A DNA stretch of 47,529 nucleotides. Origin: an uncultured Flavobacteriales bacterium. Its GTDB lineage: Bacteria > Bacteroidota > Bacteroidia > Flavobacteriales_E > Vicingaceae. The stretch is taken from the NCBI GenBank assembly GCA_905479995.1, contig CAJQON010000032.1, positions 1 to 47,529 of the forward strand, in the 5' to 3' direction. Positions 1 through 47,529 of this stretch are shown piece after piece. A model generated the notes under the pieces. The model saw only the letters and a program-made list of their open reading frames with translations. It was not told the origin of the DNA and did no database searches. The position numbers were made by a program, and so were the translations under genes. Positions within the stretch are counted from its first letter, which is position 1. The number at the start of each line of letters is the position of its first letter.

Positions 1-37
1 GACCTATTCGTTTTGCTATTCCAGTTTTATCTAACAT
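1..37 (-). CDS. scoB: 3-oxoacid CoA-transferase subunit B, N-terminal fragment
   Basis: Only the first 12 codons lie in the window; the gene runs off the left edge. On the minus strand an ATG at 37-35 opens MLDKTGIAKRIG, which matches the usual N-terminus of subunit B of succinyl-CoA:3-ketoacid CoA-transferase. It follows the scoA stop by 3 bases, the normal A-B order. In this family the catalytic glutamate that carries CoA is on subunit B, so the active site is outside the window. The call rests on a short match plus the scoA neighbour. Confidence 0.8.
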   Translation of the reverse strand, partial: MLDKTGIAKRIG

Positions 38-40
38 ATC

Positions 41-745
41 TTATCCTTTTTGTCTAACCGTTCTTTGCTCAATTCTTTTTTCATACGCTTCTCCTTGAAA
101 TATTCGTTGTACAAATATTCCTGAAGTATGAATTGTATTTGGGTCTAGTGTTCCTTCTGGTACTAATTCTTCTACCTCAGCAATGGTTATTTTTCCTGCC
201 ATTGCCATCATTGGATTAAAGTTTCTTGCAGTGGCTTTATAAACTAAATTTCCAGCAGTATCTCCTTTCCATGCTTTTACCATGGCAAAATCGGCTGTTA
301 AGGCCTCTTCTAAAATATGTGGTTTCCCGTTAAATTCTCTTACTTCTTTTCCTTCAGCTACTTCGGTGCCATAACCTGCTGGAGTAAAAAACGCAGGTAT
401 ACCAGCTCCTCCAGCTCTACAACGTTCGGCTAAAGAACCTTGAGGAATTAGATCCACTTCTAATTCTCCACTTAACATTTGTCGCTCAAATTCATCGTTT
501 TCACCTACATAAGATGAAATCATTTTTTTGATTTGCTTTTTTTGAAGTAATAACCCTAAGCCAAAATCATCTACTCCAGCATTATTTGAAATACACGTTA
601 AGTCTTTTACGTTCATGCCTACCATTTGAGTGATGCAATTCTCAGGTATTCCACACAATCCAAAACCACCTAACATTAAGGTCATTCCATCTTTTAATCC
701 TTCTGTTGCTTCAGCTACATTTGCAACTACTTTATTTATTGCCAT
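41..745 (-). CDS. scoA: 3-oxoacid CoA-transferase subunit A
   Basis: Subunit A of the enzyme that moves CoA from succinyl-CoA to acetoacetate, used in ketone-body and branched-chain or leucine breakdown in the cytoplasm. The 234-residue length is normal for a stand-alone A subunit. The glycine-rich stretch [13 protein letters not shown] near residues 27-39 and the [21 protein letters not shown]-like region near residues 107-126 are family hallmarks. ATG at 745-743 is the natural start. It lies 12 bases after the penicillin-binding protein gene and 3 bases before scoB, so it is probably the tail of the holB-ricT-gldH-PBP transcript, although its metabolic role is unrelated to those genes. Confidence 0.93.
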
Positions 746-757
746 AATTTTTTTTAA

Positions 758-3187
758 TTAATCTTCTCCACCCCAATCTCCATCTCCATCCATCTCTTTT
801 TGCTTTTTACAATCTAATTCTATCGTTAATGGAAAGTCAGGTTTTTCAAAATCTCCATCAGAAATTTTAAGCGCTTTGTCTTTGTGTACTTCTTGCATGT
901 AATATCCCCAAACTGGTAGAGCGGTATTAGCCCCTTGTCCCATTGTTGTTGTAGCAAATCGAACACTTCTTTCATCAGCTCCTACCCAAACTCCAGTTAC
1001 TAAATCGGGTGTAATTCCCATAAACCATCCGTCAGAATTATTTTGAGTGGTTCCTGTTTTTCCTGCAATTGGATAACGATGCCCAACGTAAGGACGAGAT
1101 TTAGAAACAGAACCTCTTAAACGCATTCCTGTTCCCAAAATTTTCCCTTTACATTCATTAAAAGCTCCACTAGTAACTCCTTTCATCAAATCTAACATTA
1201 CAAAAGCAGTTTGCTCATCCATCGCTTCTTGTGTTTTTGGAGAAAAGTCAATGATAACATTTCCATGTTTGTCTTCTACCCGTGTAAACATACTTGGCTC
1301 TATATAAATTCCTTTGTTGGCAAAAGTGGCGTTGGCACCTACCATTTCAAAAACAGAAACATCTGCTACTCCCAAACAAAGCGAAGGAACGGGGTCGAGC
1401 TTTGTTGTAATTCCCATTTGACGAGCCAAGTTAACTACCAATGATGGGTTTATTTGTTTCATTACCCATGCCGTAATCGTATTCATGGAATTAGCCAAGC
1501 CATACTCTAACGAGATTAAACATCCGTCTCTATCTCCATCGGAATTTTTAGGGGTCCAATCTTTTAATAAGCCAAATTCACCTTTATGAAAAGTTACTGG
1601 TAAATTAACTACTTCGGTACAAGGCGATAATTTTTTTTCTTGAATGGCTGCAGCGTAAACAAATGGTTTAAATGTAGATCCAACTTGTCGTGTACTAGTT
1701 ACGTGATCATAAGCAAAATTGTGGTAATTTACTCCACCAACCCATGCTTTAATGTATCCTGTATGAGGATCTACTGACATTAAGCCAGCATGCAAAAAGG
1801 TTTTATAATATTTTAATGAATCGTTTGGAGACATAATGGTATCTATTTCACCTTGGTGAGAGTAGAGTTTCATCTTTCTTTTTTGATCAAAAATTATTGG
1901 TATTGAATCTGGATCAGTAAAAGGTCTGGTATAACCACAATCTTCAGCCTGACAAACAAAGCTATCAGCTACTTGTTCTATCATTTTCCCACGTCTTCCA
2001 CAATTAAAACATTCTTTTCCAGCCAATACTCTGTATCGCGGGCTTCTTTTTCTGGCCGAATTCATTGCTGTTTCATATTGTTTTGCACTTAAGCCTTTGT
2101 GACTTCCATCGTAAGGATAACGTTTTGTTCGGTATCGTTTTAAATGTTTGTCAAACTGGGGTTGTAGGGTTTGTGCAATGTAACGTTCTACTGCGTATTC
2201 AGCATGGTCTTGCATTCGAGAATCTATGGTCGAAAATATTTTTAACCCATCACTATAAATGTTGTAAGGTTTTCCGTCAGACTTGGCATAAATGTAGTTC
2301 CCATCTTCGTCTTTTTCGGCCAACATTTTTTGCAGTTTTAACCGCAAAGTTTCTCTAAAATAAGGTGCTCTACCTATTTTATGATCAACTTCTTGATAGT
2401 TTAATTCTAATGGCAATTGCTTCAAAGAGTCTTTTTCTGCCTCTGTAATTAGTCCACTTCTCACCATCTGACTGAAAACGGTTGTTCTTCTATTTAAGGC
2501 TTTTTCTGGGAATCGTTTTGGATTGTATAATGAAGGGTTTTTTGCCATCCCAACCAAAACTGCAGCTTCCTCTATATTTAAATCTATTGGTGCTTTGTTA
2601 AAGTAAACGTTTGCTGCCGATTTTATTCCTACTGCATTGTAAATGAAATCGAACTTGTTGTAATACATCACAATGATTTCATCTTTGGTGTATCTTTTTT
2701 CAAGTTCAACAGCTATGATTTGTTCTTGGAGTTTTTGTTTGATTCGCTCTCCAAAACTATTTGCTGGCTCATTAAACATCATTTTAGCCAATTGCTGTGT
2801 AATGGTACTCGCTCCACCAGCTGACCCCATTTTAGCAATGGCTCTCATTAATCCTCTAAAATCTATTCCTGAATGACTTCTGTATCTTTCATCTTCCGTT
2901 GCCAGAAGTGCATCAACTAAAAACGGAGAAAGGTCTTGATACTTTACGTTGGTACGGTTTTGTAAGAAATATTTTCCGAGTACTTTTCCATCAGAACTAA
3001 TCACCTCAGAGGCTAAGTTACTTTTAGGGTTTTCTAATTCTTCTAGCGATGGTAGAGGATCAAACCCTAATGAGCCAGATTTTGCACCCCACATTACCAC
3101 ATAAAAAAGTAGTATTGGAAAAAGTACAATTACCCAAAATAGGAGAATTTTCTTTTTGTAATTCGGTTTATCTTCTTGTTTTGCCAC
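758..3187 (-). CDS. Class A penicillin-binding protein (PBP1A type), transglycosylase plus transpeptidase
   Basis: Bifunctional peptidoglycan synthase anchored in the inner membrane, 809 residues. One membrane segment lies at about residues 13-34. The GT51 glycosyltransferase domain follows, with catalytic E98 in TEDERYRSHSGID and GGASTITQQLAK at 124-135. The transpeptidase domain has nucleophile S504 in STFK, SMN at 567-569 and KTG at 710-712, so both activities should be intact. Between them sits an insertion with four cysteines (C393, C396, C412, C417) spaced like a zinc ribbon, which is unexpected outside the cytoplasm. The start is GTG at 3187-3185, directly after the gldH stop; the next in-frame methionine would remove most of the membrane anchor. 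The gene is cotranscribed with gldH. Confidence 0.93.
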   Translation of the reverse strand: MAKQEDKPNYKKKILLFWVIVLFPILLFYVVMWGAKSGSLGFDPLPSLEELENPKSNLASEVISSDGKVLGKYFLQNRTNVKYQDLSPFLVDALLATEDERYRSHSGIDFRGLMRAIAKMGSAGGASTITQQLAKMMFNEPANSFGERIKQKLQEQIIAVELEKRYTKDEIIVMYYNKFDFIYNAVGIKSAANVYFNKAPIDLNIEEAAVLVGMAKNPSLYNPKRFPEKALNRRTTVFSQMVRSGLITEAEKDSLKQLPLELNYQEVDHKIGRAPYFRETLRLKLQKMLAEKDEDGNYIYAKSDGKPYNIYSDGLKIFSTIDSRMQDHAEYAVERYIAQTLQPQFDKHLKRYRTKRYPYDGSHKGLSAKQYETAMNSARKRSPRYRVLAGKECFNCGRRGKMIEQVADSFVCQAEDCGYTRPFTDPDSIPIIFDQKRKMKLYSHQGEIDTIMSPNDSLKYYKTFLHAGLMSVDPHTGYIKAWVGGVNYHNFAYDHVTSTRQVGSTFKPFVYAAAIQEKKLSPCTEVVNLPVTFHKGEFGLLKDWTPKNSDGDRDGCLISLEYGLANSMNTITAWVMKQINPSLVVNLARQMGITTKLDPVPSLCLGVADVSVFEMVGANATFANKGIYIEPSMFTRVEDKHGNVIIDFSPKTQEAMDEQTAFVMLDLMKGVTSGAFNECKGKILGTGMRLRGSVSKSRPYVGHRYPIAGKTGTTQNNSDGWFMGITPDLVTGVWVGADERSVRFATTTMGQGANTALPVWGYYMQEVHKDKALKISDGDFEKPDFPLTIELDCKKQKEMDGDGDWGGED
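1937..2011 (-). other. Four-cysteine zinc-ribbon-like insertion within PBP1A
   Basis: These bases encode residues 393-417 of the penicillin-binding protein. The spacing is C-x2-C-x15-C-x4-C, with CFNCGRRGK at one end and CQAEDCGYTRP at the other, the typical knuckle pattern of a zinc ribbon. It lies between the glycosyltransferase and transpeptidase domains, on the periplasmic side. The cysteines could bind metal or form two disulfides; the sequence alone does not decide. Confidence 0.6.
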
Positions 3188-3661
3188 TTATTTTGCTTTT
3201 TCTACTCTTAAACCTACGTCCGTTATACCTTCCAACCCTTTATTTACGCGCATTCCTTGCTCCATAGAAACTGTATATTTTCCTGATTGAGCAAACTTAA
3301 ATCCTCCAACATACGGAATTTGAATGTCCCATAAATCTCCTATTCCTTTTCCGAGCCATTTTCCGCTTTTATCAGCTAACTCACAATTCACTGTGTCTTT
3401 TAACATGTTTCCATTGGGTCCTTGCAGGCTAATGAACAAATATAAATTGTTAAAAGCGTAATCTCCAGTGTTTCTAACGTTTAAATAGAGGTTATGTTTT
3501 GATACCGTATCAGTAACATCAAACTCAAAACTGGCCACATTTTCTTTTAACCAATTGTTGTTTTCAACTTCTATGTATTCTTCGTAAACTTTAGCAGAAT
3601 CGCAACCTACCAAAAACATTGCTGCAACTAAAAACATTCCTATTTTAAATCCACTCTTCAC
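3188..3661 (-). CDS. gldH: Gliding motility lipoprotein GldH
   Basis: A 157-residue lipoprotein with signal peptide and lipobox LVGC, lipidated cysteine C20. The mature part (KVYEEYIEVENNNW, then a beta-rich domain with LWDIQIPYVGGFKF) resembles GldH, a lipoprotein needed for gliding in flavobacteria. The start is GTG at 3661-3659, sharing one base with the ricT stop (TAGTG), which suggests translational coupling; a later ATG at codon 9 is possible but would shorten the positively charged n-region. The next gene, PBP1A, starts immediately after its stop. Co-occurrence with porZ fits a T9SS-bearing organism; whether this strain glides cannot be told from the window. Confidence 0.88.
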   Translation of the reverse strand: MKSGFKIGMFLVAAMFLVGCDSAKVYEEYIEVENNNWLKENVASFEFDVTDTVSKHNLYLNVRNTGDYAFNNLYLFISLQGPNGNMLKDTVNCELADKSGKWLGKGIGDLWDIQIPYVGGFKFAQSGKYTVSMEQGMRVNKGLEGITDVGLRVEKAK

Positions 3662-4878
3662 TAATCCTTTTTGTTGTTTGGTTTGTTTTTGTTGTTATTT
3701 CTGTTTCTGTTGTTTTTATTTTTATTACGATTGTTGTTGTTTCTGTTCTTGTTGTTTCTTTTCTTTTTACCGCTTCCCTTTTTACCGTCAAATCGAGTTA
3801 AACTATCTTGTCCAACAACATTAGCATAATCTGGTTCTTTAATCACCTCTTTTACCTCAACAAAGCCCATTAAGTCTGCAGGTGATTGCCCTTCTTTATT
3901 CATTTTCACAATTTCATTCACCCTATTGAGTTTAAGCTCAATAAACTTTAATGGTTCATCTGAATATGAGTACCACATCATGTTTTTAAAGATGTCCATT
4001 TTACGGTAAAATGCTTGACCTTTTTTCGTTTTTAGTTTTAAATTGGTGTCAGGAAAATCTTTTAATGCATCAACATATCCATCTAGCTCAAAGTTTAAAC
4101 AACATTTAAGTTTACCACATTGACCTGCCAATTTTTGAGGATTTAAAGACAATTGCTGGTATCTGGCAGCTGATGTTGAAACAGAACGGAAATCGGTTAA
4201 CCATGTTGAACAACACAGTTCTCTTCCACAAGAGCCAATACCACCTAAACGACTTGCTTCTTGACGAACACCAATTTGTTTCATCTCAATTCTAAGCTTG
4301 AATTCTTCCGCTAATTTTTTAATCAATTCTCTAAAATCAACCCTTCCTTCTGCCGTATAGTAAAAAACTGCTTTAGATTTATCTCCTTGATATTCTACAT
4401 CGCTAATTTTCATTTGTAAACCTAAAACAATGGCAATTGTTCTGGCTTTGTACATCGTGTCAATTTCCAATTGTTGAGCCTGTACCCACTTATCAATATC
4501 GCCTTTTTTAGCTAGCCGATATACTTTTCTTATATCTTCAGAATCAAAAGCTACTTTAGCTTTTCGCATTTGTTTTTTCACCAACTCTCCCGTTACTGAA
4601 ATAATTCCAATATCATGACCTGATTGAGCTTCAACAGCAACAACATCTCCTACATTTAAACTTAAAGCTTCTGTATTTCTATAGAATTCTTTTCGGCTAT
4701 TTTTAAATCTAATCTCTACACAGTCAAACATGGTTTGCCCATGCGGCAATTCTATGTCGTTTAACCAATCAAAAACATTTAATTTATAACTGCTACACGA
4801 ACCACTTTTGCTACATCCTCCTCTATCGGAAGAACTACATCCACCACCAGTACTGCAATTGCAACTACTACATCCCAT
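3661..4878 (-). CDS. ricT: PSP1-domain regulatory protein, RicT/YaaT family
   Basis: A 405-residue PSP1-family protein. In Bacillus, RicT works with RicA and RicF in an iron-sulfur complex that affects RNase Y and RNA maturation; the role in Bacteroidota is not established. The PSP1 core spans about residues 50-270, with conserved cysteine groups C217, C222, C223 and C254, C259, C260. An N-terminal extension carries six cysteines within residues 3-28. The last 40 residues are almost only Asn, Lys and Arg, encoded by a triplet-like low-complexity tract at 3664-3780, and are probably disordered and possibly RNA-binding. ATG at 4878-4876. It sits between holB and gldH, an arrangement common in the phylum. 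Confidence 0.9.
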   Translation of the reverse strand: MGCSSCNCSTGGGCSSSDRGGCSKSGSCSSYKLNVFDWLNDIELPHGQTMFDCVEIRFKNSRKEFYRNTEALSLNVGDVVAVEAQSGHDIGIISVTGELVKKQMRKAKVAFDSEDIRKVYRLAKKGDIDKWVQAQQLEIDTMYKARTIAIVLGLQMKISDVEYQGDKSKAVFYYTAEGRVDFRELIKKLAEEFKLRIEMKQIGVRQEASRLGGIGSCGRELCCSTWLTDFRSVSTSAARYQQLSLNPQKLAGQCGKLKCCLNFELDGYVDALKDFPDTNLKLKTKKGQAFYRKMDIFKNMMWYSYSDEPLKFIELKLNRVNEIVKMNKEGQSPADLMGFVEVKEVIKEPDYANVVGQDSLTRFDGKKGSGKKKRNNKNRNNNNRNKNKNNRNRNNNKNKPNNKKD

Positions 4879-4947
4879 ATCACTATCTATATTTGGAGTT
4901 TCACTAACATGAAACCTCGAATTGTTAACTTTATTTTACTAAGCTAA

Positions 4948-4955
4948 CAAATATA
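4948..4955 (-). promoter_or_regulatory. Candidate -7 promoter element upstream of ricT
   Basis: The minus strand reads TATATTTG, an exact match to the Bacteroidota TAnnTTTG element. It lies in the 134-base gap between holB and ricT and predicts a leader of about 65 bases. That leader holds an imperfect hairpin (TTTCA paired with TGAAA around 4896-4915). I see no clear -33 TTG at the expected distance. Confidence 0.5.
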
Positions 4956-5012
4956 CTATTCTATACAGAATTTTAGAAGGGTTGAGACCTGATTTTTTGA
5001 AAAGGATTTTGT

Positions 5013-6161
5013 TTACTGTGGTGCAGGTACTCTTAGGAGTTTAGTTAGTTTTAAAGAAACGTCTAAAAACAAAATTTTAGGATTGGCATTTCGTTCAATG
5101 TGGTAAGCCGCATCATTAAATAATTCAATGCAATCTAGGCAATTTGCTCCATGAATGTAAGGCGCAAATTTGGCCAAAAATTGAGTTTCCATTTCTGCTA
5201 CTCTTTGCAATTCATCATCGCCATAATTGTTAATTAAACTTTCTCTAAACAAATGCAACCCATAATGTAAAAATTGTTTTTGCTTTTCTCTTCCAAAAGA
5301 GTTCTGGGCAATTTGTTCCGACCATGTAATTAATCCTGGAACATCTCCTTTAAATGCAGCACGCATCCACGTTTTAAACAAATCATGATACGATTCTTCT
5401 GCTTCTGAATGTTCTAATAACTTTTTTGCCTGTACATAGTTTCCATCCGATAAATGTGCAATGTTATGAGCCGTTGTCTCATCAATTTGATATTCTTTTA
5501 CCAACTCCGCTTGTAATTCGCTGTCATCAATTCGGTCAATTTTAACCAATTGTGTTCGAGAAAGTATCGTATTTATAATTTGTTCAGCATCATGTGCCAC
5601 CAATATAAATAGTGTTTTAGCAGGCGGTTCTTCAATTATTTTTAGCAATTTATTGGCCGAAGAAATGTTGAATTTTTCAGGATACCAAATAATCATGATT
5701 TTATATTCAGCTTCGTAAGTTTTTAGGCTTAAGGCTTTTAAAATCTCTCCACTTTCATTTTTTGAAATCAACAATTGCTTGTTCTCCGTATCCAATTGAT
5801 CTTGCAAATCGGCCAAAGTAATGTATCCTTTTTTGGCTAAGTTAAGCTCACGCCATTCGGCCAAATAATTAGCGCTTATTGGGTCTTTTTTTATAGATTT
5901 ATTGGTAGCAACCGGAAATACAAAATGTAAATCTGGATGGACTAATTTCTCATACTTAATACATGATTCACAAGTTCCACACGAATCTTCATCTAATTTA
6001 TTTTGGCATGATATGTACTGTGCATAAGCCATTGCCATGGGTAAGTTTCCACTGCCTTCTGACCCTAAAAATAATTGCGCATGACTGATTCTTCCCTCTT
6101 TAACGGATTTTGTTAACCTATGCTTTACTGCTGTATGCCCAATTATATTTTTAAACTGCAT
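5013..6161 (-). CDS. holB: DNA polymerase III delta-prime subunit
   Basis: Clamp-loader subunit of the replicative polymerase, 382 residues, AAA+ fold. The opening MQFKNIIGHTAVKHRL and the phrase ISHAQLFLGSEGSGN are typical. The P-loop region (residues 33-43, GSEGSGNLPMA) lacks the catalytic lysine, as expected for delta-prime, which does not hydrolyse ATP. A zinc module is formed by C52, C61, C64 and C67. The sensor-1-like region (IIEEPPAKTLFILVA) is present. The ATG at 6161-6159 is only 4 bases from a TAnnTTTG element, so the mRNA may be leaderless. It is divergent from pgk and heads the minus-strand cluster. Confidence 0.93.
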   Translation of the reverse strand: MQFKNIIGHTAVKHRLTKSVKEGRISHAQLFLGSEGSGNLPMAMAYAQYISCQNKLDEDSCGTCESCIKYEKLVHPDLHFVFPVATNKSIKKDPISANYLAEWRELNLAKKGYITLADLQDQLDTENKQLLISKNESGEILKALSLKTYEAEYKIMIIWYPEKFNISSANKLLKIIEEPPAKTLFILVAHDAEQIINTILSRTQLVKIDRIDDSELQAELVKEYQIDETTAHNIAHLSDGNYVQAKKLLEHSEAEESYHDLFKTWMRAAFKGDVPGLITWSEQIAQNSFGREKQKQFLHYGLHLFRESLINNYGDDELQRVAEMETQFLAKFAPYIHGANCLDCIELFNDAAYHIERNANPKILFLDVSLKLTKLLRVPAPQ

Positions 6162-6165
6162 ATTT

Positions 6166-6173
6166 CAAAAGTA
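6166..6173 (-). promoter_or_regulatory. Candidate -7 promoter element abutting the holB start
   Basis: The minus strand reads TACTTTTG followed by AAAT and the holB ATG. A transcription start a few bases after the element would fall on or next to the initiation codon. A second exact match, TAAATTTG at 6228-6235, lies further upstream and would give a leader of about 63 bases, so the active promoter cannot be fixed from sequence. Confidence 0.45.
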
Positions 6174-6242
6174 AATTATTAAACCGTTTTGACCGCTCTA
6201 TATTCAGTTATTTTTATTTTTTTTGTACAAATTTATTCTTCC

Positions 6243-7433
6243 ATGCAAAACATAGATAATTACGATTTTTCAAGCAAAAAAGTACTCATACGAGTTGATT
6301 TTAATGTGCCATTAAATGAAGCGTTTGAGGTAACAGATAACACAAGAATTAAAGCTGCCATTCCAACTATAAAAAAGGTGTTAGCTGGCAGTGGTTCCGT
6401 TATTTTAATGTCGCATTTAGGTCGCCCTAAAAATGGGCCTGAAGCCAAATTTTCGCTACAACACATTGTTGCTGAAATAGAAACTTTACTTGGTAATTCT
6501 ATTGATTTTGCCAGTGATTGTATTGGAAAAGAAGCCCAAGAAAAGGCTGCCAATCTAGAAAGTGGAAAAGTACTTCTTTTAGAAAATCTTAGGTTTTACC
6601 GAGAAGAAACGAAGGGAGATTCAGAATTCGCATCAAAGTTAGCCAAATTAGGAGATGTTTATATTAATGATGCTTTTGGAACTGCGCATAGAGCGCATGC
6701 TTCTACGGCAATTATTGCATCCTCTTTTCCAAACGACAAAATGTTTGGTTACTTGATTAATAAAGAAATAAAAAGTGTTTCTCAGGTAATGGAAAATAGC
6801 GTTGCTCCAGTTACAGCTATCGTTGGTGGTGCAAAGGTTTCGAGCAAAATTGTAATTATTGAAAATTTGTTAGACAAGGTTGATAATTTAATTATTGGTG
6901 GAGGTATGACTTATACTTTTGCAAAAGCTTTGGGAGGTAACATAGGAAGCTCTTTAGTGGAAGATGATTATTTAGAATTGGCTTTAGACATTATTGAAAA
7001 AGCAAAAAGTAAAAATGTTAACTTAATGATTCCTGCGGATACAATTGCTGCTGACAGTTTTAGTAATGAGGCAAATACTCAATCTTGCAATACCAACGAA
7101 ATACCTGAAGGTTGGATGGGATTAGATGTTGGAGAAAAAGCTTCAACAGAAAATGTTGCTAGCGTATTGTCTTCTAAAACCATTTTATGGAACGGACCAA
7201 TGGGCGTTTTTGAAATGGAAACATTCCAAAACGGAACGAAATCTATTGCTTTAGCGGTTGCCGAAGCAACACAAAACGGGGCTTTTTCTGTAATTGGTGG
7301 TGGCGATTCTGTTGCTGCTATTAACCAGTTTAATTTAGCCGACAAGGTGAGCCACGTTAGTACTGGTGGAGGAGCAATGTTGGAGTATTTAGAAGGAAAA
7401 TCTTTACCCGGAATTGAGGCTATTTTAAACTAG
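6243..7433 (+). CDS. pgk: Phosphoglycerate kinase
   Basis: Glycolytic enzyme interconverting 1,3-bisphosphoglycerate plus ADP and 3-phosphoglycerate plus ATP, 396 residues from the chosen start. Signature [15 protein letters not shown] lies near the N-terminus, with [29 protein letters not shown] and the C-terminal nucleotide-binding GGGDSVAA motif, all in order and intact. The reading frame is open back to a TTG at 6189, but ATG at 6243 ([13 protein letters not shown]) matches the family start, and the upstream stretch is T-rich promoter-like sequence. Its stop overlaps the convergent YfhO-like gene by 14 bases. Confidence 0.97.
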
Positions 7434-9474
7434 TTTTTCTTTGCCAAAACAAATAAATTAACACAAAGCCGTAAGCCAAAAGGCTAATGATAAAAGCATA
7501 TATGGTTTTAGGTGATTTATATTCAAACTGAAGTTGACCTTTAGTGTTTTTTGGTATTTTAACTTGCATGGTAAAATCATTGTATGGAGTTATTTCTAGA
7601 TCCATTTTTCCTAGGGTTGCGCTCCAAAGATGATGATAGTTTTGATTTAACACCACCGTTTGCTCACTTTTAGAAGCAACTATTTGAGCCCAAAAAGTAT
7701 TGTAATCCACCTTAATATTTTCAAGTTTTTGAGAAGGTTTTTCAGCTACATATACTATATTATGCTCTAAAACCTCACTCAATCTTCCGTCTTCTTTTGC
7801 AGCATCAAAGCGTTTAAATCGCATGGGATTTAAACCTTCGTAAGATAACGTTTTGTTGTAAGTAGATATATTTTTCCATATCCCATCTGTTTTCTTTAAA
7901 GGCTGTTTCTCATCCAAGTTTTTTAATGGAGTATAATTTTCTTTCTGGTTAATTTTATTCGGTAATTCACTAAAAAAATCAGTTATTTTATTTTGTGAAA
8001 TAGGGTAGGTAATAGTTGTTGGAGAAGAAATTCTTGTATGTATTCCTAAATCCAAAACAACAATAACAGCGATACAAACAAAAATCGGCCATTTAAATAT
8101 TTTTCGCATTAAAACAGCCATAATCATCAACCCCAACACTACAATACTATTCAACAATAAATGTGTTGACAATGCACTTTCCGAAAATTCAACTGAATTA
8201 GAAATGTTTTTTAGTAGCACCATTACCTCAGAAAATGATGTTTTAGTAAGTGCCCAAACTCCTATTACCACAATGACTCCAAACAAACCAGTCGCAATTA
8301 ATTTATGCCTTTTTTCAAAGCCCATTTCAAAAGCATTCTTCAATTCGATTCCGGCCAATAATAAAGCACAAAAAATAGTGAACGCCCTAAAAATAGACGG
8401 ATGACGAAATACATTAAATCCGGGCAAATGAAACACATATTTAAAAAGAAAAAACTCATCTCCTGCTGCCAACATTAGCGAAATAACAATTCCTACAACC
8501 AATATAATTTTGGTTTTATTAAATTTTGATAATAGGGCCGACAACATTCCTATTAACCCAATTATTCCAAAATATCCATTTCGTAAACTAAGATCGGTAA
8601 TGTTAAACCAGTCCGATTGAGCAATAACTGCATCGGGCAACAAAAAAGAAATATAACTTATTGGTGCAAAAGGATTGGCGAGTAAAAACCCATTGTATTC
8701 CAACCCTTCTGCTCTATTAAAATAAGGAGCAAATTCAAAAAAGGCATTTATATAAGGCAATGACAGTGAAATTAATGCGACAAATATTACCAATCCGCCT
8801 TTCACAATTTGCTTAATTGATTCTACTGCTTTTCTATTTATTATGAATTGATACACAAAAATACCTACAACGATATATGCTAACAATATTGTATAAGCAG
8901 GACTAGCTCCGGTTATAAATAATGCCATAAATAACGCAGAAATTAACTGATATTTTAAGCTGTAATTTTTGAAAAAATTCAAGAGTGAATAAATAATCCA
9001 TGGGAACCAAGTAACGGCAATTAAAAACACCATTAATTGAGACGATCCTACCATAAAGCCAGATAGTGCGTAACTCAACCCAATAATAAAGCTGGTTTTT
9101 TTACATCCGTATAAGTAGTTACTTAACTTATACATTCCTAATCCAGCAAATACATAACACGACAATAACTCTATAATTAAAGAGTTCATGGTGTATTTTC
9201 CAAAAAGCATAATTACCCAAACAATTGGATTCCATGCTCCTCCTTGCAAATCAGAATATACCGGAAAACCCATGCGCTGAAAAGGGTTCCATAATGGCAG
9301 CTGGCCATTCCAAACAAAATCACTTATAAAATAGCGGTAAGGTAAATACGCATTTACATTGTCCCATTTTGGCACATAAATAAAAAGACTTAGAGGGTAC
9401 ATTATAACCAAAATAACCAACACTAAAATAAGCGGATACTTATTGTTTTGGAGGTACTTGGCTAACTTTTTCAA
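7420..9474 (-). CDS. YfhO-family multi-pass membrane protein
   Basis: A 684-residue protein with a long hydrophobic part of roughly a dozen membrane segments, a soluble C-terminal region and a final membrane helix before a KTSLK tail. The segment [30 protein letters not shown], just after the first helix, is characteristic of YfhO/GT-C-like proteins, some of which help to glycosylate lipoteichoic acid in Gram-positives; the substrate here is unknown. The start is TTG at 9474-9472, overlapping the methyltransferase stop (TTGA); the next methionine would cut the first helix. It is the last gene of a GT2-methyltransferase-YfhO operon, which suggests use of a lipid-linked sugar made by the GT2 enzyme. 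Confidence 0.82.
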
Positions 9475-10202
9475 CCTTTATAAGACTTTAAATATTCAAG
9501 GGCTCTATCAATGTTGGGTTCTTTGCATTCTAAAAATCGATAAAAAGCTAGCCCTTTACTTAATCCAAAGCTTGCACCTTTTACCTTATTAAAAAAAACA
9601 TTTACCACTTCTTCAACATCTTTAGCAGTATTAACATGTTCGTAATCCATTAAAACTTGGTAATCAAGTTTATATTTCATTTTAAACTCAATTGCTGTAG
9701 TCATTTTATACCCCAATTTCCACAAAATTGTTCCTTCATTAGGTATCGATACCCTTAAAGAACCTCCTTCATTTAACATAATTGCGGCTTTGGCAACAAC
9801 TTTTGGTAAATCCAAAACATGCTCAAATGTGGCAATGGAAGTAATTCTATCGTAAGTTAACCCATCCTCAACATCATCAATATCGTTATAAACATTTCTA
9901 ATTTTATTAAGGTGTTTTGATCCTTTAAATAAAGATTGAAATGGTTCAATTATATCGTAAGGTTGCGTGTTTTCGTAATCAAATTGATTTAAAGTTCCTG
10001 CACCTATTTCAAGAGTAGATTTAGTATTCGTTGTTAAATCTTTAGCAACTTTTTTATGTAGCCAAGCTTCCATTTTTTGCGAAAGAGAAGTTGCTGAAGA
10101 ATCTCCATCTCTATTTATTTTATAGTATTCTTCATAAATTTCCTGATAAGCCAACGGAAGTTTATTTCTTACCTTAGGGTATTTAGCTAAAATATTATTC
10201 AT
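9471..10202 (-). CDS. Class I SAM-dependent methyltransferase
   Basis: A 243-residue protein with a Rossmann methyltransferase core. Motif I is TLEIGAGTLNQF (residues 63-74), the acidic motif II region is YDIIEP, and the post-motif region is YDRITSIATFEHVLDLP, resembling the Methyltransf_11 group. The substrate is not predictable; its position between a polyprenyl-type GT2 and a YfhO protein suggests a glycan or lipid-linked intermediate. It overlaps the upstream GT2 gene by 8 bases and the downstream gene by 4, so the three are almost certainly one operon. ATG at 10202-10200. Confidence 0.85.
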   Translation of the reverse strand: MNNILAKYPKVRNKLPLAYQEIYEEYYKINRDGDSSATSLSQKMEAWLHKKVAKDLTTNTKSTLEIGAGTLNQFDYENTQPYDIIEPFQSLFKGSKHLNKIRNVYNDIDDVEDGLTYDRITSIATFEHVLDLPKVVAKAAIMLNEGGSLRVSIPNEGTILWKLGYKMTTAIEFKMKYKLDYQVLMDYEHVNTAKDVEEVVNVFFNKVKGASFGLSKGLAFYRFLECKEPNIDRALEYLKSYKG

Positions 10203-11172
10203 TATTTGTCTTTGAGTTTTTTTTAGAATACTCCTTTATTAAATATATCGGTCGTTGTCTAACCTCTTCCAAACTTTTACCAAAATACAACGACAGTATT
10301 CCTATGAGTAAAAATAATATGGTAAAACAAGTACTCATAAATATCATTATAGAGGTATAACCAGAAGGAGGTTTGTCTCCAAAAAAGTACACCCATAACG
10401 TAAACAACATAAAACTTGTTGTAAACAATGCAAAAATTAACGACACCACTAACGATACCTGTAAAGGTTTATTTGAGAATGAAAATAAAGCATTGAATCC
10501 TAGTTTTACCAATTTTATAAAAGAGTAGTTACTCGTACCATTTTCACGAGACGGAGCCACAAAAGACAGTGAAGTTTTTGGAAACCCTACTGTTTGAATG
10601 TATCCTCTTAAAAATCGATTACGCTCTCTAAAGTTGTCTTTTAAAATATCCACTATTCTTCTGGAAATCATAAAGTAATCTGAAGCATTTTGATCAAAAT
10701 TATGATCCGACAAGGAATTTAATAGCTTATAAAAAAGCTTAGACCCAAAGTTTTTTCCTGCACCATTATCATTTCTTTTCTCTCTAATCATGGTTATAAT
10801 ATCGAAACCACTATCCATGGTTTTAACCATTTCAATAATTTTTTGAGGAGGATGTTGCAAATCCGCATCCATACAAATTAATGCATCCTTAGTTGCACAA
10901 TCAACACCTGCAATCATAGCGGCCTCATGACCAAAGTTTTTAGAAAATGTTATGCTTGAGAATTCAATGGTAGCATTAGAAACATCATTTACAATTCGCT
11001 CAATAATTTGAGCACTTTGGTCTGTACTTCCATCGTTTACAAAAATTACTTCTGTATTAATTTCAGGTAACTTTTGAAGCGCCTCCTTAAGTTCTTTCCA
11101 AAAGAAATTTAGCCCTCCTTCTTCATTGAAAATAGACACGACAATACTTAAACTAGCTAACTTATTTTTCAT
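10195..11172 (-). CDS. Family 2 glycosyltransferase, GtrB/DPM1-like, with two membrane helices
   Basis: A 325-residue enzyme with a GT-A domain at about residues 1-230 and two C-terminal transmembrane helices (about 235-300). The nucleotide-sugar motif VNDGST (D47) and the metal site MDADLQHPP (D102, D104) are intact. The layout matches GtrB and dolichol-phosphate-mannose-synthase-like enzymes, which move a sugar to a polyprenyl phosphate at the inner membrane. It is the first gene of an operon with a methyltransferase and a YfhO-like protein. It starts about 30 bases after a hairpin terminator that follows the tRNA on the same strand. Confidence 0.9.
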   Translation of the reverse strand: MKNKLASLSIVVSIFNEEGGLNFFWKELKEALQKLPEINTEVIFVNDGSTDQSAQIIERIVNDVSNATIEFSSITFSKNFGHEAAMIAGVDCATKDALICMDADLQHPPQKIIEMVKTMDSGFDIITMIREKRNDNGAGKNFGSKLFYKLLNSLSDHNFDQNASDYFMISRRIVDILKDNFRERNRFLRGYIQTVGFPKTSLSFVAPSRENGTSNYSFIKLVKLGFNALFSFSNKPLQVSLVVSLIFALFTTSFMLFTLWVYFFGDKPPSGYTSIMIFMSTCFTILFLLIGILSLYFGKSLEEVRQRPIYLIKEYSKKNSKTNNE

Positions 11173-11201
11173 AATCCTTATTGATGAAAAAACCGAACTT
11201 T

Positions 11202-11226
11202 AAAAAACTCCTTAAAATTAAGAAGT
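11202..11226 (-). terminator. Rho-independent terminator after tRNA-Arg
   Basis: Read on the minus strand, ACTTCTTAA and TTAAGGAGT form a 9-base-pair stem (one G-U pair) around a TT loop, followed by a run of six T. It lies just beyond the tRNA 3' end and before the glycosyltransferase start, so it probably ends the tRNA transcript. Confidence 0.65.
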
Positions 11227-11235
11227 CTAAAAAAG

Positions 11236-11309
11236 TGACCCCGGCAGGATTCGAACCTGCAACCATCAGAGCCGAAATCTGACATTCTATCCAGTTGAAC
11301 TACGGAGCC
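11236..11309 (-). tRNA. tRNA-Arg (anticodon UCG)
   Basis: The 74-base minus-strand sequence folds as a cloverleaf. The acceptor arm GGCTCCG pairs with CGGGGTC with two G-U pairs; the D arm contains GTTCAACTGGATAGAAT; the anticodon stem TCAGA/TCTGA encloses loop TTTCGGC, giving anticodon TCG; and the T arm is CAGGTTCGAATCCTG. The discriminator base is A, and CCA is not encoded. It reads CGA-type arginine codons. An exact TATATTTG element lies about 14 bases upstream and a terminator follows, so it looks like an independent transcription unit. Confidence 0.95.
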
Positions 11310-11322
11310 ATTTAATATGTCG

Positions 11323-11330
11323 CAAATATA
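11323..11330 (-). promoter_or_regulatory. Candidate -7 promoter element for tRNA-Arg
   Basis: The minus strand has TATATTTG, an exact TAnnTTTG match, 13 bases before the mature tRNA 5' end. This predicts a very short 5' leader on the precursor. No convincing -33 TTG is seen at 17-20 bases. Confidence 0.55.
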
Positions 11331-11376
11331 TCATAATTTTACACAATAAAACATTTGAATAGTAGTTATCAGACCC

Positions 11377-13668
11377 ATGCGATTACAACTTTCTATATCT
11401 CTTATACTAATAGCATTAATCGGTTTTGTTGGGAACACTTTTAGCCAAGCAATTCCAATTGGCGATTGGCGTGACCATTTACCATATTCTAATGCTATTT
11501 CAGTAAGTTATGGCAATCAAAAAGTTTACTGCGCCTCCAAATCTGCCGTTTTTGTTTATGATATGGTTGAATACTCCATAGAACGACTAAACCTAGTAAA
11601 CGGACTTTCAGATATTGGCATTAATAAAATAAAATATGTTGCTTCTAACAATAAATTAATTGTTGCCTATGAAAATGGGAACATTGATATTGTTGATCAA
11701 AACAATAGTATTACAAATCTTTCTTTTTTAAAAAACAGTAACATTATAGGAAGTAAGGCTATTAACAATATTTATCTTCAAGGAAGTTTAGCCTATTTAT
11801 CCACCGGTTTCGGAATTGTAGTTTTAAATACTAATGCGTTAGAAATTGAAGACACTTACCTAATTGCTGATTTAGGTGCTTATGTAAATGTTAATGACAT
11901 AACCATTGACAACACCTCTATTTATGCCGCAACTGCAGATGGAGTATATTATGCGCCTAAAGCAAGTGGCAACTTAGCTGATTACAATCTTTGGAACAAA
12001 CTAACTCCATTTTTAACTGGAGAATTCAGTAGTATTGCCACTTACTCTAACCATCTTTTTGTAGCTTCAGATATTGCCGCCTATAATGGCGATTCTTTAT
12101 ACTATAACCCTGGTGGTAACTGGCAAAAGTTTTTACCCAATGGCTCAAACATTAGGGGTTTAAAAGTTGCTCAAAACAAGCTCCTTGTCAATTTTGAAAT
12201 TGGTGCAGACCGATACAACACTAGCTTAACCAAAGAAGCTGGAATATCTAGTTACAGAAATCAATTCAGTATTCGCCCAATGGAGGTTGATCTAACTCCA
12301 GACCTCCAGTTTTTGTTTGCTGAAGAAGATCATGGATTAATTAAAGCTGTAAATACTTGGACCAATGAAATTATTGTTCCAAATGGACCTTCCTCTTCCA
12401 ATGCTTTTAATATGGATTTTTTAAGTGGTGAACTTTGGACAGTCTCTGGTGGATTTAGTCTTGGTCAAAAAGACAACTTGGTTAACCACTCTGTTTCTAG
12501 CGAATGGAGAAACCTCGGAAAAAACATAAAAGACATTGACGGAGTAAATGCGACAGACATGGTTTCTGTAGCAATTAACCCAAGCAATTCAAGTAATGTT
12601 TTCGTTGGATCATGGGCAGATGGGCTATTTGAGTATAATAACGATGCTGTTTCTAACATTTATACTGCCGCAAATTCTGTTTTAGACAGTACTTTTTTTG
12701 GATCAACAGCTATCGGTGCCACAACATTTGATGGAGACAACAATTTGTGGGTATCGAGTTCTTTTACCAACAACATTTTGGCCGTTAAAACTCCAAGTAA
12801 CAATTGGTACAGCTACTCTTTTCAAGGGCTTTCATCAACGCAAGAATTTTATACCGATATTATTATAGACGAAAACAATTATAAATGGATTCTTGCTCCA
12901 GACGCACATAAGGTAATAGTATTTGACGACAACGGCACGTTAGACAATACTTCAGACGATAGAGTTATTAGCAATAACAACATGCCCGGAACCGAAACGG
13001 CTTGTATTGTAAAAGACTTAGACAATGAGATTTGGGTTGGTACCGATGAAGGTATTGCAGTTTATTACAACCCTAACGATGTATTTGATGCAAACATAAA
13101 CGCTGAGCAAATTTTAATTCAACAAGATGGTATTACCCAAATATTATTATTAACCGAGTTTATTACTAGCATTGCCATAGATGGTGCTAACCGAAAATGG
13201 ATAGGCACTCAAAATTCTGGTGTTTTTTTAATGAGTGCTGATGGAACAGAAGAAGTGGAACATTTTACGACCACCAATAGTCCTTTGTTTTCTAATAATA
13301 TATTCGATATTGTTATTGACCCTGAAACAGGAGAGGTTTATTTTGGAACAGAAAAGGGGTTAATCTCTTATAAAGGAACAGCTACTGAAGCAAAAGAAAA
13401 CTTCGAGAATATTTTTGTTTACCCTAATCCTGTAAAACCCGATTTTACAGGAAAAATTGCCATTAGAGGCTTGGTTAAAGATACCGATGTTAGAATTACA
13501 GACATTAGTGGAAACATTGTTTACAAAACCCAATCATTAGGCGGACAAGCAATTTGGGATGGAAAAGATTTTAATGGCAACAAGGTACAAACTGGGGTTT
13601 ATATGGTTTTTAATGGCAGTCAAGACGGTGTACAAAAAGCCGCAGCAAAAATTCTTTTCATTAACTAA
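11377..13668 (+). CDS. porZ: Type IX secretion system protein PorZ (beta-propeller)
   Basis: A 763-residue secreted protein with signal peptide (cleavage near NTFSQA, residue 24). The body has two-component-regulator-like beta-propeller repeats, beginning IGDWRDHLPYSNA, a PorZ hallmark. The C-terminal ~86 residues (from FENIFVYPNP, about 678) form a T9SS type A sorting domain with the PNP, DIxG and W-DG-NG-V-GVY pattern. In Porphyromonas, PorZ is a surface component of the attachment complex that delivers anionic LPS to the PorU sortase. The stop is fused to the recO start (TAATG), so the genes are coupled. The gene is intact. Confidence 0.9.
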   Translation: MRLQLSISLILIALIGFVGNTFSQAIPIGDWRDHLPYSNAISVSYGNQKVYCASKSAVFVYDMVEYSIERLNLVNGLSDIGINKIKYVASNNKLIVAYENGNIDIVDQNNSITNLSFLKNSNIIGSKAINNIYLQGSLAYLSTGFGIVVLNTNALEIEDTYLIADLGAYVNVNDITIDNTSIYAATADGVYYAPKASGNLADYNLWNKLTPFLTGEFSSIATYSNHLFVASDIAAYNGDSLYYNPGGNWQKFLPNGSNIRGLKVAQNKLLVNFEIGADRYNTSLTKEAGISSYRNQFSIRPMEVDLTPDLQFLFAEEDHGLIKAVNTWTNEIIVPNGPSSSNAFNMDFLSGELWTVSGGFSLGQKDNLVNHSVSSEWRNLGKNIKDIDGVNATDMVSVAINPSNSSNVFVGSWADGLFEYNNDAVSNIYTAANSVLDSTFFGSTAIGATTFDGDNNLWVSSSFTNNILAVKTPSNNWYSYSFQGLSSTQEFYTDIIIDENNYKWILAPDAHKVIVFDDNGTLDNTSDDRVISNNNMPGTETACIVKDLDNEIWVGTDEGIAVYYNPNDVFDANINAEQILIQQDGITQILLLTEFITSIAIDGANRKWIGTQNSGVFLMSADGTEEVEHFTTTNSPLFSNNIFDIVIDPETGEVYFGTEKGLISYKGTATEAKENFENIFVYPNPVKPDFTGKIAIRGLVKDTDVRITDISGNIVYKTQSLGGQAIWDGKDFNGNKVQTGVYMVFNGSQDGVQKAAAKILFIN

Positions 13669-14393
13669 TGCTTACTACCACAAGAGGCATTGTACTTCAC
13701 CACATTAAATATTCCGAAAAAAGCGTTATTGCCAAAGTCTACACCGAAAAATTTGGCCTCCAATCGTATATTTTAAATAATGTAAGAAGCGCAAAAGCTA
13801 AAAACAAAGCTGCCTACCTTCAACCATTATCATTAGTTGAAATAAACTCCAACCATAAAGCTACAAAAGGACTGCAAAACGTTAAAAGCATTCAGTTGGC
13901 AGTACCTTACACCGACATTCCCTTTAACATGAGCAAAACGGCTATTGCTTTTTTTGTTGCAGAAACCTTAATAAAATCAATACGAGAAGAAGAAGCCAAC
14001 ACGCCTCTTTTTGATTATATATTTAACTCCTGCCAAATACTCGACTTAAAAAAATCAAATTTTGCCAATTTTCACCTCATTTTTTTAGCTCAACTATGTC
14101 ACTTTTTAGGGATTAGTCCACAAAATAAATCCATTGACTCCGGTTCAATTTATTTCGACTTACAAGAAGGTGTTTTTGTTTCAGTTAAACCTCCTCACTC
14201 AAATCATGTTGCTTCTCCTATTAGCAACCTATTAATTAATATCCTTAACGCCAATTACAACGATACCGACCTATCGTTAAACTATACCAATAGAAAAACA
14301 CTTTTAACCGTACTTTTAAGGTATTACAACATACATTTAAGTAATTTCGAAAACTTAAAATCTTTAGCAGTATTGGAAGAAGTTTTAAACTAA
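13668..14393 (+). CDS. recO: DNA repair protein RecO
   Basis: A 241-residue recombination mediator that helps RecR load RecA at gaps in the RecF pathway. The N-terminal OB-fold opening TTRGIVLHHIKYSEKSVIAKVYTE is characteristic; the rest is the helical C-terminal domain. The cysteine-zinc site of some RecO proteins is not evident. The ATG overlaps the porZ stop, and its own stop overlaps the next ATG, both as TAATG. This places a repair gene inside an envelope operon, so its expression probably follows porZ. Confidence 0.92.
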   Translation: MLTTTRGIVLHHIKYSEKSVIAKVYTEKFGLQSYILNNVRSAKAKNKAAYLQPLSLVEINSNHKATKGLQNVKSIQLAVPYTDIPFNMSKTAIAFFVAETLIKSIREEEANTPLFDYIFNSCQILDLKKSNFANFHLIFLAQLCHFLGISPQNKSIDSGSIYFDLQEGVFVSVKPPHSNHVASPISNLLINILNANYNDTDLSLNYTNRKTLLTVLLRYYNIHLSNFENLKSLAVLEEVLN

Positions 14394-16822
14394 TGGCATT
14401 AAGTAATTCTCATAAACATTACCCTTATCTTATAGTATTTGTTCTTATTATTAGTGCTAATATTAGCGTTTTAGCCCAAAACATTAAAGTTTTAAATAAA
14501 GGTACTAAGGCAGGAATAGACCAAGTATTTGTTTACGACAAATCTCAAACCATTACAGCTCTTTCCGACTCCAATGGCGTTTTAAACATTTCTGCTTTCG
14601 GCAAAAAAGATACGCTCATTTTTACCCACCCGAACTTTACCACCTTTATGATTCAAAAAATCAATATCGGTAACACACTATATCTAACAGAACAATCTAT
14701 TGTAATGGATCCTTTTGATTTTGTTGCAGAACAAGACAAGGAAAAAGCAATAGAAGCTACTTCTAGCATTGATAAAATTGATGCCAAAACAGTGGCTTTT
14801 AACAATCCGCAAACTTCTGCCGAAATGCTCGAATTAAGCGGAAATGTTTACATTCAAAAAAGCCAAATGGGAGGAGGAAGCCCAATTATAAGAGGTTTTG
14901 AAGCCAACCGTGTATTGTTAGTTGTGGATGGTGTGCGAATGAACAATGCCATTTATAGAAGTGGCCATTTGCAAAATGCCATTACCATAGACAATTCCAT
15001 TATTGAAAGTACCGACATTATTTATGGTTCTAACTCTGTTATTTATGGTAGTGATGCCATTGGAGGTGTAGTTCATTATAAAACTAAAACGCCACAATTT
15101 AGAAACGAAACAGACACAATTAACAACAACACAGCAAATGCTTATTCTCGTTTTTCATCGGCCAATCAAGAAAAAACCGTTCATTTCGATTTTAATTTGG
15201 GAGGTAAAAGAATAGCTTCGGTAACAAGTGCCACTTATAGTCAATTTAGTGATTTAAGCATGGGGAAAGTGGTTGATCCAGATTATCCTGAATTTGGGAT
15301 TGTTAAATACTATGCCGATAGAATTAACGATCAAGACACTATGATTCGAAAAAATGAATTTTTCAAACAAATTGGAACTGGTTATAACCAAGCCGATTTT
15401 ATGGAAAAATTGAGTTTTAAAGTTTCCGACAATTTTATACTCACACTCAACACACAATATTCAACCTCTTCAGATGTTCCTCGTTACGATCAACTTTCTG
15501 AATTTGATGATGATGGCGTCTTAGAATGGGCAGAATGGTATTATGGCCCTCAAAATAGAATTTTGGCCTCTTTATCAGCAGAACTTATTGCCAACAAAAA
15601 GTTATACGATAAAATCGAAATCTTAACCTACTTCCAAAAAATTGATGAAGATAGAATTACTCGAAAATTTGGAGACAATTACAGAACAACACGAGAGGAA
15701 GATGTAAATGTTTTTGGAATGAACATAGATTTTATAAAAGACAACAACCGAAAATCACAGTGGTATTATGGTGTTGAAGCCATTCATAACACTGTTGCTT
15801 CACAAGCTTTTAGCCAAAACATCATTACCCAAGAAAATGTACCCGCTTCTACACGATACCCCGATAACGGAAGTACGCTCTCGAGCGCAGGAGCATATGT
15901 CTCATTTAAAAATAACTTTACCGAAAATGCTACATACAGTATCGGTGCTCGTTATAGCTTTTCATCATTAACCGCTAATTTTTCAGATACTACCTTTATA
16001 AAATTACCTTTCAAAACAATTCAAACCGACAATGGATCTTTAACGGGAAACATTGGAATTGCTTATCATCCTGGAAAAAAGTTTAAACTATATACTAGCC
16101 TTTCAACCGGTTATAGAAGCCCAAATGTAGATGATGTAGGAAAAGTGTTTGCAAAAAATGATTACGTGCTTGTTCCCAACAATCAAATAAAACCCGAACT
16201 TTCTTACAGCGGAGAAATTGGCCTTGAAAAAACATTTGGTAACGAACAACTTACCGTTAATTTAGTAGGCTACTATACCCTTCTTAAAGATGCCATTGTT
16301 CGAGATTTTTATTCTTTATATGAAGAAGACTCTTTAAATTATGATGGTGAAACATTAAGAATACAAACCAATACAAATGCCAGTGAAGCAGTTGTTTATG
16401 GAACGTCATTTAGTTTTTTAGCAAAAATGAACGAAGAATTTAGCATTAAAAGTTCGTTTAGCTATACCGTTGGAACCAACACGAATTTAGATGTTCCTTT
16501 AGCGCACATTCCCCCTTTTTATGGCCGAACAGATTTAATTGTTCATTCCGACCCTTTAACTATATCGGTATATGCCAAATATCAAGGTTGGAAATGGATT
16601 GCTGATTACTCTCCTTTTGGTGAAGACAATGAAAACAAAGCAACTAAAAAAGGAACTCCAGCATGGCAAACCTACAATTTCAGCGTTGCCATGAAACTTT
16701 CAAAATCCTTTACAATACAAGCAGCATTGGAAAATATGCTCGACACCCATTACCGCCCTTTTTCCTCTGGAGTTAGTGCAGCAGGAAGAAACTTTGTCTT
16801 TACATTGCGTGCAAATATTTAG
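14393..16822 (+). CDS. TonB-dependent outer-membrane receptor
   Basis: An 809-residue outer-membrane protein. It has a signal peptide (about residues 1-28), a carboxypeptidase-regulatory-like beta domain (about 30-110), a plug domain (about 120-235) with GGGSPIIRGFEANRVLLVVDGVRMN and GSDAIGGVV, then a beta barrel ending in NFVFTLRANI with a terminal hydrophobic residue. The plug resembles those of heme/hemoglobin or siderophore receptors, but no heme motif is certain, so the ligand is unknown. It needs TonB-ExbB-ExbD energy; an exbB/exbD operon lies 11 kb downstream. Coupled to recO. Confidence 0.9.
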   Translation: MALSNSHKHYPYLIVFVLIISANISVLAQNIKVLNKGTKAGIDQVFVYDKSQTITALSDSNGVLNISAFGKKDTLIFTHPNFTTFMIQKINIGNTLYLTEQSIVMDPFDFVAEQDKEKAIEATSSIDKIDAKTVAFNNPQTSAEMLELSGNVYIQKSQMGGGSPIIRGFEANRVLLVVDGVRMNNAIYRSGHLQNAITIDNSIIESTDIIYGSNSVIYGSDAIGGVVHYKTKTPQFRNETDTINNNTANAYSRFSSANQEKTVHFDFNLGGKRIASVTSATYSQFSDLSMGKVVDPDYPEFGIVKYYADRINDQDTMIRKNEFFKQIGTGYNQADFMEKLSFKVSDNFILTLNTQYSTSSDVPRYDQLSEFDDDGVLEWAEWYYGPQNRILASLSAELIANKKLYDKIEILTYFQKIDEDRITRKFGDNYRTTREEDVNVFGMNIDFIKDNNRKSQWYYGVEAIHNTVASQAFSQNIITQENVPASTRYPDNGSTLSSAGAYVSFKNNFTENATYSIGARYSFSSLTANFSDTTFIKLPFKTIQTDNGSLTGNIGIAYHPGKKFKLYTSLSTGYRSPNVDDVGKVFAKNDYVLVPNNQIKPELSYSGEIGLEKTFGNEQLTVNLVGYYTLLKDAIVRDFYSLYEEDSLNYDGETLRIQTNTNASEAVVYGTSFSFLAKMNEEFSIKSSFSYTVGTNTNLDVPLAHIPPFYGRTDLIVHSDPLTISVYAKYQGWKWIADYSPFGEDNENKATKKGTPAWQTYNFSVAMKLSKSFTIQAALENMLDTHYRPFSSGVSAAGRNFVFTLRANI

Positions 16823-16890
16823 CCTCAGGTTTTCAACATTAACCGTTTAGAACTATTCATTTTGTCTTCAACAAAAAGCTTTCATTCAGC

Positions 16891-16898
16891 TATATTTG
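16891..16898 (+). promoter_or_regulatory. Candidate -7 promoter element for the enoyl-CoA hydratase operon
   Basis: TATATTTG, an exact match to TAnnTTTG, sits 18 bases before the ATG at 16917 in a 94-base intergenic gap. The leader would be A-rich (AAACAAAACTAAAACT), as is usual for translation initiation in this phylum. Confidence 0.6.
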
Positions 16899-16916
16899 TG
16901 AAACAAAACTAAAACT

Positions 16917-17699
16917 ATGAATTTCGAAAATATACTGGTTAGTGAAAACGAAAGTGTTGCAATTGTAACAATTAATAGACCCAACCAACTTAATGCGCTT
17001 AATGCTGCAACTATAAAAGAATTAAGTGATGCTTTTAAAAATTTAGAAAGTAATGCATCGATAAAAGCCATCATTCTTACCGGTTCGGGGACTAAAGCTT
17101 TTGTTGCTGGTGCTGACATTAAAGAGTTTTATGAGTTTACACCAGCTCAAGGAAAAGAATTAGCGCAAACAGGCCATAACAGTTTATTTAATTTAGTTCA
17201 AAACCTAACAACACCTGTAATTGGTGCCGTAAATGGGTTTGCTTTAGGCGGAGGATTAGAATTGGCCATGAGTTGCCATTTTAGATTGGCATCTGAAAAT
17301 GCAAAATTAGGATTGCCAGAAGTAACACTAGGCGTAATTCCTGGTTATGGCGGAACTCAACGCCTTAGCCAGTTAGTTGGTAAAGGAAGAGCAATGGAAA
17401 TGATTATGACTGCCAAAATGATGTCGGCAGATGAAGCATTGAACGCTGGACTAGTCAACTACGTTACCTCTTCGGAAAACTTGTTAGAAGAATGTGAAAA
17501 AATTGCGTTAAAGATTGTTAAAAATTCACCCATAGCCATTTCTTCAGCAATAAAAGCTGTAAACGCTGGTTATACCGATGGCGTTAATGGTTTTGAAACA
17601 GAAATTGAAGAGTTTGGAAAATGTTTTGGCACCGAAGATTTTAAAGAAGGAACGACTGCTTTTATTGAAAAAAGAAAAGCACAGTTTCCAGGTAAATAA
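16917..17699 (+). CDS. Enoyl-CoA hydratase/isomerase family protein
   Basis: A 260-residue crotonase-fold enzyme, probably hydrating 2-enoyl-CoA in fatty-acid or amino-acid breakdown. The oxyanion-hole motif AGADIKEF (about 64-71) and GGGLELAMSC are present; the two catalytic glutamates expected in a true hydratase are there at E115 and E135, 20 residues apart as in mitochondrial hydratase. The region GLPEVTLGVIPGYGGTQRL is canonical. It is first in a long plus-strand run with the flippase gene 11 bases away, though that neighbour has no metabolic link. Confidence 0.92.
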   Translation: MNFENILVSENESVAIVTINRPNQLNALNAATIKELSDAFKNLESNASIKAIILTGSGTKAFVAGADIKEFYEFTPAQGKELAQTGHNSLFNLVQNLTTPVIGAVNGFALGGGLELAMSCHFRLASENAKLGLPEVTLGVIPGYGGTQRLSQLVGKGRAMEMIMTAKMMSADEALNAGLVNYVTSSENLLEECEKIALKIVKNSPIAISSAIKAVNAGYTDGVNGFETEIEEFGKCFGTEDFKEGTTAFIEKRKAQFPGK

Positions 17700-17710
17700 G
17701 TAAAACTCAA

Positions 17711-19201
17711 TTGGCAAATCCATTAAAAAAATTAGCAGGACAAACGGCCATTTATGGTCTTACCAGTATTATAGGTCGTTTGCTTACGTGGTTTTTGGTG
17801 CCCATCTATTTGGGTGTTGCAAATTTTACTACTGATCAATACGGTATTATAACCGAAATGTATTCTTACGTTGCTTTTTTGGTAGTACTATTAACTTATG
17901 GCATGGAAACCGCCTATTTCAGATATGCTAGTTTAGAAGATCAGGAAGCAAAAAAAGTTTACACTACCGTTATTTACTCATTAATATCAACCTCCTTTTT
18001 ATTTATTGTTGGCGCATTTTTATTCGACCAATCTATTGCCAATTGGTTAAAATACCCTAACAATAAAGAATATGTTACTTGGTTTGCAATTATTGTTGGT
18101 TTAGATGCCATCTCCTCTATCCCAATGGCAAAACTTAGAGCCGACAATAAAGCCATAAAGTTTGTAGCCGTCAATTTTGCCAACATCATTGTCTTTGTTG
18201 GACTAAATTTATTTTTCTTAGTATATTGCTTGCCAAAATACAACGCTGGAGAAACCAATTGGTTACTCGAAAACTTTTACAATCCAAATATTGGTGTAGG
18301 ATACGTTTTCATTTCTAACCTAATAGCCGTTATCGTAAAATTTGTTTTACTCCTACCCGAAATTTTAAAAGCACGCTATGGTTTCGACTACAAATTGCTT
18401 AAACAAATGTTTATTTATGCTTTACCATTATTAGTTTTTGGATTGGCCGGAATTGTAAACGAAACAATTGACCGAGTAATGCTAAAAGGCATGTTATACG
18501 ATACTATTGGAGAAAAAGAAACCATGTCTCAAATAGGTATTTATGGTGCCTGCTATAAAGTTTCCATTATTATTACCTTATTTATTCAAGCATTTCGATA
18601 TGCTGCCGAGCCTTTCTTTTTTGCCCAAGCAAAAGAAAAAGGGGCCAAAGATATTTACGCTAAAGTAATGACCTATTTTGTAATTGTTTGTGCCACCATT
18701 TTTTTAGGTGTTATGCTTTATATCGATGTAATAAAATACTTCATTCCAAACGAAGCCTTTTGGGTAGGACTTAAAGTGGTGCCTATTTTGCTTTTTGCTA
18801 ACATTGCATTAGGAATTTATTACAACCAATCCATTTGGTATAAATTAAGTGGCAAAACCAAGTTTGGAGCATATATCGGAATTTTTGGAGCTGCCATTAC
18901 CATCATTTTAAATTACATTTGGATTCCAAAACATGGGTACATAGGTTCTGCATGGGCAACCTTAATTTGCTATGTTTCTATGATGCTATTATCATTTATT
19001 TTAAGCAGAAAACACTACCCGATAAAGTATGACTTGCCTAAAATATTTTTATACCTGGGTACAGCATTTGGATTGTACTTTTTAAGCCTCTATTTAAACT
19101 TAGATTCATTGCTACTAAAATACAGCGTTCACGCTATAATGGTCTTCGTGTTTTTAGGCCTAATTTACTTCATAGAAAGACCAAAAAAAGTGGTAATTTA
19201 G
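17711..19201 (+). CDS. Oligosaccharide flippase family protein (MOP superfamily)
   Basis: A 496-residue polytopic inner-membrane protein with about 14 hydrophobic segments. The opening NPLKKLAGQTAIYGLTSIIGRLL and the glycine-rich MOP-type helices match Wzx-like polysaccharide or lipid-linked sugar flippases. The start is TTG at 17711; there is no earlier start, and starting later would lose the conserved first helix. It is followed closely by dut, a sugar-nucleotide transferase, TPR and DUF4292 lipoproteins and an EnvC-like protein, suggesting a role in exporting an envelope glycan precursor. The substrate is not predictable. Confidence 0.87.
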   Translation: MANPLKKLAGQTAIYGLTSIIGRLLTWFLVPIYLGVANFTTDQYGIITEMYSYVAFLVVLLTYGMETAYFRYASLEDQEAKKVYTTVIYSLISTSFLFIVGAFLFDQSIANWLKYPNNKEYVTWFAIIVGLDAISSIPMAKLRADNKAIKFVAVNFANIIVFVGLNLFFLVYCLPKYNAGETNWLLENFYNPNIGVGYVFISNLIAVIVKFVLLLPEILKARYGFDYKLLKQMFIYALPLLVFGLAGIVNETIDRVMLKGMLYDTIGEKETMSQIGIYGACYKVSIIITLFIQAFRYAAEPFFFAQAKEKGAKDIYAKVMTYFVIVCATIFLGVMLYIDVIKYFIPNEAFWVGLKVVPILLFANIALGIYYNQSIWYKLSGKTKFGAYIGIFGAAITIILNYIWIPKHGYIGSAWATLICYVSMMLLSFILSRKHYPIKYDLPKIFLYLGTAFGLYFLSLYLNLDSLLLKYSVHAIMVFVFLGLIYFIERPKKVVI

Positions 19202-19222
19202 TCCACTCTATAAGAACAAAAA

Positions 19223-19657
19223 ATGGAAATAAAAATAGTCAACAAATCAAATCACGACCTTCCACATTACGGAACAGAAGCTTCTGCTGGTGTTGATTTA
19301 AGAGCAAACATTAGCGAACCCGTTACGTTAAAGCCTTTAGAAAGAACCCTTATAAAAACAGGATTATTTATAGAGTTACCTATCGGTTATGAAGCACAAG
19401 TTAGACCAAGAAGTGGACTAGCTTATAAGAACGGAGTAACTGTATTAAATACTCCTGGTACTATTGATGCTGATTACAGAGGAGAAATTGGCGTAATTTT
19501 AGTCAACCTTTCTAACGAAAATTTTATCGTAGAAAATGGAGAAAGAGTTGCTCAAATGGTTATTGCAAAACACGAGCAAGCAGAATGGAATTTAGTTGAA
19601 GAACTTTCTGATACCGAAAGAGGAGCTGGAGGTTTTGGAAGTACAGGAAAAAAATAA
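19223..19657 (+). CDS. dut: Deoxyuridine 5'-triphosphate nucleotidohydrolase (dUTPase)
   Basis: Trimeric dUTPase, 144 residues, hydrolysing dUTP to dUMP and pyrophosphate to keep uracil out of DNA and feed dTMP synthesis. All five motifs are present in order: [45 protein letters not shown] and the flexible C-terminal [13 protein letters not shown] at 19223, 21 bases after the flippase stop; the next gene starts 6 bases after its stop. Confidence 0.97.
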
Positions 19658-19663
19658 AAACAT

Positions 19664-20665
19664 ATGAAGATTATAGTACCAATGGCAGGAAGAGGTTCAA
19701 GATTAAGACCTCACACATTAACAGTGCCTAAACCACTTGTGCCTGTTGCAGGAAAACCTATTGTACAACGATTGGTGGAAGACATTACAAAAGTTTGTGG
19801 TGAAAAAGTAGATGAAATTGCCTTTATTATTGGCGATTTTGGAGCTCAAGTTGAAAAAGACTTAGTTGCTATTGCTGAAAGTTTAGGCGCCAAAGGAAGC
19901 ATCTATCATCAAGAAGAAGCATTGGGAACTGCTCATGCTATTTTATGTGCCAAAGAAAGCTTACAAGGAAATGTAGTGGTTGCTTTTGCAGACACTCTTT
20001 TTAGAGCAGATTTTACACTAGATAATAGTGCTGACGGAATTATTTGGGTTAATCAAATTGACGACCCAAGTGCTTTTGGAGTAGTAAAATTAAATGACGA
20101 GAATGTTATTACTGATTTCGTAGAAAAACCTACCGAGTTTGTTTCTGATTTAGCAATAATTGGTATCTATTATTTTAAAGATGGCGCATTTCTAAAAGAT
20201 GAATTGCAATACTTAATTGACAATAACATTACTGATAAAGGTGAATATCAATTGACCGATGCCCTTGAAAACATGAAACAGAAAGGCACAAAATTTGTTC
20301 CTGGAAAAGTAAATGAATGGTTGGATTGTGGAAACTACAAAGCCACGGTTTACACTAATCAGCGTGTTTTAGAGTTTATTAAAGAAGAAGATATTGTTGA
20401 TGCCTCTTTAAAAAACGAAGAATCTACAATTATTGAACCATGCTTTATTGGGAAAAACGTTGAATTAAAAAACGCAACAGTTGGTCCTCACGTTTCAATT
20501 GGCGACAATACAATAATTGAAAATTCTACTATATCAAATACTATTATTCAAACCAATACGCAAATCACAAACTCAACATTAGAAAACTCTATGATTGGAA
20601 ATTTTGTAAAAATTAACAACAACAATCAAGAGCTTAGCATTGGCGATTACAACGAAATAAGCTAA
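19664..20665 (+). CDS. Sugar-phosphate nucleotidyltransferase with left-handed beta-helix domain
   Basis: A 333-residue enzyme likely to join a nucleoside triphosphate and a sugar 1-phosphate to give an NDP-sugar. The N-terminal signature PMAGRGSRLRPHTLTVPKPL includes the GxGxRL and PKP motifs of the RmlA/GlmU/mannose-1-phosphate group; the catalytic core ends near residue 235. The C-terminal part from about residue 250 shows hexapeptide-like periodicity (IEPCFIGKNVELKNATV, IGDNTIIENSTI), as in GlmU, but is too short for a confident acyltransferase site. The sugar and nucleotide cannot be told. Its neighbours (flippase, envelope lipoproteins) suggest cell-envelope glycan use. Confidence 0.87.
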   Translation: MKIIVPMAGRGSRLRPHTLTVPKPLVPVAGKPIVQRLVEDITKVCGEKVDEIAFIIGDFGAQVEKDLVAIAESLGAKGSIYHQEEALGTAHAILCAKESLQGNVVVAFADTLFRADFTLDNSADGIIWVNQIDDPSAFGVVKLNDENVITDFVEKPTEFVSDLAIIGIYYFKDGAFLKDELQYLIDNNITDKGEYQLTDALENMKQKGTKFVPGKVNEWLDCGNYKATVYTNQRVLEFIKEEDIVDASLKNEESTIIEPCFIGKNVELKNATVGPHVSIGDNTIIENSTISNTIIQTNTQITNSTLENSMIGNFVKINNNNQELSIGDYNEIS

Positions 20666-20666
20666 T

Positions 20667-22427
20667 TTGAAAACCTATTATACTTACATATTATCCCTTT
20701 TAGTACTCTTAACACTAAGCTGTTCATCGGGAAAGGACACCACCAAAACTTCATCCAAAAAAACGGCTAAAGTAGGTTCTTTTACTGATTTACCCGAAAA
20801 AGAGCAAATACGCTTTAAGTTCTTATACCATAATGCTCTTAAAGAACGGATTTTGGGAAATCACCAAAAAGCCGCAGCCTATTTTGAACAAAGCATTATT
20901 ACCGCACCAATGCAGTCGGCACCCTATTATGAATTAGGAAATTACTATGAAGAAGCTAAACAATTTGCGCTTTCATTAGAGTTTTCTAATAAAGCAGTAG
21001 AATTAGAGCCCAACAACTATTGGTATCGTATACAGTTCGCTCAAGCCTTACAACGTTCTGGAAATAATGAAGATGCAATTGCTCAATATGAAGTTTTAAT
21101 AAAAGAAAACCCTGGAAAAGTAGATTTATATTTTGATTTGGGAGGAATTCAATTGTATGCCAGAAAATTTAAAGACGCCATCGTTACTTTTAATCAGCTT
21201 GAAAAATTAATTGGCTTAACCGAAGAGGTTTCTATACAAAAAGAAAAAATTTACGTTCAACTGGGTGATGTTGAGAACGCAGCCAAAGAAATAGAAAAAC
21301 TAATTGAAGCACACCCAGATGAAATAAGATACCACGGATTATTAGCCGATCTGTATGTTGCCAACGACCAGCCAGAAAAGGCTTTTGAAATTTATAAAAT
21401 GATGCTCGATAAGGACCCAAACAATCCTTATGCACACCTGTCAATGCATGATTATTATAAAAAGCAAGATGAAAATGACAAAGCATTCGAATCATTAAAA
21501 AAAGCCTTTTCGAGTAATGATCTTGATATAGATACCAAAATGAAAATTTTGTTGTCATACTATTCTGCCTCAGAAGCAGATAATTCTTTAAAAAGCGAAG
21601 CTTTTACCCTCAATAAAATTTTAATAAAAACGCATCCAAATGATGCTAAATCTTATACTATTTATGCCGACTTTTTGTATCGAGATGGTAAACTAGCAGG
21701 AGCGCAAGAAAACTATTTAAAAGCCATAGAATACGACAATTCTAAATTTGCCATTTGGAGTCAATTAATGTTTATAGAATCTGAACTACAAGACAATGTA
21801 GCTTTGCTTAGAGATAGCAAAATGGCATTAGAACTCTTCCCCAACCAACCTATTTTTTACTTTTTTTATGGATCGGTTAACCTGCAAAATAAAGCTTATG
21901 AAGAGGCTATAAAACACCTTAACATTGGGAAAGATTACATCGTGGAAAATCCTCCATTACTCATTCAATTTTATGCAAATTTAGGTGATGCTTATAATGG
22001 AATTAAAAATTTTGAAGCTTCAGATAAGGCTTATGAAGAAGTTTTAAAATTAGATCCTAAAAACATATATGTACTTAACAATTACAGCTATTACCTATCA
22101 TTAAGAGCTGATAAATTAGATCGAGCTGAAGAGCTTTCTGCTTTATGCAATGAAGTTGAACCTGATCAGTATAACTACCAAGACACTTATGCTTGGATAT
22201 TGTACAAACAAGGTAAATATATTCAGGCCAAAGAATGGTTGGAAAAAGCATTGACAAATGGCGGTGAAAAAAATGCAGTTATTTTAGAACATCTTGGAGA
22301 TGCACATGCACAATTAAATAGTATAGCTAAAGCAATGGAGTTTTGGATTAAAGCCAAAGCAATAAACAGTGGTGGTGTGTCAGAGTTTTTAGACAAAAAA
22401 ATAGCAGATAAAAAGCTGTATGAATAA
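20667..22427 (+). CDS. TPR-repeat lipoprotein
   Basis: A 586-residue lipoprotein with signal peptide and lipobox LTLSC (C19), then a Ser/Thr/Lys-rich linker and a long array of about 12-14 tetratricopeptide repeats (examples: APYYELGNYYEEAKQFALSLEFSNKAVEL and DAYNGIKNFEASDKAYEEVLKLDP regions). It is probably a periplasmic or outer-membrane scaffold. The start is TTG at 20667, one base after the preceding stop; the signal peptide begins right there. The downstream DUF4292 gene overlaps it by 8 bases. This gene order appears in many Bacteroidota, so it may work with the DUF4292 and EnvC-like proteins in envelope assembly. No enzyme activity is predicted. Confidence 0.85.
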   Translation: MKTYYTYILSLLVLLTLSCSSGKDTTKTSSKKTAKVGSFTDLPEKEQIRFKFLYHNALKERILGNHQKAAAYFEQSIITAPMQSAPYYELGNYYEEAKQFALSLEFSNKAVELEPNNYWYRIQFAQALQRSGNNEDAIAQYEVLIKENPGKVDLYFDLGGIQLYARKFKDAIVTFNQLEKLIGLTEEVSIQKEKIYVQLGDVENAAKEIEKLIEAHPDEIRYHGLLADLYVANDQPEKAFEIYKMMLDKDPNNPYAHLSMHDYYKKQDENDKAFESLKKAFSSNDLDIDTKMKILLSYYSASEADNSLKSEAFTLNKILIKTHPNDAKSYTIYADFLYRDGKLAGAQENYLKAIEYDNSKFAIWSQLMFIESELQDNVALLRDSKMALELFPNQPIFYFFYGSVNLQNKAYEEAIKHLNIGKDYIVENPPLLIQFYANLGDAYNGIKNFEASDKAYEEVLKLDPKNIYVLNNYSYYLSLRADKLDRAEELSALCNEVEPDQYNYQDTYAWILYKQGKYIQAKEWLEKALTNGGEKNAVILEHLGDAHAQLNSIAKAMEFWIKAKAINSGGVSEFLDKKIADKKLYE

Positions 22428-23259
22428 CAAAGGATTTTTATATTGGTGTATTATAATTTTCGTTACAGTCCTTTTTTTAGGGTGTAAAGTACATGAAAAA
22501 GAAAACATTAAAATTAAGGTTAAAGTCAAGCCAAGATCCACCAAGTTTATTGTAAATAAACTCATAAAAAACGAATTTACATTCAATACTATAGCAGCTA
22601 AAGCTTCTGTTTCTCTTACAGATACAACAGACAAAAAAACAAGTTTTAAAACCCATTTAAGAATACAAAAGGACAGCGCTATATGGATGTCTATTACTCC
22701 ATTATTAGGCATTGAGGCCGCCAGGGTGCTCATTACAAAAGACTCTGTAAAAGTGATGAACAGAACTAAATCAGAATACTTTTTAGGTGATTTTGACTAC
22801 ATCAACAAACTCTTTGGAACAGACCTAGACTATCAAATGTTAGAAGCGTTATTAATTGCCAATAGTTTAGATTTTGAAATGAATGACAAAATTCGCTCTT
22901 CAGTAGATAGAAAAGGAGATAGATATTACCTCAGTACTGAGAAAAAAAGGAAGGTTAGAAAGGAAATTAAAAAAGAAAAAGAAAAAATAAAAGAGGAATC
23001 ACAAACGCTATGGTTAGATCCTTTGACTTTTAAAATACACGAACTTTTATTGTCCTCATTGCACAGCGAAAAAACCTTACGGGGAACTTATAGTAACTTT
23101 AAAGAACTAGAAGAACAACTTGTTCCATACCAAATGAATTTTTTACTTAAATCTCAAAAAACCTTAAAAATTGATGTAAATTATACCAAGTTTACAACTG
23201 GAAAGGCATTAACTTTCTCTTTTAAAATTCCTTCGAAATATGTGCAAATTGAGCAATAA
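22420..23259 (+). CDS. DUF4292-family lipoprotein
   Basis: A 279-residue predicted lipoprotein, lipobox LFLGC (C22). The mature protein has the pattern of DUF4292: an early phrase FTFNTIAAKASVSLTD, then IQKDSAIWMSITPLLGIEAARVLIT and a Lys/Glu-rich segment (about 185-200). It is beta-rich and loosely LolB/LolA-like in outline, which would fit lipoprotein handling, but that is inference. It overlaps the TPR lipoprotein by 8 bases and the next gene by 20, indicating tight translational coupling. Confidence 0.83.
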   Translation: MNNKGFLYWCIIIFVTVLFLGCKVHEKENIKIKVKVKPRSTKFIVNKLIKNEFTFNTIAAKASVSLTDTTDKKTSFKTHLRIQKDSAIWMSITPLLGIEAARVLITKDSVKVMNRTKSEYFLGDFDYINKLFGTDLDYQMLEALLIANSLDFEMNDKIRSSVDRKGDRYYLSTEKKRKVRKEIKKEKEKIKEESQTLWLDPLTFKIHELLLSSLHSEKTLRGTYSNFKELEEQLVPYQMNFLLKSQKTLKIDVNYTKFTTGKALTFSFKIPSKYVQIEQ

Positions 23260-24469
23260 AATATTCGCTTTAATATGCTTTACACTGTTTTTTTTCAGTG
23301 TAACAGAAGGGTATGCTCAAAACAAAAATGATTTAGAAAAAAAGAAAAAGAACCTTCAAAAGGAAATTAACTATACCAATAAGTTATTGAAGGAAGCTCG
23401 AAAAAATAAAGACCATTCACTAGACGAACTACTCAACTTAAAAAGCAAAATAAATGCCCGAACAGATTTAATTTCTGCAATGAATTCGGAAGTTAAACTC
23501 ATAAACAGAGCTGTTGTAAAAGGAGCTGAAGATATATTGCTAGCAGAAGAGGAGCTGGCTAGGTTAAAAAAAGAATACGCCAAAATAATTTACTATGCTT
23601 ATAAGCACCGTAGTACTTATGATAAAATGATGTTTGTTTTTGCTTCAGACGACATTAACCAAGCGTATAAAAGGGTAAAGTACATTCAACAGTATTCTGA
23701 ATACCGAAAGTCTCAAGCTAAAGAGATTGTGCGCACACAAATTAGTTTAAAAGAAAAAATTTCCGAGCTAGAATCTGTAAAACAAGAAAAAGCAGTACTC
23801 GTATCGTTAGAAGAACAAGAAACTGAGAAGTTGGCCATTGAAAAAACCGAACAAGAAGGCATTGTAAAAAGTTTACAAGGAAAAGAACAAGAACTCAAAT
23901 CAAAATTAGCCAAAAAAGAAGCTGCTGCACGGAAGTTGCAAAAGGCCATTCAACGAATTATTGAAGCTGAAATTAGGAAAGCAAGAGAAGAAGCCAAGAA
24001 AAATGGCTCAACTTCTAAAGGCTTCCCGATGACTCCAGAAGCTATTAAACTGTCCAATTCTTTTGCATCTAACAAAGGAAAATTACCTTGGCCAGTAATT
24101 CAAGGAGTTATTACTGCCCAGTTTGGAAAACACCCTCATCCGGTTTTACCTAACATTACGATTAACAATAACGGAATTGACATTAGCACAACTAAAGGAT
24201 CTAAAGCAAGAGCAATTTTTGGTGGAGAAGTAAGTTCTGTTGCCATTATTCCTGGTGAAGGCAAGGTGGTAATGGTAAGACATGGTGAATATTTGAGTGT
24301 TTACTCTTATATGAGTGATGTTTATGTGAAGAAAGGAGATCAAATAACCACCAAACAAGATTTAGGAATGTTAATTAACGATGGTGGAAAAAGTAAGGCT
24401 CAAATTCACCTTGAAATATGGAAAGGAATGACCAAACTAAATCCTAAATATTGGATTTTTAGAAAATAG
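23240..24469 (+). CDS. EnvC-like murein hydrolase activator (degenerate M23/LytM domain)
   Basis: A 409-residue exported protein: signal peptide (to about residue 27), long coiled coil (about 28-265) and a C-terminal LytM domain (about 285-409). In active M23 peptidases the metal ligands sit in HxxxD-type and HxH motifs; here the first ligand position is Asn (NNNGIDI, about 307-313) and HxH is QIH (about 388-390). The domain is therefore probably non-catalytic, like EnvC, which activates amidases during daughter-cell separation. The start ATG at 23240 lies 20 bases inside the upstream gene. This protein links the operon to peptidoglycan splitting. Confidence 0.87.
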   Translation: MCKLSNKIFALICFTLFFFSVTEGYAQNKNDLEKKKKNLQKEINYTNKLLKEARKNKDHSLDELLNLKSKINARTDLISAMNSEVKLINRAVVKGAEDILLAEEELARLKKEYAKIIYYAYKHRSTYDKMMFVFASDDINQAYKRVKYIQQYSEYRKSQAKEIVRTQISLKEKISELESVKQEKAVLVSLEEQETEKLAIEKTEQEGIVKSLQGKEQELKSKLAKKEAAARKLQKAIQRIIEAEIRKAREEAKKNGSTSKGFPMTPEAIKLSNSFASNKGKLPWPVIQGVITAQFGKHPHPVLPNITINNNGIDISTTKGSKARAIFGGEVSSVAIIPGEGKVVMVRHGEYLSVYSYMSDVYVKKGDQITTKQDLGMLINDGGKSKAQIHLEIWKGMTKLNPKYWIFRK

Positions 24470-24470
24470 G

Positions 24471-25430
24471 ATGAAACTCTCAACTCCAGTTAATATAGAC
24501 TCTGCTGATTTTAACCTTACGCACCAAACGTCTTTATTACTTATTGGTTCTTGCTTTTCACAAAACATTGGAGCCCAATTAACCAAGTATAAGTTTACAA
24601 CAACCATTAATCCTAGTGGCGTAATTTACAATCCTATTTCTATTGCCAACACCCTAAATAGGGTGCTAAACAATGAAGCTTATACTGAATCTCATTTAAC
24701 TTCAGCCAATAATCAATGGATTAGTTTTGATCATCATGGTAGATTCTCTTCGCCTAATAAAACCGAATGTTTAAACAACATCAACCAAGAACTAAGTGCG
24801 GCTAACTCTTGTCTAAAAAACAAAACCACTCTACTTATTACCTTTGGTTCTGCATGGGTTTATGAGCATCCAACTCATGGAATAGTAGCCAACTGTCATA
24901 AAATACCAGCAAAAGAGTTTACAAAACGACTGCTTACCGTTGAAGAAATTGTTGAACAATACACAGAATTAGTCTCAAAAATTGACGACAACATTATATT
25001 TACAGTTAGCCCAGTTCGGCATTCAAAAGATGGTTTACACGAAAACAATTTGAGCAAAGCCTTACTTCATTTAGCGATACAGTCGATTGTGGAGAACAAT
25101 GACAATTGCTCTTATTTTCCAGCTTACGAAATTGTAATTGATGAATTAAGAGATTACCGTTTCTATAAAGACGATTTGATTCATCCAACAGACTTAGCAA
25201 TTAATTATGTTTGGGAAAAATTTGGTGCGTGCTATTTTTCTGAAGAAACAATTGAATTAAATAAAGCCATCCAAAAAATGGCAGCGGCAGCAAATCATCG
25301 CCCTTTTGATTTTAATTCTGAAGCACACCAAAAATTTATACAAGGCTATGTGGTAGCCATTAAAAACATCCAAAAAGATTTTCCTTTTTTAAACTTTGAG
25401 AAAGAATTGCGTCAGCTTAAAGGATTATAA
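24471..25430 (+). CDS. GSCFA-domain protein (SGNH-hydrolase-like)
   Basis: A 319-residue protein named for the motif GSCFSQNIG (residues 26-34). Other blocks are SGVIYNPISIANTLNR, TFGSAWVYEH, SPVRHSKDGLHENNLSKA and YFKDDLIHPTDLAINYVW-like sequence near 226-243. The Ser-containing GSCFS, an internal TFGSAWVY and a late His-Pro-Thr-Asp match the block layout of SGNH/GDSL esterases, so a carbohydrate esterase or acyltransferase role is plausible but unproven. No signal peptide is seen. ATG at 24471, one base after the preceding stop. Its stop overlaps the convergent gene by 6 bases. Confidence 0.87.
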   Translation: MKLSTPVNIDSADFNLTHQTSLLLIGSCFSQNIGAQLTKYKFTTTINPSGVIYNPISIANTLNRVLNNEAYTESHLTSANNQWISFDHHGRFSSPNKTECLNNINQELSAANSCLKNKTTLLITFGSAWVYEHPTHGIVANCHKIPAKEFTKRLLTVEEIVEQYTELVSKIDDNIIFTVSPVRHSKDGLHENNLSKALLHLAIQSIVENNDNCSYFPAYEIVIDELRDYRFYKDDLIHPTDLAINYVWEKFGACYFSEETIELNKAIQKMAAAANHRPFDFNSEAHQKFIQGYVVAIKNIQKDFPFLNFEKELRQLKGL

Positions 25431-26408
25431 ATTCTGCAAGACCTGTATCAGGTTCAACTCGTATTGTTGCTGTACTATAAATTGGTTATTTTTTTTGTGG
25501 TATTCAGCCAAATATTCTTGTTCCGTTTGCCCAGGGGTTGGCACCAATAAGGCTCTTTCCCCTAAAACAGCCAAGTCCATAATACTACTATAACCCGACC
25601 TACACACCACCAACTTACTTTTTTGAATATAATTTTGAAGCTGGCTTGTAGGTAAATGATTAAAAATGAAATTCCCTTTTTCGGCTGTATCATTTGGCAG
25701 CCCTCTTACCACAACTGCTTTTAAATTATGTTGTTCAACCTGTTTTAAAACCAATTCCTCAAAAATAGTACGCTGTGGTTCAGGCCCAGAAATAATCGCA
25801 CAAATGTCAAACTCCAACTCAAAAGTGTCGTTATTTTTTTCAAATCGTGATAAAGGCCCAATAAATTTATGCGGTTGCTTCGTTTTTTTAAAATGCGCCA
25901 AATCCCCAGAAAGGTTATTTTCACCTGCATTGTCTGGTATCCACACCTCATTAAAGTTGGCTACTAAATTGGCTATTTTTTTATGTGCTAAACTATCAGC
26001 AAAGGGAGTTTTAACAAAAAGCTGGTGAGTAATTAATATCGATTCTACTTTATTACTATATATCCCGTAACGATTGTCGGAAACAATTAAATCTATTTGA
26101 TGATCCTGAATAATCTGATCTATGATTTTTTTTTCCTTTTTAATAAACGAATAAAACTTTGCACTTTCAATTAATAGCTTTAATGCACTTCCTTTTTCAT
26201 CATACTCAATATTATAACCCGGTAGAGTAATGGTTTGTAATTGAGGGAACTCTTGTTTTAAAAAGGCCAATGGATTTTTATCGGCTCCAATAATTACTTC
26301 ATTTCCTTCCAATAAAAACTGTTTAATTAAAGGAACGCAACGCGTTGCATGACCCAAGCCCCAATCTAATGGGCAAACCAATATGGTTTTAGTTTTAAGC
26401 AGAAGCAT
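25425..26408 (-). CDS. Glycosyltransferase, MurG/GT28-like
   Basis: A 327-residue GT-B-type protein. The N-terminus TILVCPLDWGLGHATRCVPLI holds the glycine/histidine motif used by GT28 enzymes; the C-terminal domain has VVCRSGYSSIMDLAVLGERALLVPTPGQTEQEYLAE, the donor-sugar binding region. The reading frame continues upstream to 26492, but those 28 codons lie inside the acyltransferase gene and look unlike protein; the ATG at 26408-26406 gives the usual family start and overlaps the upstream stop by 14 bases. Acceptor and sugar are unknown; coupling to an LpxL-like gene suggests a lipid acceptor. Confidence 0.86.
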   Translation of the reverse strand: MLLLKTKTILVCPLDWGLGHATRCVPLIKQFLLEGNEVIIGADKNPLAFLKQEFPQLQTITLPGYNIEYDEKGSALKLLIESAKFYSFIKKEKKIIDQIIQDHQIDLIVSDNRYGIYSNKVESILITHQLFVKTPFADSLAHKKIANLVANFNEVWIPDNAGENNLSGDLAHFKKTKQPHKFIGPLSRFEKNNDTFELEFDICAIISGPEPQRTIFEELVLKQVEQHNLKAVVVRGLPNDTAEKGNFIFNHLPTSQLQNYIQKSKLVVCRSGYSSIMDLAVLGERALLVPTPGQTEQEYLAEYHKKNNQFIVQQQYELNLIQVLQNL

Positions 26409-27306
26409 CTCTTTTATGCTTCCACCTTCGATGTGTCCACAGCCAATATTGTGGCGCTTTTCTAATGTCTTCTTCCAAGTATTGGTGAGCAATTTTTATT
26501 ATTTCTCCGTATTCGGTTTCATTGGGTTTATCTGTTATCAACTTCATGGTGGCCTCATAATGCCCTCTTTTCACCTTATTAATTACCGCATACACCACAG
26601 GCACATCGAAGTCTTTGGCATATTTTTCGGCACCATAAAACATAGCAGTATCTTGGTTTAAAAAGTTCATCCATAGCGCACGTTTGCTGTTAGATGGACT
26701 CTGGTCGATTGCAAAAATAACCCCCTTTGGTTCGCCTAAATCTTCTTCCATATAGTTTTTAACCCGCTTCATTGGGCACAACACCAATCCGAATCGTTCT
26801 CTAGAGATTCGCATCTTCTCATCAAAAAAAGTATTGCTCAAAGGTTTATATATGCCTACCATTTTATGGTTCAGTTCCATTCCTATACCTAAAGCAAGCA
26901 TTTCCCAATTGTTGTAATGGCCTCCTACAAAAACAACATCTTTACCCTTCTTATATAGGTCATCTACAATTTGTGTATCGAGCATTTTGAAACGCTGATT
27001 GATTTGTTTTTTCGAAATCGTAAATCCTTTCAACCCTTCTAAAACCAAGTCGCAAAAATGTTTATAAAACGCTTTAGCAATATACAAGTGTTCTTTTTCC
27101 GTTTTTTCAGGAAAAGCATTTTTAATGTTATTGAGCACTATTTTTTTACGATATCCAATCACATGGTACATCATAAAAAAAGCAAAATCGGACAGCCAAT
27201 AGAGCATAAAAAAAGGCAATGAAGATATTGGTAGTATAATAAGGTAATATAAGATTCGACTTCCTATCAATATTTTGCATTTTAAAAACAGGCTAAAGTT
27301 AACCAA
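26395..27306 (-). CDS. Lysophospholipid acyltransferase family protein, LpxL-like
   Basis: A 303-residue membrane-associated acyltransferase with an N-terminal hydrophobic anchor (about residues 16-50) and the catalytic motif GGHYNNWEML, an HX4E form of the HX4D/E site, near residues 128-137. AIDQSPSNSK and the ending YWLWTHRRWKHK match the LpxL/HtrB lineage that adds secondary acyl chains to lipid A. The start is TTG at 27306-27304, immediately after an in-frame stop; another TTG at codon 13 is possible. It is cotranscribed with the downstream glycosyltransferase and divergent from exbB across a 273-base gap. Confidence 0.85.
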   Translation of the reverse strand: MVNFSLFLKCKILIGSRILYYLIILPISSLPFFMLYWLSDFAFFMMYHVIGYRKKIVLNNIKNAFPEKTEKEHLYIAKAFYKHFCDLVLEGLKGFTISKKQINQRFKMLDTQIVDDLYKKGKDVVFVGGHYNNWEMLALGIGMELNHKMVGIYKPLSNTFFDEKMRISRERFGLVLCPMKRVKNYMEEDLGEPKGVIFAIDQSPSNSKRALWMNFLNQDTAMFYGAEKYAKDFDVPVVYAVINKVKRGHYEATMKLITDKPNETEYGEIIKIAHQYLEEDIRKAPQYWLWTHRRWKHKRDASA

Positions 27307-27579
27307 TTAAGTTTATTGTAAAACATCATATTTCAATAAAAACAAGCAGATTTGTACCTTTTAACCACAGATATATTCCTTTAACATAAGCTTAATAAAA
27401 AAAATTGAAGAGTAAATAATTTTTTTTGTAACTTGCCGATCTATTTAAGAGATGGAAGAATGGGACTTCTCGTTTTTATTAACGAAAAACTACTATTTGA
27501 AACCGTTAATTGAATGGAAGAAATAAAAAACAATATTTAAAACCAATACAAGTTTAAGATAACAAACAATTTAAAAATT

Positions 27580-28422
27580 ATGAAAAAGTTATTTGCATTA
27601 TTAACAGTTGCCGGAGTACTAACATTCGGAACGTTTAATTCAGTTTACGCTCAAGCAGAAGGTGAACAAACAGAAGTTGTTGAAGGAGAAGATGTTGCTC
27701 CTGAGGAAGCTGCTCCAGAAGAAGCTCCTAAAGAAGAACCAGCGCCAGAAGTTGAAGCTGAAGAGCCTGCACCAGCTGCAGACGAATCTTTTACTCAAGT
27801 AATTAAACAAAAATTTATTGAAGGTGGTCCTGGATTTATGGGAATCGTTTTAATCTGTTTAATTTTAGGTTTAGCGATTGTTATTGAAAGAATTATCTAT
27901 TTAAATATGGCTACAACGAATACTGACAAATTGCTTAAAAATGTAGAAGATGCATTGAACAGTGGTGGTGTTGATGCTGCTAAAGAAGTTTGTAGAAATA
28001 CAAAAGGACCTGTTGCAAGTATCTTTTACCAAGGTTTAGACAGAAGTCATGAAGGAGTTGATATGGTTGAAAAATCAGTTGTTTCTTATGGTGGTGTACA
28101 AATGGGATTATTAGAGAAAGGAATTTCTTGGATTTCATTGTTTATTGCACTAGCACCAATGCTTGGATTTATGGGTACTGTAATTGGTATGATTGGAGCA
28201 TTTGATGCAATTGCAATTGCTGGTGATATTTCTCCTGCTGTTGTTGCTGGTGGTATTAAAGTAGCACTTTTAACAACTGTATTTGGTTTGATCGCTGCGA
28301 TTATTCTACAAATATTTTATAATTACATTGTTGCAAAAGTTGACAGTATTGTAAATGACATGGAAAACGCTTCTATTTCTTTAATTGATTTATTAGTGAA
28401 AAACGAACTAACAAATAAATAA
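27580..28422 (+). CDS. exbB: MotA/TolQ/ExbB proton channel family protein
   Basis: A 280-residue inner-membrane proton-channel subunit that energises TonB- or Tol-type transport. It starts with a signal-peptide-like helix ending VYAQ (residue 25), then an acidic Glu/Pro/Ala-rich stretch (about 26-75) and three membrane helices at about 83-108, 180-205 and 222-247. ISWISLFIALAPMLGFMGTVIGMIGAFDAI and the later GGIKVALLTTVFGLIAAI are the core ExbB/TolQ signatures. The N-terminal extension is longer than in proteobacterial ExbB. It heads a four-gene operon with a small membrane protein and two ExbD proteins. The upstream 273 bases hold a T-tract that may be part of its promoter. Confidence 0.92.
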   Translation: MKKLFALLTVAGVLTFGTFNSVYAQAEGEQTEVVEGEDVAPEEAAPEEAPKEEPAPEVEAEEPAPAADESFTQVIKQKFIEGGPGFMGIVLICLILGLAIVIERIIYLNMATTNTDKLLKNVEDALNSGGVDAAKEVCRNTKGPVASIFYQGLDRSHEGVDMVEKSVVSYGGVQMGLLEKGISWISLFIALAPMLGFMGTVIGMIGAFDAIAIAGDISPAVVAGGIKVALLTTVFGLIAAIILQIFYNYIVAKVDSIVNDMENASISLIDLLVKNELTNK

Positions 28423-28426
28423 AAAC

Positions 28427-28834
28427 ATGGATACTAAATTATTCAAGATAATATTAGCTGCCTTAGTTGGTTTGTCTGCCATATTGAGTGTTTTATTTAT
28501 GGTTGATTTAATCGGTGAAGGACTACTTATTATGTGGTGCTACATCTTAATTGGTATCGCAACGGTATCAGCAATTGTTTTTCCAATTCTTACTATGGCT
28601 CAAAACCCTAAAAAAGCAAAGAATGCTTTAATAGGTGTTGTAGCACTATTGGTAATTTGCGGTTTAGGATATGCTTTTGCTGGAAACGAAATTCATGTTG
28701 ATATAGACGGAATTACGCTAGCTGATGAAGGATCATCTCAAAAATCGGAAGCAGGATTAATTGCTTTTTATATTTTAGTAGTTGTTGCAATAGGTTCTAT
28801 TGTATTTGCTGAAGTATCAAAAATGTTTAAATAA
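28427..28834 (+). CDS. Small four-helix membrane protein of unknown function in the exbB-exbD operon
   Basis: A 135-residue protein I do not recognise. It has four hydrophobic segments (about 7-30, 34-57, 66-88 and 107-130) and a short hydrophilic loop NEIHVDIDGITLADEGSSQKSEAG between the third and fourth. It starts 4 bases after exbB and ends 13 bases before the first exbD, so it is cotranscribed with a proton-channel complex and may be an accessory subunit; that is inference from position only. Confidence 0.75.
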   Translation: MDTKLFKIILAALVGLSAILSVLFMVDLIGEGLLIMWCYILIGIATVSAIVFPILTMAQNPKKAKNALIGVVALLVICGLGYAFAGNEIHVDIDGITLADEGSSQKSEAGLIAFYILVVVAIGSIVFAEVSKMFK

Positions 28835-28847
28835 TTAAAAAACAAGA

Positions 28848-29486
28848 ATGGCTAAAAGAGAAATATCAGAAATAAATGCCGGTTCAATGGCGGATATTGC
28901 TTTCTTGCTATTAATCTTCTTTTTGGTAACCACTACTATGGATACTGATACAGGATTAATTAGAAGGCTTCCGGCTATTCCAGATGAGCCTCAAATTGAT
29001 CCACCTCCAATTAAGAAACGTAATATTTTTGAAGTGTTGGTGAATGCTAACGATCAATTATTAGTGGAAGGAGAATATATGCAGATAACTGAGCTAAGAG
29101 CAAAAGCAAAAGAGTTTATTAAAAGTAGCCCAAACTTTCCTAGCGTAGTAGATGTTACAAATGCTTCAAACCCTGGGTTACCTGAATTTAAATCAGAAGA
29201 AGTACCCGTTTTTGGAACAATGTTATTGTCTAAGCAAATTGTTTCACTTCAAAACGATAATGGAACATCTTATAACATGTATGTTAAAGTTCAAAACGAA
29301 TTGGTAGCAGCTTATAACGAGCTTAGAAATGAATTTGCCTTACAAAAATTTGGAAAAACATATACTGAGCTAGTTCAACAATCTAAAGGATCTGAAGCTA
29401 TTAAAGAAAAAATGAGAGCGGTAAAAAAAGTTTATCCTCAACGAATTTCTGAAGCTGAACCTAAAAAAATAGGAGGAGACGAATAA
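28848..29486 (+). CDS. exbD: ExbD/TolR-family protein 1
   Basis: A 212-residue biopolymer-transport protein with one N-terminal membrane helix carrying the conserved aspartate D16 (SMADIAFLLLIFFLV), which takes part in proton flow with ExbB. It then has a Pro-rich linker (PDEPQIDPPPIKKR) and a periplasmic domain. The periplasmic part (about 50-212) is longer than the ~140-residue E. coli ExbD, and its last 70 residues are helical and charged (FALQKFGKTYTELVQQ). Its stop shares bases with the start of the second exbD (TAATG). Confidence 0.9.
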   Translation: MAKREISEINAGSMADIAFLLLIFFLVTTTMDTDTGLIRRLPAIPDEPQIDPPPIKKRNIFEVLVNANDQLLVEGEYMQITELRAKAKEFIKSSPNFPSVVDVTNASNPGLPEFKSEEVPVFGTMLLSKQIVSLQNDNGTSYNMYVKVQNELVAAYNELRNEFALQKFGKTYTELVQQSKGSEAIKEKMRAVKKVYPQRISEAEPKKIGGDE

Positions 29487-29962
29487 TGTCGAAATTTAGA
29501 AAAAAAGGAAAAAAATCTCAACCAGCGGTTAATACTGCTGCACTTCCAGATATCGTTTTTATGTTACTGTTCTTTTTTATGGTAACAACTGTAATGAGAG
29601 AAACATCTTTAAAGGTAGTCAACAAAATTCCTAGTGCAACAGAAGTTGCCAAATTGGAAAAGAAATCATTGGTTAGCTACATTTACATAGGGAAACCTAT
29701 TGCAGCTTTAGAAGATGCTTTTGGTAGTGCTCCTAGAATTCAATTAAACGATGCCTTTGCAAGTAAAGAAGACATCTTATTGTTTGTTGAAAACGAAAAA
29801 CTAGATAGAAGTGAGCAAGAAAGAAACAAAATTACGTGGTCGTTAAAAGTGGATAAAAACACTAAGATGGGTATTGTTACAGATGTAAAACAAGAGTTAA
29901 GAAAAGCAGATGCTTTGAAATTGAACTACTCGTCTAAAGCTACTGACAACATTGCCAACTAA
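29486..29962 (+). CDS. exbD: ExbD/TolR-family protein 2
   Basis: A 158-residue second ExbD. A basic N-terminus (SKFRKKGKKSQ) precedes the membrane helix with D22 (ALPDIVFMLLFFFMV). The periplasmic domain (about 43-158) is shorter than that of the first ExbD. Two different ExbD subunits with one ExbB are common in Bacteroidota and imply a heteromeric channel. The gene is coupled to the first exbD by a one-base TAATG overlap and followed 19 bases later by a strong terminator, so it ends the operon. Confidence 0.9.
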   Translation: MSKFRKKGKKSQPAVNTAALPDIVFMLLFFFMVTTVMRETSLKVVNKIPSATEVAKLEKKSLVSYIYIGKPIAALEDAFGSAPRIQLNDAFASKEDILLFVENEKLDRSEQERNKITWSLKVDKNTKMGIVTDVKQELRKADALKLNYSSKATDNIAN

Positions 29963-29980
29963 TCGTATAATAAAACACTA

Positions 29981-30013
29981 AAAAAAGCCTCGAAAATTCG
30001 AGGCTTTTTTTTT
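29981..30013 (+). terminator. Rho-independent terminator of the exbB-exbD operon
   Basis: AAAAAAGCCTCGA and TCGAGGCTTTTTT form a perfect stem around a short AAAT loop, ending in a run of nine T. Because the stem is flanked by A on the left and T on the right it could also stop transcription from the other strand, but no minus-strand gene ends here. Confidence 0.92.
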
Positions 30014-30055
30014 GAATAAAACAAAGAAAATTATTTAATAGTGTAATTTTACCTC

Positions 30056-30952
30056 ATGTCCTTTAAAACCGTATATCAGCTCGACTCTAACTTACAACAG
30101 ATAGAGAATCAAGAGCCATTAGAAGACAGCCCTGCAGTTGTTAACCAAGCAATTCCAAACAACATACTGCAAGCAGCAAACACTACAAAAGAACTAGACA
30201 CCACTTTTGGGATAAATAATGATGTTAACATTCCTGTTCGAGTGGTTAACGTTCAATTACAAGAAAGCCAACCCGAAAATAAGTCTTCATCAAAACACGA
30301 ACAACATCACACCAAAATAGCCTCTTGGCAAACATTACTTTTGCTATTTTGCCTATTTTTAGTAGCTTTTGTAAAAGCATTTAGCAATAGTCGTTTTAAA
30401 CAAAGTACTAAAGCATTATTCAGTTATTCGGTTGCGCAAGAAATAACACGAGAAGAAAAAGTGTTTTTTCATCGAGCCAACCTTATATTTACTACCATTT
30501 GTATTATCACTTCTTCGTTACTCATTGGCCAAATAAATCTAACTATTCAACCTTTTTCTTACGAAAACAGTCCACTGTATTTTTTAACGATTGCCGGATT
30601 TATAACCGTCATGTTTTGTGTAAAATTTCTGTTCTCAAAAATTTTATTTTTTGTTTTTAATGATTCATCAATCTCTACCGAATACACCTTTAATATCGCC
30701 CTATTTAATAGCTTTTTTGGCATTAGTTTGCTTCCAGTTATCACAATTGTATATTTTACAACGTTAGATTTTACCACAATCTTAACATATATTGCACTTC
30801 CATTATTAATTATCTTTCTAGTAATGAGAGTAGTAAGACTGTTTACCATTGGAATCTCAAAAGGAGTTTCGTATATCTATATATTTTTGTACATTTGCAC
30901 CCTCGAAATTTTACCGTTGGTCGTATTGTTTAGGTTTTTCGTCCTAGTATAA
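30056..30952 (+). CDS. DUF4271 membrane protein
   Basis: A 298-residue protein with a hydrophilic N-terminal region (about 1-92) and about six membrane helices (starting near 93, 138, 178, 212, 240 and 280). The pattern and its position directly before hemD match DUF4271, a Bacteroidota family without known function. Conserved-looking phrases are LLLLFCLFLVAFVKAF and FSYSVAQEITREEKVFFHRANLIF. ATG at 30056; a TAATTTTA sequence ends 4 bases before it, a one-base variant of the promoter element. A second promoter, for hemD, is embedded in its last codons. Confidence 0.8.
   Translation: MSFKTVYQLDSNLQQIENQEPLEDSPAVVNQAIPNNILQAANTTKELDTTFGINNDVNIPVRVVNVQLQESQPENKSSSKHEQHHTKIASWQTLLLLFCLFLVAFVKAFSNSRFKQSTKALFSYSVAQEITREEKVFFHRANLIFTTICIITSSLLIGQINLTIQPFSYENSPLYFLTIAGFITVMFCVKFLFSKILFFVFNDSSISTEYTFNIALFNSFFGISLLPVITIVYFTTLDFTTILTYIALPLLIIFLVMRVVRLFTIGISKGVSYIYIFLYICTLEILPLVVLFRFFVLV
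30890..30897 (+). promoter_or_regulatory. Candidate -7 promoter element for hemD inside the DUF4271 gene
   Basis: TACATTTG, an exact TAnnTTTG match, lies within the last 21 codons of the DUF4271 gene, 84 bases before the hemD ATG. It is followed by CACCCTC, and the same 15-base string recurs at the queA promoter. The expected -33 position reads TTC rather than TTG. Confidence 0.5.
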
Positions 30953-30981
30953 AGCAAATTCGACTATAAAACTGAAAGGAA

Positions 30982-31734
30982 ATGTTGAAAGTAAAAAGCG
31001 TTTTAGTATCACAACCCAAACCCGAATCCGATAAATCGCCCTATTTTGAATTGGCCGATGAATACAAGGTAGATATTGATTTTAGACCATTTATACATGT
31101 AGAAGGTGTTCCTTCAAAAGAATTTAGATTACAACGAATTAACTTATTAGACTTTAATGCTGTAATCTTTACTAGCCGAAACGCTGTAGATCATTATTTT
31201 AGAGCTGCTGAAGAAGCTCGAATTACTATTCCAGATGACATGAAATACTTTTGTATTTCAGAATCAACAGCGTTTTACCTTCAAAAGTATATAGTTTATC
31301 GAAAGCGTAAAATCTTTTATGGTCAACAAACATTTGCAGATTTAATTACGGTAATTAAAAAGCATAAAGACTGTAATTTCATATTACCTTGTACAGACAT
31401 ACTTCGTCCAAACATTCCTACACTGTTAGAAAAAAACGGGATTAACTTTAAACCTGCAACATTGTATCGAACTGTTTGTAGCGATTTATCTGATTTAAAA
31501 AATGTTAATTATGATGTTTTGGTCTTTTTTAGTCCAAGTGGAATTAAATCCTTGTACCAAAATTTTCCTGATTTCAAACAAAATAAAACACGAATAGCAG
31601 TGTTTGGACCAACTACGGCTAAAGCAGCTGAAGAAGCAGGTTTAAACATTGATATTGCAGCGCCTCAACCAGAATCTCCATCAATGACAAGAGCACTGGA
31701 ACTTTACATAAAAAAGGTTAACAAAAAGAAATAA
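30982..31734 (+). CDS. hemD: Uroporphyrinogen-III synthase
   Basis: A 250-residue protein of the HemD family, which closes hydroxymethylbilane to uroporphyrinogen III with D-ring inversion in tetrapyrrole synthesis. The family is poorly conserved, but the two-lobed alpha/beta layout and the phrases AVIFTSRNAVDHYF, CISESTAFYL, VFFSPSGIKSLYQNF and AVFGPTTAKAAEEAGL are diagnostic. It follows DUF4271 by 29 bases, a pairing common in the phylum. ATG at 30982. The absence of other heme genes nearby is unremarkable. Confidence 0.9.
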   Translation: MLKVKSVLVSQPKPESDKSPYFELADEYKVDIDFRPFIHVEGVPSKEFRLQRINLLDFNAVIFTSRNAVDHYFRAAEEARITIPDDMKYFCISESTAFYLQKYIVYRKRKIFYGQQTFADLITVIKKHKDCNFILPCTDILRPNIPTLLEKNGINFKPATLYRTVCSDLSDLKNVNYDVLVFFSPSGIKSLYQNFPDFKQNKTRIAVFGPTTAKAAEEAGLNIDIAAPQPESPSMTRALELYIKKVNKKK

Positions 31735-31788
31735 AATGCACCGCAAAGAGTTTACGATGTAAGCTCTTTCACTTAATAGTTATAACCC

Positions 31789-31818
31789 TTGATATTCGGT
31801 TATATATTATTACATTTG
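31789..31818 (+). promoter_or_regulatory. Promoter of queA with both -33 and -7 elements
   Basis: TTG at 31789-31791, then 19 bases, then TACATTTG at 31811-31818. Both elements and the spacing fit the Bacteroidota housekeeping promoter, the best match in this window. The predicted leader is about 27-28 bases. The following CACCCTC repeats that at the hemD promoter. Confidence 0.72.
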
Positions 31819-31849
31819 CACCCTCATAAATTTACCTAAATATAGACAG

Positions 31850-32896
31850 ATGAAACTATCTAAATTCAAATTTGAGTTACCCGAAGAATTACTTGCTGAA
31901 AGACCTGCAGAGGAGAGAGAAGATGCAAGATTGATGGTTGTTCACAGAGATACTGGAGAAATTGAGCACAAACATTTTAGAGATGTATTGGACTATTTTG
32001 ACGATGGCGATCTTATGGTAATGAACGACACTAAAGTATTTCCTGCCAGAATGTATGGCAACAAGGAAAAAACAGGTGCCAGAATAGAAGTTTTCTTATT
32101 GAGAGAATTGAACAGAGAAAGCCTTCTTTGGGACGTATTGGTTGATCCTGCTCGAAAGATTAGAATTGGAAACAAATTGTATTTTGGTGATGACGATTTA
32201 GTTGCTGAAGTAATTGATAATACTACTTCTAGAGGAAGAACACTGCGTTTCTTATTTGAAGGTCCTTATGAAGAATTTAAGGCAATAATTGAAAAATTAG
32301 GAGAAACTCCAATACCAAAATACATTCAAAGAGAAGTAGAACCAGAAGATGCAGATCGTTACCAAACGGTATATGCAAAGCACGAAGGTGCTGTAGCTGC
32401 TCCAACTGCAGGATTACACTTTAGTAAACATTTATTAAAACGTTTAGAAATTAAAGGTATTGATTTTGCTTACCTAACGTTACACGTTGGCTTAGGAACT
32501 TTTAGATCTGTTGAAGTTGAAGATTTGACGAAACATAAAATGGAATCTGAAGAAATTCATATTACGGAAGAATGTGTAGAAGCAGTAAATGCTGCTAAAC
32601 AAAAGAAAAGAAAAGTTTGTGCCATAGGAACCACTTCAATGAGAGTTTTAGAATCATCTGTTTCTACAGATGGGTTTTTAAAACCTTTTGATGGCTGGAC
32701 AAACCGATTTATTTTTCCTCCTTTTGATTTTAACTTGGCCAATTGTATGATAACTAACTTTCATACTCCTGAATCTACTCTATTGATGATGACGGCTGCT
32801 TTTGGAGGATATGACTTAATTATGGAAGCCTACAAGGAAGCCATAAAAGAAAAGTACCGTTTCTATACGTATGGTGATGCCATGCTTATTATATAA
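31850..32896 (+). CDS. queA: S-adenosylmethionine:tRNA ribosyltransferase-isomerase
   Basis: QueA transfers and isomerises the ribosyl part of SAM onto preQ1 in tRNA to form epoxyqueuosine, the penultimate step of queuosine synthesis. The 348-residue length is normal. Signatures are [53 protein letters not shown] and the C-terminal [15 protein letters not shown]. The start ATG at 31850 has its own strong promoter. The next gene follows after 37 bases and may be on the same transcript. Confidence 0.97.
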
Positions 32897-32933
32897 TAAC
32901 CCCACAATTATACACTATTAAAACACTATCAGA

Positions 32934-33437
32934 ATGAAACTAGAGGACCTAAAACTATACCAAGAATGTTTAGATTTTGAACAAAATATTTGGGACATCG
33001 TTGCCGAGTGGGAAGGGTTTACCAAAGATACTATTGGAAAATCATTTGTTCAAGCAGCTGATGCCATTTCAGGAAATATAGCATTGGGCTATGGAAGATA
33101 TGACTTTAAGGATAAGAAACATTTTTGTTACATTTCTAGAGGTTACCTTTTAAAAACCAAAGGATGGATTATTAAATCTAAAGAAAGAGATTTGATAGGT
33201 GCTGAACAATCTGATGAGCTGATTGAGTTTATTGAAAAAATTCATAGAATGTTAAATGCTTACATTAGATCTATTGGAAGAAAGAAAGATGATTTTGAGT
33301 CTGGAAACAACTCTAATTCTAGCTCTAGTGAAGGAAACTCTTACAAGCAGCCAACTTCATCTCAAGCAGAATCTGACAGCAATGAAGATAACGCTAACGG
33401 AAATACATTTACAGCTGATGCTGACGAATTTTTTTAA
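32934..33437 (+). CDS. Four-helix-bundle protein (23S rRNA intervening-sequence family) with low-complexity tail
   Basis: A 167-residue protein. Residues 1-118 match the TIGR02436/IVS four-helix-bundle family (LEDLKLYQECLDFEQNIWDI, SFVQAADAISGNIALGYGRY, then SRGYLLKTKGWI and IEKIHRMLNAYIRSI). The founding members lie in insertions of 23S rRNA genes, but most, like this one, sit at ordinary loci and have no known function. Residues 119-167 are Ser/Asn/Glu/Asp-rich and probably disordered, an unusual addition. It lies between queA and ispD, with 20 bases to ispD, so it is probably cotranscribed with them. Confidence 0.8.
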   Translation: MKLEDLKLYQECLDFEQNIWDIVAEWEGFTKDTIGKSFVQAADAISGNIALGYGRYDFKDKKHFCYISRGYLLKTKGWIIKSKERDLIGAEQSDELIEFIEKIHRMLNAYIRSIGRKKDDFESGNNSNSSSSEGNSYKQPTSSQAESDSNEDNANGNTFTADADEFF

Positions 33438-33457
33438 ATCGGACGAAATAACATTGA

Positions 33458-34132
33458 ATGCTTAAATATGCAATAATAGTTGCTGGAGGAAAAGGCGAAA
33501 GAATGGGAGCAAAAACGCCCAAACAATTTCTAAACCTAAAAGGCAAACCTATTTTAATGCATACCATAGAAAAGTTTAGAACTACTTTTCAAGATATTGA
33601 AATCATACTAGCTCTTCCCGAAAATCAGATTGATTATTGGGAAGAGCTTTGTGCTTTACATCACTTTCCATTTTCACCTAAAAGAGTTGTAATAGGAGGT
33701 AAAACAAGATTTCACTCTGTTCAAAATGCTTTAAACTTAGTAACAAAAAACGCTATTGTAGGCATACATGACGGTGTTAGGCCTTTGGTAAGCGAAGGAA
33801 CCCTTATAGCTTGTTACGAGGCTGCAATGCATAAAGGAAACGCTATTCCAGCAGTAGATTTAGTAGATTCTTTACGCCACGTTTCTAAACAAGACAACAC
33901 CAACAATGCAGTTACCAGAAGTTGTTACAAAAGTGTACAAACACCTCAGTGTTTTGCTTCAGAATTGATTCTTAAGGCCTACCAACAAGAGTTTAATCCT
34001 GCCTTTACAGATGATGCCTCGGTAATAGAAAAGATAGGAGAAGCCATCAACTTAGTAGACGGAAACAGCACCAACATTAAAATTACTACTCCAGAAGACC
34101 TTGTTTTTGCAGAGGCTTTACTTAGCCTTTAA
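33458..34132 (+). CDS. ispD: 2-C-methyl-D-erythritol 4-phosphate cytidylyltransferase
   Basis: IspD joins CTP and methylerythritol phosphate to give CDP-ME in the non-mevalonate isoprenoid pathway. 224 residues. The N-terminal AIIVAGGKGERMGAKTPKQFL holds the CTP-binding glycine-rich loop with conserved Arg and Lys; IHDGVRPLVS, and TDDASVIEKIG and ITTPEDLVFAE near the end, are also canonical. The ATG at 33458 follows the four-helix-bundle gene by 20 bases. The end overlaps the convergent coiled-coil gene by 15 bases. Confidence 0.95.
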   Translation: MLKYAIIVAGGKGERMGAKTPKQFLNLKGKPILMHTIEKFRTTFQDIEIILALPENQIDYWEELCALHHFPFSPKRVVIGGKTRFHSVQNALNLVTKNAIVGIHDGVRPLVSEGTLIACYEAAMHKGNAIPAVDLVDSLRHVSKQDNTNNAVTRSCYKSVQTPQCFASELILKAYQQEFNPAFTDDASVIEKIGEAINLVDGNSTNIKITTPEDLVFAEALLSL

Positions 34133-34585
34133 TGCTTCAATACTAACATTAAGTTTCTTCACCTTTTCTTCACCTTTTTCAATTGACTTCAGATTCTTTT
34201 TAATCTTAGATTCCCTTTTCTCAATATCTCCTTTCACTCTATCTACCTCCGAACCCATTCTTTCTGTTTTCTTCATCAACTTATCTCTTTCCTTCGCAAT
34301 TTTATCGGTCTTTTTACCTTTATCAGCTAGTCTCATTAATTCTTTATTGCTTACAGCTAACTGTTTATTAGTAGCCAACAAAGACAATTTTTTACTCTCC
34401 AATTCTGTTTTTAGCGTTATAATTTCCGCTTTCATAGTTACATTCTCTGCCAACATTTTTTCTTTTGCTGCAGCGATGCTAGTAACTTTATCATTCATTT
34501 TTTGTAATTCAACATTTGCATCTGCTTGAGCAAATGTAGCTGTACTCACTAGGAGCATCGCAACAATTAAAATTAAATTTTTCAT
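34118..34585 (-). CDS. Secreted coiled-coil protein of unknown function
   Basis: A 155-residue protein with a clear signal peptide (MKNLILIVAMLLVSTATFAQ, cleavage after AQ) and a mature part that is almost entirely charged heptad-like helix (Lys/Glu/Leu/Met-rich, about 25-155). No cysteines, no lipobox and no second domain. It is probably a periplasmic coiled coil, perhaps OmpH/Skp-like in bulk but without a recognisable signature. It follows the amidohydrolase by 54 bases on the same strand, and its 3' end overlaps ispD by 15 bases. Confidence 0.72.
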   Translation of the reverse strand: MKNLILIVAMLLVSTATFAQADANVELQKMNDKVTSIAAAKEKMLAENVTMKAEIITLKTELESKKLSLLATNKQLAVSNKELMRLADKGKKTDKIAKERDKLMKKTERMGSEVDRVKGDIEKRESKIKKNLKSIEKGEEKVKKLNVSIEALKAK

Positions 34586-34639
34586 TTCCCTGATTTTAGT
34601 TCCTAGTAAAGAAAGAACAATCTAATTGGATTAAAGAAT

Positions 34640-35800
34640 TTAAACGATTTTTTTTACGGTCGATTTCTCAGAAATATTAGCATCGATAAGGTCTGATATT
34701 AAATTCAATCCTGGTGCTTTCCCTACTTCAATACTTCCTAATTTATCGGTAAGACCTAATGCTTCGGCTCCATTAATGGTAGCCCACTTTAATAACGTTT
34801 CCAACTCTATTTGCATATTTTTTTGCCGTATAGTTTTCAATTCATCCAATATAGATAAACTCCAATTGGAAGCTAAACTATCGGTTCCTATGGTACATTT
34901 TTCCGCTAAAAAAAGAGTGTAATCTGGTTGTCTTCCCTCAATGTACTTATTGGCATTGGGACAAAAGCACCAATAAATAGCTATTGGCGATGTCTTTGTA
35001 AAAGAAATATCTTGTGCTGAAGTAAAGGTATTGTGCACCAAAAGCATTCGCTCAGTGGAAGCATACTTGGGTAAATACGATTGCAGAGAACTCTTGTTTG
35101 TTGGGCTAAACCCTTTCATTTCAGGTGCAAAATTTTGCATCGATTGTAACAATTCTCCAGATCCTTTTTCAAACATCTCATTCTCTGAAGCAGTTTCTTG
35201 GTTGTGAATACTCATTAACCCTTCGTTTAGTTCAATTACCTTCTCAACTAACTTTGGTGACAAAGAATAAGGTGCATGAGGAACAATAGTCACCCGATCA
35301 TTATCAAAATTTTGCTTTAACTCAACTGCTTTGGCAATGGCTTCATCGGCAACTGAAGTATTAGTGCCAAAAACCTCTATAAAACTATGAAAAACAATAG
35401 CGCTTTTTTGTTTAGTGTCAAGAGTTGAGTCACCATTGCAAATATCTCCAACTGCAACAATTCCATTTTTCCACATTTCTTGTTCTGCTTCTCCAATGGA
35501 TTTCATTCTCACTTCCTCCGCAAATTGATCTCTAACGTTTACAATTTCCTTAATAAAACCAGTCAACTTATTTCCTTCGGCTATTTTGCCCTTTAAATAA
35601 GATAGCTCCAAATGACAGTGTGTATTCACAAATCCAGGACAAATAATTCCTTCAAATACCTCAACCTCTTCCCAGTCAATAGCCTCTTTGGCTGGATTTA
35701 AAAGGTTCAATATTTGCCCTTTTTCGTCCACCTCTATCACTCCATTTTTAATTGGACTGGAATTTCCTGGAAAAATATAATCTGCTGAAAATCTTTTCAT
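34640..35800 (-). CDS. Amidohydrolase family metal-dependent deaminase-like protein
   Basis: A 386-residue TIM-barrel amidohydrolase of the MtaD/SsnA/aminodeoxyfutalosine-deaminase type. The metal site HxH is NTHCHLELS (H61, H63), with further candidate ligands H175 (VPHAPYSLS) and H199 (SIHNQE) and the aspartate of IGTDSLASN. These are the positions needed for a one-metal deaminase. The substrate is uncertain: an adenosine-like nucleoside, methylthioadenosine or aminodeoxyfutalosine are possible. The frame extends to 35848, but the ATG at 35800-35798 gives the natural start (MKRFSADYIFPG) and lies 5 bases after a TATTTTTG element. Divergent from rlmN. Confidence 0.87.
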   Translation of the reverse strand: MKRFSADYIFPGNSSPIKNGVIEVDEKGQILNLLNPAKEAIDWEEVEVFEGIICPGFVNTHCHLELSYLKGKIAEGNKLTGFIKEIVNVRDQFAEEVRMKSIGEAEQEMWKNGIVAVGDICNGDSTLDTKQKSAIVFHSFIEVFGTNTSVADEAIAKAVELKQNFDNDRVTIVPHAPYSLSPKLVEKVIELNEGLMSIHNQETASENEMFEKGSGELLQSMQNFAPEMKGFSPTNKSSLQSYLPKYASTERMLLVHNTFTSAQDISFTKTSPIAIYWCFCPNANKYIEGRQPDYTLFLAEKCTIGTDSLASNWSLSILDELKTIRQKNMQIELETLLKWATINGAEALGLTDKLGSIEVGKAPGLNLISDLIDANISEKSTVKKIV

Positions 35801-35805
35801 TTGCT

Positions 35806-35813
35806 CAAAAATA
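35806..35813 (-). promoter_or_regulatory. Candidate -7 promoter element abutting the amidohydrolase start
   Basis: The minus strand reads TATTTTTG, then AGCAA, then the ATG. Transcription starting 3-5 bases after the element would give a leaderless or nearly leaderless mRNA. No -33 TTG is seen at the ideal distance. Confidence 0.45.
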
Positions 35814-35857
35814 CACCAAAATAATTGTGATAGTGAATGAAGAGCCAAATCAAATCT

Positions 35858-35865
35858 TACCTTTG
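35858..35865 (+). promoter_or_regulatory. Candidate -7 promoter element abutting the rlmN start
   Basis: TACCTTTG, then CACTAA, then the rlmN ATG at 35872. It is the mirror of the amidohydrolase promoter in the same 71-base divergent gap, and again predicts almost no leader. Confidence 0.5.
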
Positions 35866-35871
35866 CACTAA

Positions 35872-36924
35872 ATGGCAGAGAAACAAAACATAAGAGCTTT
35901 AACCATAGATGAATTAAAGGCCTTTTTTACCGAACATGGTGAAAGTGCTTTTAGAGCCAAGCAGGTGTATGAATGGTTATGGAAAAAACAAGCCACAAGC
36001 TTTGATGAAATGACCAACCTGTCTGTAGCTACAAGAGCTATGCTAAACGAACACTTTGTTTTTAATACGGTAACCATTGCCGAAAAACAAATCAGTTCAG
36101 ATCGAACCATAAAAAATGCATTTCGTTTATACGATGGTAAAATTACCGAAGGTGTTTTAATTCCTACTCCAAATAGAATGACCGCTTGTATTTCTAGTCA
36201 GGTTGGATGCAGTTTAACGTGTAAGTTTTGTGCAACCGGTAAGTTAGATCGTTTGAGAAATATTGATGCTGAAGAAATATTTGATCAAGTAGCGTTAATT
36301 AAACAACAAGCCGAAGAGCACTATAAAACTCCATTAACAAATATTGTTTATATGGGAATGGGCGAGCCGTTGTTGAATTATAGTAATGTTTTAAAATCGG
36401 TAGAATACATTACTTCTCCTAATGGATTAGGGATGTCTCCCAAAAGAATTACCGTTTCTACTGCTGGAATTGCCAAGCTCATTAAAAAATTAGGAGACGA
36501 TGACATTAAGTTCAATTTGGCCTTATCGCTCCATGCTGCAAACGATGCCAAACGAAGTGAAATTATGCCCATTAATGAGCAAAATTCTTTAGAGTCGTTA
36601 AAAGAAGCCTTGCAATACTTTTATGAAAAAACAGGAACAAGAGTAACATTTGAATACATAATTTTTAAAGATTTTAACGACAGTTTAGAAGATGCCAAAG
36701 AGTTGGCTGAGTTTTGTAAAATTGTTCCGTGTAAAATAAATATCATTGAATATAACCCTATTGATGATGCTCAATTTGAGCGAGCAGACTCAGAAAAGAC
36801 TGATAAGTTTGCTGCTTTTTTAGAAAACACTTTTAACCTAATTGTTAATGTTAGGCGAAGTAGAGGGAAAGACATCGATGCAGCTTGTGGTCAATTGGCC
36901 AATAAAAACAAAGCGGCCAAATAA
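35872..36924 (+). CDS. rlmN: Dual-specificity 23S rRNA/tRNA adenine C2-methyltransferase RlmN
   Basis: A radical-SAM enzyme that methylates C2 of A2503 in 23S rRNA and of A37 in some tRNAs. 350 residues. The 4Fe-4S motif CSLTCKFC gives C113, C117 and C120. The mechanistic cysteine near the C-terminus is C339 (DAACGQL). YMGMGEPLLNY and the RxxxRGxD-like RRSRGKDIDAACGQLA are family marks. The start ATG at 35872 fits the family and lies 6 bases after a promoter element. Confidence 0.96.
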   Translation: MAEKQNIRALTIDELKAFFTEHGESAFRAKQVYEWLWKKQATSFDEMTNLSVATRAMLNEHFVFNTVTIAEKQISSDRTIKNAFRLYDGKITEGVLIPTPNRMTACISSQVGCSLTCKFCATGKLDRLRNIDAEEIFDQVALIKQQAEEHYKTPLTNIVYMGMGEPLLNYSNVLKSVEYITSPNGLGMSPKRITVSTAGIAKLIKKLGDDDIKFNLALSLHAANDAKRSEIMPINEQNSLESLKEALQYFYEKTGTRVTFEYIIFKDFNDSLEDAKELAEFCKIVPCKINIIEYNPIDDAQFERADSEKTDKFAAFLENTFNLIVNVRRSRGKDIDAACGQLANKNKAAK

Positions 36925-37092
36925 GTTTCAAAACTTCTCAACAACCCAATATTTCTAGGCCTAAAAACCGTATTTTGTATCCTTAAAAAAATGTTGTTCT
37001 CGATACAAAATTATTGCACATGGAGTAATTCTAAAACGCAAAAATTTCATTCGAACTGACATTTTAAATTTAGAAAAACAATACCCAAATAG

Positions 37093-39894
37093 ATGTCAGA
37101 CAACAACAAAAAGCTTTTTTTACTCGATGCATTTGCCCTAATATACAGAGCCTACTTTGGTTTTGGTAAAAACCACCGTTATAATTCTAAAGGACTAAAT
37201 ACCTCAGCAATGCTTGGGTTTACCAATACATTAATTGAAGTTTTACACAAACAAAAACCAACTCACATTGCGGTTGTTTTTGATGCGCCTGGGGGAGCTA
37301 CCAACCGAGAAGCTGAATTTACCGAATACAAAGCAGGCCGAGAAGCCATGCCCGAAGATTTGAAAATTTCTATCCCATACATCAAACAAATACTAGATGC
37401 ATTTAATATCCCTATTTATTTATTAGAAGGATTTGAAGCTGATGATATTATTGGGACCATGGCTAAGGAAGCCGAAAAACATGGGTTTACAACTTACATG
37501 ATGACTCCCGACAAAGATTTTGGGCAATTGGTAAGCGAAAATATTTTTATGTACAAACCAGCAGCTTATGGTAATCCCGCACAAGTTTTAGGAATTCCAG
37601 AAGTATGCGAAAAATTTGGTGTAGAAAACCCTTTGCAAGTTATTGACATTTTAGGGCTTTGGGGAGATGCTGTCGACAACATTCCAGGAATTCCAGGAAT
37701 TGGCGAAAAAACCTCCAAGCTATTAATTGCCAAGTATGGTAGTGTTGAAGGATTAATTGCCCATGCCGATGAACTAAAAGGCAAACAAAAAGAAAACGTT
37801 ATCAACTTTGCAGAACAAGGCTTATTGTCTAAAAAATTAGCCACCATTATTTTAGATGTTCCTGTAGAATATAATTTTGCTGACTTTGAAGTAGAAGCAC
37901 CTGATGAAACAAAAATTACTGAGCTTTTTGCAGAGCTAGAATTTAGAAATTTAGCCAAAAAAGTGTTGGGCAAAGAAATCCAAATTAAAGCTGCTCCAGT
38001 TCAAGTAATGGGCGGGCAAATGGACTTGTTTGGAAATGTACAAGAAGCTACTGAAATTGAAGAAGAAACAGTTGTAATTGAACAAAAAGACATTACTACT
38101 GCCAAGCACGACTATCATTTTGTACAAACAGCTGAAGCGCGTAAAACGTTAATTACGAACCTATCAAAACAAACCTCTTTTTGCTTTGATAGCGAAACCA
38201 CAGGCTTAAATCCATTTGAAGCCGAAATTGTTGGCTTATCTTTTGCCTATAAAACTGGTGAAGCATTTTATGTTCCTTTTCCTGAAGATAGAAAAGAAGC
38301 TCAAGAATTGGCCAATGAATTTAAAGCAGTTTTTGAAAATGAGGCCATCGAAAAAGTGGGTCAAAATTTAAAGTATGACATTAATGTAATCAGCACATAT
38401 AATATTTCCGTTAAAGGAAGGCTTTTTGACACCATGATTGCACATTATTTGATTCAACCAGATATGCGTCACAACATGGACTTGTTAGCAGAAGCTTACT
38501 TAGGATACAAGACTGTTTCTATAGAAACATTGATTGGCAAAAAAGGAAAAAAGCAATTGACAATGAGGGATATTCCTCAAGAAAATATTGTGGATTATGC
38601 TTGTGAAGATGCAGACATTACCCTACAACTCAAAAATGAGTTTGAACCAAAAATGAACGCCACCCTAAAAAAATTAATGGATGAAATTGAAACTCCATTA
38701 ATTCCTGTTTTATCGGCAATGGAAAAGGAAGGAATTAAATTAGATGTGGATGCTTTGGTGAAGTTTTCAGCAGAGTTGGAGGAGTTAGTTACATCGTTAA
38801 CCGCTGACATTCTTGAAATGAGTGGTGAAGAATTTAACATTGATTCTCCCAAACAATTGGGAGAAGTCTTGTTTGAAAAAATGGTTATTGTAGATAAGGC
38901 CAAAAAAACTAAAACGGGTCAATACTCTACCAGCGAAGATGTACTTTCTAAACTGGCTAACAAGCACGATATTATTCCAAAAATATTAGAATACCGATCA
39001 CTTAAAAAACTAAAATCTACCTATGTAGATGCTTTACCCGAATTGGTAAATGCCGAAGATGGTAAAATACATACCAGCTATATGCAAACTGTTGCAGCAA
39101 CAGGTCGTTTAAGCTCCAACAACCCTAACCTACAAAACATACCTATTCGTACAGAAAAAGGTCGAGAAATTAGAAAAGCTTTTATTCCTAGAAACAATGA
39201 TTATACTTTATTGGCTGCCGATTATTCTCAAATAGAATTGCGAATAATTGCAGCCTTAAGTGAAGATAAAAACATGCAAGAAGCGTTTATTAAAGGAGAA
39301 GACATTCATTCTGCAACAGCTGCTAAAGTTTTTGGTGTTGAATTAAGTGAAGTAGATAGAGAAATGAGAGGGAAAGCGAAAGCTGTTAACTTTGGAATTA
39401 TCTATGGTGTTTCTGCATTCGGGTTGTCTCAAAACTTAGACATCTCCAGAGGTGAAGCCAAAGAGATTATTGACACTTATTTTGAGCAATACCCTAAACT
39501 AAAAGAATACATGGACAACAATGTGGTTTATGCTAAAGAGCATGGCTATGTAGAAACTATAATGCAACGAAGAAGAAACCTAAAAGACATTAACTCGAGC
39601 AATGCCATTGTTAGAGGCCATGCCGAAAGAAATGCTATTAATGCCCCTATTCAAGGATCTGCAGCAGACATTATTAAAATTGCCATGATTAACATTCATG
39701 AAGAAATGCAGAAGAAACAGTATCAATCTAAAATGCTATTGCAAGTGCATGATGAATTGGTTTTTGATGTGTTTAAGCCAGAGCTAGATGAAATTAAAGC
39801 CTTGGTAAAAGATAAAATGGAAAACGCTGTAAAGCTTGCTGTACCTTTAGATGTGGAAATGAATGATGCCGAAAATTGGTTATTAGCGCATTAA
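37093..39894 (+). CDS. polA: DNA polymerase I
   Basis: A 933-residue repair and Okazaki-fragment polymerase with all three domains. The 5' nuclease (about 1-290) has FLLDAFALIYRAYFGF near the start, FEADDIIGTMA and IPGIPGIGEKT. The 3'-5' exonuclease (about 345-530) keeps the acidic residues in FCFDSETTGLNPFEAEIVG and YACEDADITLQL, so proofreading should be active. The polymerase domain has motif A LAADYSQIELRIIAAL (about 707-722), motif B RGKAKAVNFGIIYGVSAFG and motif C QVHDELVF. ATG at 37093. The 168-base gap before it holds a TAAATTTA at 37065-37072, one base off the promoter element. Confidence 0.97.
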   Translation: MSDNNKKLFLLDAFALIYRAYFGFGKNHRYNSKGLNTSAMLGFTNTLIEVLHKQKPTHIAVVFDAPGGATNREAEFTEYKAGREAMPEDLKISIPYIKQILDAFNIPIYLLEGFEADDIIGTMAKEAEKHGFTTYMMTPDKDFGQLVSENIFMYKPAAYGNPAQVLGIPEVCEKFGVENPLQVIDILGLWGDAVDNIPGIPGIGEKTSKLLIAKYGSVEGLIAHADELKGKQKENVINFAEQGLLSKKLATIILDVPVEYNFADFEVEAPDETKITELFAELEFRNLAKKVLGKEIQIKAAPVQVMGGQMDLFGNVQEATEIEEETVVIEQKDITTAKHDYHFVQTAEARKTLITNLSKQTSFCFDSETTGLNPFEAEIVGLSFAYKTGEAFYVPFPEDRKEAQELANEFKAVFENEAIEKVGQNLKYDINVISTYNISVKGRLFDTMIAHYLIQPDMRHNMDLLAEAYLGYKTVSIETLIGKKGKKQLTMRDIPQENIVDYACEDADITLQLKNEFEPKMNATLKKLMDEIETPLIPVLSAMEKEGIKLDVDALVKFSAELEELVTSLTADILEMSGEEFNIDSPKQLGEVLFEKMVIVDKAKKTKTGQYSTSEDVLSKLANKHDIIPKILEYRSLKKLKSTYVDALPELVNAEDGKIHTSYMQTVAATGRLSSNNPNLQNIPIRTEKGREIRKAFIPRNNDYTLLAADYSQIELRIIAALSEDKNMQEAFIKGEDIHSATAAKVFGVELSEVDREMRGKAKAVNFGIIYGVSAFGLSQNLDISRGEAKEIIDTYFEQYPKLKEYMDNNVVYAKEHGYVETIMQRRRNLKDINSSNAIVRGHAERNAINAPIQGSAADIIKIAMINIHEEMQKKQYQSKMLLQVHDELVFDVFKPELDEIKALVKDKMENAVKLAVPLDVEMNDAENWLLAH

Positions 39895-39946
39895 CACCAA
39901 TGACACCCTTATGGTTAGCTACTATAAATTGTATATCTTTACGACA

Positions 39947-40846
39947 ATGAAAAAAATATTATTTGTTATGAAAAAGGGATTATTTATTATCACCGCATCT
40001 TTGCTATTAATTGCTTGTGGAAGTGAATCAGAAACAGTTGTAGAAATTGATACTGACACCGTTTCTGTTAATGAAAATCTTACTCCAGAGAGAGCAGGAA
40101 AGGCTCAAATGATTTTTCAAACCATCCCATCACCCTTCGAAATGGCTTCAATTTTTGAAGAAGCTGGAGCATCTTATGGTGGAGATTATACCAACCCAAT
40201 AGCAAACGTAAGTAAGTATACCACTAGTGCACAACAAGCAATTAATTTAGGTGTTTACGGAACCGATTTAGGTTATGCTAATATTTACGACCAATCGCAA
40301 GAATCTATGTTTTACATGAATTGCTCAAAAATTTTGGCCGATGCCCTTGGAGTAACTTCAGCTTTTAACCCAACAACTATTAAGCGAATTGAAGACAATA
40401 TGAACAATAGAGATTCTATGATGCTTATTGTTAATGACGCCTTTTGGATGTGTGACGCTTATTTAAAAGAGAATGGACAAAACGATTTGTCGGCATTAAT
40501 AATTGCTGGAGGCTGGATTGAAGGGCTTTATTTAGGAGGTAGTTCTTTAAACAAAGAAACTCCAAACGAACAATTAATGATCAAAATTGCAGAGCAAAAA
40601 CACTCTTTAAATAATTTAATAGATTTAGTTGCTTCTTACGATAATGAAGAGATCAATGATATTAAAGTTCATTTAGCTAACTTAAAAACTTCTTTTGATA
40701 AAATTACCGAAGAAAGTGGTGAAACTACAGTGTCGGATGATGAAGTTCCTGTAATTGGAGGAGGAAGTACTTTAACTCATACTCCAGCAATAATATTTGA
40801 AATAACTGATTTAACTAAAGAAATTAGAAATGAAATTATTCAATAA
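39947..40846 (+). CDS. Lipoprotein of unknown function
   Basis: A 299-residue predicted lipoprotein, with lipobox LIAC (C24 from this start). The mature part is mostly helical and acidic, with EMASIFEEAGASYGGDYTNPIANVSKYTTS and LIIAGGWIEGLYLGGS as the most conserved-looking segments. I do not know its function. Three starts are possible: ATG at 39911 (long, atypical for a lipoprotein), 39947 and 39968. I prefer 39947 because TATCTTTA ends 5 bases before it and leaves no room for the first; 39968 also gives a textbook signal peptide. It overlaps the next gene by 17 bases, so the two are probably coupled. Confidence 0.72.
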   Translation: MKKILFVMKKGLFIITASLLLIACGSESETVVEIDTDTVSVNENLTPERAGKAQMIFQTIPSPFEMASIFEEAGASYGGDYTNPIANVSKYTTSAQQAINLGVYGTDLGYANIYDQSQESMFYMNCSKILADALGVTSAFNPTTIKRIEDNMNNRDSMMLIVNDAFWMCDAYLKENGQNDLSALIIAGGWIEGLYLGGSSLNKETPNEQLMIKIAEQKHSLNNLIDLVASYDNEEINDIKVHLANLKTSFDKITEESGETTVSDDEVPVIGGGSTLTHTPAIIFEITDLTKEIRNEIIQ

Positions 40847-41285
40847 AAACGGTTGGATTGTTTGCCTTATTATAGCAATAAGTACATTAACTATTGATGC
40901 AAATGCGCAGTGTAAAAAGTTTACTAAAAAACACTGCCTGCCTTCATTAGCTCCCTTTATTCACAACGGACAATTAACCAGTGCTATTTTTAATGGTGGT
41001 GAAACTGCCGATATTGAAATGACTTTTAATGCTGGTAAAGAGTACCGTATTTTAGTTTGTGGTCAAGATTTTTTTGGAAATGTACAATTTAAGGTATTAG
41101 ACAATACTAGAAAGGTACTATACAGCAGTAGTGAATTAGAAACAAATCCGTCTTGGGATTTTAAAGCAGCTACTACACAACAATTAATTATTCAGGTAAG
41201 TACACCTAAACCAGATAAAAAGAATCAATTAGCGCAGTTAAGTGCCAGAGGTTGTGTTTCTATTTTAGTTGGGTTTAAAGATTAA
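40830..41285 (+). CDS. Small secreted protein of unknown function
   Basis: A 151-residue protein with signal peptide (about residues 1-27, ending DANAQ). The mature part looks like a beta sandwich: NGGETADIEMTFNAGKEYRILVCGQDFFGNVQFKVLD, then WDFKAATTQQLIIQVS and a C-terminal GCVSILVGF. This pattern recalls carbohydrate-binding or pre-peptidase C-terminal-like domains, but no family is certain. Four cysteines (including CKKFTKKHC near the start) could form disulfides. It begins inside the lipoprotein gene and ends by sharing TTAA with the convergent ansA stop. Confidence 0.72.
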   Translation: MKLFNKNGWIVCLIIAISTLTIDANAQCKKFTKKHCLPSLAPFIHNGQLTSAIFNGGETADIEMTFNAGKEYRILVCGQDFFGNVQFKVLDNTRKVLYSSSELETNPSWDFKAATTQQLIIQVSTPKPDKKNQLAQLSARGCVSILVGFKD

Positions 41286-42301
41286 TCTTCAGAAATTTCT
41301 CCCCTTAAAGGAAGCTCTAATTGTTTTTTAATTTGAGAAGTTGATAGATTGGTTCCCAATAAATACATGAGTTTGGTAACTGCTGCCTCATAAGTCATGT
41401 CTTTTCCACTCACAACCCCAATTTTTTTGAAAGCTGAACTGGTTTCATATTTTCCTTGAGCAACGGCTCCTCCTTCACATTGACTGATATTTAAAATAAC
41501 AATGTCTTTTCTAATGGCTTCAATTAATAAATCGATAAACCAAATTTGGGTAGATCCATTTCCTGCGCCAAAGGTTTCTAAAACAATGGCTTTAAGGTTG
41601 GGTATATTAATAATGGAAAACAAATACTGCTCGGTCATTCCAGGAAATAACTTAATGGTAGCAATGTGATTGTTGGAAAACTTATTGAGCTTTAACGGTT
41701 TTTCGTTAGGAGTATAAATTGCATTTTTATTAAACTTTAATTTAACCCCTGCTTGTGCCAACACCTCATAATTGGGCGATGTAAAGGCTTCAAAATCTTC
41801 TGCATTCGATTTGGTAGAGCGGTTACCTCTGTATAAATCATACTCAAAATAAATGGCTACTTCTGGCACAACAGCTTGGCCATTTTTAGAAGTAGTAGCA
41901 ATTTCAATAGCCGTCAATAAATTCTCCTTCGCATCGGTTCTTACCTCACCAATTGGCAATTGAGACCCCGTTAAAATAACTGATTTGCTCAAGTTTTCCA
42001 ACATAAAGCTTAAAGCTGAAGCCGTATAAGCCATGGTATCAGATCCATGTAAAATTACAAAACCATCATGCGCATCGTAATTGTCGTAAATAATTTCGGC
42101 AATGTCCATCCAGTTCTCTGGCTGCATGTTAGACGAATCAATAGGCACTTCAAATGAATGCGTAACAATGGTGTGAGCAAACTTTTTTATTTCAGGAATT
42201 TCTTTAATTAAAGAATCAAAATTAAAGGAAACTAAGGCGCCAGAATCGTCCTTTACCATTCCGATAGTTCCCCCTGTATATATTAATAGAATTGAGCTCA
42301 T
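41282..42301 (-). CDS. ansA: Type I L-asparaginase
   Basis: A 339-residue asparaginase, hydrolysing L-asparagine to aspartate and ammonia. The nucleophile threonine is in IYTGGTIGM (T12), and the second catalytic site HGSDTMAYTASAL gives S87, D88 and T89. TGSQLPIGEVRTDAKENLLTA is also conserved. There is no signal peptide, so it is the cytoplasmic AnsA type. Its ATG shares a base with the tatD stop (TAATG), so the two genes form one operon. Its stop overlaps the convergent secreted-protein gene by 4 bases. Confidence 0.94.
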   Translation of the reverse strand: MSSILLIYTGGTIGMVKDDSGALVSFNFDSLIKEIPEIKKFAHTIVTHSFEVPIDSSNMQPENWMDIAEIIYDNYDAHDGFVILHGSDTMAYTASALSFMLENLSKSVILTGSQLPIGEVRTDAKENLLTAIEIATTSKNGQAVVPEVAIYFEYDLYRGNRSTKSNAEDFEAFTSPNYEVLAQAGVKLKFNKNAIYTPNEKPLKLNKFSNNHIATIKLFPGMTEQYLFSIINIPNLKAIVLETFGAGNGSTQIWFIDLLIEAIRKDIVILNISQCEGGAVAQGKYETSSAFKKIGVVSGKDMTYEAAVTKLMYLLGTNLSTSQIKKQLELPLRGEISED

Positions 42302-43071
42302 TAAAATCCAAAAACTTGTTTTGCATTGTCAGTCGTAATTTTGGCTACTTCTTCAACGCTTATCTGGTAAATATCTGAAACTTTTTCAGCAATATTCAAT
42401 AAATAGCTACTTTCATTCCGTTTCCCTCGGTAAGGAGTTGGTGCCAAATAAGGAGAATCGGTTTCCAATACCAAATGCTCTATGGCAACATTCTCCAACA
42501 CTTTGTCCAAACCTGAATTTTTAAAGGTAACCACTCCACCAATTCCTAACTTAAAGCCACCGTAGGCAATTACCTTGTTAGCTTGTTCTAAAGTTCCAGT
42601 AAAACAATGGAAAATGCCCCTCATGTTGGCATCATTGAGCTCATCCAACACTTCAAAAATCTCATCAAAAGCCTCTCTGCAATGAATTACAAAAGGCAAG
42701 TTTTTTTCTTTAGCCCACTTAATTTGCGTTCTAAATGCATCTTGCTGAATACCCAAAGTAGTTTTGTCCCAATACAAATCAATCCCAATTTCTCCAATGG
42801 CACAAAAATCTCTTTTATTCAGCCATGCTTCCATTTGAGACAACTCTTCTTTATAATTTTCTTTAACAGAACAAGGATGTAAACCCATCATTGCAAAACA
42901 ATTTTTTGGAAACTGTTTTTCTAATGCCAACATTCCAGCTATAGAACTGATATCGATATTGGGTAAGAATAAACGAGAAATGCCTTTCTCAATACAGTTT
43001 TGGATAGCTTCAGTTCGGTCTTCATCAAACTGACTAGAATATAAATGAGTATGCGTATCTGTTAAAATCAT
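42301..43071 (-). CDS. TatD-family metal-dependent deoxyribonuclease
   Basis: A 256-residue TIM-barrel hydrolase, cytoplasmic, probably a 3'-5' exonuclease acting in DNA repair. The metal ligands are all visible: H7 and H9 in DTHTHL, E94 in GEIGID, H130 in VIHCRE, H155 in FHCF and D205 in ETDSPYLAPTP. These assign it to the TatD/YcfH/YjjV group without deciding which. The start ATG at 43071-43069 matches the family and lies 5 bases after TACATTTG. Coupled to ansA; divergent from lysS. Confidence 0.93.
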   Translation of the reverse strand: MILTDTHTHLYSSQFDEDRTEAIQNCIEKGISRLFLPNIDISSIAGMLALEKQFPKNCFAMMGLHPCSVKENYKEELSQMEAWLNKRDFCAIGEIGIDLYWDKTTLGIQQDAFRTQIKWAKEKNLPFVIHCREAFDEIFEVLDELNDANMRGIFHCFTGTLEQANKVIAYGGFKLGIGGVVTFKNSGLDKVLENVAIEHLVLETDSPYLAPTPYRGKRNESSYLLNIAEKVSDIYQISVEEVAKITTDNAKQVFGF

Positions 43072-43076
43072 AACTA

Positions 43077-43084
43077 CAAATGTA
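43077..43084 (-). promoter_or_regulatory. Candidate -7 promoter element abutting the tatD start
   Basis: The minus strand reads TACATTTG, then TAGTT, then the tatD ATG. This exact match predicts transcription starting at or within a few bases of the start codon. No TTG at the ideal -33 position. Confidence 0.5.
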
Positions 43085-43132
43085 AAATTTATGCCTTTAT
43101 AAATGATAGCCTTCTAGAAAAACAAATATTAT

Positions 43133-43140
43133 TACCTTTG
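43133..43140 (+). promoter_or_regulatory. Candidate -7 promoter element for lysS
   Basis: TACCTTTG ends 19 bases before the lysS ATG at 43160. The leader would be about 15 bases and A-rich (CTTAAAATAACACGA). It differs from the tatD promoter in the same gap, which has almost no leader. Confidence 0.55.
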
Positions 43141-43159
43141 TCGACTTAAAATAACACGA

Positions 43160-44860
43160 ATGAGTCAACAATTATCAGAACAAGAATTAGTAAGAAGAGA
43201 ATCTTTAAACAAATTAAAAGATTTAGGTATTAACCCGTATCCACAGGCTTTATACCCTGTAAATGCTTTATCGAAAGACATAAAGGCTAATTTTGAAGAT
43301 GGTAAAAAAGTTGTTATTGCTGGTAGATTGATGTCGAGAAGAATACAAGGAAATGCCTCTTTTGCTGAATTACAAGACAGTGAAGGGAAGGTACAAGTGT
43401 ATTTTAAAAGAGACATTATTTGTGAAGGGGAAGATAAAACGATGTACAATGAGGTGTATAAAAAACTCTTAGACATTGGTGACTTTATTGGAATTGAAGG
43501 AGAGTTATTTAAAACTCAGGTGGGTGAGATTAGCGTTCGTGTTGAGAAATTTGAATTGTTGAGCAAATCTTTAAAACCTTTGCCTTTACCCAAAACAGAC
43601 AGCGAAGGAAATGTGCACGATGCGTTTACAGACCCGGAAATGCGTTACCGACAACGGTATGCCGATTTGGTGGTAAATCCGCATGTAAAAGAGGTGTTTA
43701 TTAAGCGAGCAAAATTGATGCATGCCATGCGTTCTTTCTTTGTTGAAAGAGGCTATTATGAAGTAGAAACCCCAATATTACAACCAATCCCTGGAGGCGC
43801 TGCTGCTCGTCCTTTTGTTACCCATCACAATGCAATGAATGTACCACAGTACTTAAGAATTGCCTGTGAACTGTATTTAAAAAAGACCTTAATTGGTGGT
43901 TTTGAAGGTGTTTTTGAATTTGCTAAAACATTCCGTAACGAAGGAATGGACAGAACCCATAACCCTGAATTTTCTATGATGGAAATTTATGTGGCTTATA
44001 AAGACTACAACTGGATGATGGACTTTACCGAAAAACTGCTGGAACATTGCGCCATTGCAGTAAACGGAACTACTGAAGCTACGTTTGGTGATAATAAAAT
44101 AAACTTTAAAGCGCCTTATAAAAGAGTTACCATGACTCAGTCTATAATTGATTTTACAGGGTTTAACATTAAAGGAAAGTCTGAAGAGGAGTTGGCTACT
44201 TGGTGTAAAGCCAATGGAATTGAAGTAGATGATACCATGGGAAAAGGAAAATTAATTGATGAAATTTTTGGCGAAAAATGTGAAGGCAATTACATCGACC
44301 CAACCTTTATAACAGATTACCCTAAAGAAATGTCGCCATTGTGTAAAGAACACAGAGATGACCCAAGCTTAACCGAACGTTTTGAGTTAATGATATGTGG
44401 TAAAGAATTGGCCAATGCCTATACGGAGTTAAATGATCCGATAGACCAAAAAGAGCGTTTTGAAGATCAAATAAAATTAGCTGCCAAAGGAGATGATGAA
44501 GCAGGAGAATTTATTGATTATGACTTTTTAAGATCATTAGAATATGGTATGCCACCTACATCTGGATTGGGAATTGGTATAGATCGTTTAATCATGTTTT
44601 TAACCAATAATGAATCTATTCAGGAGGTAATTTTATTCCCTCAAATGAAGCCTGAGAAAAAAGCCTTGGAGCTAAGCGAAGGGGAAAAGACAATTTTTAA
44701 CTTGTTAAAAACCAACAACAACATGGAGTTAGGTGCTTTAAAAACTGCTGCTGCATTAAGCGGTAAGCAATGGGACAAGGGCATGAAAGGCTTGTCTAAA
44801 CAAGGCTTGGTTAAAGTACAGGTAGAAGGCGATGCTAAAATTTGTGTGTTACAAGCTTAA
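43160..44860 (+). CDS. lysS: Lysine--tRNA ligase (class II) with C-terminal extension
   Basis: Charges tRNA-Lys with lysine. 566 residues: an OB-fold anticodon-binding domain (about 50-160) and a class II catalytic core. Motif 2 is FRNEGMDRTHNPEFSMMEIY and motif 3 is SGLGIGIDRLIMFL. The final ~65 residues (from about 505, EGEKTIFNLLKTNNN to KICVLQA) form a small helix-turn-helix-like extension absent from E. coli LysRS but common in this phylum. ATG at 43160, promoter 19 bases upstream, terminator 31 bases downstream: a single-gene transcription unit. Confidence 0.96.
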   Translation: MSQQLSEQELVRRESLNKLKDLGINPYPQALYPVNALSKDIKANFEDGKKVVIAGRLMSRRIQGNASFAELQDSEGKVQVYFKRDIICEGEDKTMYNEVYKKLLDIGDFIGIEGELFKTQVGEISVRVEKFELLSKSLKPLPLPKTDSEGNVHDAFTDPEMRYRQRYADLVVNPHVKEVFIKRAKLMHAMRSFFVERGYYEVETPILQPIPGGAAARPFVTHHNAMNVPQYLRIACELYLKKTLIGGFEGVFEFAKTFRNEGMDRTHNPEFSMMEIYVAYKDYNWMMDFTEKLLEHCAIAVNGTTEATFGDNKINFKAPYKRVTMTQSIIDFTGFNIKGKSEEELATWCKANGIEVDDTMGKGKLIDEIFGEKCEGNYIDPTFITDYPKEMSPLCKEHRDDPSLTERFELMICGKELANAYTELNDPIDQKERFEDQIKLAAKGDDEAGEFIDYDFLRSLEYGMPPTSGLGIGIDRLIMFLTNNESIQEVILFPQMKPEKKALELSEGEKTIFNLLKTNNNMELGALKTAAALSGKQWDKGMKGLSKQGLVKVQVEGDAKICVLQA

Positions 44861-44890
44861 GTTTCGTTTTCAAAATTATAACTGATTTTA

Positions 44891-44919
44891 AAAGGCACTC
44901 CAATGGAGTGCCTTTTTTT
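44891..44919 (+). terminator. Rho-independent terminator of lysS
   Basis: AAAGGCACTCC and GGAGTGCCTTT form a perfect 11-base-pair stem around an AAT loop, followed by a run of T up to 44919. It lies 31 bases after the lysS stop. Confidence 0.92.
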
Positions 44920-45307
44920 GTTTGTGCAATTGCTGTAATGTTAGCCTATTCAACCTCTTTTTTTCAAAAAAATCAGTTTTGTGCAAGTAATGTGCAGGTA
45001 AAAAATTTGTGCGCTCTTTCGCAAATTGCCACTTTTAGCGCATTAAAACTAACGATTGTGGCCATCAGCAGATTTTCCTCAAACGTTTAAAGCAATCTAT
45101 TTTAAAATACCTTCATTATTGACGCACTTGGTTCAACTTAATTGTACGCCAAATCTCAACAAACTGAAAAAACAACCTTGAGGTAAATTTTTCAACCCCT
45201 GTCAAACTTAAATAAGAGTGAGCCAACACCTCATTAATCGAGCAATTGCTTACGCTTAAACTACTATCGCATTAACATTTTTATAACACTTAAAAACATT
45301 TTACATT
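44920..45307 (+). other. Non-coding gap between lysS and the surface-protein gene
   Basis: No convincing gene is seen; the open frames here have no family resemblance and unusual composition. An inverted repeat TGCGCT (45010-45015) / AGCGCA (45037-45042) with a 21-base spacer is present. I see no exact TAnnTTTG element before the ATG at 45308, although TAACATTT near 45271-45278 is close. The gap may be the promoter and regulatory region of the surface-protein gene. Confidence 0.6.
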
Positions 45308-47407
45308 ATGAAAACAATACACCTAATTACAACAAGCATATTCCTCACCCTCTCTTATCAGTATGCAAACGGTCAAATTAACTATGCCAACAACACCATA
45401 AGCGGATCATATTCTTCGGCTTTAGGATATGGCAATAAAGCAACCGCAAATTATTCCATAGCTATGGGTAGTCTAACCGAAGCAAAAGGTTGGTTTAGCA
45501 CCGCCATTGGCTACCAAACCAAAGCAAGTGCCGACTATACCACAGCTATGGGTTACTTAACAATTGCCAGCGGAATAAATTCTACCGCTATGGGAAGAAA
45601 TGCAATAGCTAGTGGCAGTTATTCAACCGCTATGGGCTATGGAACTGAAGCCAAAGGATACCAATTGGTGCTAGGAAGGTACAACACCATTAGTGGTGTT
45701 AATAGTTGGCTACCTACAGATCCACTACTAATTGTTGGAAATGGAACAAGTAGCTCAAATCGTTCCAATGCTTTTACCCTATTAAAAAATGGAAAATTAG
45801 GCTTAGGAACTGCTGCTCCACTAACTGCATTGCACATTGAAGGTGGAGGGTTGTTTATAAATGGAGACATTGGAGCAACGCCAGTAGAAGGTTCAGGAAG
45901 CCGACTCATGTGGATTCCCGAAAAAAAAGCATTTCGAGCAGGAGCAGTCAATGGAAATCAATGGAATGCAGATAGCATAGGCAATTATTCGGTAGCCTTT
46001 GGCACCAATACCATTGCCAGCAATCATGGAGCATTTGCTTCTGGAACAGCAAACAAAGCCACAGGAAACTCCTCTACAGCATTGGGAGCATACAGCACCG
46101 CTGCAGGAACATACTCCACTAGTTTAGGCGGCTACAACCAAGCTAGCGGATATGGCGCTACCACTATTGGAATGAACTCTATTGCCAGCGGATTTTATGC
46201 CACTACTATTGGGCAAAACAATCAGGCTTTAGGCAATGCTTCTTTAGCTGTTGGTGAAGAAGCCCAAGCCAATGGAAATCGTGCCATAGCTTTAGGAAAC
46301 CATGTAATTGCCAACGCATTTCAAGTGGTTATGGGTCGATACAATGATCCTGCAGGAGATCCAAATTCATGGAGAACAAATGACCCTTTAGTACTTATTG
46401 GAAATGGACAAGATGATGCCAACCGCTCCAATGCTTTTACCTTATTAAAAAATGGAAATTTAGGATTGGGCATTAACAACCCCACAGAACGATTACACAT
46501 TAAAGGAAAAGCAAGAATAGATAGTTTACTCTTTGCCAACCAAGGAATTCAATTTGCAGATGGTAGCATCTTAAACACCGCCACCAACTCCGATACAACC
46601 ATTTTTGATTACTTAACGGTAAATAAGCGCTTAAAAATTGGACAAAACTCCTTGTATTTAGGCTCCGACTCTTTAGGTGCAAACAACCACTTATGGACAG
46701 ACAATGGCCCGCTAACCTTAAATGGAGATAGCACTGGCGGCAATCAAGACACCTACATTAATCCGGTTGATGGAAAAGTAGGAATAGGAACTACTGTTAA
46801 TGATCCTGTTTATGGTTTACCTGCCGCCAACACCTTATACAAAACCGTTATTAAAAAAAGTTTGTTACTTACTGGAAACAACAGTGTAATTGGTTTTAAG
46901 GCAGATAGTACAACAAACTACCACGGAGACAATGCCATGTGTTTAGAGGTTAGACCCAATGGCCACCCTCATTTTCCAAGTTGTACTAACCCAATAAGAG
47001 GACTAAACTTCTTTCGCCCTTTTGCTACTAGTCAAGACCGATACAACGGTAATTTCGATTTATTCATCTCCTCTTTAGGAGGTAGTGAAGGATTTGTTGG
47101 TATAGGAACTCCGTACCCTAAATACCGTCTATCAGTAAATGGCACCTTAGGAGCAAGGAAAGTTATAGTAGAAGCAGCAGATTGGTGTGATTATGTTTTT
47201 GAAAAAGACTACTATTTAATGCCTTTAAACGATGTCGAAATTTACATTCAAAACAATAAACATTTACCTGAAATACCATCAGAAACAGAAGTAATAAAAA
47301 ACGGACAGAATCTAGCCGAAATAAATAAATTATTACTTAAAAAAGTAGAAGAATTAACCCTCTATATTATTGACATCGAAAAACGATTACAAAAAGTAGA
47401 GCACTAA
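45308..47407 (+). CDS. Secreted YadA-head-repeat surface protein
   Basis: A 699-residue exported protein. A signal peptide (about 1-23, ending ANGQ) precedes two blocks of 14-residue YadA/Hia-type head repeats (about 32-117 and 225-333), such as NYSIAMGSLTEAKG and DYTTAMGYLTIASG. Each block ends with a matching linker (VLGRYN or VMGRYN, DPLLIVGNG or DPLVLIGNG, NRSNAFTLLKNG), showing an internal duplication. The C-terminus has YVFEKDYYLMPLNDVEIYI, HLPEIPSETEV and a final coiled coil, as in many Bacteroidota tail-fibre-like proteins. Such heads form left-handed beta-roll trimers, often adhesive. No T9SS sorting domain and no outer-membrane anchor are evident, so how it is exported or attached is unclear. 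Confidence 0.88.
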   Translation: MKTIHLITTSIFLTLSYQYANGQINYANNTISGSYSSALGYGNKATANYSIAMGSLTEAKGWFSTAIGYQTKASADYTTAMGYLTIASGINSTAMGRNAIASGSYSTAMGYGTEAKGYQLVLGRYNTISGVNSWLPTDPLLIVGNGTSSSNRSNAFTLLKNGKLGLGTAAPLTALHIEGGGLFINGDIGATPVEGSGSRLMWIPEKKAFRAGAVNGNQWNADSIGNYSVAFGTNTIASNHGAFASGTANKATGNSSTALGAYSTAAGTYSTSLGGYNQASGYGATTIGMNSIASGFYATTIGQNNQALGNASLAVGEEAQANGNRAIALGNHVIANAFQVVMGRYNDPAGDPNSWRTNDPLVLIGNGQDDANRSNAFTLLKNGNLGLGINNPTERLHIKGKARIDSLLFANQGIQFADGSILNTATNSDTTIFDYLTVNKRLKIGQNSLYLGSDSLGANNHLWTDNGPLTLNGDSTGGNQDTYINPVDGKVGIGTTVNDPVYGLPAANTLYKTVIKKSLLLTGNNSVIGFKADSTTNYHGDNAMCLEVRPNGHPHFPSCTNPIRGLNFFRPFATSQDRYNGNFDLFISSLGGSEGFVGIGTPYPKYRLSVNGTLGARKVIVEAADWCDYVFEKDYYLMPLNDVEIYIQNNKHLPEIPSETEVIKNGQNLAEINKLLLKKVEELTLYIIDIEKRLQKVEH

Positions 47408-47420
47408 ACCCTTTTCCGTT

Positions 47421-47529
47421 ATGAAAAATAAACTAACCCTTTATCTGTTTCTCTTATTAGCAATAATCACTTCATTACCAAAACAAAGTAATGCTCAATA
47501 CTTTGCTCCTGTTGGCGCTAAATGGACTT
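47421..47529 (+). CDS. N-terminus of a secreted protein, cut by the window edge
   Basis: ATG at 47421 starts a frame that stays open to the window end (36 codons). It encodes a clear signal peptide (MKNKLTLYLFLLLAIITSLP, ending SNAQ at about residue 26) and then YFAPVGAKWT, a phrase common at the mature start of T9SS-exported Bacteroidota proteins. It lies 13 bases after the YadA-head gene, so it is likely in the same operon. The rest is outside the window. Confidence 0.72.
   Translation, partial: MKNKLTLYLFLLLAIITSLPKQSNAQYFAPVGAKWT

Follow-up and report, generated by a model that had tools for sequence, protein, structure and literature searches.

A clade-restricted four-cysteine insert, predicted to fold as a zinc ribbon, between the catalytic domains of a Flavobacteriales PBP1A

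Results

The PBP1A gene and its surroundings

The window, by which the whole analyzed stretch of 47,529 nucleotides is meant, belongs to an uncultured Flavobacteriales bacterium (Vicingaceae) with a genome assembly of 3.1 Mb in 59 contigs that is 98.2% complete. Close to its first position lies a gene for the penicillin-binding protein PBP1A (Table 1). In the encoded protein, Pfam placed the glycosyltransferase domain (Transgly, PF00912) at residues 67-241 with 175.1 bits and the transpeptidase domain (PF00905) at residues 472-728 with 84.4 bits, both above the cut-off, and the match to the PBP1A family model TIGR02074 reached 462.8 bits, which is below its cut-off of 508.75. Both catalytic domains in one chain and an N-terminal anchor helix, the features of a class A penicillin-binding protein (PBP), were all present. 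Judged from this topology, the portion of PBP1A beyond the anchor helix is probably extracytoplasmic. The Transgly domain was found in two proteins of the source genome, and the profile of the insert described below (A1, an alignment of 22 inserts) matched the genome once.

The upstream neighbor gldH adjoins the PBP1A gene both in loci with and in loci without the insert, and this context is therefore not insert-specific. Elsewhere in the window, positions 3661-4878 encode a PSP1 protein (PF04468) whose N-terminus is rich in cysteine and glycine (MGCSSCNCSTGGGCSSSDRGGCSKSGSCSS), and positions 45308-47407 encode a 699-aa protein with repeats, which we take to resemble the heads of trimeric adhesins.

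Table 1. Features of the PBP1A locus, in positions of the window.
Feature	Position	Strand	Basis
PBP1A, bifunctional class A penicillin-binding protein, 809 aa, GTG start	758..3187	-	Pfam, TIGR02074
Transpeptidase domain	1004..1774	-	PF00905, residues 472-728
Lone-folded piece, residues 380-444 (helix, three-stranded ribbon, helix)	1856..2050	-	AlphaFold2
Four-cysteine zinc-ribbon-like insert, residues 390-422	1922..2020	-	Alignments A1, A4; missing in insert-less orthologues; predicted strands
Second knuckle C412-Q-A-E-D-C417	1937..1954	-	Codon positions, conservation
First knuckle C393-F-N-C396, then G-R-R-G	2000..2011	-	Codon positions, conservation
Glycosyltransferase (Transgly) domain	2465..2989	-	Pfam
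N-terminal helix, residues 10-37, read as membrane anchor	3077..3160	-	AlphaFold2 helix; hydrophobic stretch after KKK
GldH lipoprotein gene, upstream neighbor of the PBP1A gene	3188..3661	-	PF14109, 140.4 bits

Four cysteines are conserved in the linker

A first-pass annotation of the window had pointed to four cysteines spaced C-x2-C-x15-C-x4-C between the two catalytic domains of PBP1A. Translation of the open reading frame (3187..758, minus strand) reproduced this spacing, with the codons of C393, C396, C412 and C417 at positions 2009-2011, 2000-2002, 1952-1954 and 1937-1939, and since Transgly ends at residue 241 and Transpeptidase starts at residue 472, the motif does lie between the catalytic domains. 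It is part of an insert of 30-40 residues in the linker that joins them.

When the window protein was aligned with 85 distinct insert-bearing relatives, each of the four cysteines was present in 86/86 sequences. Within residues 384-435, only G390 and F433 were otherwise kept in all 86, followed in the insert by R398 (85/86), N395 (80/86), R399 and D416 (71/86 each), while the remainder varied. A glycine directly follows the first CxxC in 60 of the 86 sequences, and a fifth cysteine within the segment was seen in three. The spacing ranged over C-x2-C-x15..20-C-x4/6-C in seven classes: 2-19-4 (39 sequences), 2-15-4 (21), 2-19-6 (11), 2-20-4 (7) and the rarer 2-18-4 (5), 2-16-4 (2) and 2-16-6 (1). 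Fixed cysteines with loops of variable length are expected if the four residues meet at one point. Both TGC and TGT were in use at every cysteine site (85 codons per site; 35 TGC and 50 TGT at site 393), which indicates that the DNA has diverged and the residue has been kept. A chance origin of the motif is ruled out by the complete conservation of all four cysteines.

Eleven sequences carry a variant of the ribbon (L027, L131, L137, L138, L142, L151-L154, L158 and L159), in which a proline replaces the second arginine after the first knuckle and the second knuckle is C-x6-C and ends in G-G-C; the two changes co-occur. PBP1A has a second cysteine pair, C523 (window 1619-1621) and C793 (window 809-811), which is conserved irrespective of the insert: C523 in 84/84 insert-bearing sequences with a letter at this site and in 33/34 others, C793 in 82/82 and in 31/32, the remaining one being masked.

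The motif is present or absent as a whole

Among 121 distinct PBP sequences including the window, 86 had the motif, 34 had no cysteine in the segment and one (L155) was masked by N, in a set that leans towards the motif because many sequences were collected with profile A1 or a CxNC pattern. The 34 include L002 and one L031 fragment, for which the segment is empty, and sequences of low weight that are probably paralogues or distant (L038-L041, L044, L045, L187 and L188). Partial forms of the motif were found in none of the 48 sequences aligned from the whole-protein search, and the lowest PBP match in the 395 class genomes had 43.6 bits, with none weaker at E ≤ 0.001; both argue against a strong sampling bias. 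The four cysteines are hence present or absent together, the point that the alignment proposed in the first-pass annotation was meant to check.

The whole-protein search covered 41 genomes including the source, with relatives in the family of the window and beyond. In the 48 sequences aligned from this search and from regions retrieved afterwards, the four-cysteine block of 30-40 residues occurred in members of the window's family and in two other genomes (G032 and G036). Other members of the class had a short loop at the site, often R-Y-x-x-L-K-x-x-G-x-S-x-D-S-I, in agreement with the earlier statement that the usual PBP1A linker lacks such a motif.

In the order, profile A1 matched 44 of 46 genomes, including 32/32 good ones; the two without a match are 89% and 69% complete, and the former is also without a full PBP1A match. 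In a sample of the class it matched 56 of 395 genomes, and in a sample of the phylum that includes many genomes of the window's own class it matched three of 395, namely the source, one genome of the same class and one of another class (G572). The G572 match, the only one outside the class, is to a topoisomerase I, which contains repeats of four cysteines. The insert is thus a clade-restricted addition to a class A PBP outside its catalytic domains.

With a single peptide pattern, which is blind to variants such as C-x-N-C-E-R-P, 55 insert-bearing loci were confirmed. They were labelled Vicingaceae, Vicingus, Salibacteraceae, Cryomorpha ignava or other Flavobacteriales, Bacteroidia, Bacteroidetes or Bacteroidota, with the exception of one contig labelled Verrucomicrobia (L091). 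The PBP1A on this contig carries the insert and is 58% identical to that of the window; the label probably reflects a mislabelled bin.

History of the insert

One family is split: 21 of its 35 genomes have the insert, and the other 14 (L029 and L160-L172) have a PBP1A with a short loop, so the module has been dispensable over evolution. For a tree, the 121 sequences were reduced to 117 of over 620 residues and then to 78 under 80% identity; the linker columns were excluded and the masked L155 was assigned by hand as insert-bearing. At least six changes of the insert were required on this tree, four of which were forced by well-supported branches. A single insert-bearing clade was rejected by the AU test (p-AU 2.3e-5) on 51 of the 78 sequences, after 12 long-branched, masked or distant ones and 15 insert-bearing ones from densely sampled groups had been dropped. 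Because the inserts resemble one another in sequence, this history may be read as a single origin, after which the insert was lost or exchanged among lineages, rather than as many origins. At the same linker site, L032 and L034, which belong to two further families, have long, charged, cysteine-free inserts that are unrelated to the ribbon, indicating that the site tolerates added modules.

Predicted fold of the insert

In an AlphaFold2 model of the full PBP1A (48 sequences, mean pLDDT 87.1), which as a whole matches class A PBPs, strands were predicted at residues 403-406, 409-412 and 420-422, and the pLDDT was 83, 88 and 79 for residues 391-400, 401-410 and 411-420, respectively. When residues 380-444 were folded alone (37 sequences, mean pLDDT 90.3, pTM 0.68), the same three strands (24-27, 30-33 and 41-43) were obtained, flanked by two helices. 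Of the features of a zinc ribbon fold, the insert has two cysteine knuckles, conserved in all insert-bearing sequences, and, by prediction only, a three-stranded ribbon.

Foldseek found no match of the lone piece under E 0.001; its best E was 0.45. In a VIA-align comparison, 46 of 504 chains reached Z ≥ 2, with a top Z of 3.0 and none at Z 5. These best values (E 0.45, Z 3.0) are at a level that the tool calls common and are weak. Ribosomal eL43/L37a entries, one of them labelled eL42, account for 21 of the 46 chains, and most show an offset of 25 residues at their start, so that the model's C14 and C17 coincide with Cys 39 and 42 of eL43 if the alignment is ungapped from the offset and the entry numbering follows the full chain. 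Other neighbors at Z ≥ 2 are eIF2-beta, NrdR, RPB9-type subunits and topoisomerase I, which we take to be zinc ribbons as well. The neighbors are not all zinc ribbons and include a viral protein. For so small a domain, they may count as support for a ribbon fold, short of proof. The zinc-ribbon-like character proposed in the first-pass annotation thus holds for the knuckles and for the predicted ribbon, and the structural neighbors agree with it for the most part, at weak scores.

Among the Pfam zinc models, none was above the cut-off for the window protein (YhfH and PHD_NSD were sub-threshold). Membership of the 22 inserts in a Pfam zinc family was rejected, as only many weak matches were obtained (best E 0.00066), which may reflect the cysteine spacing alone. 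The C2H2 finger protein 6wmi, matched by a PDB sequence profile at 1.9e-5, was likewise set aside, as it is made up of five repeat matches that each score 0-10 bits.

Discussion

A proposed docking role for the insert

With moderate confidence, the insert is read as a clade-specific docking knob on PBP1A, formed by a structural Zn(Cys)4 ribbon. The C393-x2-C396 and C412-x4-C417 knuckles would coordinate a single structural Zn(II) and shape a ribbon of three strands, which would project from the linker between the catalytic domains into the periplasm, where the insert would lie. Here, zinc would act as a staple by which a rigid knob can be made from a short chain, and the metal-stiffened knob with its conserved C-G-R-R-G tip may hold a clade-specific partner of the envelope, candidates being an activating lipoprotein and the cell wall. 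Among the options raised in the first-pass annotation, i.e. a sensing site, a protein-binding knob or a pair of disulfides, docking appears to fit best by analogy, and it is our first choice because the insert shares its setting with the ODD and UB2H regions of E. coli: it is found between catalytic domains, is clade-restricted and is present all or none.

A purely structural zinc ribbon, which takes the place of a loop, makes the linker between the glycosyltransferase and transpeptidase domains more rigid and has no binding partner, is a possible yet unlikely account. It draws on the same evidence for a zinc ribbon (co-conserved cysteines, lone fold, structural neighbors), and apart from G390 the best-kept residues other than cysteine (R398, N395, R399 and D416) sit beside the knuckles. 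No insert-specific neighbor gene was seen at the loci compared, which also suits this account; gldH and scoA are neighbors of insert-bearing and insert-less PBP1A genes alike. The gldH gene was counted in 109/133 insert-bearing versus 13/52 insert-less loci. Many of the latter are short or belong to paralogues, loci overlap, and L026, L087 and L155 were filed as insert-less because of an incomplete start or masked bases. No association with gldH is therefore claimed. Against the purely structural account, 30-40 added residues, among them an almost invariant arginine, point to more than a spacer, and in insert-less orthologues a short loop suffices.

Two periplasmic disulfides among the four cysteines, with no metal bound, were the less likely option and are judged improbable. 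The domain is probably extracytoplasmic and DsbA-family genes were found in 17 of 24 genomes searched, which speaks for disulfides, but the source genome (98.2% complete) gave no match to the DsbA, DsbB or VKOR families, and DsbB and VKOR each matched only 1 of the 24. In the accessible part of PMC12635249, Flavobacterium johnsoniae is described to form functional periplasmic disulfides, which join SprF and PorG to GldK; an oxidizing route thus exists in the phylum, and the argument from absent Dsb proteins is for this reason weak evidence. Cysteine numbers also speak against disulfides. The exported proteins of the source genome had no excess of even numbers, with 40 even and 45 odd by a crude caller and 47 each by a looser version that admitted some cytoplasmic proteins; for E. 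coli, a small control of 17 proteins with cysteine, the same script gave 12 even and 5 odd, a difference that is not significant (Fisher p 0.11). In 36 of 65 full-length insert-bearing PBP1A proteins, the number of cysteines after the anchor is odd. Moreover, the CxxC-G start of the insert presumably resembles a zinc knuckle. Cysteine spacing, predicted ribbon and odd cysteine totals tip the balance, and we infer zinc in the insert.

Zn(Cys)4 sites can be redox-sensitive, but four cysteine ligands usually make a tight structural site. A zinc- or redox-sensing switch would change the activity of PBP1A upon loss of zinc or oxidation of thiols, and wall synthesis would thereby respond to the supply of metal or to oxidative stress. 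Such a switch is very improbable, since nothing in the neighborhood or sequence points to sensing, even if a coupling of this kind is proposed for the own site of PBP2 of Acinetobacter baumannii in the accessible part of PMC9974482.

Returning to the docking knob, a more far-reaching version can be put forward only tentatively: in some Flavobacteriales-type lineages, the extracytoplasmic zinc ribbon might be the PBP1A docking site for an undiscovered activator and make wall synthesis zinc-dependent. The family in which 21 genomes have the insert and 14 do not would be a natural comparison for finding a partner.

Comparison with known systems

If zinc is bound, the insert would place an exported zinc ribbon within a wall synthase of class A. 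Among the literature matches listed, which cover little of the subscription literature, no description of an exported zinc ribbon or finger in a PBP or periplasmic protein was found; papers naming both 'penicillin-binding protein' and 'zinc ribbon' concern other subjects, as judged from titles and opening lines of abstracts.

Zinc in a periplasmic PBP has been shown for A. baumannii PBP2, where, according to the accessible part of PMC9974482, a structural zinc with the ligands D350, D365, H371 and C384 in the transpeptidase domain, near the active serine, is needed for stability and cell shape. Like PBP1A of the window, PBP2 is a high-molecular-weight periplasmic PBP, and its site includes a cysteine ligand; in contrast, the four cysteines described here are in a separate linker insert of a class A enzyme, and their zinc is putative. 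The PBP2 motif D-x14-D-x5-H-x11-S-C-[DN], as given in that part of PMC9974482, was not found in the window protein, in which the corresponding S-x-N is S567-M-N569 with methionine as x.

The best structural neighbors of the lone domain are eL43/L37a and other cytoplasmic zinc ribbons (Z up to 3.0). Ribosomal eL43 has the spacing C-x2-C-x14-C-x2-C, whereas the second knuckle of the insert is C-x4-C or C-x6-C and belongs to an exported protein.

The closest parallels in setting are the ODD region of E. coli PBP1A and the UB2H region of PBP1B, neither of which, to our knowledge, contains a four-cysteine ribbon. Both are clade-restricted extra regions of class A PBPs that dock the outer-membrane lipoproteins LpoA and LpoB, and LpoA is restricted to gammaproteobacteria (Typas and colleagues, accessible part of PMC3060616). 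The insert shares this clade restriction as an addition to a class A PBP and, as ODD, is located between the glycosyltransferase and transpeptidase domains, but LpoA and LpoB are known partners there, whereas docking is only a candidate role here. The insert might thus offer a handle on PBP1A regulation outside the gammaproteobacteria and, should the tentative activator-docking version be true, would do by means of a metal what ODD and UB2H do in E. coli, as a third solution to the same problem.
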